This document shows positions 1-64,000 of a DNA stretch of 64,000 bases, in pieces. Below the pieces are notes generated by a model. It worked only from the letters and a program-made list of their open reading frames with translations, had not been told where the DNA came from and did no database searches. A program made the position numbers and the translations under genes. The stretch's first letter is position 1, and each line of letters starts with the position of its first letter. Origin of the DNA: Anaerolineae bacterium (GTDB lineage: Bacteria; Chloroflexota; Anaerolineae; Aggregatilineales; Phototrophicaceae); contig JADLAY010000003.1 in NCBI GenBank assembly GCA_020849765.1, positions 124,001 through 188,000 on the forward strand. The letters run 5' to 3'.

Positions 1-2
1 CG

Positions 3-410
3 ATTGAAGAGCTGGCGCAGGGAATGGAAACGACGCCGGACAAGGTCGAGAACCTGATGGAGATCGCTCGCCGTCCGATCAGCCTCGAAACGCCGATCGA
101 CGACGAAGGCGATTCGACCTTCGGCGATTTCGTCGAAGACGTCAACAGCCCTGCCCCGACGGAAGAGGTCGCGACCAACATGCTCCAGGAGCATTTGAAG
201 AAGTCGCTCGACCGTCTGCCGCCGCGCGAAGCGCAGATCCTGCGCCTTCGCTACGGGCTGGAAGATGGGCGCGTGTATACGCTGGAAGAGGTCGGGCAGG
301 CCATCGGCGTGACGCGCGAACGTGTTCGCCAGTTGGAAGCTCAGGCGCTCAACCGTTTGCGCCAGTCTTCCGCACATTTGATCCTCCGAGATTACCTCTA
401 CGAGGAGTAA
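3..410 (+). CDS. rpoD: RNA polymerase primary sigma factor, C-terminal part
   Basis: The reading frame is open from the left window edge, so the gene begins upstream and only about 135 C-terminal residues are seen. They cover the end of region 3, a linker containing SLETPIDDEGDSTFGDF, and a full region 4 with LPPREAQILRLRYGL and the -35 recognition helix-turn-helix GVTRERVRQLEAQALNRLR. This pattern is typical of housekeeping RpoD/SigA rather than ECF factors. As a sigma-70 subunit it would direct RNA polymerase to -35/-10 promoters, and TTGACA/TATAAT-like promoters do occur elsewhere in this window. The start lies outside the window, so length and regions 1-2 cannot be judged. Confidence 0.95.
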   Translation: MEELAQGMETTPDKVENLMEIARRPISLETPIDDEGDSTFGDFVEDVNSPAPTEEVATNMLQEHLKKSLDRLPPREAQILRLRYGLEDGRVYTLEEVGQAIGVTRERVRQLEAQALNRLRQSSAHLILRDYLYEE

Positions 411-416
411 ACCCTG

Positions 417-1202
417 GTGCGTGCGCGATCATCACGCGGCATCAATTTACTGGCATTCCTGGCGCTGGCAGCCGGTGTCCTGCTCCTACTGAGCAACTTC
501 CTGCTGCTGAGCGATTTCAACGCCACCACATTGTGGCCGCTGCTCCTGGTCATCGGTGGTGTGATCATCCTGTTTCAGGGTGACATTACCGATGCCAACC
601 AGGTGCGCACCTTCGGCATCACCCGTGGAACCGTCGAATCGGGCACACTTGAGATCAGTGCGGGCGAGATCGATGTCCAGGTACACGATCTTGCCCGCGA
701 AGGCCGTCTTGCCGCCGGGCAGTACGCGGCGGATTCGCGACCGGCGCTCGACCTGAGCGATACCCACGCCATGCTGCGCATGAAACGCAGCGCCACGCCG
801 TGGCTGTCGTTTGGCGATTGGGATGTCGGCCTGGCGAAGGATTTACCCTGGGATGTCTACGTCAGCACGAGCCTCGGCCAGGTCTCCGTCGACCTGAGCG
901 GCGTGATCGTGCGCCAGGTCGTGCTCGCCAGCGGCATCGGCGACATCCGTATGACGGCGCCGCGCGAGGCCTTCGAACCGCTCATGCTGCGCTCCGCCAC
1001 CGGCGATCTCCACGTCTACACGCCCACCGGAAACCGCACCATCATTCGCGTACAGGCGTCAACCTTTGCCGGTATCCACGCCGATGTGAATCGTTACACG
1101 CAATCGGAAGATGGCGACTATGTGGCGCGCAACGCCGATTACGGCCTGGAGCCGGTGGAAATCTACGTGAGCGGCACGTTTGGTGAAATTTATCTCGCTT
1201 GA
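417..1202 (+). CDS. LiaF-like membrane protein with N-terminal helical hairpin
   Basis: This 261-residue protein starts with GTG six bases after rpoD stops, so it is probably co-transcribed. Residues about 8-52 form two hydrophobic helices with WPLLLVIGGVIIL between them, the pattern of the LiaI/LiaF-like transmembrane region (DUF5668 type). The remaining 200 residues are soluble and rich in beta-strand-like repeats (GTLEISAGEIDVQVHDL, GQVSVDLSGVIVRQVVLASGIGDI), as in the C-terminal toast-rack/LiaF-C domains. In Firmicutes such proteins sense or modulate envelope stress. That role here is inference, because no LiaRS-type two-component pair is visible. Family-level assignment is fairly safe; function is open. 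Confidence 0.7.
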   Translation: MRARSSRGINLLAFLALAAGVLLLLSNFLLLSDFNATTLWPLLLVIGGVIILFQGDITDANQVRTFGITRGTVESGTLEISAGEIDVQVHDLAREGRLAAGQYAADSRPALDLSDTHAMLRMKRSATPWLSFGDWDVGLAKDLPWDVYVSTSLGQVSVDLSGVIVRQVVLASGIGDIRMTAPREAFEPLMLRSATGDLHVYTPTGNRTIIRVQASTFAGIHADVNRYTQSEDGDYVARNADYGLEPVEIYVSGTFGEIYLA

Positions 1203-1210
1203 ATAACCCT

Positions 1211-1771
1211 ATGTCGACAAGCAGCTTGCACTTCCTCATCCGCGACGGCCTCGAAGGTGATGTTGCCGCGTGTATGGCGCTCGACCACAGCTACGAGACC
1301 GACTATGTGTGGCAGGTCTTCATCGAGCGCGACGACCCCAGCTATCATCAGATCAACTTCCAGACCGAGCGCCTGCCGCGCACGATGGACGTGACCTACC
1401 CGGCCAATGAGCGCCGCATCCGCCTGGCGCTGCCGGAGACGCACGGTTTCCTGGTCGCGGCCACCCAGGACAGCGGCGACATCCTCGGCTATCTGACCCT
1501 GCGCAGCGACCCCAGCTTGCAGCACGTCTTCGTCCATGACATCGTGGTCGACCGCCCCTACCGGCGCAACAAGATCGGCGCCCGGCTGATGCACATTGCC
1601 CGCCGCTGGGCGCGCGAACGCGACGCCGAGCGCATGCTGGTCGCCTTGCACACCAAGAATTATCCCGGGATCTTGTTTTGTCAGGCTTCCGGACTCGCTT
1701 TTTGTGGATACAATGAGCGGCACTTCAACAATCAGGATATGGCCCTCTTCTTCGGCCAAACACTCCGCTAA
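1211..1771 (+). CDS. GNAT family N-acetyltransferase
   Basis: A 186-residue single-domain GNAT protein. The acetyl-CoA pyrophosphate-binding motif is visible as RRNKIGARLM (about residues 117-126), followed by the conserved helix and the strand LVALHTKNYPG. The end of the fold, FCQASGLAFCGY, matches the usual GNAT motif B region. An alternative TTG start at 1199 would overlap the preceding stop by four bases (TTGA), an arrangement used elsewhere in this window. ATG at 1211 is chosen as the more usual initiator, but neither has a clear Shine-Dalgarno. The substrate cannot be inferred. Confidence 0.8.
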   Translation: MSTSSLHFLIRDGLEGDVAACMALDHSYETDYVWQVFIERDDPSYHQINFQTERLPRTMDVTYPANERRIRLALPETHGFLVAATQDSGDILGYLTLRSDPSLQHVFVHDIVVDRPYRRNKIGARLMHIARRWARERDAERMLVALHTKNYPGILFCQASGLAFCGYNERHFNNQDMALFFGQTLR

Positions 1772-1786
1772 ACGTGAGATACGGGC

Positions 1787-3721
1787 GTGGATTTGTTTGT
1801 ACTCCTACTTGATTCGCTCAACGAGACGCTGGCAACCGGGATTGTCATCCTGGCGGCGTCGATCCTGCTTTACAACGTCACACGCAATTTACGCAACCGG
1901 GTCGCCCGCACATCCGCGGTGGTGCTCGGCTGCGTGACTATCGCCTACATCGGCGACGTTTTCATCTCACTAGAACCGGGAGTCGCCGCTCATGAAGTGG
2001 CACTCCGGCTCCAATGGGTCGGCATCGCCTTCGTCCCGGCGGCGGTCTTCCATCTCTCGGACGCGCTGCTGGCGACCACCGGCCTACCCTCGCGTGGACG
2101 CCGTCGCCGTGTCGCCCGCATCCTCTACGGCATCAGCGCTGCGTTCCTGCTCGCCGCCGCCTTCACCAACATTCTGGTCGACCCGGTGATCCTCAGCAGC
2201 CAGATCACTCATGCCGGGCAGGCAGTCGGCTTGCGCGCAGGCCCGCTGTTCCCGGTCTACATGGCCTACTTCCTGGTCGCGATGATCGTCGCCTTCATCA
2301 ACGTGCATCGCGCGCGCATGCGCTGCCTGACGCGCAGCACGCGCCGCCGCATGGGCTATCTTCAGTTCGCACTGGTCACGCCGGCGATCGGGCTGTTCCC
2401 GTTCTCGGTCGTGCTCGGCGCGGGCACTGAGTACACGTTCCTGGGTCTGCTGCTGGTCAATCTCGCCAACATCGGCGTGATCTTGCTGCTGCTGTTCCTC
2501 GCCTATCCGCTGTCGTTCTTCGGGTCGTCGATTCCGGATCGTGCGGTCAAGATCGAACTGCTGCGCTTCATCCTGCGCGGCCCGATCACGGGCATGCTGG
2601 CGCTGGGCACCTACATATTCACCAATACCACGAGTCAAATCCTTGGGCTACAAGGCGAGCAGTTCGCACCGTTCGCGATCGTGGCCGTCATCCTGTTCTG
2701 GCAGTGGCTGATCGCCCTCATCCTGCCGTATCTGGAGCGGCGGCTCGTCTACGGCGATGAGGAATTCGATCAACTGGCCAAACTGCAAGACTTGAGCGAA
2801 CGCCTGCTGACGGAGAACGACCTGATTCAACTGATCGACGCCACGCTCGCCTCATTGTGCGATTATCTGCGCGTCGACACGGCCTTCATCGCCGCCTTCA
2901 ACCAGAACAGCATCGATCTGGTGAGCGCAGTCGGGCCAAATGCCCCTGAGACGACCGCTTTGAGCGAGAATGCCGCCCAGGTGCGCAAGCTGGCGGCGCA
3001 GAAGACGAGCGACGCCCCGGCGCAATCGTGGCAAGACTACTGGCTCGTGCCCCTGGAAGCTCAGCGGCGCACCAATGGCGGCTCGGCCATCGGCATGTTG
3101 GGCTTTCAGGCGCGCGGAGAGACCGTCGACCTGAGCGAAGATGAGCAGGCGACGCTCGGCGTGTTTGCGCGCCGCGCAGCCCAGGCGCTTGAAGACATGG
3201 CGCTGCAGAATGAACTATACGCCGCGCTGGAGGGCCTGCTGCCGCAGATTCACCTCAACCGCCGCAGCACGGTCGAGATCGAGTTCCGTCCGGGCCGCAC
3301 ACCGTCCCTGCCGGCCACGAACCGGATCATCGAGGATCGCGAGCAATTCAACGACCAGGTGCGCGCGGCTTTACGCCATTATTGGGGCGGACCAGGGTTG
3401 ACCAAGAGCCGCCTGCTGGAGCTTTCGGTCGTCCAGTCGGCGCTTGAAGCGAACGACTCCAACGCCGTCAATGCCTTGCGCGCAGTGCTGTCCGAAGCGA
3501 TTGACATGCTGCGACCGGAGGGTGAGCGCAAACCGCTCAGCCCGGAATGGACGCTCTACAGCATCCTGGAACTGCGCTACCTGAAGGGCCTCAAAGTGCG
3601 CGAAGTCGCCCATCGTCTGGCGCTGAGCGAGCCGGACTTCTACCGCAAACAGCGGCTCGCCATCGACATGATCGCCGATGTGCTCTGGGATATGGAGCGC
3701 TCCCGCCAGTCACAAACCTGA
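1787..3721 (+). CDS. 7TM-GAF-helix-turn-helix membrane regulator
   Basis: A 644-residue protein starting with GTG. Residues about 8-310 contain some seven to nine hydrophobic helices resembling the N-terminal 7TM region of certain histidine kinases (HisKA_7TM type). Residues about 330-465 look like a GAF domain (LLTENDLIQLIDATLASLCDYL through FARRAAQALEDMAL). There is no HisKA, HATPase, GGDEF or HD domain. Instead the last about 90 residues (LSPEWTLYSILELRYLKGLKVREVAHRLALSEPDFYRKQR) read as a helix-turn-helix region. This suggests a membrane-anchored one-component regulator that senses through the 7TM/GAF part, but its ligand and targets are unknown. The gene lies 15 bases after the GNAT gene. 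Confidence 0.6.
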   Translation: MDLFVLLLDSLNETLATGIVILAASILLYNVTRNLRNRVARTSAVVLGCVTIAYIGDVFISLEPGVAAHEVALRLQWVGIAFVPAAVFHLSDALLATTGLPSRGRRRRVARILYGISAAFLLAAAFTNILVDPVILSSQITHAGQAVGLRAGPLFPVYMAYFLVAMIVAFINVHRARMRCLTRSTRRRMGYLQFALVTPAIGLFPFSVVLGAGTEYTFLGLLLVNLANIGVILLLLFLAYPLSFFGSSIPDRAVKIELLRFILRGPITGMLALGTYIFTNTTSQILGLQGEQFAPFAIVAVILFWQWLIALILPYLERRLVYGDEEFDQLAKLQDLSERLLTENDLIQLIDATLASLCDYLRVDTAFIAAFNQNSIDLVSAVGPNAPETTALSENAAQVRKLAAQKTSDAPAQSWQDYWLVPLEAQRRTNGGSAIGMLGFQARGETVDLSEDEQATLGVFARRAAQALEDMALQNELYAALEGLLPQIHLNRRSTVEIEFRPGRTPSLPATNRIIEDREQFNDQVRAALRHYWGGPGLTKSRLLELSVVQSALEANDSNAVNALRAVLSEAIDMLRPEGERKPLSPEWTLYSILELRYLKGLKVREVAHRLALSEPDFYRKQRLAIDMIADVLWDMERSRQSQT

Positions 3722-3950
3722 CACTCTGCTGCTCATTCCGCTACTCATCGCAAGCCACCCCAATAACGCTCGACCCCATCATCTCTTCGCCTCACCGATC
3801 ATTCCCGATGGCCTCACTTCGGTGACGCCATCGCAATAAGTACGGTAATCCTCTATGGAGAAACCGGGAACAATGCTATACTTGCCAAAATTGCTCATGT
3901 AATCCTCAGAAATAGGTCAAATGTTCCAAACCTTATTGTAGTGTAATAGA

Positions 3951-3958
3951 CAGAGGGA
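3951..3958 (+). promoter_or_regulatory. Ribosome binding site of the S1-domain gene
   Basis: A purine-rich AGAGGGA run sits about eight bases before the ATG at 3966 and fixes the start of the S1-domain protein. The rest of the 244-base gap after 3721 is AT-richer than its surroundings, so it probably holds the promoter, but no convincing -35/-10 pair was found. Confidence 0.5.
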
Positions 3959-3965
3959 AGCGATT

Positions 3966-5000
3966 ATGTCTGCTAGCATTCAACGTCGCGAGCATCCTTC
4001 GCAGCCAGAACCACTGGAAGAAGGATACTGGGCCTCACTTCTGGAAGAGGGGGAATTTGCAGAAGATGGGGACGTGTTTCACGAGGAGGACTGGGTCAGC
4101 CAGGATGACCAACCCGCCGAAGTGGACAGCAAGCCGCAAACCACCATACCGACCGCCAGCCAGGATGATTGGGAAGCCATGCAGCGGATCATGGATGCCG
4201 ACGAGGTGATCGAACTTCCGGTCATCGGCTACAACCGCGGCGGCTTACTGGTGGAGTGGCAGAGCCTGCGTGGCTTCGTGCCCGCCAGCCAGTTGATCGA
4301 ATTCAATGGCAATGCGCACCCGAACGTGCGCCGTAACTCACTGACCGAGCGCATCGGCCACCCGCTAACCCTGCGTGTGATTGAGTTGGACGCAAAACAA
4401 AACCGTTTGATTCTTTCCGAGCGCGCCGCCCGCGCACAACCCGGCGAACGTGCCGATCTGCTGGCGAATTTGCAGCCGGGCAATTATGTTACCGGCATCA
4501 TCACCAACCTGTGTGATTTCGGCGCCTTTGTCGACCTGGGCGGCCTCGAAGGGCTGATCCACATCAGCGAGCTGAGCTGGGGCCGCGTGGGGCATCCCGC
4601 GGACATCCTGGATCGCGGTGAGGTCGTCGAGACCCAGGTGCTGGAAGTCCATCCAGAGCTGGGGCGGATCGCGCTCAGTTTGAAGCGGATGCATCCTGAC
4701 CCTTGGCGCGATGTTCACCTGCGCTATCGCGTGGGCGAAGTCGTCGAGGGCACGATCACCAACGTGGTCGATTTCGGCGCCTTTGCGCGCGTCGAAGAAG
4801 GCCTCGAAGGCCTGATCCACGTATCCGAATTGGCCGAGGGGCACTTCTTACACCCACGCAACGTCGTCAGCGAAGGCCAGCAGATTCGGGCACGTATCCT
4901 CAGCATCGACGGGCATGCGCGCCGCCTGGGCCTGAGCCTGCGTGCGCTGGAACAAAACGGCCACGCTGCGTCATCAGCATCCGACTCTATCCTTGGGTAG
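3966..5000 (+). CDS. rpsA: S1 RNA-binding domain protein (ribosomal protein S1-like)
   Basis: A 344-residue protein with an acidic N-terminal leader (residues 1-75) and three S1 repeats. Repeat one is divergent ([23 protein letters not shown], about 85-155). Repeats two and three are canonical, with [20 protein letters not shown] and [20 protein letters not shown] followed by LIHISEL and LIHVSEL (about 170-245 and 260-325). Proteins of this build act as bS1-like translation initiation factors or general mRNA-binding proteins. It is shorter than the six-repeat E. coli S1, as is common in Gram-positive-type bacteria. The gene stands alone before ftsK. The gene symbol is by similarity only. Confidence 0.82.
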
Positions 5001-5107
5001 AAATCAAGGGTCGTGCTCACCTTTTTCGCGGGTGGGCGTTCAAGTATGTTATGATTCGTCATGTATAGGTCAGGACGTATCGTGATGGTGCGGGAGTATT
5101 GCGACTT

Positions 5108-7708
5108 GTGGCACGCCAGACGCATGCCAACAAACTGAACAGCGGCGGCAATAACAAAAACCGCTCCCGGTCGAAGAAAGCGCCGCCAGAGCAGCGTCCT
5201 CCTATTCGACAGGAGAATATCGAGCGCTACACCATCAAGGCGGAGTTCTGGGACTCGATCCTCGACCTGATCCCGCCGTGGGCGGATGAAATCGCGGCGA
5301 TCGTCCTGATCGTCTTCGGCATCGTCTCGTTCCTGTCGCTGCTCAACGTGTCGTCGGATGCGACGATTGCCAATGCCTGGTCGACTGCCCTGACGTCCGC
5401 CTTCGGTTATGGCGCGGCGCTCATTAGCGGCGGCATTTTCGTGCTCGGCATCATTCTGCTTGTGCCCAAGCTCGGCATCGTCATCCGCTTCCCGACCAGC
5501 CGCATCCTGGCGCTGGAGATCATCTTCGTCGCGCTGCTGGCGATCTTGCACCTGATCTTCGGCGGTACTGAGCCGCGCACTGTGGCTCGCGCCGGTCAGG
5601 GCGGCGGCGCCCTGGGCTGGGCAGTCAGCGCCCTGGTCGCCAATCTATTCGGCAACGTCGTCGCCGCCGTCGTCTTCACGCTTCTGCTGCTGTTCGGGCT
5701 GGCGTTGTTCACGGGCATCCGCCGCGAACAGCTCGCACAATCGCTCCGAAGCGTGAGTGCGCGCCTGCACAAATTCGCCGATGCCAACAGCGCGCGCATC
5801 GCCCAGATCCGCGATTTGCACGCCGAGCGCAAAGCCATCGCCATCGCAGCCACCGCCGCAGCCTCGCGACCCACAGCGGTCGACGTGCCGCCCCCGCGCC
5901 GCATCGTCACGCAGACGATCCTGCGCATCCGGCCTGACCCGGCAAGCCTGCCGCCATCGCTGCGGCCGGGCGCGCTGCCGGACCCGGAAATAGAACCGCC
6001 CAAGCCGGACGGCGAAGATCTTTCGCAGCATCCGCTCTTCACCAAGCGCGAAGAAAGCCCTGTCACCGCCAACATCGGCGAGATCAGGGGCAAGCGCGGC
6101 AAGAACCAGCCGCTGGTCGTCGAACGTCCGGACGGGCGTATGAAGCGCTATTTCACGGTCGAGGGCATGAAGGAGACGCGCGCCAACATCAAGCGGGACG
6201 CCAGCCAACTGCCGCCGCTCGAACTGATGCGTGACATCGAAATGAATCTGCCGGACGAGACCGAGATCAACACCAACGTCGTGCTGATCGAAAACACGCT
6301 GCTCGAGTTCGACATCGACGTGGACGTGGTCGACGTCAAGGTCGGGCCGACCGTCACCCAGTTCGCCGTGCAGCCATTCCGTGAAGTCGCCTCCAAAGAG
6401 GGCGAGAGCGTCCAGGGGCGCACGCGCATCAGTAAGATCGCCTCGCTGCAAAGCGACCTGGCGCTGGCGCTCTCGGCGCGCCGCCTGCGCCTGGAAACGC
6501 CGGTGCCGGGGCACAGCTACATCGGCATCGAAGTGCCGAACCGCAACCCCAGCGTCGTCGCGCTGCGCTCGGTCTACGAGAGCAAGATCTATCAGGAGAT
6601 GGCGTCGAAGAAGAAATCGCCGCTGTTCGTGCCGCTGGGACGTGACGTTTCCGGCTCCCCGGTCGGCATCGACCTGGCACAGATGCCGCACTTACTGATC
6701 GCGGGCACGACCGGCTCCGGCAAATCGGTCTGTATCGCCGCGCTGGCGACCGCCCTCGTGCTGGAGAACACGCCTGACCTGATGAAGCTGATCATGCTCG
6801 ACCCGAAGATGGTGGAGCTGAGCCGCTTCAACGGCCTGCCCCATCTGCTCGGCCCGGTCGAAACCGATCAGGAGCGGATCATCGGCGTGCTGCGTTGGTG
6901 CACGCGCGAGATGGATCGGCGCTACAAGCTGCTCGAAGAGAACGCCGCGCGCAACATCGACATCTTCAATTCGCGCCTGGGCCGCCGTCGTAAAGACGAA
7001 TACCTGCCCTACATCGTGATCATGGTCGACGAAATCGGTGACCTGATGCTGTCGCGACCAGAGGAAACCGAAAAGACGATCACCCGTCTGGCACAGATGG
7101 CACGCGCCGTCGGTATGCACCTGGTCGTCGCAACGCAGCGCCCCAGCGTCGACGTGATCACGGGCCTGATCAAAGCCAACTTCCCGTCGCGCATTTCGTT
7201 CGCCGTCGCCTCCGGCGTCGACTCGCGCGTGATCCTCGACTCGGTCGGCGCGGAAACGTTGATGGGCCGCGGCGACATGCTCTACCAGCCCGCCGATTCG
7301 CCGTTCCCACGTCGTCTGCAGGGCTGCTTCGTCTCTGATGACGAGGTGCGCAATGTGGTCGATTACTGGCGCAAATGGCAGGAGACGCAGGTTGAAGCGG
7401 GCAAGATGGAAGCGATCACGATTGGCCCGTGGGAACGCGGCCTGACGCGGCGCGAATTCCTGGCCGAGACCGACCCGATGCTCGAGCAGGCGATCTCGCT
7501 CGTCGTCGAGGCAGGCGAAGCGTCCGCGTCGCTGATCCAGCGGCGGCTCGGCGTCGGCTACCCGCGCGCGGCGCGCATCATGGACCTGATGGAAGAACTG
7601 GGCGTCATCGGCGAAGCCAAAGGCGGCGGGCGCAACCGCGAAGTGCTGATCAAGCCCGGTCGCGACCCGTTCAAGGATGTGATCGACAAGCGCATGGGCG
7701 GCCAGTAG
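5108..7708 (+). CDS. ftsK: DNA translocase FtsK/SpoIIIE
   Basis: An 866-residue septal or chromosome-segregation DNA pump. Residues about 45-215 hold four transmembrane helices. A proline-rich linker follows, then the alpha/beta motor with Walker A GTTGSGKS (about residue 534), Walker B-like LPYIVIMVDEIGDLM and the ATQRPSVDVITG segment. The last about 70 residues form the gamma winged-helix domain (ASASLIQRRLGVGYPRAARIMDLMEELGVI) that reads polarity sequences. A GTG at 5108 is preferred because GGGAG at 5092-5096 is 11 bases upstream, whereas the in-frame TTG at 5099 lies too close. All motor residues seem intact. Confidence 0.93.
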   Translation: MARQTHANKLNSGGNNKNRSRSKKAPPEQRPPIRQENIERYTIKAEFWDSILDLIPPWADEIAAIVLIVFGIVSFLSLLNVSSDATIANAWSTALTSAFGYGAALISGGIFVLGIILLVPKLGIVIRFPTSRILALEIIFVALLAILHLIFGGTEPRTVARAGQGGGALGWAVSALVANLFGNVVAAVVFTLLLLFGLALFTGIRREQLAQSLRSVSARLHKFADANSARIAQIRDLHAERKAIAIAATAAASRPTAVDVPPPRRIVTQTILRIRPDPASLPPSLRPGALPDPEIEPPKPDGEDLSQHPLFTKREESPVTANIGEIRGKRGKNQPLVVERPDGRMKRYFTVEGMKETRANIKRDASQLPPLELMRDIEMNLPDETEINTNVVLIENTLLEFDIDVDVVDVKVGPTVTQFAVQPFREVASKEGESVQGRTRISKIASLQSDLALALSARRLRLETPVPGHSYIGIEVPNRNPSVVALRSVYESKIYQEMASKKKSPLFVPLGRDVSGSPVGIDLAQMPHLLIAGTTGSGKSVCIAALATALVLENTPDLMKLIMLDPKMVELSRFNGLPHLLGPVETDQERIIGVLRWCTREMDRRYKLLEENAARNIDIFNSRLGRRRKDEYLPYIVIMVDEIGDLMLSRPEETEKTITRLAQMARAVGMHLVVATQRPSVDVITGLIKANFPSRISFAVASGVDSRVILDSVGAETLMGRGDMLYQPADSPFPRRLQGCFVSDDEVRNVVDYWRKWQETQVEAGKMEAITIGPWERGLTRREFLAETDPMLEQAISLVVEAGEASASLIQRRLGVGYPRAARIMDLMEELGVIGEAKGGGRNREVLIKPGRDPFKDVIDKRMGGQ

Positions 7709-7719
7709 CGCCGCCTCAC

Positions 7720-8388
7720 TCAGGACGCCAGCGGCTGGATCAGCTCCGGCGAGCTGTACCCCGCACGATTGACCGCTTTCGATACCGGATAGGCCGTCAT
7801 CGCCGCATCTTCATAAGGACGCAGCAGCGCTTTCATCGCGGCGACATTCGCATCGCCCGGCGTCAGCCAGTCCGCATAATCATCCTGATGCAGAATGACC
7901 GGCATGCGGTCGTGGATCGACTGCATGAAGCTGTTGGCGCCGGTCGTGATGATCGTGCACGAGCGCAGCACCTCGCCCTCGTCCGTGCGGCGGACTTCCC
8001 ACAACCCGGCAAACGCGAACAACTCGCGGTCGCCCAGATGGATGTACATCGGCGTCTTAGAGCCGTCGTCGTTCTTGCGCCATTCGTAGAAGCCGTTAGC
8101 CGGAATCAGGCAGCGGCGGCGCTTGAAGGCGGAGCGGAAGGCCGGTTTTTCCTCGATCGTCTCCGAGCGCGCATTAATCATCTTGGCGCCAATCGAAAGA
8201 TCTTTCGCCCACGACGGTACCAGACCCCAGCGCAGCTCAATTGCGCTGTCCGGCTCTTCATTCGTGATGGCGAGCACGCTCTGAGTTGGCGAAATGTTGT
8301 AGTTGGACGCACCGGCCGGCGCATGCGCCAGGCCAAATTCAAGCGTCAACTGCTGGGGATTGACCGCCAGCACGAAACGTCCACACAT
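7720..8388 (-). CDS. SOS response-associated peptidase (SRAP, HMCES/YedK family)
   Basis: A 222-residue SRAP domain protein that by family crosslinks to abasic sites in single-stranded DNA. The invariant residues are present: catalytic Cys2 directly after the initiator Met (MCGRF), NARSET with the conserved Asn, the active-site Glu in IPANGFYEW, and His in SIHDRMPVI. Length is normal for the bacterial YedK type. The gene converges on ftsK with an 11-base gap and is separated from the next small membrane gene by about 20 bases. A GAGGTG-like sequence precedes the start. No LexA-type box was identified upstream. Confidence 0.93.
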   Translation of the reverse strand: MCGRFVLAVNPQQLTLEFGLAHAPAGASNYNISPTQSVLAITNEEPDSAIELRWGLVPSWAKDLSIGAKMINARSETIEEKPAFRSAFKRRRCLIPANGFYEWRKNDDGSKTPMYIHLGDRELFAFAGLWEVRRTDEGEVLRSCTIITTGANSFMQSIHDRMPVILHQDDYADWLTPGDANVAAMKALLRPYEDAAMTAYPVSKAVNRAGYSSPELIQPLAS

Positions 8389-8409
8389 TTGTCACCTCCA
8401 CGCCAGCCG

Positions 8410-8664
8410 TTAGCGCCGGCCTTTTTTGCCATCGGGGCGTCCCATCTCGGCGACCTGGCGGATGATGCCAAGCAGCGCGAGAGCGATAGTGATCATCTGC
8501 CCGGCCTGCATACCCTGCGGCTCACCACCGGCGCGGCGCTCTTCCTCGGCCGCGCGCGAATAGAGCATTGCCGCCAGCAACCCGGCAACCGCCCCCAGGA
8601 CGGCGCCGAGCGCATAGGTCTGCGTTTGAGAACTGGTCGGTGGTTTCACGTCGCTGATACTCAT
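8410..8664 (-). CDS. Small YtxH-like membrane protein
   Basis: An 84-residue protein with one glycine/alanine-rich hydrophobic helix (YALGAVLGAVAGLLAAMLYS, about 17-36) and a second hydrophobic stretch (MITIALALLGIIRQVA, about 57-72), ending in a basic GRPDGKKGRR tail. The first helix resembles the YtxH-type glycine-zipper membrane segment, but no function is recognised. Its ATG overlaps the TGA of the upstream gene by four bases (ATGA), so the two are translationally coupled and probably work together. Confidence 0.6.
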   Translation of the reverse strand: MSISDVKPPTSSQTQTYALGAVLGAVAGLLAAMLYSRAAEEERRAGGEPQGMQAGQMITIALALLGIIRQVAEMGRPDGKKGRR

Positions 8665-9131
8665 AATTTATCTTCGCCCTCCACAGGGTTCGTCGTGGGT
8701 TCTCCGGTTCCAAACACGCGTTCAATCCAATCCAGCAGCGGCGCAAAGATTGCATTGAAGCGAATACTCAGCTTTGACGCGCGCTCGCCGATGCTGACGG
8801 CTCGGTTCGACATTTCGACCGAGAGGGCCTCGACACGGCGCAGCGGCTTACTCGCGCCTTTGTGCAGGCGCCCGCTCATGACGGCAGCGGTCACCAGCCC
8901 GAGCGAGATCGGCAGCAGACACAGGGCGAGCGGGCATAACATGAGCGCCGTCATCGTCAGGTCGGCCACCAGTGACACCTGCTGAGTGCGTGGCAGCAGG
9001 ATCACCAGCAGCATGACCAGGGCGATGAGCAGCACCCCGCCCGCAAGCGGTAGTACAATAGTGATCAACACGTCTCGGCGATGCCGACGGTCTGATTCTT
9101 TGAGCACGATATCCGGGTTAATCGTCGACAC
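8661..9131 (-). CDS. Hypothetical two-helix membrane protein
   Basis: A 156-residue protein with two strong transmembrane helices (VLITIVLPLAGGVLLIALV and LMLCPLALCLLPISLGLVTA) and an amphipathic, charged C-terminal region. A GTG at 9131 is chosen because GGGAG lies eight bases before it. An in-frame ATG at 9197 would give 22 more residues but lacks a Shine-Dalgarno and would overlap the divergent psuG leader. The gene is coupled by ATGA overlap to the 84-residue membrane protein downstream. I do not recognise the family. Confidence 0.6.
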   Translation of the reverse strand: MSTINPDIVLKESDRRHRRDVLITIVLPLAGGVLLIALVMLLVILLPRTQQVSLVADLTMTALMLCPLALCLLPISLGLVTAAVMSGRLHKGASKPLRRVEALSVEMSNRAVSIGERASKLSIRFNAIFAPLLDWIERVFGTGEPTTNPVEGEDKL

Positions 9132-9228
9132 AGGGTATCTCCCGTCATTATCACCTTGAGTATACCGTATCTCGACCAGACCGTTTAAACTCTGCATGTC
9201 GCTTCAGCACAGGAATGTGAAACAGGCT

Positions 9229-10143
9229 ATGAACCCGCATCTGGAACTCGCCCCCGCCATCCGCGAAGCACTCGACAATCACCAACCCGTCGTCGCCCTC
9301 GAGTCGACTCTGATCACGCATGGTCTGCCCTACCCGCTCAGCGTCGAAACCGCACTGGCGATGGAAAACGCCGTACGCCAGGGTGGCGCGATTCCAGCGA
9401 CGATTGCCATCCTCGAAGGCTGCATCACCGTCGGCCTGACGGCTGATCAAATCGATCATCTGGCGCAGCTGCCGGAAGGCGGCGTGCGCAAGTGCAGCCG
9501 CCGCGATCTGCCGATCGCCATCGCCCGCGGCGAGTACGGCGCGACGACCGTCGCCGGGACGATGATGGTCGCCGATATGGCGGGCATCTCCGTGTTTGCG
9601 ACGGGCGGCATCGGCGGCGTCCATCGAGGACATCCGCAGGATATCTCCGCCGACCTGACCGAGTTGGGCCGTACGCCGGTCGCGGTCGTCTGTTCCGGCG
9701 CCAAGTCGATCCTCGATCTGCCGCTGACGCTCGAAGTGCTGGAAACGCAAGGTGTGCCCGTGATCGGCTACGGCACGGATAACCTGCCCGCTTTCTACAC
9801 CTACAGCAGCGGCCTGCCGCTGAGCATGCGCGTCGACAACGCCCAGGAAGCCGCCGCCGTCATCGCCGCCGCGCGCGACCTCGACACGACCAACGGCATC
9901 GTCTTCGCCGTGCCCGTGCCCAAGGAAGACGAGATGCCTCTCAACGCCGCCGAGGACGCCATCGTCCAGGCGACCAAAGACGCCGAGGCGCAGGGCATCC
10001 ACGGCGCCAAAGTCACGCCGTTCGTGCTGGCGCGCGTTGCGGAACTGACCGAAGGCACGTCACGCGAGGCCAATATCTCGCTGCTGGTCAACAACTCGCT
10101 GGTCGCCGGGCAGATTGCGTCGGCGCTGGCGTCGCTCAACTAG
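9229..10143 (+). CDS. psuG: Pseudouridine-5'-phosphate glycosidase
   Basis: A 304-residue enzyme that by family reversibly cleaves pseudouridine 5'-phosphate to uracil and ribose 5-phosphate. The family hallmarks are visible: VVALESTLITHGLPYP with the catalytic Glu near the N-terminus, GTMMVADMAGISVFATGGIG, HPQDISADLTEL, and the Schiff-base Lys in CSGAKSILDLP. The ATG at 9229 is preferred over the in-frame ATG at 9196, because the family normally begins with a short MxxxLxLxPxIxEAL leader. The usual partner kinase PsuK is not adjacent. The gene's end overlaps the converging DinB-family pseudogene by three bases. Confidence 0.93.
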   Translation: MNPHLELAPAIREALDNHQPVVALESTLITHGLPYPLSVETALAMENAVRQGGAIPATIAILEGCITVGLTADQIDHLAQLPEGGVRKCSRRDLPIAIARGEYGATTVAGTMMVADMAGISVFATGGIGGVHRGHPQDISADLTELGRTPVAVVCSGAKSILDLPLTLEVLETQGVPVIGYGTDNLPAFYTYSSGLPLSMRVDNAQEAAAVIAAARDLDTTNGIVFAVPVPKEDEMPLNAAEDAIVQATKDAEAQGIHGAKVTPFVLARVAELTEGTSREANISLLVNNSLVAGQIASALASLN

Positions 10144-10634
10144 CGCGACCACCAGTAGAACATCAAGTCCTGCTCCGTCGTCGGCGCGCCGAGCATGTGC
10201 AGCGTCGCCAGGATCTGCGCGCGGTGATCGGTGCCGTGGTTGACGACGTGGGCGAGGATCTGCCAGGCCGGGTGGCGCTTCCAGCCGCCGCGATGTGGCA
10301 TGTCGAATTCGAGCACGCGCGTCATATCGTCGTCGGTCGCCGTCGCCAGATAAGCCCGGTGCGCTGCCTGTGTCGCCTCCCACGCCATCCACAGGCTGGC
10401 GCGCGTCGGGAAGGCGGCGGCTTCGAGGCGCGCCGGGAGCTCGACCTGCCGGATGCGCCCGAACCAGCGCTGATCGACGCTGAGAACGTGCACGTATTGG
10501 GCTTGCAGCGTATCCAGCGAATAGCCCGACGAGCGCGTCCAGATCGCCTCATCGGCCCGCATCACACAGTCCCAGACCTATTGATGCGCCCACACGTTGT
10601 AATTGAATAGTTCCCGAACCTCGTCTGCCTTCAT
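10140..10634 (-). pseudogene. DinB-family protein interrupted by in-frame TAG
   Basis: Starting at 10634, 18 codons (MKADEVRELFNYNVWAHQ) are followed by TAG at 10580-10578. The same frame then continues (VWDCVMRADEAIWTRSSG...) to a normal stop at 10140. The joined 164-residue product has the DinB four-helix pattern, including the opening ELFNYNVWA motif and HVVNHGTDHRAQI with metal-type histidines. The start is supported by GAGGG upstream and an ATGA overlap with the preceding gene. A shorter ATG start at 10565 would lose helix one. This could be a genuine nonsense mutation, a sequencing error or a readthrough site. DinB-fold proteins are often thiol-dependent metalloenzymes, but the substrate is unknown. 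Confidence 0.75.
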
Positions 10635-11713
10635 GATCCCTCACTTGTGATGCGCCAGATGTCAATGTTTGCGCCGCAGCCAATCGCAATCGTCGTGCCG
10701 TCGCGGCTCATGCGGATCGCGTCCGGAGAACGGCCGCAGCTGTGATATTCGCCCAGGTCGATGCGCTGGCCGCTCGCCACGTCCCAGGCGACGACCACCG
10801 GCTCAAAGTCGACATCGACCGCGACGATCGTGTCGCCCTGATTGCCGACGAACAGCGCTTGAATGTAGCCTTCGCCGGGCGAAGTAATGAGCCGATCTTC
10901 ACTCTCAACAAAATCGAGCAGGTGAATGTCGCCATTGTCCGCCGCGCGCCACGCCAGGTAATGCCCGGTCGGGTCGAGATGGCCGATATTGGCGGCGGGC
11001 CCGGCGGGTACAGACGTCACCAGCTGCTGCTGCTGAAGATCCACGAGCGAAACATCACCCCCGGATGAGACGGTCACGGCATCGGGCGGCGCGATGCGGC
11101 CCAGACGAACAATGGCATCCGCAACGCAATCGACTGGCGACAGGACATAGTGCAGCGTGAGCCCATCCGTGAGCGTGGTTTCCCATGCCGGGTCACCGGC
11201 TTGATCGGGACACTCGCCGATCAATTCGACCCACAATGAGCCATCCTCCGCGTCGAACCACATGCTCGACGGTGCGAAAGTCGCTTCGATATCGAGTGAT
11301 ACATCGTCGCTAGTCTCGGTCGACAAGTCGCGCAGGTTGATGCGATAGCCTCCTCCCGCCGCATGGAGCGTCGCCAACCTTGTGCCTGCCGCATCGAAAA
11401 CGGCGTCGATGGGCGAAGCGGCGCGGCCATCTGCATCGAACACAGCGTAACGGTCAATCGGCGCGCCGTCCGTGGTCAGCACGACGATCTCGTTAGCCTC
11501 GTTGAACAACGCCATGCGTTCGCCATCGGACGACAGCGTCAGCCAGCCATTGGAAATCTCGCCGATCTCTGCCGCCAGCGGTGCCAGATCAACGTAGTCG
11601 ACCGATGCCAGCCCGGCCACATTGTGCGCCGTGATCGGCTCAAATGGCGATGGCGCGGAATGCCAGGCGGCGGCGACCAAACTCAGCAGAAAGATCAAGA
11701 AGGCTCTGGGCAT
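10631..11713 (-). CDS. Exported WD40/beta-propeller-like protein
   Basis: A 360-residue protein with an N-terminal signal peptide (PRAFLIFLLSLVAAAWHSA) and repeated blade-like segments such as LTLSSDGERMALFNEANEIVVL, TGHYLAWRAADNGDIHLLDF and RMSRDGTTIAIGCGANIDIW, the pattern of a WD40-type beta-propeller. No enzymatic motif is seen, so a binding or scaffold role outside the membrane is most likely. An in-frame ATG at 11740 would add nine residues (MFACPVSLP) to the signal region. Its stop overlaps the DinB-family start (ATGA). It is divergent from the MurA-like gene and shares that intergenic region. Confidence 0.65.
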   Translation of the reverse strand: MPRAFLIFLLSLVAAAWHSAPSPFEPITAHNVAGLASVDYVDLAPLAAEIGEISNGWLTLSSDGERMALFNEANEIVVLTTDGAPIDRYAVFDADGRAASPIDAVFDAAGTRLATLHAAGGGYRINLRDLSTETSDDVSLDIEATFAPSSMWFDAEDGSLWVELIGECPDQAGDPAWETTLTDGLTLHYVLSPVDCVADAIVRLGRIAPPDAVTVSSGGDVSLVDLQQQQLVTSVPAGPAANIGHLDPTGHYLAWRAADNGDIHLLDFVESEDRLITSPGEGYIQALFVGNQGDTIVAVDVDFEPVVVAWDVASGQRIDLGEYHSCGRSPDAIRMSRDGTTIAIGCGANIDIWRITSEGS

Positions 11714-11750
11714 GGGGAGACTTACAGGACAGGCGAACATTATCCGGTAG

Positions 11751-11779
11751 TTTACCCCGCCCAGACGCCCATGTATAAT
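11751..11779 (+). promoter_or_regulatory. Promoter of the MurA-like envelope block
   Basis: TTTACC and a perfect TATAAT are separated by 17 bases, with the -10 box at about 11774-11779. Initiation would fall near 11786, about 24 bases before the ATG at 11810. GGGAG at 11794-11798 is the ribosome binding site. Confidence 0.6.
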
Positions 11780-11809
11780 CGCGAACCGTGAACGGGAGTA
11801 GGCAGCGTT

Positions 11810-13072
11810 ATGCGCATACACGTCGAAGGACAACATCCACTCAGCGGCAGCTACCGACCATCGGGCAACGTCAACGCGGCGCTGGCGCTGCTGGCCGCAT
11901 CGCTGCTGACGGATCAACCGATGACGCTGCGCAACGTGCCGCGCACGACGACGTTCGATGCGCTGGCGGCGCTGGCCGAGCGGCTGGGCGCGCAGATGAC
12001 GTGGGCGGACGACAACACCGTGCGCGTCGAGACCGCCGCCTTGCTCAAGCGTGTGCTGACGACCGAGGACACACAGTCCTCCGTTGGATCGATTCTGTTC
12101 ATCGCCCCGCTGCTGCTGCACCGGCGGCATGTGCGCTTCGAGGTCGACTTCCCGCTCAACCGCATCCGCACGCACCTGGAAGCCCTGCGCGACCTGGGCC
12201 TGGACGTGATCAACAGCGAGGGCGCGGTCGAATGCAAGGCCGAGACGTGGAAGACGCGCGACATCCTGCTGGCCCAGGCGAGCGTCACGGCGACCGCCCT
12301 GACGTTGATGCTGGCGGCGACCCTCGGCGAGCAGACGACGATCCACAACGCGGCCTGCGAGCCCCACGTGCAGGCGCTGTCGCACATGCTCGTGCAGATG
12401 GGCGCGCGCATCGACGGCATCGGCTCGAACGTGCTGACCGTCTACGGCGCGGAAAAGCTTGGCGGCGCCGACGTGACCATCCGCCCGGATCATATCGAGG
12501 CGGCCAGCCTGGCGGCGATTACGGCCCTGACCGGCGGACGCCTGCAAATCGAAAGCTGCCAGATGGCCGATCTGCGCATGGTGGACAAGATCTACCGGCG
12601 GCTCGGCATCCAGCTCGACATGGATGAGACGGCGCTGTTCGTCCCCAAGCACGACATCCTGACCGTCTCCAACCGTGAAGAAGACGTCGACGCCTCGATT
12701 GAGACCGGCCCCTGGCCCGCCTTCCCATCGGATCTGGTCGCCATCGCCACGGTCATTGCGACCCAGGCGCGCGGCACGTCGTTGATCCACGAGAAGCTGT
12801 TCAGCAACCGGCTGTTGTTCGTCGATAAGCTCAAGGCGATGGGCGCACAGATCGTCCTCTGCGATCCGCACCGCGCCATCGTCGTTGGCCAGACGCCCCT
12901 GCGCGGCATCTACATGGATACGCCGGACGTGCGCGCCGGGTTGGGTCTGCTGGCCGCAGCGTTGATTGCGGAGGGCACGACCGTGATCGACGGTGCGCAG
13001 GCGATTGAGCAGACCTTTGCCGACGCGCTGAGCAAAATCCAGGCGCTCGGCGCACACATCTCCCTCGATTAA
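11810..13072 (+). CDS. MurA-like EPT-fold protein lacking catalytic residues
   Basis: A 420-residue two-domain EPSP-synthase/MurA fold protein. Overall similarity to UDP-GlcNAc enolpyruvyl transferase is clear (WPAFPSDLVAIATVI, NRLLFVDKLKAMGAQI, DVRAGLGLLAAALIAEGTTVIDG). Several enzyme residues are missing. The SGAKNAA motif reads SGNVNAA, so Lys22 is Val21. The PGGCTIGARP loop with Cys115 is shortened to FEVDFPLNRIR without Cys. Arg91 aligns with Val and Arg397 is absent. The Asp of PAFPTD is kept. It is therefore probably not a normal MurA. It may bind a nucleotide sugar or act on another substrate. It heads a block with MurF-like and Ddl genes. Confidence 0.7.
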   Translation: MRIHVEGQHPLSGSYRPSGNVNAALALLAASLLTDQPMTLRNVPRTTTFDALAALAERLGAQMTWADDNTVRVETAALLKRVLTTEDTQSSVGSILFIAPLLLHRRHVRFEVDFPLNRIRTHLEALRDLGLDVINSEGAVECKAETWKTRDILLAQASVTATALTLMLAATLGEQTTIHNAACEPHVQALSHMLVQMGARIDGIGSNVLTVYGAEKLGGADVTIRPDHIEAASLAAITALTGGRLQIESCQMADLRMVDKIYRRLGIQLDMDETALFVPKHDILTVSNREEDVDASIETGPWPAFPSDLVAIATVIATQARGTSLIHEKLFSNRLLFVDKLKAMGAQIVLCDPHRAIVVGQTPLRGIYMDTPDVRAGLGLLAAALIAEGTTVIDGAQAIEQTFADALSKIQALGAHISLD

Positions 13073-13073
13073 G

Positions 13074-13862
13074 ATGTCGACCGCGACTCCCCCACGCCAG
13101 TTCCTGACGGTGGACGGCTTACGCACCGCGCACATCGTATTTGGCGAGCAAGGCACATCCGTGATCGCGCTGCATGGCTGGGGCGCGAACGCAGACCTGG
13201 TTGCGCCGCTGGCGACATGGCTGGCTGCGCAGGGCTTCCGCGTCTTCGTGCCGGATTTGCCCGGCTTCGGCCAGACAGAACCTCCACCGGGCGCCTGGAG
13301 CGTGCATGACTATGCGAACTTCGTTAACCACTACATGGATGCGGTGGACGTCGAGCGAGCGCATTTCTTCGGCCATTCGTTCGGCGGGCGCTTGAGCCTC
13401 GTCCTCGGCGCGGAGTGCGCGGATCGCGTCGATAAGATCGTGCTGGCCAACAGCGCGGGCGTGCCACCCAGGCCCAACCACCGTGGTCAATTGCGCCTGA
13501 ACGTCTACAAAGCGATTCGCGACACGCTCTACCGGATTGGTGCGCGCGGGCTGGCCGACAGCCTGCGCGATTGGTACGTGGAACGCTACGGATCGGCGGA
13601 CTACAAGAGCGCCGGTGTGCTGCGCGAGACGTTCGTCAAGGTCATCGGCGAAGACTTGCTGCCCTATGCGGCGCGCATCAGGGCATCCACGCTGCTGATC
13701 TGGGGCGTCAAAGACGAGGACACACCGCTCTGGCAGGGACAAACGCTGGAGCAGACGATCCCTGACGCCGGGCTGATCGTCTACGAGGATGCGGGGCATT
13801 ACAGCTACCTGGATCGGCTCAGCGACACGGCCCGCACGATGGTTTATTTCTTCACGCACTAG
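13074..13862 (+). CDS. Alpha/beta hydrolase
   Basis: A 262-residue alpha/beta-hydrolase fold protein starting one base after the MurA-like stop codon. The HGWG oxyanion segment (ALHGWGANADL), nucleophile elbow GHSFGGRLSL with the catalytic Ser, the acid in WGVKDEDTPL and the histidine in DAGHYSYLD form a complete triad. It lacks a signal peptide, so it is cytosolic. Position inside a Mur-ligase-containing block suggests a role in envelope-precursor or lipid metabolism, but the substrate is not evident from sequence. Confidence 0.85.
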   Translation: MSTATPPRQFLTVDGLRTAHIVFGEQGTSVIALHGWGANADLVAPLATWLAAQGFRVFVPDLPGFGQTEPPPGAWSVHDYANFVNHYMDAVDVERAHFFGHSFGGRLSLVLGAECADRVDKIVLANSAGVPPRPNHRGQLRLNVYKAIRDTLYRIGARGLADSLRDWYVERYGSADYKSAGVLRETFVKVIGEDLLPYAARIRASTLLIWGVKDEDTPLWQGQTLEQTIPDAGLIVYEDAGHYSYLDRLSDTARTMVYFFTH

Positions 13863-13882
13863 AGCACGAGAGCCGGGACTCT

Positions 13883-15535
13883 ATGGTTGACGTTTTCTTG
13901 CTGATCATCGCCGCGATCTGGCTGGCGGGAAGCTGCTGGCGCATCTACCGGCAGGCGCATTACTACCAGATCGAAGAATACATGAGCGGGCGCTACCTGC
14001 GCTGGGTGATGAGCGAGCGCGCACGCTGGCTGCCAAATCGTCCGCTGATCGCGTTGCTTGCGGCGATCGTCTTCACCTTCATGCTGGTCGAGTCCGACGA
14101 CGGCATCCTGATGTTCATCATCGGTGCTGTGGCCGCCATTGCAGCGGCCTACCCCGCGCGCGTGACCGAGGTCAAGAAGGCCTTCCGCGCGACAGCGCGT
14201 GCCAAACGGCTGCTCGGTGCGTCGTTCGTCGTGGCGCTGATCCTGGGTATCATCCTGTTCTGGCTCGCGGGACGCGTGCAGATCGACGGTTTCCTCGAAG
14301 CGCGCTTTGTGCTGACCGCCGTCGCGGGCTGGCTGCTGTTCACACTCGCTCCAATTGCCCTCGTGCTCGGCAACGCGCTGATGATGCCGGTCGAGGCGTT
14401 CATGCGACGCCAATTCGTCCAGCGCGCACGGGTCGCCCTGGCCGAGATCGACCCGGTCGTGATCGGCATCACCGGCAGCTACGGCAAGACGAGCACCAAA
14501 CACGCCCTGGCGCACATCCTCAACGGGCGCTACAAGACCTACGCCACGCCCAAGAGCTACAACACACTGATGGGCGTCTGCCTCGCCATCAACAATGACC
14601 TGGCGCACGATTACAGCGTCGAATACTTCATTGCCGAGATGGGCGCCTACATCCCTGGCGAGATCGAGCAGTTGTGCGACCTGACTCACCCGAGGATCGG
14701 GATCGTGGTCGAGGTCGGGCCGCAGCATCTTGAGCGCTTCGGCAGCCTGGAAAACGTCGCCCGCGCCAAGTACGAGCTGATCAAGGGCCTGCCCGTGGAT
14801 GGCGTCGCCGTCTTCAACTGGGATAACCCGTACGTGCGCGAGATGTACGAGCGCGATTACCCATCAACGCGCATCGCCGTGAGCCGCGAGGCCCACCCGG
14901 CGCACGTTCCACCCGGAGGCCCGCGCTTCGTGGCGAGCGCCGTCGACGAAACGCTTGACGGGCTGAGCTTCACCGTGCATGACACACAGACTGGCGAACA
15001 GGCTGCCATCGTGACGTCGCTGCTCGGCATCCACAACGTCACCAACATCCTGCTGGCGACCGCCGTTGCCGTCCACGAGGGCATGAGCCTGGCCGACGTC
15101 GCCCGGCGCGTCCGCACGCTGCAACCCGCCGAGGCACGCCTCGTGCGCAAGACCACAGCGCAGGGGATCACGATCCTGAACGATGCCTACAGCGCCAATC
15201 CGGTCGGCATCATCAGCGCTTTGCGCGCCCTCTCGCTGCACGATTCGAAGACAAAGCTGCTGATCACGCCGGGCATGGTCGAGCTGGGCCAGCTCCAGGA
15301 GACGGAAAACCGCAAGCTGGGCGAGATCGCCGCCGATCACGCGACCGACGTCATCCTGATCGGCCAGAAGCAGACCGCGCCGATCGAGCAAGGGCTGCGC
15401 CAGGCGGGCTTCCCTGCCGAACGCATCCACGTGATGGACAGCCTGCGCGAGGCGCAAGACTGGTATCAGACGCACCTGCAAGCGGGCGACACGGTGCTCT
15501 TCTTGAACGACCTGCCCGATACGTATTCGACGTGA
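13883..15535 (+). CDS. Membrane-anchored MurF-like Mur ligase
   Basis: A 550-residue protein with about four or five N-terminal transmembrane helices (roughly residues 2-20, 50-95, 110-135, 140-165) fused to a Mur-ligase central and C-terminal module. ATP-binding GITGSYGKTSTK is at about residue 194. VEVGPQHLERFGSLENVARAK contains the Lys normally carbamylated in Mur ligases. HNVTNILLA and ILNDAYSANP are the other signature motifs. It most resembles UDP-MurNAc-tripeptide D-Ala-D-Ala ligase. The usual cytosolic MurF substrate-binding N-domain is replaced by the membrane part, so the acceptor may be lipid-linked. Active-site residues look intact. Ddl, its expected partner, lies two genes downstream. 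Confidence 0.8.
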   Translation: MVDVFLLIIAAIWLAGSCWRIYRQAHYYQIEEYMSGRYLRWVMSERARWLPNRPLIALLAAIVFTFMLVESDDGILMFIIGAVAAIAAAYPARVTEVKKAFRATARAKRLLGASFVVALILGIILFWLAGRVQIDGFLEARFVLTAVAGWLLFTLAPIALVLGNALMMPVEAFMRRQFVQRARVALAEIDPVVIGITGSYGKTSTKHALAHILNGRYKTYATPKSYNTLMGVCLAINNDLAHDYSVEYFIAEMGAYIPGEIEQLCDLTHPRIGIVVEVGPQHLERFGSLENVARAKYELIKGLPVDGVAVFNWDNPYVREMYERDYPSTRIAVSREAHPAHVPPGGPRFVASAVDETLDGLSFTVHDTQTGEQAAIVTSLLGIHNVTNILLATAVAVHEGMSLADVARRVRTLQPAEARLVRKTTAQGITILNDAYSANPVGIISALRALSLHDSKTKLLITPGMVELGQLQETENRKLGEIAADHATDVILIGQKQTAPIEQGLRQAGFPAERIHVMDSLREAQDWYQTHLQAGDTVLFLNDLPDTYST

Positions 15536-15542
15536 GGTCGCC

Positions 15543-16058
15543 ATGACCCTGCCAGAGATCGCCGCCAATCTGTTCATACCCGTCACTATCGTCTTGATGC
15601 TGCTCGGCGTCGTCATCGCGCTGATCCCAATCATGCCCGGCTCGCTGGTTGTCTGGCTGATCGCGCTGGCGGCGGCGGCCATCGACGGCTTTCAGCGCAT
15701 CTCGCCCGCGGCCATGATCGCGATGACGGTCGTCATGGTCATCAGCCAGCTATCGGATTTCTGGCTGCCGCTGCTCGGCGTGCAAACCGGCGGGCTGACG
15801 TGCGCCTCGTCGTTGGGCGCGCTCGTCGGCGGGCTGGCCGGAACCTTCCTCATCCCGATCCCTCTGCTCGGCACGTTGATCGGCACGGTCGCAGGCGCGC
15901 TCTTGATCGAATATCTGCGCCATGGTCGGGCCACGCCCGCCATCGCCGCCGGGAAGCAAGCCGCGCGCCTGTTCGCCATTGGCTATGCACTGCGGCTGAT
16001 CAGCAGCCTGATCATCGTCATTATCTATATCGTGAGCCTCGCAAGCGTAAGTTTTTAG
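15543..16058 (+). CDS. DUF456 family membrane protein
   Basis: A 171-residue integral membrane protein with about four or five helices. The repeated glycine-rich segments GVVIALIPIMPGSLVVWLIA, GALVGGLAGTFLIPIPLLGT and LIGTVAGALLIEYL are the recurring features of DUF456. It starts seven bases after the MurF-like gene and is probably in the same transcript. No function is established for the family, though it is frequently found near envelope genes. Confidence 0.8.
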   Translation: MTLPEIAANLFIPVTIVLMLLGVVIALIPIMPGSLVVWLIALAAAAIDGFQRISPAAMIAMTVVMVISQLSDFWLPLLGVQTGGLTCASSLGALVGGLAGTFLIPIPLLGTLIGTVAGALLIEYLRHGRATPAIAAGKQAARLFAIGYALRLISSLIIVIIYIVSLASVSF

Positions 16059-16119
16059 CATGACGAAAGGGTGCGCCCTGCATAATACATAGAAATGTTG
16101 CCAAAACGCTATCGCATAC

Positions 16120-16947
16120 GTGGATGCCCGCAGAAGCATGACGCCCCAATTTCAAGTCGACCTTGCCGAATATTTCGTCAGCAGGGCCGTCGCTTTCACG
16201 AACATGGGTGAGCTTGATCTGGCGCTGAAAGACTATTCAACCGCCATCGAACTCAACCCGGAGCACGCCGCCGCACATCAAGAACGCGGCGCTATTGAGC
16301 TTGAACTCGGTAAGTACGACGCAGCACTTGTCGATCTCGACCGCTCTTTGAGCCTCGATCCGCTGTCCGACATGGCCTATTTCCGCCGTGGCATGGTCTT
16401 CAACCTGACCGGTAAGTACAAGCGGGCGCTTGACGACCTCAACACCGCGATCGACATGAATCCCCTCTACCCCCAGTATTACCAGCAGCGCGCCATCGCC
16501 TTTGCCGCGCTGGATAACCACGAGCGCGCGGTGCTCGATCTCGATCAAACGCTGCTGCTCGACGTGCGCGATCCCCTATCACTCTATTACCGTGCGCGTT
16601 CTCACAGCGCGCTCGGCAGCTTCGAACGCGCCATCGACGACCTGACCTATGCTCTGGCGCTGGTGCCGCACGACCCGGCTATTTATTTTGAGCGCGCGAG
16701 CAATTACTATTACCTCGCAGACTATTTGCGCGCGCTGGCCGACTACCGGCAGGCGATACGCTACGAGCCGACATTTGCCGAAGCGTACGCCGGTCTGGGA
16801 GCGTCGTTGCTGCAGGTCGGGCAAGCGGAAGAGGCGAAGCAAAGCTACCAGCAGTATCTTGAGATGGCCGGTGACAAAGCCGACCCACGGATCAAGCAAC
16901 TGGTAGATCGCTTATCCGAGCGCCCTGCGGCGCGTCTGAAGGCGTAG
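16120..16947 (+). CDS. TPR repeat protein
   Basis: A 275-residue protein consisting almost wholly of seven or so tetratricopeptide repeats (for example AVAFTNMGELDLALKDYSTA, KYDAALVDLDRSLSLDP, KYKRALDDLNTAIDMNP). No signal peptide or catalytic domain is present, so it probably mediates protein-protein contacts in the cytosol. The GTG at 16120 is used; an ATG at 16138 would remove six residues. It is followed 31 bases later by ddl. A CATAAT-like -10 at 16081 may give it its own promoter. Confidence 0.8.
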   Translation: MDARRSMTPQFQVDLAEYFVSRAVAFTNMGELDLALKDYSTAIELNPEHAAAHQERGAIELELGKYDAALVDLDRSLSLDPLSDMAYFRRGMVFNLTGKYKRALDDLNTAIDMNPLYPQYYQQRAIAFAALDNHERAVLDLDQTLLLDVRDPLSLYYRARSHSALGSFERAIDDLTYALALVPHDPAIYFERASNYYYLADYLRALADYRQAIRYEPTFAEAYAGLGASLLQVGQAEEAKQSYQQYLEMAGDKADPRIKQLVDRLSERPAARLKA

Positions 16948-16978
16948 CGCAGCCAGTTCGAGGAGCGACAATTGCATT

Positions 16979-18196
16979 ATGAGTTCTAAACGGATGACCA
17001 CCGTCGGTGTGCTCTTTGGAGGGCGCAGCGTCGAGCATGACGTATCGATCGTGACCGGGCACCAGGTCATGCGCGCGTTTGACGGCGAGCGGTTCGAAGT
17101 CGTCCCGATCTACATCGACCGGGATGGCAAGTGGTACACCGGCGACGTCTTGAACGACCTGAAGAGCTTCGAGCAAGACATCCCCCAATTGCCCGGCGTA
17201 CAGGAAGTCATCCTCTCCCCCAACGTCAATCACCACGGCCTTATCGTCAATCCGCTGCCCTCCGGGCTGTTCGGCAAGAGCCAGATCAAACGCCTGGACG
17301 TGATCTTCCCGGCGCTGCATGGCACACACGGCGAAGATGGCACCGTACAGGGCTTGTGCGAACTGGCGGACATCGCCTACACCGGCTGCGGCGTGCTCGC
17401 GTCCGCACTGGCAAACGACAAGATCACGAGCAAGGTCGTGCTGCGCCAGCACAGCGTGCCCGTGCTCGACGCCGTGTCATTCACACGGGCCGAATGGGAG
17501 CAAGCGCCGGATAACGTCGTCGCGCACATCCAGTCGGTGCTCCAGTTCCCCGTCTTCGTCAAACCGGCGACGCTCGGCAGCAGCATCGGCATCGCCCGCG
17601 CCGACGACGAAGCGGCATTGCGGCGCCACATCGACATCGCCAGCAGTTTCGACCGCCGCGTGCTGGTCGAGGCAGCCTTCACCGGCGGCGTCGAGATCAA
17701 CTGCGCGGTGATGGGACGTGACAGCGCCGTCGACGCATCGGTGCTGGAGCAACCGGTCTCCTGGGAAGAATTCCTCAGCTTCGAAGCCAAGTATCTGCAT
17801 GGCGGCGAAGGCATGAAGAGTGCCGAGCGCATCATCCCCGCGCCGCTGACTGACGAACTGACGAAGGACATCCAGGAGCTGGCCGTGCGCGCCTTCCAGG
17901 CCATCGACGGGCACGGTACGGCGCGGATCGATTTCCTGGTCAAGCCGGACAGCGGCGAAATCTATCTGAACGAAATCAACACGATGCCCGGCTCGCTGGC
18001 CTTCTACCTGTGGCAAGAACTGGGCATGTCGCCGCGCGACGTGGTCGAAAAGCTGGTCAAGCTGGCGCAGGATGCGCAGGCGGACAAGCGGCGCAACACC
18101 TACAATTACCAGACGAGCCTCGTCAGCGTGACCGCGGCGCGCGGGCTGAAGGGCGTCAAGGGCACCAAGCAGGCTGCCGCACCACGAACCGAATGA
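16979..18196 (+). CDS. ddl: D-alanine--D-alanine ligase
   Basis: A 405-residue ATP-grasp ligase that makes D-Ala-D-Ala for peptidoglycan stem peptides. The opening VLFGGRSVEHDVSIVTG contains the conserved Glu for the first D-Ala. HGTHGEDGTVQG, KPATLGSSIGI and YLNEINTMPGS are the other family motifs, and the ATP-grasp metal residues Asp and Asn-x-Asn-like NEIN are kept. The protein is about 40 residues longer than DdlB, with a basic C-terminal tail. Its presence beside a MurF-like ligase supports real peptidoglycan synthesis in this organism. Confidence 0.93.
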   Translation: MSSKRMTTVGVLFGGRSVEHDVSIVTGHQVMRAFDGERFEVVPIYIDRDGKWYTGDVLNDLKSFEQDIPQLPGVQEVILSPNVNHHGLIVNPLPSGLFGKSQIKRLDVIFPALHGTHGEDGTVQGLCELADIAYTGCGVLASALANDKITSKVVLRQHSVPVLDAVSFTRAEWEQAPDNVVAHIQSVLQFPVFVKPATLGSSIGIARADDEAALRRHIDIASSFDRRVLVEAAFTGGVEINCAVMGRDSAVDASVLEQPVSWEEFLSFEAKYLHGGEGMKSAERIIPAPLTDELTKDIQELAVRAFQAIDGHGTARIDFLVKPDSGEIYLNEINTMPGSLAFYLWQELGMSPRDVVEKLVKLAQDAQADKRRNTYNYQTSLVSVTAARGLKGVKGTKQAAAPRTE

Positions 18197-18203
18197 GCAT
18201 CCA

Positions 18204-18232
18204 TTGGTCGACAATCGTGACTGTGCTATGCT
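18204..18232 (+). promoter_or_regulatory. Promoter of glycosyltransferase gene
   Basis: TTGGTC (18204-18209) and TATGCT (18227-18232) are separated by 17 bases, with a TGC extended -10 immediately before TATGCT. The predicted start near 18239 leaves about 22 bases of leader before the GTG at 18262. Confidence 0.55.
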
Positions 18233-18261
18233 TTCATCGTAACGTGAGCAGCAGGTAGATC

Positions 18262-19836
18262 GTGCCGTATCAATCATCGGGCAGTCGTCGCAACAACGTG
18301 CAGCTTGGCGTTGGGCAGTCGATCTGGGCCGGAACGCCGCCACCCGCCATTCCGGAGCGCGTTCTCGACGGGATTCCGGGCTATCTGGCCTGGCTGGCCC
18401 TCCTCGGCTGTGTCGTCCTCTCATTCACCTACCCGCGCATCCTGCTCCTGATCGCCGCCGTGGTCGGTTTCTACTCGGCCTTCCGCTTTCTGCTGGCCGG
18501 GATCTTCAACGTGATCGGCCTGCGCAAGATCAAATTGTGGAAGCAGATCGACTGGCGCGCGGAATACGAAGCCCATGTCGAGGCAGACAGCCTCCCCTGG
18601 GATTCCGTCCATCACGTCGTCATCATCCCCAACTACAAAGAGCCGCTTGAGGTGCTGCGCTGCACCCTGCAAAGCCTGGCCGCGCAATATCAGGCGCGCC
18701 GCAGCATAACCATCGTGCTGGCGATGGAAGCCGCCGAAGACAACTGCGCCGAAAAAGCCGCCCAACTGACCCGCGAATTCCGCGGCCAGTTCGCCAATCT
18801 GTTTTACACGGTGCATCCGCGTGGCCTGCCGGGAGAGATGCAGTGCAAGTCCGCCAACGAGGCCTGGGCGTCGCGCTGGGTCAAGCGCCAACTGGTCGAC
18901 GACATGGGCTACGACATCGACCACATCGTCGTGACAACCATGGACGCGGATACGATGTGGCACGAGAACCAGTTCGCCATGCTGACCTGCCAGTTCGCAC
19001 TCAATCCGCAGCGTCATCTGCGCTTCTGGCAGGGGCCGATCCGCTATCACGGCAACATCTGGGACATCAACCCGCTGCTGCGGCTGGTCAACGCCTATTC
19101 CGGCGCCTTCGAACTGGCCTACCTCGCGTCGCCCTGGTGGACGCCGATGCCGATGTCGTCCTACTCGCTCAGCCTGCGCCTGCTCGATACGAGCGGCTAC
19201 TGGGACTCGGACGTGATCGCCGACGAGTGGCACATGTACATCAAGGCCTACTTCGCGCGCAACGGCGGGGTCAAGCTCGAACGGACTTTCCTGCCCTTCC
19301 TGGCGCAGGCCGCCGGTGGCGATACGCTCTGGCAAGCCTTCCGCAACCGCTACTCGCAGACGCTGCGCCATGCCTGGGGCAGCAAAGAAGTCGGCTACAT
19401 GATCGCCAAGATGCTGGAACACCCGGAGATGGAGTTCCCGCCCGCCTTCCGCCTCTTGTTCCGCATCGCCCACGACATCCTTCTGGCCGGTGCGGGCTGG
19501 ATCATTCTCACGGCGGGGTCGCAGCTGCCGTATCTGGTGCATCCAGAATTATTCACCGAGATGTTCAGCGAAGGTTTCTCCAACCCGACGTTCGCGCTGC
19601 TCAACGTCTCGCTGACGCTCGTCTCGATCCTGGGCATCGTCTTCTGGTACCAGGACGTGATTGCGCGCCCGCCCAGGCCGAAGCCATACACGACCGGCGA
19701 GCGCCTGCTGACGGTGCTCAGCTTCCCACTGCTGCCGGTGCTGACGCTGTTCCTGGTCGCCTTCCCGACGCTGCAAGCGCAAACGCGTCTGATGATCGGC
19801 AGCCCGCTCCAGTTCCGCGTCACACAAAAGAACTAG
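18262..19836 (+). CDS. Membrane family 2 glycosyltransferase
   Basis: A 524-residue processive-type GT2 enzyme. Two transmembrane helices (about 38-82) precede the catalytic domain, and about four follow near residues 395-510. Catalytic features include VVIIPNYKEPLEVL, the DxD in TTMDADTMWH, the acceptor-base region IADEWHMYIKAYF and a QTLRHAW motif similar to the QxxRW of cellulose/hyaluronan-type synthases. It should move a sugar from a nucleotide or lipid donor at the cytoplasmic face. The product is unknown. It is likely transcribed from its own promoter after ddl. Confidence 0.85.
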   Translation: MPYQSSGSRRNNVQLGVGQSIWAGTPPPAIPERVLDGIPGYLAWLALLGCVVLSFTYPRILLLIAAVVGFYSAFRFLLAGIFNVIGLRKIKLWKQIDWRAEYEAHVEADSLPWDSVHHVVIIPNYKEPLEVLRCTLQSLAAQYQARRSITIVLAMEAAEDNCAEKAAQLTREFRGQFANLFYTVHPRGLPGEMQCKSANEAWASRWVKRQLVDDMGYDIDHIVVTTMDADTMWHENQFAMLTCQFALNPQRHLRFWQGPIRYHGNIWDINPLLRLVNAYSGAFELAYLASPWWTPMPMSSYSLSLRLLDTSGYWDSDVIADEWHMYIKAYFARNGGVKLERTFLPFLAQAAGGDTLWQAFRNRYSQTLRHAWGSKEVGYMIAKMLEHPEMEFPPAFRLLFRIAHDILLAGAGWIILTAGSQLPYLVHPELFTEMFSEGFSNPTFALLNVSLTLVSILGIVFWYQDVIARPPRPKPYTTGERLLTVLSFPLLPVLTLFLVAFPTLQAQTRLMIGSPLQFRVTQKN

Positions 19837-19879
19837 CGGCACACCGGACAAATCTTTGCCGGCAAACATGACAGGATCG

Positions 19880-19907
19880 GGCGTCATTTCTGGTATCCTA
19901 TGACGCC
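19880..19907 (+). promoter_or_regulatory. Inverted repeat spanning a -10-like box
   Basis: GGCGTCAT (19880-19887) and ATGACGCC (19900-19907) are perfect inverted arms around a 12-base spacer. The spacer holds TATCCT preceded by TGG (extended -10). The geometry suggests an operator over the promoter of the dehydrogenase at 19960, but a repressor is not identified. Confidence 0.4.
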
Positions 19908-19959
19908 TTAAGCGGATCATCGACCGGATGCGTCGAAATCATCGGATCGGAGCAGCGTC

Positions 19960-20862
19960 ATGGCAAAAGTCGGCTATATCGGATTGGGCATTATGGGCGG
20001 CGGCATCGTCCGCAACCTGATCAAGGCCGGGCACGAACTGGTCGTCCACAATCGGAGCCAGGGCAAGGTCGAGGCGATGGTCGCCCTGGGTGCGAAAGCC
20101 GCAGCGACGCCGCGCGAAGTGGCAGAGCAGGTCGAGTACGTCTTCACCAATCTACCCGACTCCCCCGATGTCGAGGCGGCCGTACTCGGCGAGAATGGCA
20201 TCATCGAGGGCGCGCACGAGGGCCTGATCTACGTCGACAACAGCACGATCAAGCCGGAGACGGCCCGCATGCTGGCGGAGCGGCTGGCCGAGGTTGGCGT
20301 CGCCGCGCTCGATGCGCCGGTCAGCGGCGGCGATGTCGGCGCACGTGACGGCACGTTGACGATCATGGTCGGCGGCCCGGAAGCGGCGTTCGAGAAGACG
20401 GTGCCGCTGTTCCAGGCGATGGGCAAAGCCTGGGTGCTGGTCGGAGATAGCGGTGCGGGCCAGACGGCCAAGGTCTGCAACCAGATCATCACCGGCGCGC
20501 AGATGGTTGCGCTGGCTGAGGCGCTGATCACGGCGCAGAAATCCGGCGTCGATCCCGTGCGCGTGATCGCGGCCATTAAGGGCGGCGCGGCGCAGATGTG
20601 GTCGATGGACGTCAAGCCGCCGCGACTGTTCGCGGGCAATCGAGGGCCTGGCTTCAAAGCCTACATGCAGCACAAAGATCTGGGCATCGTCCTGGACACG
20701 GCCAAGACCTACGGCATTCCGCTGCCGATGACCGCCGTCATCCAGCAGTTGTTCACCGCCATGCTCGAAATGGGCCACGAGGAACTCGACAACAGCGCCA
20801 TCATCACCGTCTACGAAGCGCTGACGGGCACACACTTGATCGAGCCGGATAAGTCAGAATAA
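19960..20862 (+). CDS. Beta-hydroxyacid dehydrogenase (3-hydroxyisobutyrate dehydrogenase family)
   Basis: A 300-residue NAD(P)-dependent oxidoreductase. The Rossmann motif GYIGLGIMGGGIVRNL opens the protein. The substrate-binding DAPVSGGDVGARDGTLTIMVGG and the catalytic Lys in GQTAKVCNQI are intact. The C-terminal helical domain includes KDLGIVLDTAKTYGIPLPMT. Members oxidise 3-hydroxyisobutyrate or reduce tartronate semialdehyde, glyoxylate or succinic semialdehyde, and the exact substrate cannot be assigned. It stands alone behind a possible operator-controlled promoter. Confidence 0.88.
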   Translation: MAKVGYIGLGIMGGGIVRNLIKAGHELVVHNRSQGKVEAMVALGAKAAATPREVAEQVEYVFTNLPDSPDVEAAVLGENGIIEGAHEGLIYVDNSTIKPETARMLAERLAEVGVAALDAPVSGGDVGARDGTLTIMVGGPEAAFEKTVPLFQAMGKAWVLVGDSGAGQTAKVCNQIITGAQMVALAEALITAQKSGVDPVRVIAAIKGGAAQMWSMDVKPPRLFAGNRGPGFKAYMQHKDLGIVLDTAKTYGIPLPMTAVIQQLFTAMLEMGHEELDNSAIITVYEALTGTHLIEPDKSE

Positions 20863-20904
20863 CGCGCACCAGGAACCACGATTTAACTCGTTGACGCGAT
20901 CTCG

Positions 20905-20910
20905 TATAAT
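20905..20910 (+). promoter_or_regulatory. -10 box of rluB-like gene
   Basis: A perfect TATAAT lies 31 bases before the ATG at 20942. The best -35 at 17-base spacing is the weak TTTAAC at 20882. The nearby TTGACG at 20891 is only eight bases away and cannot pair with it in the usual way. Confidence 0.5.
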
Positions 20911-20941
20911 GGAGCGTCACAAAGCAGAGATTTGGAACTCG

Positions 20942-21997
20942 ATGAAAGAACGTCTCCAGAAACTGATGGCGATGTCGGGCATTGCCTCCCGGCGCGCCAG
21001 CGAAGACTTGATTCGCGCCGGACGTGTGCGCGTCAACGGCAAAACGGCCCAGCTCGGCGATCAGGCCGATTTGAGCGCCGACGTGGTCGAGGTCGATGGC
21101 ACGCGCCTGAACTCGCCGGAAGCGCGCGTCTACTACGCCGTGCATAAGCCGCGTAACATGCTGACCAGCCCGACGCAGCGCGCGGACGACAACCGCAAGA
21201 CCGTGTTACAGCTCATCCCACACGAAGGCCACCTGTTCTCGATCGGGCGGCTCGACGCCGACAGCGAGGGTCTGGTCGTCCTGACCAACGATGGCGAACT
21301 GGCCCAGCGCCTTTCGCACCCGCGCTACAAACACACGAAGACGTATCGTGTACTGGTCGAAGGCCTGCCGAGGACCGAAACGCTGGAGAAATGGCAGAAC
21401 GGCGTTTATCTCGAAGAGGGGCGCACCGCGCCGTGCCAGATCGACGTCATCCGTGGCGACGCAAAAGAGACGGTGCTGCAGGTCACAATGACCGAAGGCA
21501 AGAAGCGCCAGATCCGCCGCATTGGCGCGATCCTGGGCCATCCGGTCAAGCGGCTGACGCGCAGAGCGATCGGGTGCCTGGAGTTGGGCAGCCTGAAGCC
21601 GAATGAATGGCGCACGCTGACCGACCCGGAGATCAACCTGCTCAAGACTCCGTCGCCGGCGCTCAAGCTCATCCGCAAGCGCGCGGCCATGCTGAAGGCC
21701 GCTCGCAGCGAGGGCAAGAAGCCCGAACCACTGCCGGTCGAAACACCGCGCGGCACCGGCAAGGACGACGACGTTCGCTCAGAACGGCAGCGCCGTTATG
21801 CCCGCCACGAGTACGAGGACAAGGGCACTTCAGCGCCGGAACGCCCGGCGCGCAGACGTCCGGCGACCTCCGGCAAGCGCCGTGACGACGGCGGCAAAGG
21901 TCGACGGCCATCACCAGCTGGTGGCTCGCGCAAACCCGGCTCAAGACGAACGGGAGGCAGTTCGCGTCCGCCACGCAAGCGAGGAACCCGTCCATGA
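20942..21997 (+). CDS. rluB: rRNA pseudouridine synthase, RluB/RsuA family
   Basis: A 351-residue enzyme with an N-terminal S4 RNA-binding domain (KERLQKLMAMSGIASRRASEDLIRAGRVRVNG) and a RsuA/RluB catalytic domain carrying GRLDADSEGLVVLTNDG with the catalytic Asp. GKKRQIRRIGAILGHPVKRL is also typical. After about residue 245 comes a roughly 100-residue, very basic and low-complexity tail (many Arg, Lys, Gly and Pro) likely to contact RNA. ATG 20942 is chosen because an earlier TTG at 20891 lies within the promoter. Target base assignment (23S U2605 type) is by family only. Confidence 0.9.
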   Translation: MKERLQKLMAMSGIASRRASEDLIRAGRVRVNGKTAQLGDQADLSADVVEVDGTRLNSPEARVYYAVHKPRNMLTSPTQRADDNRKTVLQLIPHEGHLFSIGRLDADSEGLVVLTNDGELAQRLSHPRYKHTKTYRVLVEGLPRTETLEKWQNGVYLEEGRTAPCQIDVIRGDAKETVLQVTMTEGKKRQIRRIGAILGHPVKRLTRRAIGCLELGSLKPNEWRTLTDPEINLLKTPSPALKLIRKRAAMLKAARSEGKKPEPLPVETPRGTGKDDDVRSERQRRYARHEYEDKGTSAPERPARRRPATSGKRRDDGGKGRRPSPAGGSRKPGSRRTGGSSRPPRKRGTRP

Positions 21998-22728
21998 GCG
22001 TCTCCGCGTCGGTGCAGGAATACGTCGCCAAGCAAGATGAATTCGCCTGGAAGCGCAGACTGATCCGCTTCGCCATTCGCACGATTGGCTTTCACGTGCT
22101 CGCGCGGGTGCAGGTCGAAGGCGAAGACAACATCCCGCCCGACGGCCCAACCATCATCATGATGAATCACATTTCGTTGGCCGACCCGGTCATCTGCATG
22201 GGCGCCCTCACGCATCGATTCGTCGTGCCGATGACGAAGATCGAGAACATGCGTAACCCGGTGCTGGCGCCCTTCATCCGTTGGTGGGGGGCGTATTCCG
22301 TCAACCGGGGCGAAATCGATCGCAAAGCGTTGATGAACTCGATCGAGCTGGTCAAAAGCGGCCAGCTAATCCTGATCGCTCCGGAAGGGCATCGCCATCC
22401 AGAAGGCCTATCGCGACCGAAGGATGGGCTGGCCTACATCGCGACCAAAGCCAACGCCGTCATCGTGCCGATGGGTATCGGCGGCGCCGAGGTCTGGATG
22501 CACAAGCTGAAACGCCTGCGCCGTGCGCACGTGACGGTCAAGTTTGGCCGCGCTTTTCGCTTCAAGCTCAACGGCGAACGTATCCCGCGTGAAACATTGG
22601 GCGCCATGAGCGAAGAAGCGATGTACCAGCTCGCCAGCACCATTCCCGATCCGGCGCTGCGCGGGGTCTACAGCGATCTCAGCCAGGCGACCAGCGAGCA
22701 CATCGAGTTCCTGGGCGCACCCGCCTGA
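21994..22728 (+). CDS. plsC: 1-acyl-sn-glycerol-3-phosphate acyltransferase
   Basis: A 244-residue PlsC-type acyltransferase that makes phosphatidic acid from lysophosphatidate. The HX4D catalytic motif is NHISLAD (about residue 53). The glycerol-phosphate binding motif is APEGHRHPEG, and VNRGEIDR precedes it. IVPMGIGG corresponds to the fourth motif. Its ATG overlaps the rluB stop by four bases. It has no strong transmembrane helix and is probably membrane-associated. Confidence 0.88.
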   Translation: MSVSASVQEYVAKQDEFAWKRRLIRFAIRTIGFHVLARVQVEGEDNIPPDGPTIIMMNHISLADPVICMGALTHRFVVPMTKIENMRNPVLAPFIRWWGAYSVNRGEIDRKALMNSIELVKSGQLILIAPEGHRHPEGLSRPKDGLAYIATKANAVIVPMGIGGAEVWMHKLKRLRRAHVTVKFGRAFRFKLNGERIPRETLGAMSEEAMYQLASTIPDPALRGVYSDLSQATSEHIEFLGAPA

Positions 22729-22731
22729 GGT

Positions 22732-22760
22732 TTGTCATCCGCTTCAGAACCAGCTAATAT
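22732..22760 (+). promoter_or_regulatory. Promoter of the glmS ribozyme-glmS transcript
   Basis: TTGTCA (22732-22737) and TAATAT (22755-22760) are separated by 17 bases. Transcription would begin near 22767, about 34 bases ahead of the predicted ribozyme cleavage site. Confidence 0.6.
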
Positions 22761-22799
22761 CAGCGTGTCGAAAGGGGGTCGTCTCACACAGGAACAGAC

Positions 22800-22995
22800 A
22801 GCGCAAGGCCCGGCCACTTGGGCTGCCGGGTGACGAGGTGGCGGTTGCTCATCGCGAGGTGGGCGAAAATCGAGAGATCAGCGGATGCCGCCAGGGCGTT
22901 TCCACCGTCCTACTTCTGTTTCCTCCGTACAAGCACGTTCGCCGTCAAAACCGTCGGGCAACCGGCGGCACAAACCCGCGAGCACGTGGAAGTCT
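22800..22995 (+). ncRNA. glmS ribozyme (self-cleaving riboswitch)
   Basis: Just upstream of glmS, a GCGC at 22801 (cleavage expected between 22800 and 22801) is followed by a CCCGGC/GCCGGG stem (22809-22814 with 22825-22830). Next come the invariant GACGAGG (22832-22838), a GGCGG/CCGCC stem (22840-22844 with 22888-22892), and conserved ATCGAGA and GCGGATG segments. Downstream, TTCCAC/GTGGAA arms (22900-22905, 22986-22991) enclose a CCGTCGG-GCAA-CCGGCGG hairpin. These are the core elements of glmS ribozymes, which cleave when bound to glucosamine 6-phosphate. Unusual is an inserted 7-bp hairpin with a GCGA loop at 22847-22864. Identification is by motif recall, not a covariance search. Confidence 0.88.
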
Positions 22996-23061
22996 ATACC
23001 CCATTTATGATCCGGACACTGCCTGAGCGGTCGTCATCTGGATCGATCACGGAGGATTCCC

Positions 23062-24909
<1,848 letters not shown>

Positions 24910-24961
24910 ACCTGGGCAAGCTGCACAAACGAAAGGCACCTGGATTCGAAGTGCTTGCGCA

Positions 24962-24990
24962 TTGACGTGGATCTGTTACTATTGAACAAT
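24962..24990 (+). promoter_or_regulatory. Promoter of the aminotransferase leader
   Basis: TTGACG (24962-24967) is followed after 17 bases by AACAAT (24985-24990). This would start transcription near 24997, about 30 bases before the leader-peptide ATG. Confidence 0.5.
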
Positions 24991-25028
24991 CTATGGCGTC
25001 ATCGGCACTGGATACAGGAAGCGCTGTG

Positions 25029-25082
25029 ATGCGCAATAATAAGACGACTACCACTGATCGCACTCGTAAAGGAACCACGTAG
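25029..25082 (+). CDS. Threonine-rich leader peptide of attenuator
   Basis: A 17-codon reading frame encodes MRNNKTTTTDRTRKGTT. AGGAA at 25016-25020 is a good ribosome binding site, eight bases from the ATG. Seven of 17 residues are threonine, including four in tandem (ACG ACT ACC ACT at 25044-25055), as in known amino-acid biosynthesis leader peptides such as ThrL. The TAG at 25080-25082 stands beside sequence that can pair either backward with the Thr-codon region or forward with the terminator arm. It is best read as a ribosome-stalling sensor of charged tRNA-Thr for the aminotransferase gene. The peptide itself need have no other role. Confidence 0.65.
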   Translation: MRNNKTTTTDRTRKGTT

Positions 25083-25126
25083 CGGGGTCGTCGCGTCTTG
25101 CACAGTATGTGTTGATACAGCACCCC
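25041..25126 (+). promoter_or_regulatory. Alternative RNA pairings of the attenuator
   Basis: Segment 1, AAGACGAC (25041-25048, overlapping the Thr codons), can pair with GTCGTC (25087-25092) or with CGTCTT (25094-25099). The following GGGGT (25084-25088) can instead pair with ACCCC (25122-25126), the 5' arm of the terminator. TGC..GTAT/ATAC..GCA (25099-25122) is a further antiterminator-like hairpin. A ribosome stalled on the Thr codons would free segment 2 to block the terminator. A ribosome at the stop codon would cover segment 2 and let the terminator form. Confidence 0.55.
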
Positions 25127-25144
25127 AAACGGGGTGCTTTTTTT
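25119..25144 (+). terminator. Rho-independent terminator before aminotransferase (attenuator)
   Basis: An 8-bp perfect stem (AGCACCCC with GGGGTGCT, loop AAAC) is followed by seven T residues. It ends 24 bases upstream of the aminotransferase start, so it must be conditional, or the gene would not be expressed from the upstream promoter. Confidence 0.88.
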
Positions 25145-25156
25145 ATGTCCCATCAA

Positions 25157-25162
25157 AGGAGG
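25157..25162 (+). promoter_or_regulatory. Ribosome binding site deciding the TTG start
   Basis: AGGAGG at 25157-25162 lies six bases before TTG at 25169. This favours that start over the in-frame ATG at 25145, which lies upstream of it, and over the TTG at 25109, which lies before the terminator. Confidence 0.8.
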
Positions 25163-25168
25163 GTAACC

Positions 25169-26491
25169 TTGGTAGTAGAGAATCCCGCATTGATCGCTGA
25201 CATCCCGCAGTTCGTGGTGCCGCCGGAAAACCGCGTGCCGGTCAATCACTATCCCGCGACGATGATGGACATTCCACCTTCGCGTATGTTCCTGATTCGC
25301 GATGCGCTCAAGGCTTACCGGGCGACCCACGGCGACGACGCCGTGACCTACGATGCGTCGCAGGGCGATGGCGGCGCCAGCCTGCCCGGCGTGCCGGAAG
25401 CGATCCTGCGCCGCGCGCTTGAGCTTCAGCTTGAACACGGCAGTTCTTACGACCAGCCCTGGGGCACAGCGCAATTCCGCAAGGCTGCTGCCGAGCATTA
25501 CTGGCATCTCGACCCGGAGACCGGCTGGGGCCCGGAAAACATCGTCTTTGTGCAGGGCGGGCGTGATGGCCTGCAAAAAGCCTACGGCGCGATGATCGGC
25601 ACCCGCAGCAAAGAGATCGGCGACGCGCTGGTCGTCTCGCGCGTGCCCTGGATCAGCTACAACTGGGGGCCATATGCCGTCGGTCTGAACGTGATGCTCG
25701 CGCCCGGACGCGCCGAAGAAGGCTGGCGTTACACACCCGAAGGCATTCGCGCCTGTGCCGAATACGCCGCCAAAGAGGGGCGCGGCATCGCCGGGATGGT
25801 GCTGACTTCGCCGGATAACCCCACGGGGCGCACGCTGCCGCTCGACGAGCAGATCACGCTGGCAAAGACGGCGCTCGACGCGGGCTTTGGCTACGTGTTG
25901 TTCGACTGGATGTATCACTGGGTGACGGATGGCGGCCCGTCCGACATCAACGTCGTGCTCAAGGCCTTCACGCCGGAAGAGCGCGAGCGTCTGATCTTCC
26001 TCGATGGTCTGACCAAGAGCCTGGGCGCCTCGAACATCCGCAGTGCGCATCTGCTGGCAGGCAAAGCCGTCGTCAAGTACATCACCAGCCAGGCATCGCA
26101 CGGCGTCATCCCGGCCTACTACTCTCAGGCGGTCGCGATCGCGGCCTACGAAATGGGCTACGAGAACGCCTGCGCCAGCATCGTCGAGCCGACCAGGGAG
26201 AGCCGCCGTGTCCTGCGCAGCGCGCTCGAAAGCTTCGGCATCCCGCACATCATGGGCGACGGCTACTATGCCTTCATCGACTGCACGCGGTACATCCAGA
26301 GCGGCGGCCTGAAGGACTCAGAAGAACTGCTCATGCACCTGGGCGAGAAGTTCGGCGTCGCCGTCGTGCCGGGCGTCTATTTCTCCGACGCGGGCGCCAA
26401 CTGGATTCGCTTCTCCTATGCGCAGACGCCGGAAGTGACGCAGGGCGCGGTCGACCGGCTGTTCGAAGGCTTGAAGGCACTGGAAGGCTAG
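25169..26491 (+). CDS. PLP-dependent aminotransferase, class I/II
   Basis: A 440-residue fold-type I aminotransferase. Recognisable segments are the N-terminal substrate/dimer region (YDASQGDGGASLPGVPEAI), the cofactor ring contact in VLTSPDNPTGRTLPLDEQ, the Asp of VLFDWMYHW, and the PLP-binding Lys in LDGLTKSLGASNIRSAHLL. The C-terminal GVAVVPGVYFSDAGANWIRFSYA contains the carboxylate-binding Arg. The substrate is not clear from sequence. The upstream attenuator with a threonine-rich leader suggests that synthesis responds to threonine supply, so a role in threonine-linked metabolism is a hypothesis. No partner gene is in the same transcript. Confidence 0.85.
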   Translation: MVVENPALIADIPQFVVPPENRVPVNHYPATMMDIPPSRMFLIRDALKAYRATHGDDAVTYDASQGDGGASLPGVPEAILRRALELQLEHGSSYDQPWGTAQFRKAAAEHYWHLDPETGWGPENIVFVQGGRDGLQKAYGAMIGTRSKEIGDALVVSRVPWISYNWGPYAVGLNVMLAPGRAEEGWRYTPEGIRACAEYAAKEGRGIAGMVLTSPDNPTGRTLPLDEQITLAKTALDAGFGYVLFDWMYHWVTDGGPSDINVVLKAFTPEERERLIFLDGLTKSLGASNIRSAHLLAGKAVVKYITSQASHGVIPAYYSQAVAIAAYEMGYENACASIVEPTRESRRVLRSALESFGIPHIMGDGYYAFIDCTRYIQSGGLKDSEELLMHLGEKFGVAVVPGVYFSDAGANWIRFSYAQTPEVTQGAVDRLFEGLKALEG

Positions 26492-26573
26492 GCACGCCCG
26501 CAGATTGGGGTGTGGCATCTATGAGAATCAGGCGTATGATCAGGCATGGCAGGAAGAAGAAGGAGTCTTTTCA

Positions 26574-27098
26574 ATGTCCATGTCTGATCTGCTTAAGAAT
26601 CAGCCAATCGAAGCGGATATTCCCTATTCGGTTGTGCGCCCTGTCCTGTCCTGGGTCTACATCTGGATGTTCTTCGGCCTGCTAGCGACCTCTGTGATCG
26701 CCTGGACCGTATCAACCAACATCGAGGTTTTCGCCCAATACATCAACCGCGGCACATTCTTGCTGCTGCTCGTGGCTCAAATCGGCATCGCCATCGGCTT
26801 TAGTGCGGCGCTCAATCGCATGTCGCCCAGCGTCGCAACCGTGCTGTTCATGGTCTACTCGGCCATCACCGGGTTCGTCTTCTCGGTGATCTTCCTGATC
26901 TACGACCTGCCGTCGATCGCGGGCGCATTCGTCAGCACGGCAGCGCTGTTCGCCGTGATGTCGGTCATTGGCTTCACCACGCAAGTCGATCTGACGAAGT
27001 ATCGCGGCATTGTCTTGATGGCTGTGATCGGCCTCGTCATCGCGCTGGTTGTCAATCTGTTCCTGTTCATCCTGCGGCTGACGGGCAGGCAGCGTTAA
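26574..27098 (+). CDS. Truncated Bax inhibitor-1 (BI-1/YccA) family membrane protein
   Basis: A 174-residue membrane protein with about six helices. The hydrophobic pattern and the segments MSPSVATVLFMVYSAITGFV and IGFTTQVDLTKYRGIVLMAV match the BI-1/YccA/TMBIM family. Normal members are about 230 residues with seven helices. This one ends at NLFLFILRLTGRQR and lacks the last two helices with the family's YDTQ-type Asp motif. The ATG at 26574 has AGGAG eight bases upstream. The converging livF ends 20 bases later, so the 3' end was probably lost by rearrangement. Whether the product still works is doubtful. Confidence 0.7.
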   Translation: MSMSDLLKNQPIEADIPYSVVRPVLSWVYIWMFFGLLATSVIAWTVSTNIEVFAQYINRGTFLLLLVAQIGIAIGFSAALNRMSPSVATVLFMVYSAITGFVFSVIFLIYDLPSIAGAFVSTAALFAVMSVIGFTTQVDLTKYRGIVLMAVIGLVIALVVNLFLFILRLTGRQR

Positions 27099-27108
27099 GC
27101 GACGTGGC

Positions 27109-27133
27109 GGGCGGCGGCTCAACCGGGCCGCCC
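27109..27133. terminator. GC hairpin between converging BI-1-like gene and livF
   Basis: GGGCGGC (27109-27115) and GCCGCCC (27127-27133) form a perfect 7-bp stem that reaches into the livF 3' end. There is no T tract on either strand, so intrinsic termination is uncertain. Confidence 0.3.
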
Positions 27134-27844
27134 CCGGTTGCCCAGGAAGGCTTCGGCGATGGCGCTATCCCGCTGGAGCTGCGGTGAATTGCCCTCGCGA
27201 ATGATGATGCCATTGCGCATGATATAGCCACGCCCCGCAATCGACAGTGCCAGATGTGAATTCTGATCGGCAAGCAAGACGCTGATGCCTTCTTGCGGCA
27301 GCGTGCGGATCACGTCGTAGATCTCGTGCGTGAGCGCCGGGGCGAGGCCGAGCGATGGCTCGTCAAGCAGCAGCAGTCTCGGCTGTGTCATCAGCGCGCG
27401 CGCCATGACCAGCATCTGCTGCTCGCCGCCGGAGAGCGTGCCCGCGAACTGGCGAAAGCGTTCCCCCAGGCGCGGAAAGCGCCCAACGACGGTGGTCATG
27501 CGCTCGCGGATGAGCTGGCGGTCGCGCTGGCCGTGGGCGCCCATGAGCAGGTTCTCGTAGACAGACATGCGCGCGAAGATCCGCCGTCCCTGCGGCGCCA
27601 GCACCAGCCCGGCGTGTACGCGTTGATGCGGCGCGACGTTCAAAAGCGATTCGCCCGCGAACACTACCTGGCCGGAGACCGGCGCGATCAAGCCGCTGAT
27701 GGCATGCAGCAGAGTCGACTTGCCCGCGCCATTGCCGCCGAGCAGAGCGATAATTTCGCCCTGCCCCACGGCGAGCGAAACGCCTTTGACGGCGAGCACA
27801 GTGCCACGGTAAGCAAACAGGTCGCGCACGTCCAACAAGTTCAC
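27119..27844 (-). CDS. livF: Branched-chain amino-acid ABC transporter ATPase LivF
   Basis: A 241-residue ABC ATPase, the second ATPase of the Liv uptake system. Walker A is GGNGAGKST, the signature is LSGGEQQMLVMARAL, and Walker B reads LLLLDEPSLGLAP. The H-loop region QNSHLALSIAGRGYIMRNG follows. It is last in the minus-strand fabD-livKHMGF cluster, about 20 bases after livG. All motifs are standard for LivF, and the closing FLGNRGR resembles the family's usual FLG ending. Confidence 0.93.
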   Translation of the reverse strand: MNLLDVRDLFAYRGTVLAVKGVSLAVGQGEIIALLGGNGAGKSTLLHAISGLIAPVSGQVVFAGESLLNVAPHQRVHAGLVLAPQGRRIFARMSVYENLLMGAHGQRDRQLIRERMTTVVGRFPRLGERFRQFAGTLSGGEQQMLVMARALMTQPRLLLLDEPSLGLAPALTHEIYDVIRTLPQEGISVLLADQNSHLALSIAGRGYIMRNGIIIREGNSPQLQRDSAIAEAFLGNRGRPG

Positions 27845-27863
27845 GGCAGCCGTCTAGCCTCCC

Positions 27864-28652
27864 TCATAAGCGAAACTGCAAATCCGGCGATCCGCCCAGG
27901 AACGCCTCGATCACCCGCGGATCGGCCTGCACCGCGCCCGGCAGCCCATCCGCGATCTTCTGCCCATAGTCGAGCACGGCGACGTAATCCGAGATCGGCA
28001 TGATGACCGACATATCGTGCTCGACCAGGAGGATGGTCACGCCCAGCTCGTCGCGAATCCGGCGGATCAGGTCGATCAGGATGATCGTTTCCATCTCGTC
28101 GACGCCCGCTGCCGGTTCGTCAAGCAGCAGCAATGTCGGTTCGCTCGCCAGCGCCCGCGCGATCTCCAGGCGGCGCTGCGCGGCGTGCGGCAGCGTCTGC
28201 GGCATCTGCTCTTCCATGTCGGTCAGGCCGACCAGATCCAGCAGTTGGCGCGCGAAGGCGATCGCCCGGCGCTCCTCGCTGCGCACACCGCCCGTGCGCA
28301 GCAGTGCGCCGAGCACGCCCGACTTCATGCGCACGTGCCTGCCGACCAGCACCTGATCGAGCACGGTCATGCCGTCGAACAGGTGCACCGTCTGATAGGT
28401 GCGCGCGACTCCGGCCCGCGCCACACGATCCATCGACAGGCCGACGAGGCTGCGCCCCTGGAAGTGAATATCGCCCTCGTCCGGCAGCGCGACACCGTGA
28501 ATACAGTCAAACAGCGTCGATTTGCCCGCGCCGTTGGGGCCGATGATGCCGTAGATGGCGCGCTCCGGCACGTCGAGATCGACCCAGCGCAGTGCCGTGA
28601 GGCCGTCAAAGCGCTTCATCAGCCCGCGGATCTGGAGCAGCATCTCACTCAT
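27864..28652 (-). CDS. livG: Branched-chain amino-acid ABC transporter ATPase LivG
   Basis: A 262-residue ABC ATPase. Walker A is GPNGAGKST, Walker B is LLLLDEPAAGVDEME and the H-loop is LLVEHDMSVIMPISD. The family C-terminal extension ends FLGGSPD. The signature motif is unusual: where LivG proteins have LSYGEQ or LPYGLQ, this one reads LPHAAQ, with Ala replacing the conserved Gly. The ATG at 28652 overlaps the livM stop (ATGA) and has GGAGG about ten bases upstream; an in-frame GTG at 28670 is less likely. Confidence 0.92.
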   Translation of the reverse strand: MSEMLLQIRGLMKRFDGLTALRWVDLDVPERAIYGIIGPNGAGKSTLFDCIHGVALPDEGDIHFQGRSLVGLSMDRVARAGVARTYQTVHLFDGMTVLDQVLVGRHVRMKSGVLGALLRTGGVRSEERRAIAFARQLLDLVGLTDMEEQMPQTLPHAAQRRLEIARALASEPTLLLLDEPAAGVDEMETIILIDLIRRIRDELGVTILLVEHDMSVIMPISDYVAVLDYGQKIADGLPGAVQADPRVIEAFLGGSPDLQFRL

Positions 28653-30616
28653 AGCGCCGGCGACCTCCACGTGCGCGTGACGAAGCGCATGGCCACGACA
28701 ATGGCGATGCCCAGGATCAGCAGACGATAATCCGCCAGTTCGGGGACGAACTCCGGCAGGCCGATCAGGGCGAGCGTCGCGATCACCAGCGCCATGATGC
28801 GCCCCAGCCCCGTGATCACAAGGCCGAGCGCGATGATCGCGACCTGGAAGGTGAAGCTATCCGGATACGCGCCGTACAGGCGCACGGCAAACAGCGCGCC
28901 CGCCAGCCCGGCGATGACGGCGCTTGCCGCAAATGCGGTGACGTAAGAACGCCCGATGTCGATACCGAGCGTTTGCGCGGCCCGCTTGTCGGCACGGATC
29001 GCCCGCCAGGCCCGCCCGATGCGAGAGTTACGAAGGCGCGAAGCGGCGATCACGGCGACGACGATGGCGATCAGGATCAGGTAGTAGAGCGCGCCTTCGC
29101 GGTCGAAGCGAAGCTGCACGCTGGGGCCGAGCATCGGCAGATCGACGATCGGGCGCGGGATACTGGGGATGCCCTGTGCGGCGCCGAAGAGCGGGTGGAA
29201 ATCATCGGCGCGCAGCACCAGCCGGATCACCTCGCCAACGGCCAGCGTGACAATCGCCACGTAATCGCCGCGCAGGTTGACGAGCGGCACGGCGAACAGC
29301 ACGCCGAACACAGCGCAGACGACGAGTGTCAGCGGCAGCGCCTGCCAGAAGGTCAGGACACCTGTGCACGCACCTGGCGTGAGCGGCAGCGCACCCCCGC
29401 AGGTTAGCATGTTGGGCGTCGTCAGGATGCCGATGGTGTAGGCGCCCAAAGCGAAGAAGGCGACGATCCCCAGGTTGAACAGGCCGACGTTATCGAGGAC
29501 GATGCGCAGGCCGATGCTGAGCAGGAGATAGAGTCCGACCAGATTGAGCGTGTTGGTCCCGAACTGCCCGACGAACAGCGGCAGAGTCAGCAGGCCGAAG
29601 AACGCCAACGCGTAAAAGGCCGCCCGGACGACGCGCTGGGCCTGGCTGCTCAATTCGACGTAATGCCTCTCGGAAATCTCCGCCTGATGGGACGTGTGCC
29701 AGGAGACGAACAAGAAGACCACCAGCGCGACCAGGGCACTCCACGCGTTCCAGCGCGGCTGCGTGCTGGAAAACCCGATCACAAAGATCAGCGCCATGCC
29801 GTATTGCAGCACGTAGTAGCTGCGGCGTGGCAGGTTGCGCAGCAGTCCGCCATACGCGCCGAGAAAGGCCAGGACGAGGATGAGCACGGCCGGTGACGTC
29901 TGCGCGAAGCCGACCAGCACCGGCTCGACCTGCCCCAGGCGCAGAATCCCCGCTGGCCCCAGGCCGCCGCCGAGCGCGACCAGGATCACGGCGACGGCGA
30001 TGGCCGCGCCATTCAGGCCGCTCACGAGCATCGCCATGCTCAGGCGGCGCACGCCGAGCGCCATGCTCACGAATACGCCGGAAAGCACCGCAGCCACCAG
30101 CACGAGCGCATCGGCAAAAGCGAGCATCGTGCGCAGCCGTTCGCCCGCCAACGAGACGATCGCCGTCAGCAGCAGTCCAACGATGACGACCGTCCGCATG
30201 CGCGGTCGGGCACAGGCCAGCCAGCCGCCCAACGCCGCGCCGATGATGACCAGCAGCAGCCCGGCAATGGGCAGGCCATCCACTTCCAGAGCGGCAAACA
30301 GCGACCGGGCATAGTTGGGGAAAATCAGGCGCAGGTCGACGGCCCGCTCAAGCACGGTGAGCGCGGCCAGCCCGGTGCCGACGATCAGCCCGGCGACCGC
30401 CCCCTGTGCCATGCCCAATGTCAGCGACTTGTGGCCGGTTCGCAGCACCGCCCAGTAGCCGGTGCCGATCATGAGCACGGCCAGCAGCCCGGTGTTGACG
30501 TTGATGCGATCGGCGACGAGATCGTGCCCGGCGAATGACTCGAAGACGCCCATCAAGGCCAGCAGCAGCACCAGTGCCAGCGCCATGAGTGCGGTGTTGA
30601 TGATCGTGCGCCACAT
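28649..30616 (-). CDS. livM: Branched-chain amino-acid ABC permease LivM with long N-terminal extension
   Basis: A 655-residue integral membrane protein. Residues about 330-650 are a typical LivM permease, with GLFNLGIVAFFALGAYT, LRGDYVAIVTLAVGEVIRLV and the EAA-like loop SRIGRAWRAIRADKRAAQTL. Residues 1 to about 320 add some nine or ten hydrophobic helices that standard LivM proteins (about 320-420 residues) lack. These include VFVSMALGVRRLSMAMLVSG and VEPVLVGFAQTSPAVLILVL. No separate domain family was recognised in that half. It lies four bases before livH ends and overlaps livG, consistent with one operon. Confidence 0.88.
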   Translation of the reverse strand: MWRTIINTALMALALVLLLALMGVFESFAGHDLVADRINVNTGLLAVLMIGTGYWAVLRTGHKSLTLGMAQGAVAGLIVGTGLAALTVLERAVDLRLIFPNYARSLFAALEVDGLPIAGLLLVIIGAALGGWLACARPRMRTVVIVGLLLTAIVSLAGERLRTMLAFADALVLVAAVLSGVFVSMALGVRRLSMAMLVSGLNGAAIAVAVILVALGGGLGPAGILRLGQVEPVLVGFAQTSPAVLILVLAFLGAYGGLLRNLPRRSYYVLQYGMALIFVIGFSSTQPRWNAWSALVALVVFLFVSWHTSHQAEISERHYVELSSQAQRVVRAAFYALAFFGLLTLPLFVGQFGTNTLNLVGLYLLLSIGLRIVLDNVGLFNLGIVAFFALGAYTIGILTTPNMLTCGGALPLTPGACTGVLTFWQALPLTLVVCAVFGVLFAVPLVNLRGDYVAIVTLAVGEVIRLVLRADDFHPLFGAAQGIPSIPRPIVDLPMLGPSVQLRFDREGALYYLILIAIVVAVIAASRLRNSRIGRAWRAIRADKRAAQTLGIDIGRSYVTAFAASAVIAGLAGALFAVRLYGAYPDSFTFQVAIIALGLVITGLGRIMALVIATLALIGLPEFVPELADYRLLILGIAIVVAMRFVTRTWRSPAL

Positions 30617-30619
30617 CAG

Positions 30620-31807
30620 CTAACCACGCTTTTCCGCCACGCTCTCGCCCAGGACGCCGCCGGGACGAAAGAGCAACACGAGCACCAGAATGCCGAAGAT
30701 GATCACGTCCTTGAGCTGCGCCGACAGGCCGAGCAGCGACGGCGCAACAGACTCGACGATGCCGAGCAGCAGACCGCCGAGCATAGCGCCGGGCACATTG
30801 CCCAATCCGCCGAGCGCCGCGGCCGTCAAGCCTTTGATACCGGGCGAGAAACCGATCAGAGGCGAGACCTGGTGATTGTAGAAGGCATAGAGCACGCCTG
30901 CCGCGCCCGCCAGCAGCCCGCCGAGTGCGAACACGCGCACGATCACGCGGTTGGCGTCGACCCCCATCAGGATGGCGACACTGCGATCTTCGGCGACGGC
31001 GCGCATTGCTCGCCCGGCGCTCGTGCGCGACACGTAGAACCACAGGGCAAGCATGAACGCCAGCGCCGCCGCAAAGACAACCGCATGAATCGGCAGCAAG
31101 CGCAGGTTGAAGCCCAGGAACGAGACGTCGTAGCGGCCATCGAGCAAATCAATCCCGCGACAGACGGTGCCGCTGGCATCGCAGCCGAAGGACGGAAACA
31201 AATAAGGAAACGCGTACAGATTGACGGTCGGGTAACGGCGCGCCGCCTCCCCAAACAGGCGGATGAAGCCCTGCTGTAATACCAGCGAAGCGCCGACGGC
31301 CACGATCAACGACACGACCGGCGGTGTATCGCGTACGGGGCGATAGACAAAGCGCTCCAGCAGCAGCGCCGCGATCACCGACGCCACCATTCCCGCCGCC
31401 AACGTGAACAAGACCGACAACAGCGGATTGGTCGCCAGTGCTCCCATACGCGCCGCGGCATTCAGCACGAAATACCCGGCATAAGCCCCGGTCATGAAGA
31501 CCTCGCCATGGGCGAAGTGCAGGATCGACAGTACGCTGTAGACCATCGTGTAGCCGAGCGCGAGCATGGCGTAGATGCTGCCCTGCGCCAGGCCGAAAAT
31601 GATCTGGCGCAAGAACTGCTCCGGCGAATACTCGGCGGTCTGCTGGCCGAGCGGCAACAGATTGCGCAGGGCTGCAAACAGCAGCAGGATGAACAGCAGC
31701 CAACCGAACAGCGGCAGCGGATTGCGCCGGATATCACGCCAACTGCGTACGAAGGCGCCCGGCTGCCCGCGTGACGAGGAAGCGATGGCTTCGGGCTGCT
31801 CGGTCAC
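30620..31807 (-). CDS. livH: Branched-chain amino-acid ABC permease LivH
   Basis: A 395-residue permease with about eight transmembrane helices. QIIFGLAQGSIYAMLALGYT and SILHFAHGEVFMTGAY are LivH signatures. The ATPase-contact loop is TSAGRAMRAVAEDRSVAILM, and GLTAAALGGLGNVPGAMLGG is near the end. It is about 90 residues longer than E. coli LivH because of an N-terminal helix and an external loop with two Cys (FGCDASGTVCRG). Its GTG start overlaps the livK stop (GTGA). Confidence 0.92.
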   Translation of the reverse strand: MTEQPEAIASSSRGQPGAFVRSWRDIRRNPLPLFGWLLFILLLFAALRNLLPLGQQTAEYSPEQFLRQIIFGLAQGSIYAMLALGYTMVYSVLSILHFAHGEVFMTGAYAGYFVLNAAARMGALATNPLLSVLFTLAAGMVASVIAALLLERFVYRPVRDTPPVVSLIVAVGASLVLQQGFIRLFGEAARRYPTVNLYAFPYLFPSFGCDASGTVCRGIDLLDGRYDVSFLGFNLRLLPIHAVVFAAALAFMLALWFYVSRTSAGRAMRAVAEDRSVAILMGVDANRVIVRVFALGGLLAGAAGVLYAFYNHQVSPLIGFSPGIKGLTAAALGGLGNVPGAMLGGLLLGIVESVAPSLLGLSAQLKDVIIFGILVLVLLFRPGGVLGESVAEKRG

Positions 31808-33045
31808 GGCGCATCCACCTGTGTGATCATGACGTTGTTTTCGCGCACCCTGCCAATAGCGACTTGCCTGAAACGGTCATCCTCGACGCGGACGATGGCA
31901 ATGTCCGCCGTCGCCAGCATTTCGCCGTTGCCCAGGGCGTTGATAGTGCCAGTCAGGCCCTGGCGATCGCGCACAGTGCGCACGTAGCTGGCGAGCGCCG
32001 CACGATCCACCTGCAGCAGGCCATCCGGCGTGACGGTCGCCACGCTGGCGATGCCGTCGAGCAGAAGCTCCGTCGCGTCGTAAGCATTGGCGTGGTAAGG
32101 GCCGGGAGGCGCTTCGCCGTAAACCTCGACGTAGCGCGCCAGGAAATTGTCGAATGCCTCATCGAGCACGGGGATCGAGGTGGAAGCGTAGACGCCGTCC
32201 GCAGCCTCCCCAGCGAAATAGATGAAGTCCTGCGTGTCGATGCCATCCGCGCCCATGAAGATCACGCGTTCAAGGCGGGCGTCGAAGCGCTGTTCGCTCA
32301 GCCGTGCGCCTTCGAGCGCGAACCCGGCGAAGTAGATCAGTTCCGGCGACTCGCGCCCGATGTCTTCGAGCAGCGCGCGGAAGTCGTCATCGCCGACGTT
32401 GATGGCGTCCTGCGCGACGACGAAACCGCCCAACTCGGTGAAACGCGCCGCCACCTTGCGCACGAGATCTTCGCCGTAGGGGCTGCCGTCGTGCAGTGTG
32501 GCGATGCGCGTGACGCCGAGCGTCTCGTAGATGTAGTCCGCCGCGACGACGCCCTGGACGCCATCGCTGACGACCATCCGATTGAAGCTCTCGAACGCCC
32601 CAGAGGTCAGATCGCTGTTGGTGCAGCTTGGGCTGATGGTCGTGAAGCCCGCCGCATCGAAAATCGGCGCGGCGGCGCGGCAGCCGCTCGAACACATCGG
32701 CCCGACGACGGCCGCGACTTGCGGATCGGCCACAAAGCGGTTGGCGGCGGCCTGCCCACCCTCCGGCGAGCACAGATCGTCCTGCGTTTCGAGCCGGACG
32801 GGGAATGAATAGCCCGCCACGTCGAGCATTGGGCGCTCGGCGACGGCCAGTTCCGCCCCGCGCAGAATGTCGACACCGAGCGGGCCGATGCCGCTGCCGG
32901 TCAGCGCCGCCGAGAGACCGATCACGACCTCGTTGGCTGTGAGCATGCGGCCGCCGCCGTCAAACGCGTCCGGCGCGCAGCTCACCAATGTGGCAAGCAG
33001 CAGCAGGACAGCGATGCGCGGCAGGCGACCGATCATAGGGTTCAA
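31804..33045 (-). CDS. livK: Branched-chain amino-acid ABC transporter substrate-binding lipoprotein
   Basis: A 413-residue periplasmic-binding-fold protein (type I, LivJ/LivK family). A lipoprotein signal peptide ends in ATLVSC, giving the modified Cys near residue 23, so the protein is anchored outside the membrane as in monoderms. VIGLSAALTGSGIGPLG and VVGPMCSSGCRAAAPIF are the family's ligand-pocket segments, and PYHANAYDATELLLDGI is also typical. TTG at 33045 overlaps the fabD stop (TTGA); ATG at 33036 is an alternative. Ligand specificity (branched-chain amino acid or another amide) cannot be read from sequence. Confidence 0.9.
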   Translation of the reverse strand: MNPMIGRLPRIAVLLLLATLVSCAPDAFDGGGRMLTANEVVIGLSAALTGSGIGPLGVDILRGAELAVAERPMLDVAGYSFPVRLETQDDLCSPEGGQAAANRFVADPQVAAVVGPMCSSGCRAAAPIFDAAGFTTISPSCTNSDLTSGAFESFNRMVVSDGVQGVVAADYIYETLGVTRIATLHDGSPYGEDLVRKVAARFTELGGFVVAQDAINVGDDDFRALLEDIGRESPELIYFAGFALEGARLSEQRFDARLERVIFMGADGIDTQDFIYFAGEAADGVYASTSIPVLDEAFDNFLARYVEVYGEAPPGPYHANAYDATELLLDGIASVATVTPDGLLQVDRAALASYVRTVRDRQGLTGTINALGNGEMLATADIAIVRVEDDRFRQVAIGRVRENNVMITQVDAP

Positions 33046-33995
33046 GCAAAGGATTGGATAAAGGTGTCGAGATTTTCTGCGCTATTGAGATTCGTCGTCG
33101 CCGCGTTCGCGTCGATGCGCCGGATCATCCCGGTCAAGACGTCCTTAGGACCGACTTCGACAAACGTGTCCAGCCCGGCAGCGACCATCGCCTGGATCGA
33201 TTCGGTCCAGCGCACCGAGTGCGTGAGCTGATCCGCCAGTTCCTGGTGGATGGCGTCCCCGGTCGTCAGCGGCGCAGCGATCACGTTGCCGTAAACCGGT
33301 ACCGCAGGCTCCTGGAAATCGACCTGGCTGAGCGCCTGGGCGAAGTCCGCTGCCGCCGAAGCCATCAACGGCGAGTGCGACGCGATGCTGACCGCCAGCT
33401 TGATGGCGCGGCGCGCGCCCGCGTCCTTGGCGATGCTTATGGCATGATCGATGGCCGCCGACTCGCCGGAGATCACGATCTGGCCTGGGCAGTTATCGTT
33501 GGCGAGCACCAGAACGCCTCCGGATTCGGCGCTGGCCCGTTCGCATAGCTCGCGCACTTGCGGCGCATCCAGGCCGAGCAGCGCCGCCATCGCGCCGGGC
33601 GAGCGCGTGCCCGCATCGCGCATCAGGCGGCCGCGAGTTTGCACCAACTGCAGGCCCTCGGCAAAGCCGAAGACACCGGCGGCGGCAAGCGCGGTCAACT
33701 CGCCCAGGCTGTGCCCGGCCAGCGCAGCGGGACGCACGACCGGCACGCGCGATTGCAGCGCCCGCAAAATCGCCAGGCTGCACACATAAAGCGCGGGTTG
33801 GGTGTAATACGTGTCGTTCAGGTCAGCTTCCGGGCCATCGAAGCACAGGCTGGACAGCGCGTAACCGAGCACCGAATCAGCCTCTTCGAAAGCCTCGCGG
33901 GCGACGGGGTAGGCTTCGGCAACATCCTTGCCCATCCCGACGACCTGGGAACCCTGACCGGGGAATACAAAAGCGGTTTGTGACCAGTTGATCAT
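33042..33995 (-). CDS. fabD: Malonyl-CoA--acyl carrier protein transacylase
   Basis: A 317-residue enzyme loading malonate onto acyl carrier protein for fatty-acid synthesis. FPGQGSQ, GHSLGELTALAAAG with the active Ser, and SIASHSPLM with the catalytic His are intact. It begins the minus-strand cluster and overlaps livK by four bases. No other fab gene is near, so its link to amino-acid transport is unexplained. Length is normal for FabD. Confidence 0.94.
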   Translation of the reverse strand: MINWSQTAFVFPGQGSQVVGMGKDVAEAYPVAREAFEEADSVLGYALSSLCFDGPEADLNDTYYTQPALYVCSLAILRALQSRVPVVRPAALAGHSLGELTALAAAGVFGFAEGLQLVQTRGRLMRDAGTRSPGAMAALLGLDAPQVRELCERASAESGGVLVLANDNCPGQIVISGESAAIDHAISIAKDAGARRAIKLAVSIASHSPLMASAAADFAQALSQVDFQEPAVPVYGNVIAAPLTTGDAIHQELADQLTHSVRWTESIQAMVAAGLDTFVEVGPKDVLTGMIRRIDANAATTNLNSAENLDTFIQSFA

Positions 33996-34063
33996 GAGCA
34001 GAATCGACTCTCGTTTTGCAGATCGTCAACGGGGTGAACTATACCGCAGGCGGGGCGTTGGGA

Positions 34064-34095
34064 ACAAAAAGACCGGGCTGTCGTAGCCCGGTCTT
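34064..34095 (-). terminator. Rho-independent terminator of rpmF
   Basis: On the minus strand, an 11-bp perfect stem (AAGACCGGGCT with AGCCCGGTCTT, 5-base loop) runs straight into a TTTTT tract. It lies 29 bases after the rpmF stop and insulates fabD from the upstream gene. Confidence 0.9.
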
Positions 34096-34123
34096 CATGA
34101 TGACGTGGTGTGTCTTGTGTCGA

Positions 34124-34309
34124 CTAATCTTCTTTGGTGTCGATCACGGTGCGGCCGTTGTAGGTGCCGCACTTGGGGCACGCGCGATGGGCGACCTTGT
34201 ATTCGCCGCAGGTATCGCAGCGGACGAGGTGCTTGAGTTCGTGTGCATCGTGTGCACGGCGGGTAGCGGTCTTACGGCGCGACGTTTTTCTGGTAGGAAG
34301 TGGACCCAT
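34124..34309 (-). CDS. rpmF: 50S ribosomal protein L32
   Basis: A 61-residue basic protein, normal length for bL32. MGPLPTRKTSRRKTATRRAH is the usual N-terminus, and the Zn-binding CDTCGEYKVAHRACPKC (two CxxC pairs) is the C+ form. AAGGAG lies about nine bases before the ATG at 34309. It is a single-gene transcription unit with a perfect promoter and terminator, suggesting very high expression. The usual YceD/DUF177 partner is not adjacent. Confidence 0.95.
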   Translation of the reverse strand: MGPLPTRKTSRRKTATRRAHDAHELKHLVRCDTCGEYKVAHRACPKCGTYNGRTVIDTKED

Positions 34310-34371
34310 GATGATCTCCTTGGCAGTCCTAGGCGCGCCGATAGGCTGCGCTGGTGACGACATTGAGAGGC

Positions 34372-34401
34372 ATTATACGGGCGCGCTACGGTAGGTGTCA
34401 A
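34372..34401 (-). promoter_or_regulatory. Strong promoter of rpmF
   Basis: On the minus strand TTGACA (34401-34396) and TATAAT (34377-34372) are both perfect matches to the sigma-70 consensus, 18 bases apart. The -35 box begins seven bases after the rarA stop codon. Confidence 0.85.
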
Positions 34402-34407
34402 GGTCGC

Positions 34408-35634
34408 TCAGCCGCGATTCGGCGGCGTGTAATAGTGCTTGCCCTTGAGCGCTTCCGGCAGCAGATCGCCCTCGTCGTACATCTCGTAACCTTTGCCGTA
34501 ACCGAGGTCTTTCATCAGGCCGGTTGGGGCATTGCGCAGCTTGAGCGGGATCGGCAGCGCGCCGTGCGTATCGACGTCCGCCATCGCCTGCCCGATCGCA
34601 TCGGTCGCCGAGCGATCCTTCGGCGCGCAAGCCAGATAGATGACGCCCTGCGACAGATTGAGCGTGCATTCAGGAAAGCCAATCGTCTCCACCGCGCGAA
34701 AGACGTTGTTGGCGACGGCCAGCGCATTCGGATCGGCATTGCCGACGTCTTCGCTGGCGAAGATGACCATACGCCGGGCGATGAACTTGGGGTCTTCCCC
34801 GGCGCTGACCATCCGCGCCAGGTAGTAGAGCGCGGCATCGGGATTGCTGGCACGCATGCTCTTGATGAAGGCGCTGATGGTGTTGTAGTGCTCTTCGGCC
34901 TGCTTGTCGTAGCGTAGGTGACGCGATTGCAGCGCCTCACGCAGATGATCGACCGTGATCGTCTTGCCGTAGAGTGTGACCGCTCCTTCGATCAGATTGA
35001 GCGCCTGCCGCGCGTCACCATCGGCAAAGCGAACGAGATAGCCCAGCCCCTCGTCCTCAATCGTCGCGTCCAGATCGTCGACACCGCGCCGAATCACCTG
35101 CTCGACCTCGGCCTCCGTGAGTGACCCCAGCGTGAAGACCCGCGCACGAGACAACAGCGCCGAGATGACCTCGAAGCTCGGATTCTCCGTCGTCGCGCCG
35201 ATCAGCACGACGGTACCATCCTCGACGTACGGCAGCAGAAAATCTTGCTGCGCCTTGTTGAAACGGTGGATCTCGTCCAGGAACAGGATCGGCGTGGCCG
35301 GTTTGTCGTCTTCCGTCTGGTTCATGTTGAACAGATCGCGAGGGGCACCCGCTTGCTCTTTGCGCGCTTGCTCGACGATCTTGCGCACGTCATCCTTGCT
35401 GGCCGAAACGGCGGACAGCTCGTAGAAGCGGCGGCCCGTTTCGTGCGCGATGATGCGCGCCAGCGTCGTCTTGCCGACGCCGGGCGGCCCCCAGAAGATC
35501 ATGCTTGGGACGCGGTTGGCCTTGATCGCCTGATAGATCGGTTTGCCGGGCGCAATCAGGTGCGACTGGCCGATGTATTCGTCGAGTGTCGCCGGGCGGA
35601 TGCGATCCGCCAGCGGACGGGAGTTTGCAGCCAT
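34408..35634 (-). CDS. rarA: Replication-associated recombination protein A (RarA/MgsA)
   Basis: A 408-residue AAA+ ATPase that acts at stalled forks. It begins LADRIRPATLDEYIGQSHLI, with Walker A WGPPGVGKTT, Walker B PILFLDEIHRFNKAQQD and sensor 1 IGATTENPSF. The C-terminal tetramer domain (YYLARMVSAGEDPKFIARRM, LKDLGYGKGYEMYDE-like) is complete. ATG at 35634 is chosen because family members start just before the RPxxLDEYIGQ motif. The 47-residue upstream extension is Arg-rich and atypical. It is a single gene, divergent from the PhnD-like gene. Confidence 0.93.
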   Translation of the reverse strand: MAANSRPLADRIRPATLDEYIGQSHLIAPGKPIYQAIKANRVPSMIFWGPPGVGKTTLARIIAHETGRRFYELSAVSASKDDVRKIVEQARKEQAGAPRDLFNMNQTEDDKPATPILFLDEIHRFNKAQQDFLLPYVEDGTVVLIGATTENPSFEVISALLSRARVFTLGSLTEAEVEQVIRRGVDDLDATIEDEGLGYLVRFADGDARQALNLIEGAVTLYGKTITVDHLREALQSRHLRYDKQAEEHYNTISAFIKSMRASNPDAALYYLARMVSAGEDPKFIARRMVIFASEDVGNADPNALAVANNVFRAVETIGFPECTLNLSQGVIYLACAPKDRSATDAIGQAMADVDTHGALPIPLKLRNAPTGLMKDLGYGKGYEMYDEGDLLPEALKGKHYYTPPNRG

Positions 35635-35810
35635 AGTGTCTCGTTTCCGACTCTTGATGCGCGCACGACGTCCAACTGTGACGCCGCGCGGCGTGCTTCG
35701 CGTTCGCGAGTCAGAAGTATCGCACAGAATCGGAGCGAGACCTACGGACGGTTGGGCACGAGGCTGCGCTATCATAGGCGACGATCCAGCCAGCGAGTAA
35801 CCACCTGCCC

Positions 35811-36608
35811 ATGCGCACCCTGCAAGTTCTGACCTTTCTCGCGCCGAACATGCTGCCTGTCTACCAGTTCATGATGGACATGTTGAGTCGTCGGTTGGGC
35901 TGTGAAATCGTGCTGACCACGGGGACGGACTATCACGAGGTACTCGACGCCGATCTCGCCTTCATCTGCGGGCTGCCCTACGTGCTCCACACTCACCCAC
36001 ACGTCGAGCCGTCGGCCATCGAGGCGCTGGTCGCGCCGGTCTTGCAGGGTGAACGGTTTCAGGATCGCCCAATCTATTTCTCCGACGTGATCGTCCATCG
36101 CGACAGCCCGTTTCGATCCTTCGCCGATCTGCGCGGGGCCTCGTGGGCCTACAACGAGCCGCTCTCGCAATCCGGCTACGGCATCACGCGCTATCACTTG
36201 CTCAAGCTGGGCGAGGTAAACGGATTCTTCGGCGCGGTGATCGAGACGGGCTTCCACCAGAAGGCGATCCGGAGGGTGTGCAGGCACGAGGTCGACGCCT
36301 CGGCCATCGACGCGCAGGTGCTGGCCGTCGAACTGCGCGAGCATCCGCAGCTTGCCGATCAACTGCGCGTGATTGAAACGCTCGGCCCGTCGACCATCCA
36401 GCCTCTGGCCGCCGCCAGCCGCCTGCCCCAGAGTATGAAGCAGGACATCCGCGCCATCCTATCCGAGATCCATCGCGATCCAGCCGGTCGAGAAATGCTC
36501 GACCGTGGCTTCATCGACCGCTTCGTGCCAGTGACCGACGCCGACTACGACGACATCCGCCGGATGCTTGACGAGTGCGAGCGTGCGGGGTATATGACGC
36601 TCAAGTAG
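35811..36608 (+). CDS. PhnD-like phosphate/phosphonate-binding protein without signal peptide
   Basis: A 265-residue substrate-binding-fold protein resembling PhnD. It contains YSDVIVHRDSPFRSFADLRG-like FSDVIVHRDSPFRSFADLRG and SQSGYGITRYHLLKLG, the usual ligand-pocket regions. There is no signal peptide or lipobox: the protein begins MRTLQVLTFLAPNMLPV, with the first fold strand. No transporter ATPase or permease genes adjoin. It may therefore act in the cytosol as a sensor or small-molecule-binding protein. Its natural ligand is not evident. Confidence 0.7.
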   Translation: MRTLQVLTFLAPNMLPVYQFMMDMLSRRLGCEIVLTTGTDYHEVLDADLAFICGLPYVLHTHPHVEPSAIEALVAPVLQGERFQDRPIYFSDVIVHRDSPFRSFADLRGASWAYNEPLSQSGYGITRYHLLKLGEVNGFFGAVIETGFHQKAIRRVCRHEVDASAIDAQVLAVELREHPQLADQLRVIETLGPSTIQPLAAASRLPQSMKQDIRAILSEIHRDPAGREMLDRGFIDRFVPVTDADYDDIRRMLDECERAGYMTLK

Positions 36609-36715
36609 TCGGTCGCCGCGACGGCAATGCGCGAGCGTGAGCGTGAGGTGGTACAATCCTCGGAGAGACTAATTTGCAATGACCATCCGCACATTATGAG
36701 TGAAAAGAGTTTATC

Positions 36716-37816
36716 GTGGCTCAATTCATTGGCATCTTGACGGCAGGCGGCGATAGTCCGGGTCTGAACGCAGCCATCCGCGGCGTGGGCAAGACCGGCA
36801 TGAACGCCTACGGGATGCAGGTCATCGGCTTCCGCGACGGCTTCCGCGGGCTGATGGAGAACCGCACGGTGGCGCTGAATGCTGCGGCGCTCTCCGGCAT
36901 CCTCACCATCGGGGGGACGATCCTGGGCACGAGCCGCGATAAACCGCAGAAGATGCCAATCGGCAACAAGATGATCGACATGACGGAGGTGATGGTCGAA
37001 ACCTATAACAAACATCATCTCGACGTCCTGGTCTGCCTCGGTGGCGGTGGCACCGTCAAGAACGCCTATCACCTGATGCAAAATGGCCTCAACATCATTA
37101 CGCTGCCGAAGACCATCGACAACGACGTGGCAATGACCGACGCCACCTTCGGCTACGACACCGCACTGACCATCGCGACCGAGGCGATCGATCGTCTGCA
37201 CAGCACGGCACACAGCCATCACCGCATCATCGTGGTCGAGGTGATGGGCCACAACACCGGCTGGCTGGCGTTGGGCGCGGGCATCGCCGGCGGCGCGGAC
37301 GTGATCCTGATCCCGGAAATCCCCTACGACGTGGAAAAGGTGGCCGCGTCGATTCGTCAACGTGTGCGCGATGGCAAGGGCTTCAGCATCGTCGCCGTTT
37401 CGGAAGGTGCTATGCCGCTGGAATTGAATGAACGGCTGGAGGTTGCCAGCAAGAACGGCAAGAGCAAGAAGGCCAAGGCCGAAATCAAAGCGCTTGAAGC
37501 GGAGCGCATGACCAGCACGCAGACGCTCACGCAGCAGCTTGAGGCGCTCACCGGCCTGGAGTCGCGCGTGACGATCCTCGGCCATGTGCAGCGTGGCGGC
37601 ATCCCCACTCCGGCAGATCGCCTGCTCGCGACGCGATTGGGCGCGGCCTGCGCGCGCTACATCGATGAGGGTATCTTCGGCGTCATGGTCGCCTCACGCG
37701 GTGACTCGACCGAGCCGGTGCCGCTCGAACAGGTCGTCGGCAAGCGGAAAACCGTGCCGATCGACCATCCGTGGGTCGAAACGGCCCGCAACCTGGGCAT
37801 CAGCATGGGCGACTGA
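36716..37816 (+). CDS. pfkA: 6-phosphofructokinase
   Basis: A 366-residue glycolytic kinase, PfkA superfamily. [18 protein letters not shown] opens the protein, then [21 protein letters not shown] with the catalytic Asp, and [30 protein letters not shown] is intact. At the metal-binding position the usual GGDGS/T reads GGGGT (Gly111 for Asp103 in E. coli numbering). Gly112 and Lys132 correspond to Gly104 and Lys124, a combination I recall from actinobacterial ATP-dependent enzymes. The donor, ATP versus pyrophosphate, therefore needs testing. The start is GTG at 36716. A possible TACAAT -10 lies at 36650. Confidence 0.88.
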
Positions 37817-37838
37817 TCCGATCGCCCTGCCCTGCTCC

Positions 37839-38140
37839 TCGACGCTCGATACGGTCGAGTGGAACAACTCGTGCTGATCAAAGACGACATTGTGACGCCA
37901 TCCGCAGCCTCAAGGCGCAGGATAGCACCGACATCACCGTACATGGCAGTGCCACCTTCGCGCCAAAGCTGTTTCCAGCACAAGCTGGTCGACCGCTACC
38001 GGCTACTCGTCTACCCGGTGATCCTGGGCAAAGGCGCGCGTCTGTTTCACGACGGCACTGCGGCGACGCTCAAGCTCGTACGAGCGAAGTCGTTCAGTTC
38101 AGGCGTGGTGGCGCTCATCTGCGAGCCGAAGCGCAAGTAG
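37839..38140 (+). pseudogene. Remains of a RibD-C/DHFR-type reductase gene
   Basis: Fragments of a dihydrofolate-reductase-fold (RibD C-terminal) protein lie in succession but in different frames. STLDTVEWNNS (37839-37871) is followed by LIKDDIV (from 37874), then DAIRSLKAQDSTDITVHGSA, then HKLVDRYRLLVYPVILGKGA through SSGVVALICEPKRK, stopping at 38140. At least three frameshifts and a missing N-terminal half are needed to explain this, so it is dead. Family members normally read WNNSTLIKGDVVEAI followed by a VHGSATLxQxL motif, which gives the alignment. It lies right after pfkA. Confidence 0.75.
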
Positions 38141-38434
38141 GATCAACGCGCTGCTTGCAGATGGTGACTCGTCTCTGGATTTCGGTCTCCAGGGCCTGTT
38201 CCCCTGAGACTCGCCGCAACCCCACGTTCGTGCGGCGCGTTACGGAAGGCAACGCGAAATTATGATCCCCAGTATAATGATCTTCGACAATCATTCTGCT
38301 CTGCTTGAAGAGGCACTGACCAGGCACTGTCGTTTCAACGCGCCGTGTCTCATCGAATCCGGTTTTCATGGGCGAAGGCAAGCCGCCCAGGACGAAGCGA
38401 ATCGCTCGATGGCTGAAAGCAAGGAGCATTGGAT
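38141..38434 (+). other. Intergenic region before the flavoprotein gene
   Basis: About 290 bases with no convincing gene. A perfect TATAAT at 38273-38278 may be a -10 box for the following operon, but no -35 at the right spacing is seen. AGGAG at 38422-38426 is the ribosome binding site for the GTG at 38435. Confidence 0.4.
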
Positions 38435-39946
38435 GTGGAAACCACAACCGTCACGCGGCAGTCAGATGGGTTTTATCATCCGAAGAACGAGGATGAGATC
38501 ATTAGCCTCATCCAGTTTGCGATTGCCAATCACTTGAAGGTGCGCGTTCGGGGATCGGCGCACTCTTCCGTCAACGCAGCCATCTACACCGGCGACTTCG
38601 CGACTCCCCCCGCCGTGGATACCGACGTCAACATCATCCTCGACCAGATGAACGCCATCGCCTTCGACGATCAGCAGATGCGGGTGACGGTTCAGGCGGG
38701 CTGTCACTTCGGCGTCGACCCTGTCGATCCGACCGGCACGTCGACGCTCGAAAACAGCCTGATCTACCAGCTTCAGCAGCGTGGCTGGGCGCTGCCGATC
38801 ACGGGCGGCATCATCCATCAGACGATGGGTGGCTTCCTGTCGACCGGCTCGTCCGGCGGCTCCCTGCAGCACTCCCTGCTGAGCGCGATCGTCACCATCC
38901 GCGTAATCGATGGCACGGGAACGCCGCACGATTTCCATCGCAGTAACGACCTGGACGATCCATTCTACGCCGTTGGGGTGTCCATGGGCCTGCTCGGCAT
39001 CATCACTTCGGTGACGTTCCAGTGCATGGGCACCTTCAACATCAAGGGCATGGAAACGACGAGCGGTTACGCCAATTGCACGATCAACCTGTTCGATCCG
39101 AACGATGATGGCAGGCCGTCGACCGGGTCCTTCTTTGAGCAGGCCGAGTACGGGCGCATCATGTGGTGGCCACAGAACGGCATCGAGAAGGTCCTCGTCT
39201 GGGAAGCGCAGCGGATCGCGGCGACGCCCGACTTCAAACCGAAGCCGTATCTTGAATTCGCGCCGATCTTCGGTTCGGAGAGGCCGTCTCAAATCGCGGC
39301 GGGGGTGCTCTTCCGGCTGTATTCGATCGTGAATCCACCCGGCCCATCGACGTTCCTGGGCAGGATTGCGGTAGCCATCCTCAAGCCCTTGTTCCCTGTG
39401 ATCGTCAACCTGTTCCTGGCCTCGGCGGTCAAAGGCCCACAGCATTTTCACGACTACTGGGGGGACGGCATCCCGATGGACAACCGGGTGGACTACAGCC
39501 TGGTGCCCGTCCAGTTCAGCGAGTTGTGGATCCCCGTCACGAGTGCGAACGAGGTCATGGCTAAAATTCGCGATCACTTCCGCAATCACGATGTCACGCA
39601 GGTCGGCACCTTCACGGTCGAAGTCTATGCGACACCGAGCAATGCCTTCTGGATGAGCCCGGCTTACCACCAGGACGTGATCAAGTACGACATGTTCTGG
39701 TTTCCGCTCAACAAAGGCAATCCGGCGACGGACTTCTATCCGCAGTTCTGGCAGCTGCTCGAAGAATTCGACTTCCGGCCGCATTGGGGCAAGTTCTTGC
39801 CGGACAATGCGCCGGAGTTGAAGGCGCTGTATCCGCGCTGGGATGACTTCATGCAGCTGCGCGACCAGATGGACCCGCATCAGATCTTCGTCACCACTTA
39901 TTGGCGTGGGCATCTCGGCATCCTGCCCGGATCAGTCTCAGTCTAG
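38435..39946 (+). CDS. FAD-binding oxidoreductase, sugar-1,4-lactone oxidase-like
   Basis: A 503-residue FAD_binding_4 (VAO/PCMH-fold) protein. The FAD pyrophosphate region KVRVRGSAHSSVN is near residue 33, and GGIIHQTMGGFLSTGSSGGSL is the second FAD-contact motif. The C-terminal HWGKFLP and DPHQIFVTTYW are typical of D-arabinono-/L-gulono-1,4-lactone oxidases, giving the family. It is longer than usual and has no signal peptide. GTG at 38435 has AGGAG eight bases upstream; TTG at 38429 is too near. The dipeptidase gene follows after 16 bases. The actual substrate is unknown. Confidence 0.75.
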   Translation: METTTVTRQSDGFYHPKNEDEIISLIQFAIANHLKVRVRGSAHSSVNAAIYTGDFATPPAVDTDVNIILDQMNAIAFDDQQMRVTVQAGCHFGVDPVDPTGTSTLENSLIYQLQQRGWALPITGGIIHQTMGGFLSTGSSGGSLQHSLLSAIVTIRVIDGTGTPHDFHRSNDLDDPFYAVGVSMGLLGIITSVTFQCMGTFNIKGMETTSGYANCTINLFDPNDDGRPSTGSFFEQAEYGRIMWWPQNGIEKVLVWEAQRIAATPDFKPKPYLEFAPIFGSERPSQIAAGVLFRLYSIVNPPGPSTFLGRIAVAILKPLFPVIVNLFLASAVKGPQHFHDYWGDGIPMDNRVDYSLVPVQFSELWIPVTSANEVMAKIRDHFRNHDVTQVGTFTVEVYATPSNAFWMSPAYHQDVIKYDMFWFPLNKGNPATDFYPQFWQLLEEFDFRPHWGKFLPDNAPELKALYPRWDDFMQLRDQMDPHQIFVTTYWRGHLGILPGSVSV

Positions 39947-39962
39947 TTTGCGGAGGGGGATG

Positions 39963-41411
39963 ATGGCTAGCAATGACGAGCACGAAAGTCGCGATTGGGA
40001 GAGTTTTCATCAAAAAGCCTTCTTCGTCGATATGCACGCACACCCAACGATGCCAGCGTCGTACTTTTCGCCGGTCCCGTTCCTGTCCTTTTTCCCGCCG
40101 CTGAAATATCTGCCCTTCTTCCCATCGTTCAGACGAGCCAACCAGCGCGACCCAGACGATCTGCCCAGTTCTCGATCTTATCGTGGGACGAGTCTGTCTG
40201 AATTCCGCACGGCGTTTCCCTTGCTGCAGGCGGGCGGTGCGGATGTCGTGCTGACAAACGCGGTGGTGCCTGAGGTGAGTTTCCTGCGCGCCATTCTGGG
40301 CGGTCGCTGGAACGTGCGCTTTGTGGCACGCCTGCCGCTGATCAACCGCATCAGCAGCCGCTACATCAATCCGTCATACTTCGACTCCACCCTCAACATG
40401 ATGACGGCGATTGAGACGGAGGTCGCCGAATACAACCGCTTCGCCGAGGAGATGAATCGAACCAGCACGACCAAGCGCCGTCTGGTCGAGATCGTGCGGT
40501 CGTTCCGGCGCCTGCAGGAGATCCGGGACATGGGCGGCGAAGGGCCGATTGCCCTGATCCATGCTGTGGAGGGCGCGCACAGTCTGCAGGGCGACCGAGC
40601 TGGCAAAAGGGCAGCGAAATATCAGAAGTATCACCTCACGGCTCAGCTACAGGCGGACGACGAGATCAAACAGGAGGTCATGGCAAACCTGCGCCAGTTC
40701 TGTGCGATGGGCGTGGCCTACATCACTGTGGCTCACTTCTACCCGAATGTGGTCGCCGCGCCGTGCTTTCCCTACCCGGATTACGCCATGAACTACATCG
40801 ACATTCTGGGTGACCCGGAGGGCGAACAGATTCACCACGACCTCGCGTTAGGGCTGACTCCGATCGGCGTCGAAGTCATCAAAGAGATGTTCAGGTTGGG
40901 AATGCTCGTCGATGTGAGTCATTCCACGCCCAGAGCGCGAGCGAGTATTTATGCGATTGCCGACGAGATGAACGTCGATTACCAGGTGATTGCGACGCAC
41001 GTCGGCGCCTACAGCATCAATCCCAGCCCGTACAACCTGGAAGACTGGGAGATCGAGTGGATCGCACAAAGGAAGGGCATCGTCGGCGTGATCCTGATGC
41101 CCTACTGGACGCAGCCGCAAGGTCGCGTGCTCGGCATCGACTTCATCTCGCGCACGATCGAGCACATTCGCAGCGTCGGTGGCGTCAACGGTGATGACGT
41201 CATCGCCATCGGCACGGATCTGGATGGCGCGACCGATCCGCCGGACGAGCTGGCGCACTTTGGCCAGATGCCACGGCTGACCGAGCGACTCATGGCCGAA
41301 AACCTGCGCAAAGAATACAAGTATTCGGATGAACTGATCGAGAAGATTCTGGGTGGCAATGCCTGGCGGGTATTGGAAAATGGCTGGCGTGGGAACTGCG
41401 CACCGGACTAA
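39963..41411 (+). CDS. Membrane dipeptidase (peptidase M19)
   Basis: A 482-residue TIM-barrel metallopeptidase of the renal-dipeptidase family. Metal ligands and motifs are present: FVDMHAHP with the HxH pair, ALIHAVEGAHSL with bridging Glu, VDVSHS, IATHVGAY and AIGTDLDGATDPP. It has no signal peptide. It is larger than the about 350-residue norm because of an insert between about residues 30 and 190. ATG at 39963 is six bases after GGAGG; ATG at 39960 is too close. Cotranscription with the flavin oxidase suggests a shared pathway, but no substrate is evident. Confidence 0.85.
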   Translation: MASNDEHESRDWESFHQKAFFVDMHAHPTMPASYFSPVPFLSFFPPLKYLPFFPSFRRANQRDPDDLPSSRSYRGTSLSEFRTAFPLLQAGGADVVLTNAVVPEVSFLRAILGGRWNVRFVARLPLINRISSRYINPSYFDSTLNMMTAIETEVAEYNRFAEEMNRTSTTKRRLVEIVRSFRRLQEIRDMGGEGPIALIHAVEGAHSLQGDRAGKRAAKYQKYHLTAQLQADDEIKQEVMANLRQFCAMGVAYITVAHFYPNVVAAPCFPYPDYAMNYIDILGDPEGEQIHHDLALGLTPIGVEVIKEMFRLGMLVDVSHSTPRARASIYAIADEMNVDYQVIATHVGAYSINPSPYNLEDWEIEWIAQRKGIVGVILMPYWTQPQGRVLGIDFISRTIEHIRSVGGVNGDDVIAIGTDLDGATDPPDELAHFGQMPRLTERLMAENLRKEYKYSDELIEKILGGNAWRVLENGWRGNCAPD

Positions 41412-41467
41412 ACTGAAACTCGTCGCCTGGGGCACCATCCGGGAACCACGTGTCGGTCAGCACGCCT

Positions 41468-43003
41468 TCACATCATCTGCCGGGGGCGATACTGGATCGC
41501 CTCGGCGACGTGCGCCGTCTCGATGACCTCCGCCCCTGCCAGGTCGGCGATGGTGCGCGCAAGCTTGAGCGTGCGATGATACGAACGTGCGCTCAGTCCC
41601 ATCCGGCGCACGGAGATCTCGAGCAGTTGTTTGGCATCGTGATTGAGTGTGCAGAAGCGGTCGATCTCGCCGACCTGCATATCCGCATTGGCGTAAAGGC
41701 CGTCCAGCCCTTTGAAACGCTCGCGCTGGCGTTCGCGCGCGGCCTCCACGCGCTGGCGGATAGTCTCCGAATGCTCGCCCTCGGTGTTGCTCATCAACTT
41801 GTCGTAATCGACGCGCGGGACTTCGACGTGGATGTCGATGCGGTCGAGCAGCGGGCCGGACAACTTGCTCTGATAGCGCGTGATCATCGTCGGCGTACAG
41901 GTGCAGGCTTTGGTCGGGTCGCCGTAGTTGCCGCAAGGACACGGATTATGCGCCAGCACGAGCAGGAAGTTGGCCGGGAAGGTCAGCGTGCCCCTGGCGC
42001 GCGAGATGGTGACGATCTTGTCCTCGATCGGCTGGCGTAAGACCTCCAGTGTGCGCGGGTTGAGTTCCGTACACTCGTCCAGGAACAGCACCCCACGATG
42101 CGCCAGCGTCACCTCGCCGGGGCGTGGCAGCGTGCCCCCGCCGACGATGCCGGGCTGCGAGATGGTGTAGTGCGGCGCGCGAAACGGGCGCTGCTGCATC
42201 AGCGGATGATCGGTCGTCAGCATATCGGCGACCGAGTAGATGCGCGTGACTTCCAGCGCTTCCTCAAACGTCATCCGCGGCAGGATGCCAGGGATCGAGC
42301 GGGCCAGCAGGGTTTTGCCGGTGCCCGGTGGGCCGACCAGTCGGACGTTGTGGTTGCCACCGGCGGCGATTTCCAGCGCGCGCTTGGCGTGCTCCTGCCC
42401 GCGAATGTCCGCATAATCGACGATTCCGGCGGGCGGCGCGACGTCTTCCAGCGCGAGCGGGTCGGGCGTGTAAGGCTGAATCGGATCGAGGCCATAGAGA
42501 TGCTCGACCAGGTGCGCCAACGAAGCGACCGGGATCACCTCGATACCGCTGACGAGGCTCGCCTGCGGGGCATCCTCCGCCGCGACGAAGACGCGCTCAA
42601 AGCCCTCCTGGTAGGCCGCGTAGACCATCGGCATGACGCCTTTGACGTGGCGCACGCTGCCATCCAGCGACAATTCGCCGATGAAGACCACCTTTTCCAG
42701 CGCCGACATCGGGATCTGGTCGGTGGCGGCGAGCACGCCGACGGCAATCGCCAGATCATAGACCGGGCCGTGCTTGGGCATGTCCGCCGGGCTCAGATTC
42801 GTGACGTAGACTTTGTTCGGAAAGGCCAGCCCGCTGTTCTTAATCGCCGCCCGCACGCGCTCGCGGCTCTCTTTGACGGCGCTGTCCGGCAAACCAACGA
42901 TGGTGAACATGGGCAGTTGAGCGCGGGGGTTGAAGTCGGTTTCGACCTGGATGATGTAGCCATCCAGGCCGACGAGGGCGCAGGCACAGACCGTCGCGAG
43001 CAT
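41468..43003 (-). CDS. comM: ComM/YifB Mg-chelatase-like AAA+ helicase
   Basis: A 511-residue protein of the ComM family, which promotes branch migration in natural transformation. The N-terminal Lon-like domain (FTIVGLPDSAVKESRERVRAAIKNSG) is complete. Walker A is GPPGTGKTLLARSI, Walker B GVLFLDECTELN, and a Cys-rich NPCPCGNYGD..CTCTP loop may bind zinc. The C-terminal domain SARSYHRTLKLARTIADLAG is also typical. All motifs are present. No dprA or other competence gene is adjacent. Confidence 0.92.
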   Translation of the reverse strand: MLATVCACALVGLDGYIIQVETDFNPRAQLPMFTIVGLPDSAVKESRERVRAAIKNSGLAFPNKVYVTNLSPADMPKHGPVYDLAIAVGVLAATDQIPMSALEKVVFIGELSLDGSVRHVKGVMPMVYAAYQEGFERVFVAAEDAPQASLVSGIEVIPVASLAHLVEHLYGLDPIQPYTPDPLALEDVAPPAGIVDYADIRGQEHAKRALEIAAGGNHNVRLVGPPGTGKTLLARSIPGILPRMTFEEALEVTRIYSVADMLTTDHPLMQQRPFRAPHYTISQPGIVGGGTLPRPGEVTLAHRGVLFLDECTELNPRTLEVLRQPIEDKIVTISRARGTLTFPANFLLVLAHNPCPCGNYGDPTKACTCTPTMITRYQSKLSGPLLDRIDIHVEVPRVDYDKLMSNTEGEHSETIRQRVEAARERQRERFKGLDGLYANADMQVGEIDRFCTLNHDAKQLLEISVRRMGLSARSYHRTLKLARTIADLAGAEVIETAHVAEAIQYRPRQMM

Positions 43004-43100
43004 CGAATTTCTCTGGCTGTTATGCGGATCTTATCTGCTCACAGTATAACTCATCCGCCCTGTCCGCCCCTAAACTGTTAGCGACGGTTGGTTCTGTCGC

Positions 43101-43409
43101 CTAACCCTCTTCCTCGCCGATTGGCTCCTTGGACGTCGAGAGGAAGCCTCGATTCTGCGCGAAGTAGATGTTGATGGGCTTTTCGTTCCGAAGCACGTCC
43201 AGGACATTGGCCAGCATCTCCGACGGCAGGTGCATCTTGATGATGCCCCCACTGTCGCTATCCGCTTCAAAGAACATGCCCGGATCGTTGAACCTGATGT
43301 AAGCCACCGTCTTGCCATTCTCGCCGTACAGGGCAATTTGCGCGCGGTTGGTTTGATAGCCTGCAGGGCTGCCATACACAAGGACGTGATAGTCAGTGAC
43401 TTCAGGCAT
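43101..43409 (-). CDS. Conserved-looking hypothetical protein
   Basis: A 102-residue soluble protein, MPEVTDYHVLVYGSPAGYQT at its start, predicted as an alpha/beta mixture with a highly acidic tail. I do not recognise a family. AGGAAG lies eight bases before the ATG, supporting real translation. It is flanked by comM and by nearly 300 bases with no gene. Confidence 0.55.
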   Translation of the reverse strand: MPEVTDYHVLVYGSPAGYQTNRAQIALYGENGKTVAYIRFNDPGMFFEADSDSGGIIKMHLPSEMLANVLDVLRNEKPINIYFAQNRGFLSTSKEPIGEEEG

Positions 43410-43707
43410 GGGTTTTGCTTCCTTTCATGGCTTGGTCAAGTATTCGTTTCTGCGGGTACGGCTCTGGTGCTACGTGATGTTGCGGAGGATCACAGACAGG
43501 AGACGATGTTCGTGGCTGGGTCTGGGATGGGCATCATTCAACTCAATGGTACGATCGTTTGCTCAAGGCTGAAACAATCAAAGCCTTTACGATGAATATC
43601 ACAAGTTGATTCCTCAAGGGTGCTCTATCCCATCCGCTCGCGTCGTCTGCTAAACTCTCCACCTTGCTTGCGCACGATTTCGACACACAAGAGCACAAGG
43701 AACACTC
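43410..43707. other. Intergenic region with no recognised feature
   Basis: Nearly 300 bases between diverging genes. Small open frames here show no family resemblance. AGGAAC precedes the GTG at 43708. Promoters in both directions must lie here, but none stands out. Confidence 0.3.
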
Positions 43708-44139
43708 GTGGACACGATTCCCGCCATCGTCAGCACGTTCGGGCTGGCCTTCTTCTGGTTCATCGGTGCCATCCCGGCAGGCGCGGCGCTGAACCTTGCA
43801 CTGCCGGTTGCGGCGCTGACGGCCTGGATCAGCTATGCGGCGGGGGTCGCCGTCATCGTGCTGATCGGCGCGCCACTGCGCGAGCGGATCGTCCGGCGCT
43901 TCAACCTGTCGCTCGAACACGATCCGAACAAGCTGTTCTGGCGCGCGTGGGATCGCTATGGCTTGATCGGGTTGGGGCTGCTGGCGCCGATCACGGTGGG
44001 GTCGCAGATTGGCGCGCTGATGGGGTTGGCGCTCGGCGTGTCACCGGCGCGTTTGCTGATCGCGATGGCGCTCGGCGCGGCACTGTGGACGGGGGTGATC
44101 GCCGGGCTGGTCGCACTCGGCGTGAGCGTCGTGCAGTAG
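43708..44139 (+). CDS. Small integral membrane protein, COG2426-like
   Basis: A 143-residue hydrophobic protein with three or four helices. It contains FFWFIGAIPAGAALNLALPV and LIGLGLLAPITVGSQIGAL, with a cytosolic charged loop around RRFNLSLEHDPNK. The layout resembles the COG2426 small multidrug-export family, which is annotated in databases without strong experimental support. GTG at 43708 is the start. It converges on osmC. Confidence 0.6.
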   Translation: MDTIPAIVSTFGLAFFWFIGAIPAGAALNLALPVAALTAWISYAAGVAVIVLIGAPLRERIVRRFNLSLEHDPNKLFWRAWDRYGLIGLGLLAPITVGSQIGALMGLALGVSPARLLIAMALGAALWTGVIAGLVALGVSVVQ

Positions 44140-44144
44140 AAACC

Positions 44145-44171
44145 GGCCGCGCGTTTTGCGTGCACGCGGCC
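44145..44171. terminator. GC hairpin between converging genes
   Basis: GGCCGCG (44145-44151) and CGCGGCC (44165-44171) make a perfect 7-bp stem between the COG2426-like and osmC stops. No T tract follows, so it is at best a weak bidirectional terminator. Confidence 0.35.
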
Positions 44172-44185
44172 AGGGGATTGCAGAG

Positions 44186-44614
44186 CTAGACGGCTGCTGG
44201 GCTGAGGGCGGTTTCGACGATCTCGAAATCATAGGTTATGTCGACCGACTGCCGCAGCGTCGCGGCGACCGAGCAGTATTTGCTCTCGGAAAGCTCGATC
44301 GCTTTGGCGACGTCCTCGTCGCGCAGATTCGACCCCGTGACGACATAGTGAATGTGCATCTTCAGGAATGCCCAGGGCGCCGTTTCCGCCTGTTCGCCGC
44401 TGACCGTCACGCGCACGTGTTGCAGGTTGGCGCGTTTCTTTTCCAGGATGTTGACGACGTCGTAGGCCGTGCAACTGCCGAGCGCGACCAACACCAGCTC
44501 GGACGGCTTCATGCCGACGCCATCATCCTTGCTGGAGATGACGACCGAGTGGTTGGTGCTATCGGTGCCGACGAACGTCTTTTGCTGCACCCAGTTGACG
44601 TTGACTTCTGCCAT
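44186..44614 (-). CDS. OsmC family peroxiredoxin
   Basis: A 142-residue OsmC/Ohr-fold protein that would reduce organic peroxides. Both catalytic cysteines are present: ALGSCTAYDVVNIL and SESKYCSVAATLR. KPSELVLVALGSC is a family signature. ATG 44614 has AAGGAG about seven bases upstream. The ArsR-type gene lies upstream on the same strand, so that regulator may control it. OsmC versus YhfA/Ohr subgroup is not resolved. Confidence 0.88.
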   Translation of the reverse strand: MAEVNVNWVQQKTFVGTDSTNHSVVISSKDDGVGMKPSELVLVALGSCTAYDVVNILEKKRANLQHVRVTVSGEQAETAPWAFLKMHIHYVVTGSNLRDEDVAKAIELSESKYCSVAATLRQSVDITYDFEIVETALSPAAV

Positions 44615-44779
44615 GTTGTGCTCCTTGTCTGTGGGTGAGGCCTGACGCTCACCTACGTCCTCATTCAAATTGAGATGCTGCGCAAACCCATGAGCTTACG
44701 CCGCAGTGCGAACTCTGATAGATTTCCGATACGTCGAAGGCGCGAACAACATCTGTGCGTCTGCGACTCCTCGGCATCC

Positions 44780-45139
44780 CTAAGGCTCGATGACCGCGTA
44801 CTCGACGAGCTGCGCCTGAGCGTAAAGCTGGTCGGCGATGATCGACCGGAACAGATTGAGCGCCTCGACGATCCGTCCATCGGCCAACTGGTAACTGACG
44901 TTGCGGCCTTCACGCTCGGCGACGACGATGCCGCGCTCGCGCAGGATGTTCAGATGCCGGGAGATCACGGGCTGCGCGACGTCCAGATGATCGGCCAGTT
45001 CACTGACGTTCCATGGCCGTTCGGCCAGCGAGTAAATGATGAGAATGCGCGTTGGGTCCGCCAGCCCACTGCAAAAGCGCGAATGGACGAGGGCAATCTC
45101 GTCACGAAGCGGCGACTCGAGGAGTTGGTTTTCCTTCAT
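44780..45139 (-). CDS. ArsR-family transcriptional regulator
   Basis: A 119-residue winged-helix protein. GLADPTRILIIYSLAERPWN, the recognition helix SELADHLDVAQPVISRHLNI and the wing GIVVAEREGRNVSYQL are standard for ArsR. The ELCVC metal site of arsenic sensors is missing and only one Cys (in SRFCSGL) is present, so a redox or organic signal is more likely than a metal. It is about 165 bases from osmC on the same strand. A palindromic element lies upstream at 45271-45296. Confidence 0.88.
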   Translation of the reverse strand: MKENQLLESPLRDEIALVHSRFCSGLADPTRILIIYSLAERPWNVSELADHLDVAQPVISRHLNILRERGIVVAEREGRNVSYQLADGRIVEALNLFRSIIADQLYAQAQLVEYAVIEP

Positions 45140-45270
45140 GCGTCCACAACCTATCTATCCGTGAGGATTGAGCAGCGAATGAACCGGCGCTCGCCCTCCC
45201 CTGCCCTGCGAGTGTCGGGCTTTTGAAATGGCGCTCAGGTCTTGACCCGGCAGTGCCTTTCGCGTAACGC

Positions 45271-45296
45271 TATCTACATATTGAGCTATCTAGATA
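45271..45296. promoter_or_regulatory. Repeated palindromic operator candidate upstream of arsR
   Basis: TATCTACATA (45271-45280) and the perfect palindrome TATCTAGATA (45287-45296) lie in tandem, in an AT-rich patch within the 360-base gap. This spacing suits dimeric ArsR binding and autoregulation. Confidence 0.4.
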
Positions 45297-45350
45297 TGTT
45301 CGATTACCCTCTCACTATAGGCGTGAATGCAAAGTCACGTTAGTGAAATC

Positions 45351-45371
45351 CGTCACAAGCCAGATGTGACG
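45351..45371. promoter_or_regulatory. CGTCACA-N7-TGTGACG inverted repeat
   Basis: Perfect 7-base inverted arms around a 7-base spacer, about 130 bases before the acyl-CoA dehydrogenase start. It resembles a TetR/FadR- or CRP-size operator. The cognate regulator is not in the window unless it is the ArsR protein. Confidence 0.4.
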
Positions 45372-45500
45372 TGTGTCATGCGCCCTACCCCTCAATCGCA
45401 CATAAGGATTTGCTGACAATCTGGACGCAGCGAAAGTCATTTGTGATAAGATAATCAAACGCTGATTCGATTATTTCGGAATAGAGTTCGAGGATGAGGT

Positions 45501-46694
45501 ATGTTCGCTGAGAAGACACAGACGCTGCCTGGATTCGACTTTTATCACTATGACGACCAGTTGACCGATAGCCAGCGCGCAGTGCAGCAGCAGGTGCGCG
45601 AATGGGTGCAGCGCGTCGTCGTTCCGAACATCAATCCTTATTGGGATCGCGCCGAGTTCCCGCGCGACATTGCCATGCAGATGCGCGAACTGCCGATCAT
45701 CGGCGGTATGCTGCCAACCGAGTACGGCGGCGCCGGGCTGGATGCCACGACCATGGGCCTGGTCATTTACGAACTGGCTAAGGGTGACGGCAGCATAGGC
45801 ACGTTCTACGGCGTCCACTCCGGCCTGGCGATGAGCAGCATCGCCCTGCTCGGCTCTGAAGAGCAGAAGGCGCGCTGGCTGCCTGCCATGTCACGGCTGG
45901 AAAAGATCGGCGCCTTTGGCCTGACCGAGCCGGAGCGTGGCTCAGCGGCGGTCGACGTGCAAACACGCGCACATCGCGACGGCAACGCCTACATCCTGAA
46001 CGGGCGCAAGCACTGGATCGGCAACGCGTCGCTGGCGGGCGTACTGATCATCTGGGCGCGCGACGACGACGGCAAGTTCGGCGGATTCGTCATTGAAGAT
46101 CCGAACGAGGTCGAAGGCGTCACCATCGAGATCATGGAAGGCAAGATCGGCAAGCGCTCGGTCATGAACGCGCGTATCGAGCTGAACAATGTGCGCGTCC
46201 CAGCGGAAAACCGGCTCGCCTACGTCAGTTCGTTCAAAGACACGGCGATGGTGCTCGGCGCGGGGCGCTACGGCGTCTCCTGGGAAGCGGCGGGCGTGGC
46301 CACGGCGGCCTACGAATACGCGCTCGATTTCGCGACCAAGCGTGAGCAATTCGGCAAGCCGATCGCCAGCTTCCAGTTGATCCAGCAGAAGCTGGTCGAG
46401 ATGGCGACCGAAGTCACGCTCATGCGCGGGATGTGCTTCCAGTTGGCGAAGCTGATGGAACAGGGCCAGCTCAACGAAGGCATCCTGTCGATGGCGAAGT
46501 ACAACAACGCGCGCAAGGCCCGCTACGTGACGCAGCTCGCCCGCGAGACGCTCGGCGGCGTCGGCCTGCTGATCGAGAATCACATCGCGCGGCTGATGAT
46601 GGACGCCGAAGTCATCTACACTTACGAAGGCACCAACGAGATCAACATGCTACTCGTCGGGCGCACGCTCACCGGCATCAACGCCATCACGTAG
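45501..46694 (+). CDS. Acyl-CoA dehydrogenase, glutaryl-CoA dehydrogenase-like
   Basis: A 397-residue FAD enzyme. FGLTEPERGSAAVDVQTRA and GRKHWIGNASLAGVLIIWA are substrate/FAD segments. The catalytic Glu is in VIYTYEGTNEINMLLVGR, matching the glutaryl-CoA dehydrogenase-like branch. It differs from the second dehydrogenase in this window, which has Asp. GAGG lies about ten bases before the ATG. It is transcribed alone and ends in a strong terminator. Confidence 0.85.
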   Translation: MFAEKTQTLPGFDFYHYDDQLTDSQRAVQQQVREWVQRVVVPNINPYWDRAEFPRDIAMQMRELPIIGGMLPTEYGGAGLDATTMGLVIYELAKGDGSIGTFYGVHSGLAMSSIALLGSEEQKARWLPAMSRLEKIGAFGLTEPERGSAAVDVQTRAHRDGNAYILNGRKHWIGNASLAGVLIIWARDDDGKFGGFVIEDPNEVEGVTIEIMEGKIGKRSVMNARIELNNVRVPAENRLAYVSSFKDTAMVLGAGRYGVSWEAAGVATAAYEYALDFATKREQFGKPIASFQLIQQKLVEMATEVTLMRGMCFQLAKLMEQGQLNEGILSMAKYNNARKARYVTQLARETLGGVGLLIENHIARLMMDAEVIYTYEGTNEINMLLVGRTLTGINAIT

Positions 46695-46727
46695 GCCGTA
46701 CAGAGCAATACGATATGCAGTGAAACG

Positions 46728-46760
46728 ACGGCTCAGGGGTGTTCCTCTGAGCCGTTTTTG
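46728..46760 (+). terminator. Rho-independent terminator after acyl-CoA dehydrogenase
   Basis: A 9-bp perfect stem ACGGCTCAG/CTGAGCCGT, extended inward by GG/CC pairs, is followed by TTTTT. Confidence 0.9.
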
Positions 46761-46798
46761 TCAAACAAAGTTGGGACGCAGACAGCCGGGCGATTCGA

Positions 46799-47155
46799 TC
46801 ACTCGAATTCCGGCATTTTATCTTTCACCAAAATGTACAAGACCAGGGGTTGGACAACCAGTTGTACCAGGTTCGAGCCTGGGTTTCCAAGAGAGAGCAT
46901 GAGTTGGAACAGGTTGGATACGATCATGGAGGCTGCCAAGCCGTACACCCCCCATGCTTTCCAGCTATAGATCCCTACGATGCAAACTATCTGCGCGGCA
47001 ATTAACACCCCGACTATGACGATCAGCCAAGGGGGTATCACCTCGGCATAGCGCTGGTACGATAACAATTCGAGTATCGAGATCAGGGCAAGCCCACCGG
47101 CAAACAATGAAACGACCAAATAGAGAGTGAGGCATCCACCTCGTTCTCGCTCCAT
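46799..47155 (-). CDS. Hypothetical membrane protein
   Basis: A 118-residue protein with three or four helices (LTLYLVVSLFAGGLALISIL, PWLIVIVGVLIAAQIVCIVG, WGVYGLAASMIVSNLFQLML). It has the general shape of small DUF2127-like membrane proteins, but I cannot assign a family. The DNA is less GC-rich than most of the window, and the gene is isolated between two divergent units, so it may be a recent arrival. Confidence 0.55.
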   Translation of the reverse strand: MERERGGCLTLYLVVSLFAGGLALISILELLSYQRYAEVIPPWLIVIVGVLIAAQIVCIVGIYSWKAWGVYGLAASMIVSNLFQLMLSLGNPGSNLVQLVVQPLVLYILVKDKMPEFE

Positions 47156-47314
47156 AAACGTTGCCTTTCAATAATGAGCGTCATTGAGTTAATCGTATCG
47201 CTTAGTTGGTATAAGAAAGTGTTAATTTTCCATTGTGAGCCGCTCCACGCGGATAGCGACGAACGCTCTATATTGCCCGTTCGAGCGTTTGACCATGTCC
47301 GCGCAAAGAGTGAC

Positions 47315-47343
47315 TCGGCAAAGCGACATTGCCGCCGTATAAT
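47315..47343 (+). promoter_or_regulatory. Promoter of DAHP synthase gene
   Basis: TCGGCA (47315-47320), 17 bases, and a perfect TATAAT (47338-47343). The start near 47350 gives about 42 bases of leader before ATG 47392. No aromatic-amino-acid leader peptide is seen in that leader. Confidence 0.6.
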
Positions 47344-47391
47344 TGCGCTTCTACTCACCCCAATATGGTGCTATTTCGAGGATAGGCGGCA

Positions 47392-48471
47392 ATGTCCAGA
47401 GAGCGTATACAGGATCTGCGCGCGCAGGTCGACGAGATCAACATGCAGCTGCTTGATCTGCTCAACCAGCGCGCACGCGTCGTTTCGGAAATCGGCAAAC
47501 TCACCCAGCAACTCGGCACTTCTTTCTACGATGCTCAGCGCGAGGCCGAAATGCTGACCGCGCTCGAGATGGCGAATAAAGGCCCTTTCAGCAACGAGAC
47601 GATTAAGGCGCTCTTCCGCGAAGTTTTCAGAGCGTCGATGGCGCTGGAAGAACAGCAGGCCAAGGCCAAGATTCGCGTACAGCGCTCCAGCCCGGATCAG
47701 CGGACGGTGATCCGGATGCCGGACGGCACGGAATTGGGCAATGGCAAGTTCCAGGTCATCAGCGGGCCGTGTGCGGTCGAAACGTTCGAGCAGATGGACG
47801 AAACCGCGGCGGCGCTGGCCTCGCGCGGGGTCAAGTTCATGCGCGGCATGGCCTACAAGCCGCGGACGTCGCCTTATGACTTCCAGGGCCTGGGCGAGCC
47901 TGGCTTGCAGATCGCGCGGCAGGTCGCCAACAAGTACGGCCTGTACGTCGTCAGCGAGATCATGGACGCCAGCCAGATCCCAATGATGTCGGATTACGTC
48001 GACGTGCTCTGGGTTGGCGCGCGCAACATGCAGAACAGCTTCCTGCTCAAGGCGCTCGGCCGCGTCAACAAGCCGATCATCCTCAAGCGTGGTCTGGCAG
48101 CCACGCTCGAAGAGTTCATGTACGCTGCGGAATACATCGTTTCGAGCGGTAACCCGAACGTCATGCTGATCGAGCGCGGCATCCGCACGTTCGAGAAGGC
48201 GACCCGCAACACGCTCGACATCGGCGGCGTGGCCGTGCTCAAGCTGGAGAGTCACCTGCCCGTGATCGTGGATATCTCGCATTCGGCAGGACGGCGCGAC
48301 ATCGCCATCCCGCTGGCGCGCGTGGCGCGGGCGAGCGGCGCCGACGGCCTGATGGTCGAAGTGCATCCCAACCCGCCGGTCGCCATGAGCGATGCCAAGC
48401 AGCAGCTTTACATCGACCAGTTCCACGCGCTGATGGACTCGATCGAAGACATGGAGAAGACGTTCGCGTAG
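47392..48471 (+). CDS. aroG: Bifunctional chorismate mutase / DAHP synthase
   Basis: A 359-residue fusion. Residues 1-85 are an AroQ-type chorismate mutase ([20 protein letters not shown], with [10 protein letters not shown]). Residues about 100-355 are a type I-beta 3-deoxy-7-phosphoheptulonate synthase ([63 protein letters not shown]). This is the well-known layout of B. subtilis AroA(G), in which the mutase domain gives prephenate/chorismate feedback control. It is the only aromatic-pathway gene here. Confidence 0.93.
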
Positions 48472-48497
48472 ACGAACACCCTCCACGCGAACACCAG

Positions 48498-48519
48498 GGG
48501 CGATCCAAACGGGTCGCCC
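48498..48519. terminator. Hairpin terminator between converging aroG and tex
   Basis: GGGCGATCC/GGGTCGCCC forms a 9-bp stem (one G-T pair) with an AAAC loop in a 48-base convergent gap. The T-tract is weak in both directions. Confidence 0.5.
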
Positions 48520-50679
48520 TTATGATTCCCCGCCCCAGCCGAGTTGAATCCGTCCGCGATCCAGATCGACGTTCAGAATCGTGATCTCGACGATCTCGCC
48601 GACGGTCAGTTGGGCGCCGAATGGGATCTGACTGCGATGCAGCAGACCATCCTGCTTGACACCAATGTCGATGAACGCGCCAAAATCGACCACGTTGCGC
48701 ACAGTGCCGTTGAGGCGCATCCCTTCTTGCAGATCGTCCATCGACAGCACGTCGCTGCGCAGGATCGGCAGCGGCAGGGCTTCGCGCGGGTCACGTCCGG
48801 GCCGGACGAGCTGTTCCAGAATATCCTGCACGGTTGGCACGCCCGCGCCCAACTGCGCGGCCAGCGCTTCCAGCGGATGCGTTTTGAGCAGCGCCGAGAT
48901 GGCGCTCTCGCGCACGTCGAGCGGCGCATCCGGCGCGAAGGCGGCTTGCGCCAGCACGGCCTTCGCCACCGAATAGCTTTCGGGATGAATGGCGGTCATA
49001 TCGAGCGGATTCTTGCCCTCGCGCACGCGCAGGAAACCCGCCGACTGCTCGAAGGCTTTCGCGCCGAGGCCGGAGACGTCGTGCAGCGCAGTGCGGCTGG
49101 CGAATGCCCCGTGCGCCTCGCGATGAGCGACGATGTTCTGCGCCAGCTTGGCACCGACGCCCGCCACGTAGGTCAGCAGCGCGGGCGACGCCGTGTTGAC
49201 GTCGACACCGACGCGGTTGACGACCGATTCGACCACCCTGTCGAGCGCCGCGGCCAACTGCTTCTGATCGACATCGTGCTGGTAGAGGCCAACGCCAATC
49301 GACTTCGGATCGATCTTGACCAGTTCAGCCAGCGGGTCCTGCGCCCGCCGCGCGATTGAGACTGCCCCGCGCATCGACACGTCCAGTTCCGGCAGTTCGG
49401 CGCGGGCGAGCGGGCTGGCGCTGTAGACGCTGGCACCCGCCTCATTGACGATCAGATAGCTCAGGTCGTCGCGTCCGCGCGTGAGGTCGGCGACCAACTG
49501 CTCCGTCTCGCGCGAGGCCGTGCCATTGCCGATCGTGATCAGGGTGACGCCGTGGGCGACAATAAGGCGATCCAACGCGGTCAGCGCGTCCTGCCAACGC
49601 CGCTGCGGCTCGTGCGGATAGATGGTGACCGTCGCCAGCACCTTGCCGGTCGGGTCGACCACGGCGACCTTGCAGCCGGTGCGGAAGCCCGGATCGATGC
49701 CGAGCACCGTGCGCCCCGCCAGCGGCGGCTGGTTGAGCAGCCCGCGCAGATTGCTGGCGAAGACCTGGATCGCGTGCGTCTCTGCCTCCTCGGTCAGCGT
49801 GCGGCGGACGTCGCGCTCAATGGCGGGCAGCAGCAAGCGCTCCGCCGAGTCGACCAGCGCGCGCTCCAACTGATCGGCCAGCGGCGAGCGACGGTCGGGC
49901 CGGAACTGAGTCTCGATGGCGCCGCGCCAATCGCGTTCGGCTACGTCGACGTGGACGCGCAGGATCTTCTCCGTCTCGCCGCGGTTGATGGCGAGGATCT
50001 GATACGACTTCAGTCGAGGGAGCGGCGCTTCGTGCTCGTAGTAAAGCTGGTAGACGCGCTTGTCATCCTGCGCATCGTCGATTTTGCGCGAACGCAGCAA
50101 GCCCCAACGAAGCGCCTTTTCGCGCAGGTGGCCGCGCACCGCCGCGTGATCGCTGATGGCCTCGGCGACGATATCGCGCGCGCCCGCCCAGGCATCCTCG
50201 ACCGTGGGCACCTGATCGCTCAGGTAGGGCCGCGCGATTTGTTCCAGCGACTCGCGCACGTGCGCCTGCGCCAGGATCAACTCCGCCAGCGGTTCCAGGC
50301 CGCGCTCCCGCGCGATCATGGCGCGTGTGCGGCGCTTGGGCTTGTACGGCTGGTAGAGGTCTTCGAGCGCGGTCTGCGTCTCAGCCGCTTCGATCTGCGC
50401 GCGCAGATCGTCGGTCAGCTTGCCCTGCTCCTCGATTGAGCCAAGGATGACCTCGCGTCGTTCGTCCAGCGCCCGCCGCCGGGTGAGCGACTCGTCCAGG
50501 CGGCGCAGTTGTTCCTCATCCAGGCCGCGTGTAGCCTCCTTGCGATAGCGGGCGATGAACGGCAGCGTATTCCCGGCGTCGAGCAGGTCAATGGCGGCAG
50601 CGGCCTGCGATTGGTCGATGTCAAGTTCGAGCGCGATCCGTTGAGCATATTTGACGGTCGTCATGCGGGTCGAATCCAT
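48520..50679 (-). CDS. tex: Tex-family RNA-binding transcription accessory protein
   Basis: A 719-residue Tex homologue. The N-terminal domain contains YAQRIALELDIDQSQAAAAI and TLPFIARYRKEATRGLDEEQ. The YqgF-like core has VLGIDPGFRTGCKVAVVD, followed by a helix-hairpin-helix region (NTASPALLTYVAGVGAKLAQ). The C-terminal S1 domain carries [20 protein letters not shown]. The last residues are shorter than in E. coli YhgF. A start at the downstream ATG (codon 6) is possible. By family it binds nucleic acids and supports transcript stability. Confidence 0.92.
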   Translation of the reverse strand: MDSTRMTTVKYAQRIALELDIDQSQAAAAIDLLDAGNTLPFIARYRKEATRGLDEEQLRRLDESLTRRRALDERREVILGSIEEQGKLTDDLRAQIEAAETQTALEDLYQPYKPKRRTRAMIARERGLEPLAELILAQAHVRESLEQIARPYLSDQVPTVEDAWAGARDIVAEAISDHAAVRGHLREKALRWGLLRSRKIDDAQDDKRVYQLYYEHEAPLPRLKSYQILAINRGETEKILRVHVDVAERDWRGAIETQFRPDRRSPLADQLERALVDSAERLLLPAIERDVRRTLTEEAETHAIQVFASNLRGLLNQPPLAGRTVLGIDPGFRTGCKVAVVDPTGKVLATVTIYPHEPQRRWQDALTALDRLIVAHGVTLITIGNGTASRETEQLVADLTRGRDDLSYLIVNEAGASVYSASPLARAELPELDVSMRGAVSIARRAQDPLAELVKIDPKSIGVGLYQHDVDQKQLAAALDRVVESVVNRVGVDVNTASPALLTYVAGVGAKLAQNIVAHREAHGAFASRTALHDVSGLGAKAFEQSAGFLRVREGKNPLDMTAIHPESYSVAKAVLAQAAFAPDAPLDVRESAISALLKTHPLEALAAQLGAGVPTVQDILEQLVRPGRDPREALPLPILRSDVLSMDDLQEGMRLNGTVRNVVDFGAFIDIGVKQDGLLHRSQIPFGAQLTVGEIVEITILNVDLDRGRIQLGWGGES

Positions 50680-50709
50680 CTTTCTACTGAATGTTCCGGC
50701 AGTTGATAG

Positions 50710-51900
50710 CTAGCTTTGCGGCGTGCCGTAGGCCTTGACGACCTGGCGCGCGATGACCATGCGGTGCACTTCCGACGCACCATCGTAGATGCGAAAGGCG
50801 CGCGCCGCCTCGTACCACTCGCTGAGCGGCAGATCGCGCGAGATACCCAGCCCGCCGCAGATCTGGATGGCGCGGTCGATGACACGGTTGACCGTTTCGG
50901 CGACGACCACCTTCGCCATCGACGTTTCCTGGCGCGCCCGCTCGCCCTGCTCCAGCAGCCAGGCCGCGTGATGAATCAGCAAGCGCCCCATGTGCAGTTC
51001 CGTCTGCGAGTCGGCCAGCATCCACTGGATCGATTGATGCTCGGCCAGATGCTTGCCAAAGGCCTCGCGTTCGACGGCATAACGCGTCGCGATTTCGAGC
51101 GCCCGTTGGGCGATGCCCGTCCAGCGCATGCAGTGCGTCAGCCGCGCCGGGCCGAGCCGAGCCTGCGTCAGGCCGAAGCCCTCGCCGAGCTGGCCGAGCA
51201 CGGCGCTCGATGGCAGGCGCAGGTCGTGGAACTTGACCTCGCCGTGACCACCGATGGCCGCGCCGCCCATGTGCGGGATATCGCGCACGATCTCGATACC
51301 GGGCGTCTCGATCGGCGCGATAAAGATGGTCGAGCCTTTGCTCGCGGGCACGTCCGGATCCGTACGCGCCATGATGAGCAAGAAGGCCGCACCGTTGGCG
51401 CCGGACGTCCACCACTTGTGCCCGTTGATGATCCAGTCGTCGCCATCCTTCTCGGCGCGGGTGAGCAGCATGGTCGGGTCGCTGCCCGCGCCGGGCGCTG
51501 GCTCGGTCATGGCGAAAGCGCTGCGGATGTCACCGTGCGCCAGCGGCTTGAGATATGTGTCGCGCTGCTGATCGTTGGCGTACAGATGCAGCAGATGCAT
51601 GTTGCCCTCGTCGGGCGCGGCGCAATTGAGCGCGACCGGGCCGAGCAAGCTGCGACCGGCGGTCTCAAACACTGGCACGATCTCCGATAGCGATAGCCCT
51701 AGCCCGCCAAGATCCGTCGGCAGCTGCGGCGCCCACAGACGAGCGGCCTTGGCCTTCTGGCGCAGATCGTGCAGCGGTTCGTCCGTGAGCTGCTCGCCCG
51801 ATTGGCGCATGCTCGCTTCGACGGGGATGACTTCCGCGTCGACGAAATGGCGCACGCGGCGCACGATGTCTTGCACATGAGGCGGAATAGAAAAATCCAT
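50710..51900 (-). CDS. Acyl-CoA dehydrogenase, ACAD10/11 or LvaC-like
   Basis: A 396-residue acyl-CoA dehydrogenase-fold protein. AMTEPAPGAGSDPTMLLTRA, NGHKWWTSGANGAAFLLIM and QICGGLGISRDLPLSEWYEA are intact. Where most family members have the catalytic Glu in YEGT, this one has YDGASEVH, as in the ACAD10/ACAD11 and LvaC group that eliminates phosphate from 4-phosphoacyl-CoA. It is divergent from an APH-type kinase and a DUF6285 gene, which are the corresponding partners. A role in 4-hydroxyacid degradation is the leading hypothesis. Confidence 0.82.
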   Translation of the reverse strand: MDFSIPPHVQDIVRRVRHFVDAEVIPVEASMRQSGEQLTDEPLHDLRQKAKAARLWAPQLPTDLGGLGLSLSEIVPVFETAGRSLLGPVALNCAAPDEGNMHLLHLYANDQQRDTYLKPLAHGDIRSAFAMTEPAPGAGSDPTMLLTRAEKDGDDWIINGHKWWTSGANGAAFLLIMARTDPDVPASKGSTIFIAPIETPGIEIVRDIPHMGGAAIGGHGEVKFHDLRLPSSAVLGQLGEGFGLTQARLGPARLTHCMRWTGIAQRALEIATRYAVEREAFGKHLAEHQSIQWMLADSQTELHMGRLLIHHAAWLLEQGERARQETSMAKVVVAETVNRVIDRAIQICGGLGISRDLPLSEWYEAARAFRIYDGASEVHRMVIARQVVKAYGTPQS

Positions 51901-51979
51901 AATTCTTTGTGTCCTTTGCGCGTTTGTGGTTCAATCGACTGAGAGAATTTTGAAAGTAGTCTTTTTGAGTGATCCCAAG

Positions 51980-52999
51980 ATGACTGATGCCCTGGACTTT
52001 CAGCAGCGCCTGAGCGCCTATCTTACCGAAGCGAGCGGCGCGCCCGCCACCGTCACTCATGCGGCACCGCTGGCCGGTGGCGCCTCACGCGACATGTGGC
52101 TGATCGACGCCGAGGTCGGCGGCGAGGCGCTCAAGCTGGTGCTGCGCCGCGATTCGCCCACGACCATGCTCGACGAGGCGTTGACGCGCGAGCAAGAATT
52201 CGGCCTCATGCAGGCAGCGCACGCCGATGGCATCCGTGTCGCGCGCCCCCGCTGGCTGTGCACGGACGTCGACGTGCTCGGCGCACCATTCTTCCTGATG
52301 GATTACGTCCCCGGCATCGCCATCGGGCGCAAGGTTGTGCAGGCGCCGGAACTGGCCGAAGCCAGAGCGCTGCTCCCCGCCCAGATGGCTGAACAGTTAG
52401 GGAAGATCCACGCGCTGGATTACCGCGCGCACGGGATCGACTTCCTGCCCGAACCGGCTGAGGGACATACACCAATCCAGGACGCCATTGACCAAGCACG
52501 CGGCGTGCTCGATGCGCTCCAGATCAAGCATCCTGCGTTCGAGTTCGCGCTGCGCTGGGCCGAACAGAACGCCCCATCAAGCGAACGACTGACCGTTATC
52601 CACGGCGATTTCCGCATCGGCAACCTGATCGTGAATGCGAACGGCCTGGCTGCCATCGCCGATTGGGAGTTCTCGCACATCGGTGACCCGCTGGAAGAGC
52701 TGGGCTACTGCTGTATGCGCGACTGGCGCTTCGGCGTCCGGCACTTACGGCTGGGCGGCGTCGGCGATCGCGAACCGTTCCTGCAGGCCTACGAGCGCAT
52801 TGCAGGCACGACTATCGACCGGCAGGCGGTCGACTACTGGGAATGCCTCGGCAATGTGCGCTGGGGCATCATCTGCCTGGCGCAGGCCAACCGCCATCTC
52901 TCCGGGCACGAGCCGAGCGTCGAACTGGCGAGCCTGGGGCGGCGCTCCGCCGAGATGCAATACGAGATGCTCCGTCTGATCGAACAAATGGGGATCTAG
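51980..52999 (+). CDS. APH-family phosphotransferase, LvaA/ACAD10-kinase-like
   Basis: A 339-residue APH/choline-kinase-fold protein. LTVIHGDFRIGNLIVNANGL carries the catalytic HGDxxxxN loop, IADWEFSHIGDPLEELGYCC contains the Mg-binding DxE-type Asp, and PFFLMDYVPGIAIGRKV is in the lobe linker. The DWE..GDP segment is typical of the kinase part of ACAD10/11 and LvaA, which phosphorylate 4-hydroxyacyl-CoA. ATG 51980 is used because upstream codons do not match the family. The next gene begins two bases after its stop. Confidence 0.8.
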   Translation: MTDALDFQQRLSAYLTEASGAPATVTHAAPLAGGASRDMWLIDAEVGGEALKLVLRRDSPTTMLDEALTREQEFGLMQAAHADGIRVARPRWLCTDVDVLGAPFFLMDYVPGIAIGRKVVQAPELAEARALLPAQMAEQLGKIHALDYRAHGIDFLPEPAEGHTPIQDAIDQARGVLDALQIKHPAFEFALRWAEQNAPSSERLTVIHGDFRIGNLIVNANGLAAIADWEFSHIGDPLEELGYCCMRDWRFGVRHLRLGGVGDREPFLQAYERIAGTTIDRQAVDYWECLGNVRWGIICLAQANRHLSGHEPSVELASLGRRSAEMQYEMLRLIEQMGI

Positions 53000-53001
53000 C
53001 C

Positions 53002-53424
53002 ATGTACGACCGGCCTGACTTGAGCGAACTGCTGGATGCCGTACGCATGCACCTGGAAGATCAAATCATCCCGGCGGTCAAACCCGACCCGCGGCTGTAC
53101 TTCCACACGCTGGTGGCGATCAACCTGCTCAAGATCGCCGGGCGCGAGTTGGTTTACCGCGATGCGCATTTGCAGGCGGCGTGGCAGCGTCTGAACGCGC
53201 TGGAAGATACGGACAAGGCGCGGCCCGCCGATGCGCAAGAAGCGATGGACGCCCTGGCCCTGCGCAGCGATCAACTGTGCGCGGCGATTCGGCATGGTGA
53301 CTACGATTATGAGGTTAAGCGCGCGGCCTTGTTCGAGCATCTGCTGCAAAGCACGCGCGAACAGCTTGAAGTCGCCAGCCCGCGCCACTTGCAGATCCTC
53401 CAGCAAGAGGACGCCGCGTCGTGA
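53002..53424 (+). CDS. DUF6285 family small protein, LvaB-like
   Basis: A 140-residue helical protein. MYDRPDLSELLDAVRMHLED and YFHTLVAINLLKIAGREL match the DUF6285 pattern as I recall it. In Lva-type operons a small protein of this kind supports the APH kinase. It is translated just after the phosphotransferase gene, and the pair faces the dehydrogenase gene across 79 bases. Family assignment and its equivalence to LvaB are not verified. Confidence 0.65.
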   Translation: MYDRPDLSELLDAVRMHLEDQIIPAVKPDPRLYFHTLVAINLLKIAGRELVYRDAHLQAAWQRLNALEDTDKARPADAQEAMDALALRSDQLCAAIRHGDYDYEVKRAALFEHLLQSTREQLEVASPRHLQILQQEDAAS

Positions 53425-53438
53425 TGTGCGGCTGAAAC

Positions 53439-55001
53439 TCAGTTGCTGCCGAAGTAATGCGAGCGCACGTCGGCGACCTGCGACTGCTGCTCGGCGGTCA
53501 GCAATGACCAGAATTCGTCCGGCGTGACGACACGGCCCGCGCCTGACTGCGCATAGGCGGCCAGCCAATCGAAGAAGGCGTCCGTCCCCAGCGCATTGCG
53601 CAGATCGTTGAGCATCCGCGCGCCGCGCAAATAGACGGCATTGATGTAGGCGCGCAGGTTGTCGAACTGGTAGACGGTCGCATCGACTGGCTGCGAAGCG
53701 ACGAACGTATCCGGCACAAAGCTGTAGATGCGGAACTGCCACCACCAATCGCGCAGGTCGGGGTAATACTCCTCGTAGAAGATGTACTCGCTGTAGGTCG
53801 CCAGCGCCTCGTCCAGCCACGGCGTCTCCGCCTGATCGCTGCCGACCTTGGCATACCACCATTGATGCGCGACCTCGTGCGCCGTGATGATGGTCAGGTA
53901 CGACTGCGGCGTGCCCGGCCACTGCTCGAACCAGCCTGCCCCGACGAAGATCAGGCCGCTGAACTCCATGCCGTCCGGAAAATCACCCTCGATCACGACC
54001 AACCGGTCGTAGGGATAGGGCGAGAAAAGGTCGCTGTACATGGCGACGCTGCGCGCGGCGATCTCCAGGGCATGATCCGCGCCATCGACCAGGCCATGAT
54101 CCGTCTGGATCTGCGTGCTGCCGAGCGTGAACAGCTCGACCGTCACGCCGTTGGCCGCCTCGACCGAGCGCGTCTCAAACTGGGTGCTCATGCTGAAGGC
54201 GAATTCGCGCGCGGCAGGCAGCACGAAGCGCCAGGCATTCGCCGCCGGGCGGTTCATTGTGCCCGGCCCGGCGATCTTGAGCGCCAGCGGCGCATCCGGC
54301 ACGTGGATGGTCACGTCCCAATCGGCGATCTCACTGACGACCTGTTCGCCGATGACGGTCGCATCGCGCGTGATCCAGGTGCCGCCGCTGCGATAGGCAA
54401 TGACCGGCAGCCAGTGACCGAGATTGATCTGGCGCGGTGTGAAGCCGAAATAGCCGCTGTGGCCGATGATGCCCTCGCCGACGCCAGGCAGATCGAGCCG
54501 GAAGCGCAGTCCGAGCGTAACGGCGCAACCCGGCGGCAGCGCTTCGGCCAACGTGACGGTCAGGCGGCGCCCCGTCAGCTCGTAGGCGGGGGCGGGTTCG
54601 TGATCGACCGTCACCTCGTCAAGCGTGAACACCGCCGGGAAACGATTGGCTTCCACAGCGAGGACGATGTCATCCATCGGCGCCGTATCGGCATTGAAAT
54701 AACGCACCATCTGGCTGACTTGAGCGGTGCGCCGTGGATAGTTGACCGTCGCATCGACCAGATGCTGCGCGCGCGCAACTGGCTCCGTCGCGCAGCCCTG
54801 CCCCTGCAACGCCGTGGCTTCGGATTGCGTAGTAGGCACTGTCTGTAATTGGCGCTGGCTCGTGGGCAGTGGAGTCGATTGTACGACCCGGACTGTCGTT
54901 GCGGTCGGCAGCGATGGCACAGTGGCGGACTGAGAACCCATCGTGCTGCAGGCCACCAGTAGCTGCGCGACGACGGTGAGGATTGACCATGTTTTCGACA
55001 T
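53439..55001 (-). CDS. Lipoprotein M1-family metallopeptidase
   Basis: A 520-residue M1 (gluzincin) peptidase. A signal peptide ending LVVAC-type VAQLLVAC gives a lipoprotein Cys at about 18. HEVAHQWWYAKVGSD and the downstream Glu in LDEALATYSEYIF complete the Zn site HExxH-x18-E. GMEFSGLIFVG takes the place of the exopeptidase GAMEN motif, so exopeptidase activity may differ. It should act outside the membrane. It converges with the DUF6285 gene. Confidence 0.85.
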   Translation of the reverse strand: MSKTWSILTVVAQLLVACSTMGSQSATVPSLPTATTVRVVQSTPLPTSQRQLQTVPTTQSEATALQGQGCATEPVARAQHLVDATVNYPRRTAQVSQMVRYFNADTAPMDDIVLAVEANRFPAVFTLDEVTVDHEPAPAYELTGRRLTVTLAEALPPGCAVTLGLRFRLDLPGVGEGIIGHSGYFGFTPRQINLGHWLPVIAYRSGGTWITRDATVIGEQVVSEIADWDVTIHVPDAPLALKIAGPGTMNRPAANAWRFVLPAAREFAFSMSTQFETRSVEAANGVTVELFTLGSTQIQTDHGLVDGADHALEIAARSVAMYSDLFSPYPYDRLVVIEGDFPDGMEFSGLIFVGAGWFEQWPGTPQSYLTIITAHEVAHQWWYAKVGSDQAETPWLDEALATYSEYIFYEEYYPDLRDWWWQFRIYSFVPDTFVASQPVDATVYQFDNLRAYINAVYLRGARMLNDLRNALGTDAFFDWLAAYAQSGAGRVVTPDEFWSLLTAEQQSQVADVRSHYFGSN

Positions 55002-55129
55002 GGCGCTATGATACTCCGCCGATCACAGGGCGAGCAACGGACACTTTCTCGCGCAACGTCAGCCACGAATCTGTGTTATTCTAAGCTGACACTTATTTTT
55101 CGAAATTTCATGACTCAGGGGGTAGCCAC

Positions 55130-56044
55130 TTGGAAAGAACTTCATTGCGAAGCCAATTCGCAGGCCTGATCAAACTGACACGCTGGAAAGAATACATCCC
55201 GTTTGTCGTTCCACTGACAATCCTCGGCGCGCTGCTGGCAGCACGACCGAATAACACACTCCTCGACTGGCGGCTGGTGGCGGTCACATTGGCCAATATC
55301 CTGGCCGTGGCCTACGCCTTCATGATCAATGACATCGAAGATGCGCCTGATGACGCTCGTGACCCCGACCGCGCTGCGCGCAATCCGGTCACGAGCGGGC
55401 AGATTGGCGTCCGTTTCGGCTATACGGCCTGCCGTATCGTCGCCGTGGCCACGCTGGTGCTCTACGCGCTCGGCGGCACGTCCGTGCTCCTGATTGGCGT
55501 CGCCACGCTGCTGCTCTCGCATTTGTACTCCTGGCGCCCCGTGCGCTTGAAAGCGTGGCCGGTCACCGATATCGTGTCGCACTCGCTCATGCTGAGTGGT
55601 CTGCTGCTGCTGGCGGGCTACTACACCTACGGGATCAATCCCGGTGTGGTCTGGTTCGTAGCGGCGGGCGCGACGCTGATCTCCGTCTACGGCCAGCTCT
55701 ACAACCAGCTCCGTGACTACGACATGGATAAGGCTGCCGGGCTGCGCAACACGGCCATCATGATTGGCGAGAACAACACCAAGCGCGCCATGTACCTGGC
55801 GATTGGCCTGGGTGCAGCCTGCTTCCTGGCGGCGGTCTTCCAGGGCGCGTTCCCGCTCTGGCTCGGCCTCGTCATCCTCGTCAGCGCACCGGTTAGCATG
55901 TTGTTCAACAAGCAGACTGATATGCGCGGCGGCGTCGCCGTCGATGCCAGCGGCGCGGTGCAGTTCCAATTCCTGTTCAACCTCAACGTGCTGATGGTGA
56001 TCTGGCTGGCGCAGGTCGTCGTGACGCAGCTCTTCTTCAACTAA
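55130..56044 (+). CDS. UbiA-family prenyltransferase
   Basis: A 304-residue membrane protein with eight or nine helices. The two Asp-rich prenyl-diphosphate motifs read FMINDIEDAPDDARDPD and QLRDYDMDKAAGLRN, both intact. It starts with TTG after GGGGG. It would attach a polyprenyl or phytyl chain to an aromatic, sugar or chlorin acceptor. No quinone-pathway gene is adjacent, so the acceptor is not determined. Confidence 0.88.
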   Translation: MERTSLRSQFAGLIKLTRWKEYIPFVVPLTILGALLAARPNNTLLDWRLVAVTLANILAVAYAFMINDIEDAPDDARDPDRAARNPVTSGQIGVRFGYTACRIVAVATLVLYALGGTSVLLIGVATLLLSHLYSWRPVRLKAWPVTDIVSHSLMLSGLLLLAGYYTYGINPGVVWFVAAGATLISVYGQLYNQLRDYDMDKAAGLRNTAIMIGENNTKRAMYLAIGLGAACFLAAVFQGAFPLWLGLVILVSAPVSMLFNKQTDMRGGVAVDASGAVQFQFLFNLNVLMVIWLAQVVVTQLFFN

Positions 56045-56070
56045 AGCACGACCACCGACAAGACGAGACA

Positions 56071-56104
56071 AACGGAGGGGAGCAATCTCCTCCGTTTTGT
56101 TTTG
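56071..56104 (+). terminator. Rho-independent terminator after ubiA-like gene
   Basis: AACGGAGG (56071-56078) and CCTCCGTT (56089-56096) form an 8-bp stem, followed by TTTTGTTTTG. Confidence 0.85.
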
Positions 56105-56184
56105 CATGCCAATCGTCACTGGCAGCGCGGGCCATTTGTGGCGATAATGGCGCTGAGCCGAAAGCAACAGAACACGAGACAACG

Positions 56185-56583
56185 GTGAGCGGACTCAACG
56201 ATATTCACGCCATTCTCTTTAACGCGCACATCCTGTTTTCCATCATCCTGGGCATCTGGAGCGCGGTTATGGCCCTGCGCGGCCAGTCGATCTCCGGCAA
56301 CTTCTGGGGCGCGGTGGCGACGATCACCGTCCTGGCGCTGTCTGTGCTGATCGTGGGCGTGATCATGGCGGTGAGTGGGCTGCGCCTGGCCCGGACGACG
56401 ACGTACTTCCTGTACATGGTGTGGTTGGTCGTCATCATGCCGGGGCTGTTCACCATCCTGCGCGGGCGTGACGATCGCAGCGCGGCAGTCGCGTTTTCGA
56501 TTCTGTGCTTCTTCAATGCGACGACCTCGATCAGCATGTGGCAGCGTGGGCTGGTCGGCCCGTGGCTGATGCCCGAAGCATAG
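56185..56583 (+). CDS. Hypothetical four-helix membrane protein
   Basis: A 132-residue integral membrane protein with four predicted helices (LFNAHILFSIILGIWSAVMA, AVATITVLALSVLIVGVIMA, YFLYMVWLVVIMPGLFTIL, AVAFSILCFFNATTSISMW). The start is GTG. It is followed three bases later by the CCA-type nucleotidyltransferase gene. No family was recognised. Confidence 0.55.
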   Translation: MSGLNDIHAILFNAHILFSIILGIWSAVMALRGQSISGNFWGAVATITVLALSVLIVGVIMAVSGLRLARTTTYFLYMVWLVVIMPGLFTILRGRDDRSAAVAFSILCFFNATTSISMWQRGLVGPWLMPEA

Positions 56584-56586
56584 CCT

Positions 56587-59199
56587 ATGCACGTCATTCT
56601 GACGCACGAGAATGCCGACTTCGATGCCATTGCATCCCTCCTGGGAGCGCATAAGCTCTACCCTGAGGCGCTGCCCATCCTCCCCGACCGCATCAACACC
56701 AACGCCAACGCCTTCATCAGCTTGTACCGGAGCGCGCTGCCCTTCATCACGCGCAGCCAGTGGCGCAGGCGTAAGATCGAGCAGGTGACGCTGGTCGATA
56801 CGCAGCGATCGCCGTCGCTTAAGGGCACCTCAGCCGAGACGCGCACCCACATCATCGATCACCACCCGCTCACGATCGAAATGCAGCCGGACGACAGGTT
56901 CGAGGGCGACGTGACCGGCGCCAACGTCACGCTGCTGGTCGAGCAGATTGCCGGGCGCGAAATCCTGCTCTCGACGCTGGAAGCGACCCTGCTGGCGCTC
57001 GGTCTTTACGAGGACACAGGATCGTTCACCTACGGGCGCACCACGGCGCGCGATTTCCAGGCCGGAGCCTGGCTGGTCAAGCACGGCGCCGATCTCGACG
57101 TCGTGCGCCGCTTCCTCGACGTGCCGCTGTCCGATGAGCAGCACGCGCTCTATGAACTGCTCATGCGCAATGTCGAGCACCGCTCAGTTGCGGGCTACAC
57201 GGTCGCTATCGCCACCGCCAGCGTCGATTCGTACATCTCGGAGATCAGCCGAGTCGCTCACCGCATCAGCAATACGCTCGAACCGGCAGCGCTATTCCTG
57301 CTCGTCGCCACCCCCAAAGGCATCCATCTGATCTGCCGGTCGTCGACGGATGACATCGACGTGAGCGAGATCGCCAAGTCGTTCCACGGCGGCGGCCACA
57401 AGCGCGCCGCGGCGGCCACCATCGGCGACGGCAACCTTGCTGACCTGACAGCGTCACTCTGGGAGATGATCCAGCGCGTGGCGCAGCCCGCCGTTCGCGT
57501 CAGCCAGTTGATGTCTCACGGGGTGCAGACGGTCAACGCGCAGAGCCATGTGCGCGAGGTTGTGCAGCAGCTGCGCCGCATCGGTCACGAGGGCTATCCC
57601 GTGGTCGAAAACGGCCAGCTCGTCGGCCTGTTGACGCGGCGCGACGCCGACCGCGCCAGCGAGCACGGCCTGGGTGACCTGCGCGTCCGCGATATCATGC
57701 AGACGGGCACCACGGCACTCACGCCGGATGATTCGATCTACCAGTTGGAACAGACGATGCTGCAATCCGGCTGGGGGCAGATTCCGGTCATCGGCAGCAA
57801 CCAGCGCCTGATCGGCATCGTCACGCGGACGGACTTGATCAAGCACTGGGCACAGACGCATCCGCCGCACGCGGAAGTCATCCCGCGGGTCGACGAAGCC
57901 CTGGTGCAGCGCGTCCTCGGCGAAAACGCCGCCCAAGTGATCCGCGCGGTCGGCGAACTGGCGCAGGATCGCGGCCAGGAAGTCTACATGGTCGGCGGCT
58001 GTGTGCGCGATCTGCTGCTGCACCGGCGCAACCTGGACATCGATTTCGTGGTCGAAGGCGACGCCGTCCGCTTTGCCGAGGCCATCAGCGCAGCGCTCGG
58101 CGGCAGCACGAGCAGTTTTCGCCCGTTCGGCACCGCCAAGTGGTTCCCGGACGAGACGACACACGATCGACTCGGCCTCAAATACAACGGCACGCCGGAG
58201 CACATCGATTTCGCCAGCGCACGCAACGAATTCTATGAGCACCCGACCGCCCTGCCGACCGTCTACAGCGGCTCGATCAAACTCGACCTCCAGCGGCGCG
58301 ATTTCACGATCAACGCACTGGCCGTGCAGATCAGCCCCAGCTTCGGGCGCATCCTGGATTACTACGGCGGCCTGCGCGACCTCGAACTCAAGCATCTGCG
58401 CGTGCTGCACAGCCTGAGCTTCATCGACGATCCGACGCGGATCGTGCGCGCCGTGCGCTTCGAGCAGCGCCTCCAATTCGAGATCGAGCCGCGCACGGCG
58501 GATCTGATCCCGACGGCGCTGCCGATGCTGGGCCGCATCACCGGCGAACGCGTGCGCAACGAGTTGAATCTGCTCCTCCACGAACCACAACCTGAAGGCG
58601 GCTTGCTCAGTCTGGCGAAACGCGGCGCACTGAGTGCCATTCATCCCGCGCTGCGCTTTGACGAGAAGGCCGCCGATCTGTTCCGGCGCGCGCGTGCAAC
58701 GGATGCGCCAAACGGCCTGTCTATCGCCTTCCCGGACATGTATTGGCACCTGCTGGCGCTCTCGATGACGCCGGAAGAGGCCGAGTCGATGTGCGAGCGC
58801 CTGCGCGTGCCGCGCCCGATGCAGGTCAGCCTTCCACAGACCGCACGGCTGAACGATGACTTGCGCCGCCTGATCGACGAGAACGCGCTGCCGAGCGCGA
58901 TCACCCGCGTGCTGGAGACGTGCGAGGTCGATGCGCTGCTGGCGCACTACATCCGCGCCGAGGACGATTCGCCTGAACGCGAGATGATCGCGCGCTTCCT
59001 GGCGGACTGGCGCCACGTCAAGCCGATCACCGATGGCCATCGCCTGAAAGCAATGGGCCTGGAGCCTGGCCCCTGCTTCAAGGAAATCCTTGACCGGCTG
59101 CGCACGGCACGACTTGACGATACAATCAAGACCGACGAGGATGAGATGCTGCTGCTTCAGTCGCTCTTGGGAGACGGCATTTGCGATGACGACGTTTGA
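56587..59199 (+). CDS. DHH-CBS-tRNA nucleotidyltransferase fusion
   Basis: An 870-residue three-part protein. A DHH phosphoesterase (THENADFDAIASLLGA, IIDHHPLT, GGGHKRAAAATIG) covers residues 1-305. Two CBS domains (VSQLMSHGVQTVNAQSHV and VRDIMQTGTTALTPDDS) cover about 305-425. A class II nucleotidyltransferase has GGCVRDLLLHRRNLDIDF and the DxD metal pair near residue 480. Fusions of this kind have been described as A-adding or CC-adding tRNA enzymes (for example in Aquifex), so tRNA 3'-end synthesis or repair is the likely job. Whether it adds A, CC or CCA cannot be told. Confidence 0.85.
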   Translation: MHVILTHENADFDAIASLLGAHKLYPEALPILPDRINTNANAFISLYRSALPFITRSQWRRRKIEQVTLVDTQRSPSLKGTSAETRTHIIDHHPLTIEMQPDDRFEGDVTGANVTLLVEQIAGREILLSTLEATLLALGLYEDTGSFTYGRTTARDFQAGAWLVKHGADLDVVRRFLDVPLSDEQHALYELLMRNVEHRSVAGYTVAIATASVDSYISEISRVAHRISNTLEPAALFLLVATPKGIHLICRSSTDDIDVSEIAKSFHGGGHKRAAAATIGDGNLADLTASLWEMIQRVAQPAVRVSQLMSHGVQTVNAQSHVREVVQQLRRIGHEGYPVVENGQLVGLLTRRDADRASEHGLGDLRVRDIMQTGTTALTPDDSIYQLEQTMLQSGWGQIPVIGSNQRLIGIVTRTDLIKHWAQTHPPHAEVIPRVDEALVQRVLGENAAQVIRAVGELAQDRGQEVYMVGGCVRDLLLHRRNLDIDFVVEGDAVRFAEAISAALGGSTSSFRPFGTAKWFPDETTHDRLGLKYNGTPEHIDFASARNEFYEHPTALPTVYSGSIKLDLQRRDFTINALAVQISPSFGRILDYYGGLRDLELKHLRVLHSLSFIDDPTRIVRAVRFEQRLQFEIEPRTADLIPTALPMLGRITGERVRNELNLLLHEPQPEGGLLSLAKRGALSAIHPALRFDEKAADLFRRARATDAPNGLSIAFPDMYWHLLALSMTPEEAESMCERLRVPRPMQVSLPQTARLNDDLRRLIDENALPSAITRVLETCEVDALLAHYIRAEDDSPEREMIARFLADWRHVKPITDGHRLKAMGLEPGPCFKEILDRLRTARLDDTIKTDEDEMLLLQSLLGDGICDDDV

Positions 59200-59722
59200 C
59201 GAGCATACCTTCAGCCTCGATATCCCCGTGACCCTCCGCCTGGCGCGTGAAGAAGACCTGCCGCTGCTGGAATGGCGCGGGCAGTACACCCAATTCCGCA
59301 CGATTTTCCGCCGCACCTTTCGTGAACAACTGATGGGCCGCCGCCTGATGATTCTGGCGACCGTGCAGAACATTCCCATCGGCCAGGTGTTCGTGCAGCT
59401 GCGCAGCCGCGAGCAGCGCATCGCCATTCAGGGCAAGCGCGCCTACCTGTATGCGCTGCGCGTGATGGATATGTTCCAGAGCCAGGGCATCGGTGGCCGC
59501 CTGATTGACGAAGCCGAAGCGATGGTGATGACGCTCGACTATCAATGGACGTCGATCGCCGTCGCCAAAGACAATCCAAGAGCGCTTCGCCTTTACGAAC
59601 GCAAGGGTTATCGCATCTTTGACGAAAGCGAGGGCGATTGGAGTTACACAGATCACAAAGGTAGGGTGCAATCCATCCATGAACCTTGCTGGTTACTGGA
59701 AAAACGTCTTTTTAGGCGGTAG
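59186..59722 (+). CDS. GNAT family N-acetyltransferase
   Basis: A 178-residue GNAT protein. The acetyl-CoA loop is QSQGIGGRLIDEAEAMV (about residues 94-110). VAKDNPRALRLYERKGYRIF is the motif B segment. ATG 59186 overlaps the tRNA nucleotidyltransferase by 14 bases, so translation is coupled. The substrate is unknown. Confidence 0.85.
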   Translation: MTTFDEHTFSLDIPVTLRLAREEDLPLLEWRGQYTQFRTIFRRTFREQLMGRRLMILATVQNIPIGQVFVQLRSREQRIAIQGKRAYLYALRVMDMFQSQGIGGRLIDEAEAMVMTLDYQWTSIAVAKDNPRALRLYERKGYRIFDESEGDWSYTDHKGRVQSIHEPCWLLEKRLFRR

Positions 59723-59783
59723 AATGGCCTTTGGTATAGGTTGTAATCTCTCGACAGGTTTATCAGAAGGTTGATCGGCACAT

Positions 59784-60113
59784 ATGGCAATTCATCAGAC
59801 CGAAGTGCGCATCACCCGTTGGAGCGGCGGTCAGAATCCCACCCTTTCGAGCATCACACGCCTGATGCAAAAAGAAGGGCTGCGACCGTATATGTGGGAG
59901 AACACCCCCAATTTCCGCTATCCGGTGCGCAGTCATGGCTTCAGCAAAGTTGTCTATGTGATCGAAGGTGCAGTGGAAGTCGCATTTCCGGATAGCCGCC
60001 AGAGCGTGCGGCTGCGCGCGGGGGATCGTATCGACATCCCTGCGGGCATTCATCACAGCCTGATTATCAGCAACACCGGCGCCAAGTGCGTCGAAGCGGC
60101 CACCATACTCTAA
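59784..60113 (+). CDS. Cupin-domain protein
   Basis: A 109-residue single cupin. VYVIEGAVEVAF and LRAGDRIDIPAGIHHS are the two conserved cupin strands. Of the usual metal ligands a His pair (HH in IHHS) and a Glu (VIEGAV) are visible. It may bind a small molecule or Mn/Fe. It lies nine bases before the sulfite-oxidase-fold gene and could be in that operon. Confidence 0.8.
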   Translation: MAIHQTEVRITRWSGGQNPTLSSITRLMQKEGLRPYMWENTPNFRYPVRSHGFSKVVYVIEGAVEVAFPDSRQSVRLRAGDRIDIPAGIHHSLIISNTGAKCVEAATIL

Positions 60114-60121
60114 ATCTATCT

Positions 60122-61084
60122 GTGCACTCACCCAACAAGCTTTCTCGCCGGCAGGTGCTGGCACGAGCGTGGAACGCAATCCTGCCTGATGCCCCAGCGG
60201 CGGCTGTCCGGTCAGCCGAGGCACTCTACACCCCAACCAGCCGGTTCTACCACGAACTGCACAACCAGCCACCTCGCATCAATCCCGAACACTGGTCACT
60301 CTATCTGGGCGCGCAGGGGTCTGTGCCGCTGATCCTGTCCTACAGCGATCTGGCGCACATGCCGCACACCACGCTCGACGCTACGCTGGTCAGCATCGGC
60401 TGGCGCGCGGGCGGCGAACAGATCGGCCATGCGCGCTGGCAGGGTGTGCCGCTGAGTCTGCTGCTGGACGAATTCGGTGCGGATCGCGCGCTGGCGCACA
60501 GTCTGGTCACGCGGGCGGACGGGCGCACAGCGTCTATGAGCCGCAAACAACTCGAAAGCGGGCTGCTGGCCTTTGCCATCAACGGCGAGCCGCTGCCGGA
60601 TGCCCTGGGCTTCCCAGCGCGGCTGATCGTGCCGGGCCTCTACGATTTCAAGATGCCGGGCTGGGTCACGCGCATCGAGCTGGCTGACCACCCCTTTGCC
60701 GGTTTCTGGGAGCAGCGTGGCTGGTCGGCGAGTGGCGACGTGCAAACCCTGTCCATGATCGAGACACCGCGCGCTGATGAGCGTGTGAGCGGCGCCATCC
60801 ACCTGAGCGGGATCGCATATGCGGGCATGCGCCGCGTCACGCAGGTGGAGATCAGCATCGACAACAGCGACTGGACGTCAATCCCATTCGAGGCGAGCGC
60901 GCCAGGGAGTTGGAGCCGCTGGGCCTTCGACTGGGAGGCACCTGCCGCCGGTCGCTACAGCCTGCGCGTTCGCGCGACCGACGAGTCGGGCTTCACCCAG
61001 CAGGACACCGACCCGACTGCCCCGTTCCCGAACGGCAGCAGCGCCATCCATCGCATCGCCTTCGAGGTCGCCGAACCAGCATGA
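60122..61084 (+). CDS. Sulfite-oxidase-fold molybdopterin protein lacking the Mo-ligand Cys
   Basis: A 320-residue protein with a SUOX-type molybdopterin domain (about 45-215) and a Mo-cofactor dimerisation Ig-like domain (about 215-320). LIVPGLYDFKMPGWVTRIEL, FAINGEPLPDALGFPARL and GHARWQGVPLSLLL match family positions closely. However, the TLECIGN-type motif that supplies the Mo-coordinating Cys reads TLVSIGW, with Ser91 in that position. It has SRRQVL at residues 8-13 but no strong Tat hydrophobic core. GTG 60122 is used. It is coupled to the next gene by ATGA overlap. Activity as an oxidoreductase is doubtful. Confidence 0.75.
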   Translation: MHSPNKLSRRQVLARAWNAILPDAPAAAVRSAEALYTPTSRFYHELHNQPPRINPEHWSLYLGAQGSVPLILSYSDLAHMPHTTLDATLVSIGWRAGGEQIGHARWQGVPLSLLLDEFGADRALAHSLVTRADGRTASMSRKQLESGLLAFAINGEPLPDALGFPARLIVPGLYDFKMPGWVTRIELADHPFAGFWEQRGWSASGDVQTLSMIETPRADERVSGAIHLSGIAYAGMRRVTQVEISIDNSDWTSIPFEASAPGSWSRWAFDWEAPAAGRYSLRVRATDESGFTQQDTDPTAPFPNGSSAIHRIAFEVAEPA

Positions 61085-61968
61085 TCGACACGATGGATCT
61101 GACGCGCCGCGAATTCTTGCAGGTCTCCGGCATCGCTTTTGCCGCAGGCGCACTGGCAACCAGCGGCTTTGATCGCTTCTTCCCGCCATTGGAACGCATC
61201 GTCGGGCGTGCCTTGCGCGCGACTGCGATTTATGCTGCGCCTGGCAGCCAGAAGCTGCAAACCCTCCTGCCGGACACACCGCTTAAGCTCCGTGCAGCGG
61301 ATGCCGACTGGTATGCGACCGCGGACGGCTTCGTACCGCGACGCGACGTCCAGCCGATGCAGATCAGGCCCGCAACACACCCGGCAGCACTGCCCGCCAT
61401 AATCGAAGTCGGCGCGCCGGTGGCGGTCGTCTACCGCCATGCGGATGTCGGCGCATCGGCCGTGACACGCATCGGCCATGGCGGTGTGCTGCAGGCGACC
61501 GACTGGCTGCCTGAAGAGGACGATGGCGGTTGGTATCGCGTGGCCGATGCTGGCGGGACGCCGCTCGGCTGGACGCAGGCGAGGCGCTGGCGCACGGTCG
61601 ACCCGGTCGCGCAGCAGGACGGCACCATCGACCGGATCGTCATCGACCGGGGGCGCAACCTGCTGAGCGCCTCCTCAGAGGGGCGCGAACTGGCCTCGAT
61701 CGCTATCGCCGGCGCCGCGGATCAACCCGCCGGGCGCTATAACGTGGTCGCGCGCGCGCCGGGCATCTGCTGCACGCAAGAAGTGACCGCCTTTTACGGC
61801 GCGCCCTGGGCGATGACGCTGTCCAATCACTTGCAGATCGTGGGCGCTTACTGGCACAATGATTTCGGCACAAGGGCACGATCGCCGAATCAGGTCGAAT
61901 TGGCGCCGTCTGCGGCGCGCTGGCTGTATGAGCACGTGGCTGCCGACGCGGCGGTCGAAATTGTGTAA
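61081..61968 (+). CDS. Tat-exported YkuD-fold protein lacking catalytic His/Cys
   Basis: A 295-residue protein with a Tat signal (RREFLQVSGIAFAAGALATS, twin Arg 9-10), a linker resembling SH3-like repeats (about 45-175), and a C-terminal L,D-transpeptidase (YkuD) domain from about 181. The typical end IHGTYWHNNFG..SHGCVN appears as IVGAYWHNDFGTRARSPNQVEL. Thus the His becomes Val254 and the catalytic Cys becomes Gln271. It should be exported but cannot transpeptidate by the usual mechanism. Perhaps it binds peptidoglycan or the Mo-fold partner. Its ATG overlaps that partner's TGA. Confidence 0.7.
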   Translation: MIDTMDLTRREFLQVSGIAFAAGALATSGFDRFFPPLERIVGRALRATAIYAAPGSQKLQTLLPDTPLKLRAADADWYATADGFVPRRDVQPMQIRPATHPAALPAIIEVGAPVAVVYRHADVGASAVTRIGHGGVLQATDWLPEEDDGGWYRVADAGGTPLGWTQARRWRTVDPVAQQDGTIDRIVIDRGRNLLSASSEGRELASIAIAGAADQPAGRYNVVARAPGICCTQEVTAFYGAPWAMTLSNHLQIVGAYWHNDFGTRARSPNQVELAPSAARWLYEHVAADAAVEIV

Positions 61969-62049
61969 TTGTCTGAATTGATGTAATCGGCGCATGGCTG
62001 AGCGCGTCTGATAGACGACATGCTGTGCGCATAGAATGAGACGTCTGTC

Positions 62050-63132
62050 ATGATCGACGTAACCCTTGGTTTGGCTTTCCTCTTCGGGCTTATTTCGTTT
62101 CTTTCCCCGTGCGTGCTGCCCCTCGTACCCGCGTACATCGGCTACATGGGCGGGCGCGTTACCCAGACGGTGGCGGCGCAAACCGCAGGCGGCGGCCAGG
62201 TCGTGACCGAAATCGGTCTCACGGGCCGCTTGAGCACGCTTATGCATGGCGTCGCCTTCGTCCTCGGCTTCACCGTCATCTTCGTCGCGCTCGGTCTGGC
62301 AACGACTGCCTTTCTCACCCTGATCGGCGGCCAGAACGTGCGCATTGTCGAGCAGATCCTGGCGCGTGCCGGTGGCCTCTTCATCATCCTGATGGGGCTG
62401 CACATGCTCGGCGCTCTACGCAACCTGTTTCGGCGCGCGCTGGAACGCCCCGATCGCCTGAATAACCTCGGCCTGACCATCGGCGCGGCGATCGTGATCG
62501 CCCTCGTGATCCTGTGGGCATTCGTCGAGCCATTGATCGCCATCCCGCTGATCGCGCTGTTCATCCTGTGGCTGGCCGTCAGCAATGCCTTCACCGCGCC
62601 GGGCGAATTCTGGACACGGACGATCACGAGCATTCAGAACGGACTCTACGCGGATACACGGCGGCAGATGGTCGCCAGCGGCAAGCAGAACTTCGCCAGC
62701 TCGTTCTTCATGGGCATGGTCTTTTCCGCCGGATGGACGCCGTGCATCGGCCCGATCTACGGCTCGATCCTGACCATGGCGGCGACGGGCGGCAACGTCA
62801 GCCAGGCGGGGGCGCAGTTGTTCGCCTACTCGCTCGGCCTGGGCATTCCGTTCTTGCTGGCTGCCCTTTTGCTCGATGGCGCGCAGGCGTTCCTGCGCAA
62901 GATGCAGCGTCACATCCGCACAATCGAGCGGTTTGCGGGCGCGCTGCTGCTCATCATCGGCATCGCCATCGCCAGCGGCCAGATGCAGATCTTGAGTCGC
63001 AATTTCGCCAACGAGTTCGCGGACTTCTCGACCCATCTGGAAGAATGCGCCTTGAGCATCGTCCAGGGCGAGCGCCCGCTCGGCGAATTCAACGCCTGTA
63101 TGGATGAGCAAGTGAGTGACGACCCTGCGTGA
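62050..63132 (+). CDS. CcdA/DsbD-like thiol electron transporter
   Basis: A 360-residue membrane protein of the CcdA family that carries reducing power outward. The two catalytic Cys motifs SFLSPCVLPLVPAYIG and GWTPCIGPIYG are intact. It is about 120 residues longer than usual because of an insert between the first half and the second Cys (about residues 115-220), which contains extra helices. The following thioredoxin-like gene starts with GTGA overlap, so the two probably form a redox relay. Confidence 0.88.
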   Translation: MIDVTLGLAFLFGLISFLSPCVLPLVPAYIGYMGGRVTQTVAAQTAGGGQVVTEIGLTGRLSTLMHGVAFVLGFTVIFVALGLATTAFLTLIGGQNVRIVEQILARAGGLFIILMGLHMLGALRNLFRRALERPDRLNNLGLTIGAAIVIALVILWAFVEPLIAIPLIALFILWLAVSNAFTAPGEFWTRTITSIQNGLYADTRRQMVASGKQNFASSFFMGMVFSAGWTPCIGPIYGSILTMAATGGNVSQAGAQLFAYSLGLGIPFLLAALLLDGAQAFLRKMQRHIRTIERFAGALLLIIGIAIASGQMQILSRNFANEFADFSTHLEECALSIVQGERPLGEFNACMDEQVSDDPA

Positions 63133-63689
63133 ACGACCGTGTGCGGCGTTGGGCAGCATGGATAGGCGCGTTCATCTGCTTCGTCATCGCGGCGGCACTG
63201 ATCGCTTCCGCGGGGCTGCCGGAGCGCGAACGCTCGCTCGATGCGCTCGCACTTCAGATCCCGGCCCCGATTCCCGGTGCACTCGCGCCCTCGTTTGAAA
63301 CGCAACTGCTCGATGGCTCGCAGCTCGCATTAGACGATCTGCGTGGACGCACGGTGATCCTGAACTTTTGGGCCACCTGGTGCGCCCCGTGTGAAATCGA
63401 AATGCCGGATCTGCAAGCGCTTAATGACGTCTATGCCAGCCAGGGCTTGCGGGTCGTCGGCATCAACAGCGGCGAAGATCGCGCGGCTATCGTCACCTGG
63501 ACAGAGCGACTACAATTGAGCTTCGACATCGCCCTGGATCAAGATTTGAGCATTACGACGCTCTATGGGGTGAATGGTCAGCCGACCACGTTTGTGATCA
63601 ATGCAGATGGCAGGATCGAAAGAGTCTTTTACGGGCTGACCACGCGCGATCAGCTCGAAAGCGAGATCGCGCTGGCGCTGGCAAGCTGA
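63129..63689 (+). CDS. TlpA/ResA-like membrane-anchored thioredoxin
   Basis: A 186-residue protein with one N-terminal helix (AWIGAFICFVIAAALIASAG) and an outward thioredoxin domain. FWATWCAPCEIEMPDL has the CxxC of the TlpA/ResA/AhpC-TSA group, and the cis-Pro is in GQPTTFVI. GTG at 63129 overlaps the ccdA stop. It would reduce exported disulfide partners using CcdA-supplied electrons. Confidence 0.9.
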   Translation: MNDRVRRWAAWIGAFICFVIAAALIASAGLPERERSLDALALQIPAPIPGALAPSFETQLLDGSQLALDDLRGRTVILNFWATWCAPCEIEMPDLQALNDVYASQGLRVVGINSGEDRAAIVTWTERLQLSFDIALDQDLSITTLYGVNGQPTTFVINADGRIERVFYGLTTRDQLESEIALALAS

Positions 63690-63707
63690 AAGACCGAGGG
63701 AACACGT

Positions 63708-64000
63708 ATGAAAACAGCGACCGAAAAGCAGCGTTCGACCGGACGGCGGCTCAACGCCTGGCTACTGAAATTTTCGCGCCACTGGCTGCGCGGCGCACTC
63801 GTGATCATCGGTCTGTATGCCGGGCTGCCCTACGCCACGCCGGTCATGATGAAGCTCGGTTTGACCGGACCTGCGCGCGTGCTCTACACGTTGTACAGCC
63901 CGATGTGCCATCAGATGGCCTTCCGCTCGATGTTCCTCTTCGGCGATCAACTGTTTTACCCACGTGCCGCCGCGGGCACCGATCTTATCCCGTTTGAGAC
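63708..64000 (+). CDS. DUF2085-like membrane protein, N-terminal part
   Basis: The window ends within this gene; 97 residues are visible. One helix (ALVIIGLYAGLPYATPVMMK) and the segment LYSPMCHQMAFRSMF, with the conserved Cys-His pair (CHQ), match DUF2085. It lies 18 bases after the TlpA-like gene. It may be part of the same redox group, but the rest is missing. Confidence 0.7.
   Translation, partial: MKTATEKQRSTGRRLNAWLLKFSRHWLRGALVIIGLYAGLPYATPVMMKLGLTGPARVLYTLYSPMCHQMAFRSMFLFGDQLFYPRAAAGTDLIPFE

Follow-up and report, generated by a model that had tools for sequence, protein, structure and literature searches.

A Candidate Leader-Peptide Attenuator That May Poll Several Aspartate-Family Amino Acids Upstream of an Aminotransferase Gene in Anaerolineae

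What would a short, threonine-rich reading frame sense when it stands, followed by an intrinsic terminator, before a single aminotransferase gene? We addressed this question at one locus of a 64-kb window (the whole stretch of DNA analyzed, to which all coordinates refer), in which an initial annotation had described a classical attenuator responding to threonine. The anatomy underlying that description was confirmed base for base, with all features on the forward strand. A sigma-70-like promoter sequence, TTGACG-N17-AACAAT (24962..24990), was read directly as the hexamers TTGACG (24962-24967) and AACAAT (24985-24990) separated by a 17-nt spacer. It is followed by a Shine-Dalgarno sequence, AGGAA (25016..25020), and by a leader peptide frame of 17 codons, MRNNKTTTTDRTRKGTT (25029..25082), which begins with ATG at 25029, ends with the stop codon TAG at 25080-25082, and has an alternative in-frame GTG start at 25026. 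The peptide contains seven Thr (four in tandem), two Asn, one Asp, and no internal Met. Judging from the sequence and from the enrichment of Thr, Asn, Asp, and Met in relatives, the main run of likely control codons is T-T-T-T-D (25044..25058), with additional likely control codons for Thr at 25062, 25074, and 25077 and for Asn at 25035 and 25038. Between this frame and the gene lies the intrinsic terminator, AGCACCCC-AAAC-GGGGTGCT plus seven Ts (25119..25144), whose arms span 25119-25138, whose Ts occupy 25138-25144, and whose stem is conserved in alignment A2. The downstream gene (25169..26491), predicted to encode an aspartate aminotransferase-like, PLP-dependent class I aminotransferase of 440 amino acids (PF00155), starts with TTG at 25169, 24 bases past the last T of the terminator.

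This arrangement was singular within the window. A composition-blind scan of both strands, requiring a terminator, a Shine-Dalgarno-bearing short frame 10-75 nt before it, and a Shine-Dalgarno-bearing long frame after it, matched only the leader locus, with its two alternative starts. Seven or more Thr were reached by 31 of 48,864 stop-free shuffles of the leader frame. At the gathering score, an Rfam scan covering leaders, T-box elements, and riboswitches found no family at the leader site. The only Rfam match in the window was a glmS ribozyme (RF00234, 49.7 bits, 22789-22993) upstream of a 615-aa glmS-like frame at 23062. The hairpin could instead be an ordinary terminator, serving glmS for example, or an isolation element, beside a small frame that regulates nothing. 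It does lie between two unrelated genes, and a frameless terminator, read by eye, stands before aspS in genome G044 of family f2, which belongs to the same order. However, the promoter-like sequence sits between glmS and the hairpin, with a similar arrangement, mostly TTGAC(A/G)-N17-(C/G/A)ACAAT, ahead of the leaders of relatives, and the unit stays with the aminotransferase while the DNA further upstream varies among them, leaving this explanation a nearly negligible probability.

The layout recalls thrL of the Escherichia coli thrABC operon, and likewise hisL, ilvL, and leuL, in which a short frame with tandem control codons and an intrinsic terminator precede the gene, and the segment next to the stop codon can pair with the frame or, alternatively, with the terminator. 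Tandem control codons, a stop codon adjoining a segment with two alternative pairings (predicted, in the present case), and a terminator before the gene are common to both. While thrL combines codons for Thr and Ile, which are related amino acids, the canonical relatives of the present leader mix Thr, Asn, Asp, and Met without enrichment of Ile. Here, moreover, the leader precedes a single aspartate aminotransferase-like gene, the host is related to Anaerolineae, and Rfam has no match at the site.

To follow the leader among relatives, we compared loci encoding the aminotransferase, which was matched in 60 of 61 searched genomes, with close orthologs in only part of them. The best 80 of 316 loci from a scan of named genomes were kept and, together with the window, gave 81 loci. 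Most of the 80 came from MAGs of Anaerolineae or Chloroflexi, with Aggregatilineales or Phototrophicales in some of the titles; Acidobacteriota, including Geothrix, accounted for 14. Leader frames and starts were picked by position, ATG, and Shine-Dalgarno sequence. The expectation that related loci would carry such a leader held for about half of them: a Thr-codon leader was assigned before the orthologous aminotransferase in 42 of the 81 loci, window included (38 of the 50 loci of the window's clade plus four Anaerolineales-type loci), and none was recognized in the other 39. The latter include 12 loci of the window's clade, of which 10 have 500 nt of upstream sequence; among the 39, L066 and L064 have 46 and 194 nt of upstream DNA, too little to judge well. 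On a maximum-likelihood tree, the leader label changed 9 times, compared with 27.2 times in shuffles.

The 42 assigned leaders consist of 32 canonical ones (stop codon 28-47 nt before the terminator, peptide of 15-22 residues), three of an Anaerolineales type (L106, L107, and L110), five run-on leaders (L038, L039, L047, L048, and L052), and those of L076 and L109, whose frames stop 11 nt before the terminator. The run-on frames pass the G-run that follows the stop codon in canonical leaders and end 3-6 nt before the terminator, and simple attenuation logic does not explain them. These five form one clade and carry APP motifs after the control codons. L081, with a Thr/Asn-bearing frame before a weak hairpin, was left out of the assigned set, and L062 has kept the promoter-like sequence, with neither frame nor terminator seen. 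Two records titled Bacteroidetes bacterium and Pleurocapsa minor (L046 and L050) contain both gene and leader and fall inside the Anaerolineae clade of the tree; they are probably mislabelled or mixed assemblies. In the Acidobacteriota loci (L090-L096, L098, L099, L101-L104, and L111; Geothrix and others), the same enzyme, at 58-60% identity, is nested among the Anaerolineales-type rows of the tree, and a leader was recognized in 0 of 14, perhaps reflecting transfer of the gene without the switch.

We then asked which amino acids the leaders favor. In the 32 canonical leaders (513 codons, start excluded), Thr, Asn, Asp, and Met together made up 52% of codons, compared with 18.7% in 1,000 shuffles of each leader's own bases. 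Observed and expected counts were 138 and 48 for Thr, 58 and 25 for Asn, 36 and 16 for Asp, and 36 and 6.5 for Met, each reached by 0 of 1,000 shuffles, although the counts are not independent because the leaders share ancestry. Lys (5; 22.5 expected), Glu (1; 14 expected), and Pro (30; 48 expected) were low, Ile was neutral (22; 28.8 expected), and Arg was slightly high (58; 45 expected). The picture was the same in 25 leaders under 75% identity, in which Ile was also low. The four-residue share was specific to the frame: it was 52% there, and 14% both in the two remaining frames and in nine window proteins. Thr, the most frequent residue, was present in 32 of 32 canonical leaders, internal Asn in 30, Asp in 27, and internal Met in 27, and Asn, Asp, and Met were interleaved with Thr in one run, as in MTDTTTN, TTTNMDT, and MTTDTDT. 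It is conceivable that internal Met codons act as secondary starts. The C-terminal residue, encoded just before the stop codon and the G-run, was Arg in 11 and Pro in 9 of the 32.

These counts bear directly on the threonine sensor of the initial annotation, essentially a thrL-like attenuator in which the Asn, Asp, and Met codons would be incidental. Its threonine component stood: Thr leads the composition and never fails in canonical leaders, and the window leader has its seven Thr with four in tandem. As a description of what is sensed, threonine by itself proved too narrow, since Asn, Asp, and Met each exceed all 1,000 shuffles and Ile, the partner of Thr in thrL, does not rise above expectation. 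The variant leaders speak on both sides. The three Anaerolineales-type leaders, whose mean DNA identity to canonical leaders (0.53-0.54) hardly exceeds that of shuffled copies (0.50), are again rich in Thr and Asn (2 and 3 of 2,000 shuffles as high), as are the run-on five (14 and 4 of 2,000 shuffles as high); the recurrence of Asn counts against threonine specificity. Asp and Met were not significantly enriched in either group (Asp 3 with 2.7 expected and Met 3 with 1.2 expected in the Anaerolineales-type three; Asp 6 with 4.1 expected and Met 3 with 1.1 expected in the run-on five), which is compatible with a threonine-specific device. Because the enrichment of Asp and Met is not significant in these two small groups, the full four-residue set rests on the canonical leaders. 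We also know of no link between a lone aminotransferase and threonine synthesis, and on balance we consider sensing of threonine alone unlikely. Thr, Asn, Asp, and Met are all aspartate-family amino acids, so the polled set, as read from the leader sequences, is wider than threonine and points to that family. Lys, likewise made from aspartate, is depleted in the canonical leaders.

Codon-level patterns indicate what is conserved. Among all 41 typed leaders, Thr codons vary at the third base, with the same codon in 43% of aligned Thr-Thr pairs compared with 35% by chance. In eight close leader pairs (158 codons), 22 codon differences were synonymous and 55 non-synonymous, a pattern that shows no purifying selection on the exact peptide, of which the composition alone is kept. 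ACT accounted for 48% of Thr codons in 25 leaders and 9% in downstream genes. This preference for a codon rare in the downstream genes, together with the mixing of several amino acids in one run, would suit a general brake on translation rate, in which any slow ribosome, whether due to antibiotics or to poor charging at large, leads to readthrough regardless of the amino acid. However, a general sensor would not need such a choice of residues: the enriched ones come from a single biosynthetic family, with a slight rise for Arg and none for Ile, Lys, Glu, and Pro, making a brake of this kind quite improbable.

We next considered the structures available to the leader RNA. The alternative pairings proposed in the initial annotation are present in predicted folds of the window leader. 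Segment 1, within the frame (25043..25056), pairs with 25080-25092 in a predicted protective hairpin, and GGGGT at 25084-25088, part of segment 2 (CGGGGTCGTC, 25083..25092, directly after the stop codon), would form an antiterminator with ACCCC at 25122-25126. Predicted energies were -20.8 kcal/mol for the 1:2 fold, -15.1 kcal/mol for the terminator, and -16.4 kcal/mol for the antiterminator-competent stretch. Of the 32 canonical leaders, 26 had GGGG no more than 14 nt from the stop codon (1.8 expected), where it is able to pair with CCCC of the terminator 5' arm, and likewise 26 had an SD-like 4-mer (6.3 expected). The classical attenuation layout is thus well supported by anatomy and conservation. 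The G-run lies just after the stop codon, where a terminating ribosome would cover it, and the spacer from the stop codon to the terminator keeps its length (28-47 nt).

Covarying stems, the other feature to be sought in relatives, were not clearly seen. RNAalifold applied to the leader alignment returned the terminator stem only, with little covariation, and mean column identity was 48%. The antiterminator energy was no better than shuffles in the window (z 0.4) and mostly no lower across 41 leaders (z -2.7 to 1.8, with 7 of 41 at -2 or below). In an anchored gapless helix test, the mean helix measured 5.24 bp with the leader's own arm compared with 4.82 bp with swapped arms, a value reached by 404 of 20,000 permutations, and GGGG was present in the helix-forming segment of 21 of 25 leaders. 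In a duplex swap test, the frame's pairing with its own segment 2 exceeded that with swapped segments (0 of 2,000). Pairing of segment 2 with its own arm gave 31 of 2,000, a confounded value since the control of the upstream stretch with segment 2 gave 26 of 2,000; the other control, frame with arm, gave 1,465 of 2,000. Part of this swap signal may stem from composition and ancestry that the leaders have in common. The G-run after the stop codon supports an antiterminator, base-pair covariation is weak, and the antiterminator pairing in the leader is plausible.

The recurrence of the G-run and terminator and the constant spacer would also be expected of a structured or protein-bound, riboswitch-like leader whose frame is a by-product of sequence constraints. 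Against such an element, the enrichment is confined to one frame, Thr codons differ at the third base, and the site has no Rfam match and no consensus fold besides the terminator at 48% column identity, so that we regard it as very improbable.

We also considered the downstream enzyme. Its predicted structure sits among class I aspartate aminotransferases, with prephenate and other class I aminotransferases scoring level with them when folds were compared. K283 and R414, which we take to be the catalytic Lys and the carboxylate-binding Arg of the class I PLP fold, are invariant in 26 sequences and align with their counterparts in aspartate aminotransferases; an Arg, also invariant, occupies the position of the Lys in GGKQAL of the Thermus enzyme. 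The protein passes no NCBIfam cut-off, the best aspartate aminotransferase equivalog scoring 66.5 bits against a cut-off of 550, and a PDB sequence search at E 1e-30 gave no match and was rerun at E 1e-12. The enzyme is predicted to be a class I, aspartate aminotransferase-like protein, and its own genome holds other enzymes of this kind. Since 3,079 homologous proteins were found, many more leaders could be compared, and the leader hints at a function for an aminotransferase family without a name among the NCBIfam models.

The reading that we favor, with a probability of roughly two in three, is that the stretch is a ribosome-mediated transcription attenuator polling several members of the aspartate family (in relatives taken together, Thr, Asn, Asp, and Met). 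The features of a classical attenuator are present, with a promoter-like sequence and a Shine-Dalgarno sequence followed by a short frame and with a terminator between frame and gene, and runs of likely control codons are conserved in orthologs, with all four of these residues enriched in the 32 canonical leaders, and Thr and Asn in eight variant ones. Our confidence is slightly lowered because Asp and Met are enriched in canonical leaders only. Shortage of charged tRNA would stall a ribosome at Thr, Asn, Asp, or Met codons and so keep segment 1 occupied; the post-stop G-run would then pair with the terminator's C-rich 5' arm, and transcription would continue into the gene. When charged tRNAs suffice, the ribosome at the stop codon would cover or re-fold segment 2, and the terminator would form.

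The metabolic link between the control codons and the gene is one that we infer. The enzyme, by its putative activity, would convert oxaloacetate to aspartate, from which the polled amino acids derive, and one leader would sense the demand of the whole pathway at its entry; an aspartate-making enzyme would likely be raised when aspartate-derived aminoacyl-tRNAs run short. If the enzyme indeed supplies aspartate, the precursor of all four, the puzzle of a threonine sensor on a lone aminotransferase largely disappears. The fuller proposal, in which a single leader peptide monitors Asp, Asn, Thr, and Met at once and controls the aspartate-making entry enzyme as a case of multi-product attenuation in Anaerolineae, and in which a sister family has an Asn/Asp-bearing leader on aspS instead, seems to us evenly balanced between right and wrong.

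Leader-peptide attenuation is known in Proteobacteria and Actinobacteria. If our reading is true, it would extend to a large, mostly uncultured phylum and include a case in which four products of one pathway, instead of one end product, are integrated at the entry step. In Actinobacteria, attenuators of trp, ilvB, trpS, and leuS, which share with the present case a leader peptide with control codons and a terminator, were likewise found by genome comparison, and the authors report that RNA structure is not conserved there ahead of threonine or methionine operons, the main text containing no words starting with aspart- or asparagine (PMC1262725). The histidine leader peptide of hisS/hisZ in bacilli is, like ours, a case outside Proteobacteria and Actinobacteria, but it concerns a single amino acid, an aminoacyl-tRNA synthetase target, and Firmicutes (Naville and Gautheret 2010, PMC2965389). 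A leucine-rich attenuator peptide of branched-chain amino acid synthesis in Staphylococcus aureus is also reported to attenuate amino-acid synthesis outside Proteobacteria, but differs in responding to leucine, in controlling branched-chain genes, and in belonging to Firmicutes (PMC5794164). Another survey names Chloroflexi once, as a group with too few genomes (PMC4833913). The literature covered, mostly without subscription papers, yielded no report of leader-peptide attenuation in Chloroflexota, and none that could be recognized as describing such a peptide before their aspartate-family genes.

To look for further copies, we built a covariance model (R1) from the 32 leaders, with five base pairs, and searched 41 genomes. 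All 14 strong matches (E 1.6e-8 or less), one of them in the window's own genome, lay directly upstream of the aminotransferase; as each is a leader used to build the model, they show only that those genomes contain no second well-scoring copy under strict filters. The weak matches L147, L149, and L151 were judged by eye not to be leaders, and another, L150, was by eye an aspS leader. In the own genome, no leader was found around homoserine dehydrogenase, trpE, or two places with three of the four HMGL-like (leuA-type) genes, and neither a terminator nor such a unit was found before aspS.

A different arrangement was observed in family f2, in whose five genomes no close ortholog of the aminotransferase was found. 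There, a short frame and a terminator stand before aspS in four of the five genomes, three identified by script (G037, G050, and G055) and one by eye (G060), and the short frames contain NIND, NNDND, DNNDD, and LND. The unit is a second candidate attenuator, which perhaps senses Asp and Asn. Among the 27 of 30 fetched aspS loci that were analyzed by script, three besides those of f2 (L195, L198, and L200) had a short frame before a hairpin, none obviously rich in the four residues by eye. Promoter-like sequences before the f2 frames were seen by eye for G037 and G060. At the four f2 loci, L185 (G037), L176 (G050), L179 (G055), and L175 (G060), the Asn/Asp-bearing short frame is followed by the terminator, as in MHINWTIIININDRARTPGPGGMIVPR.
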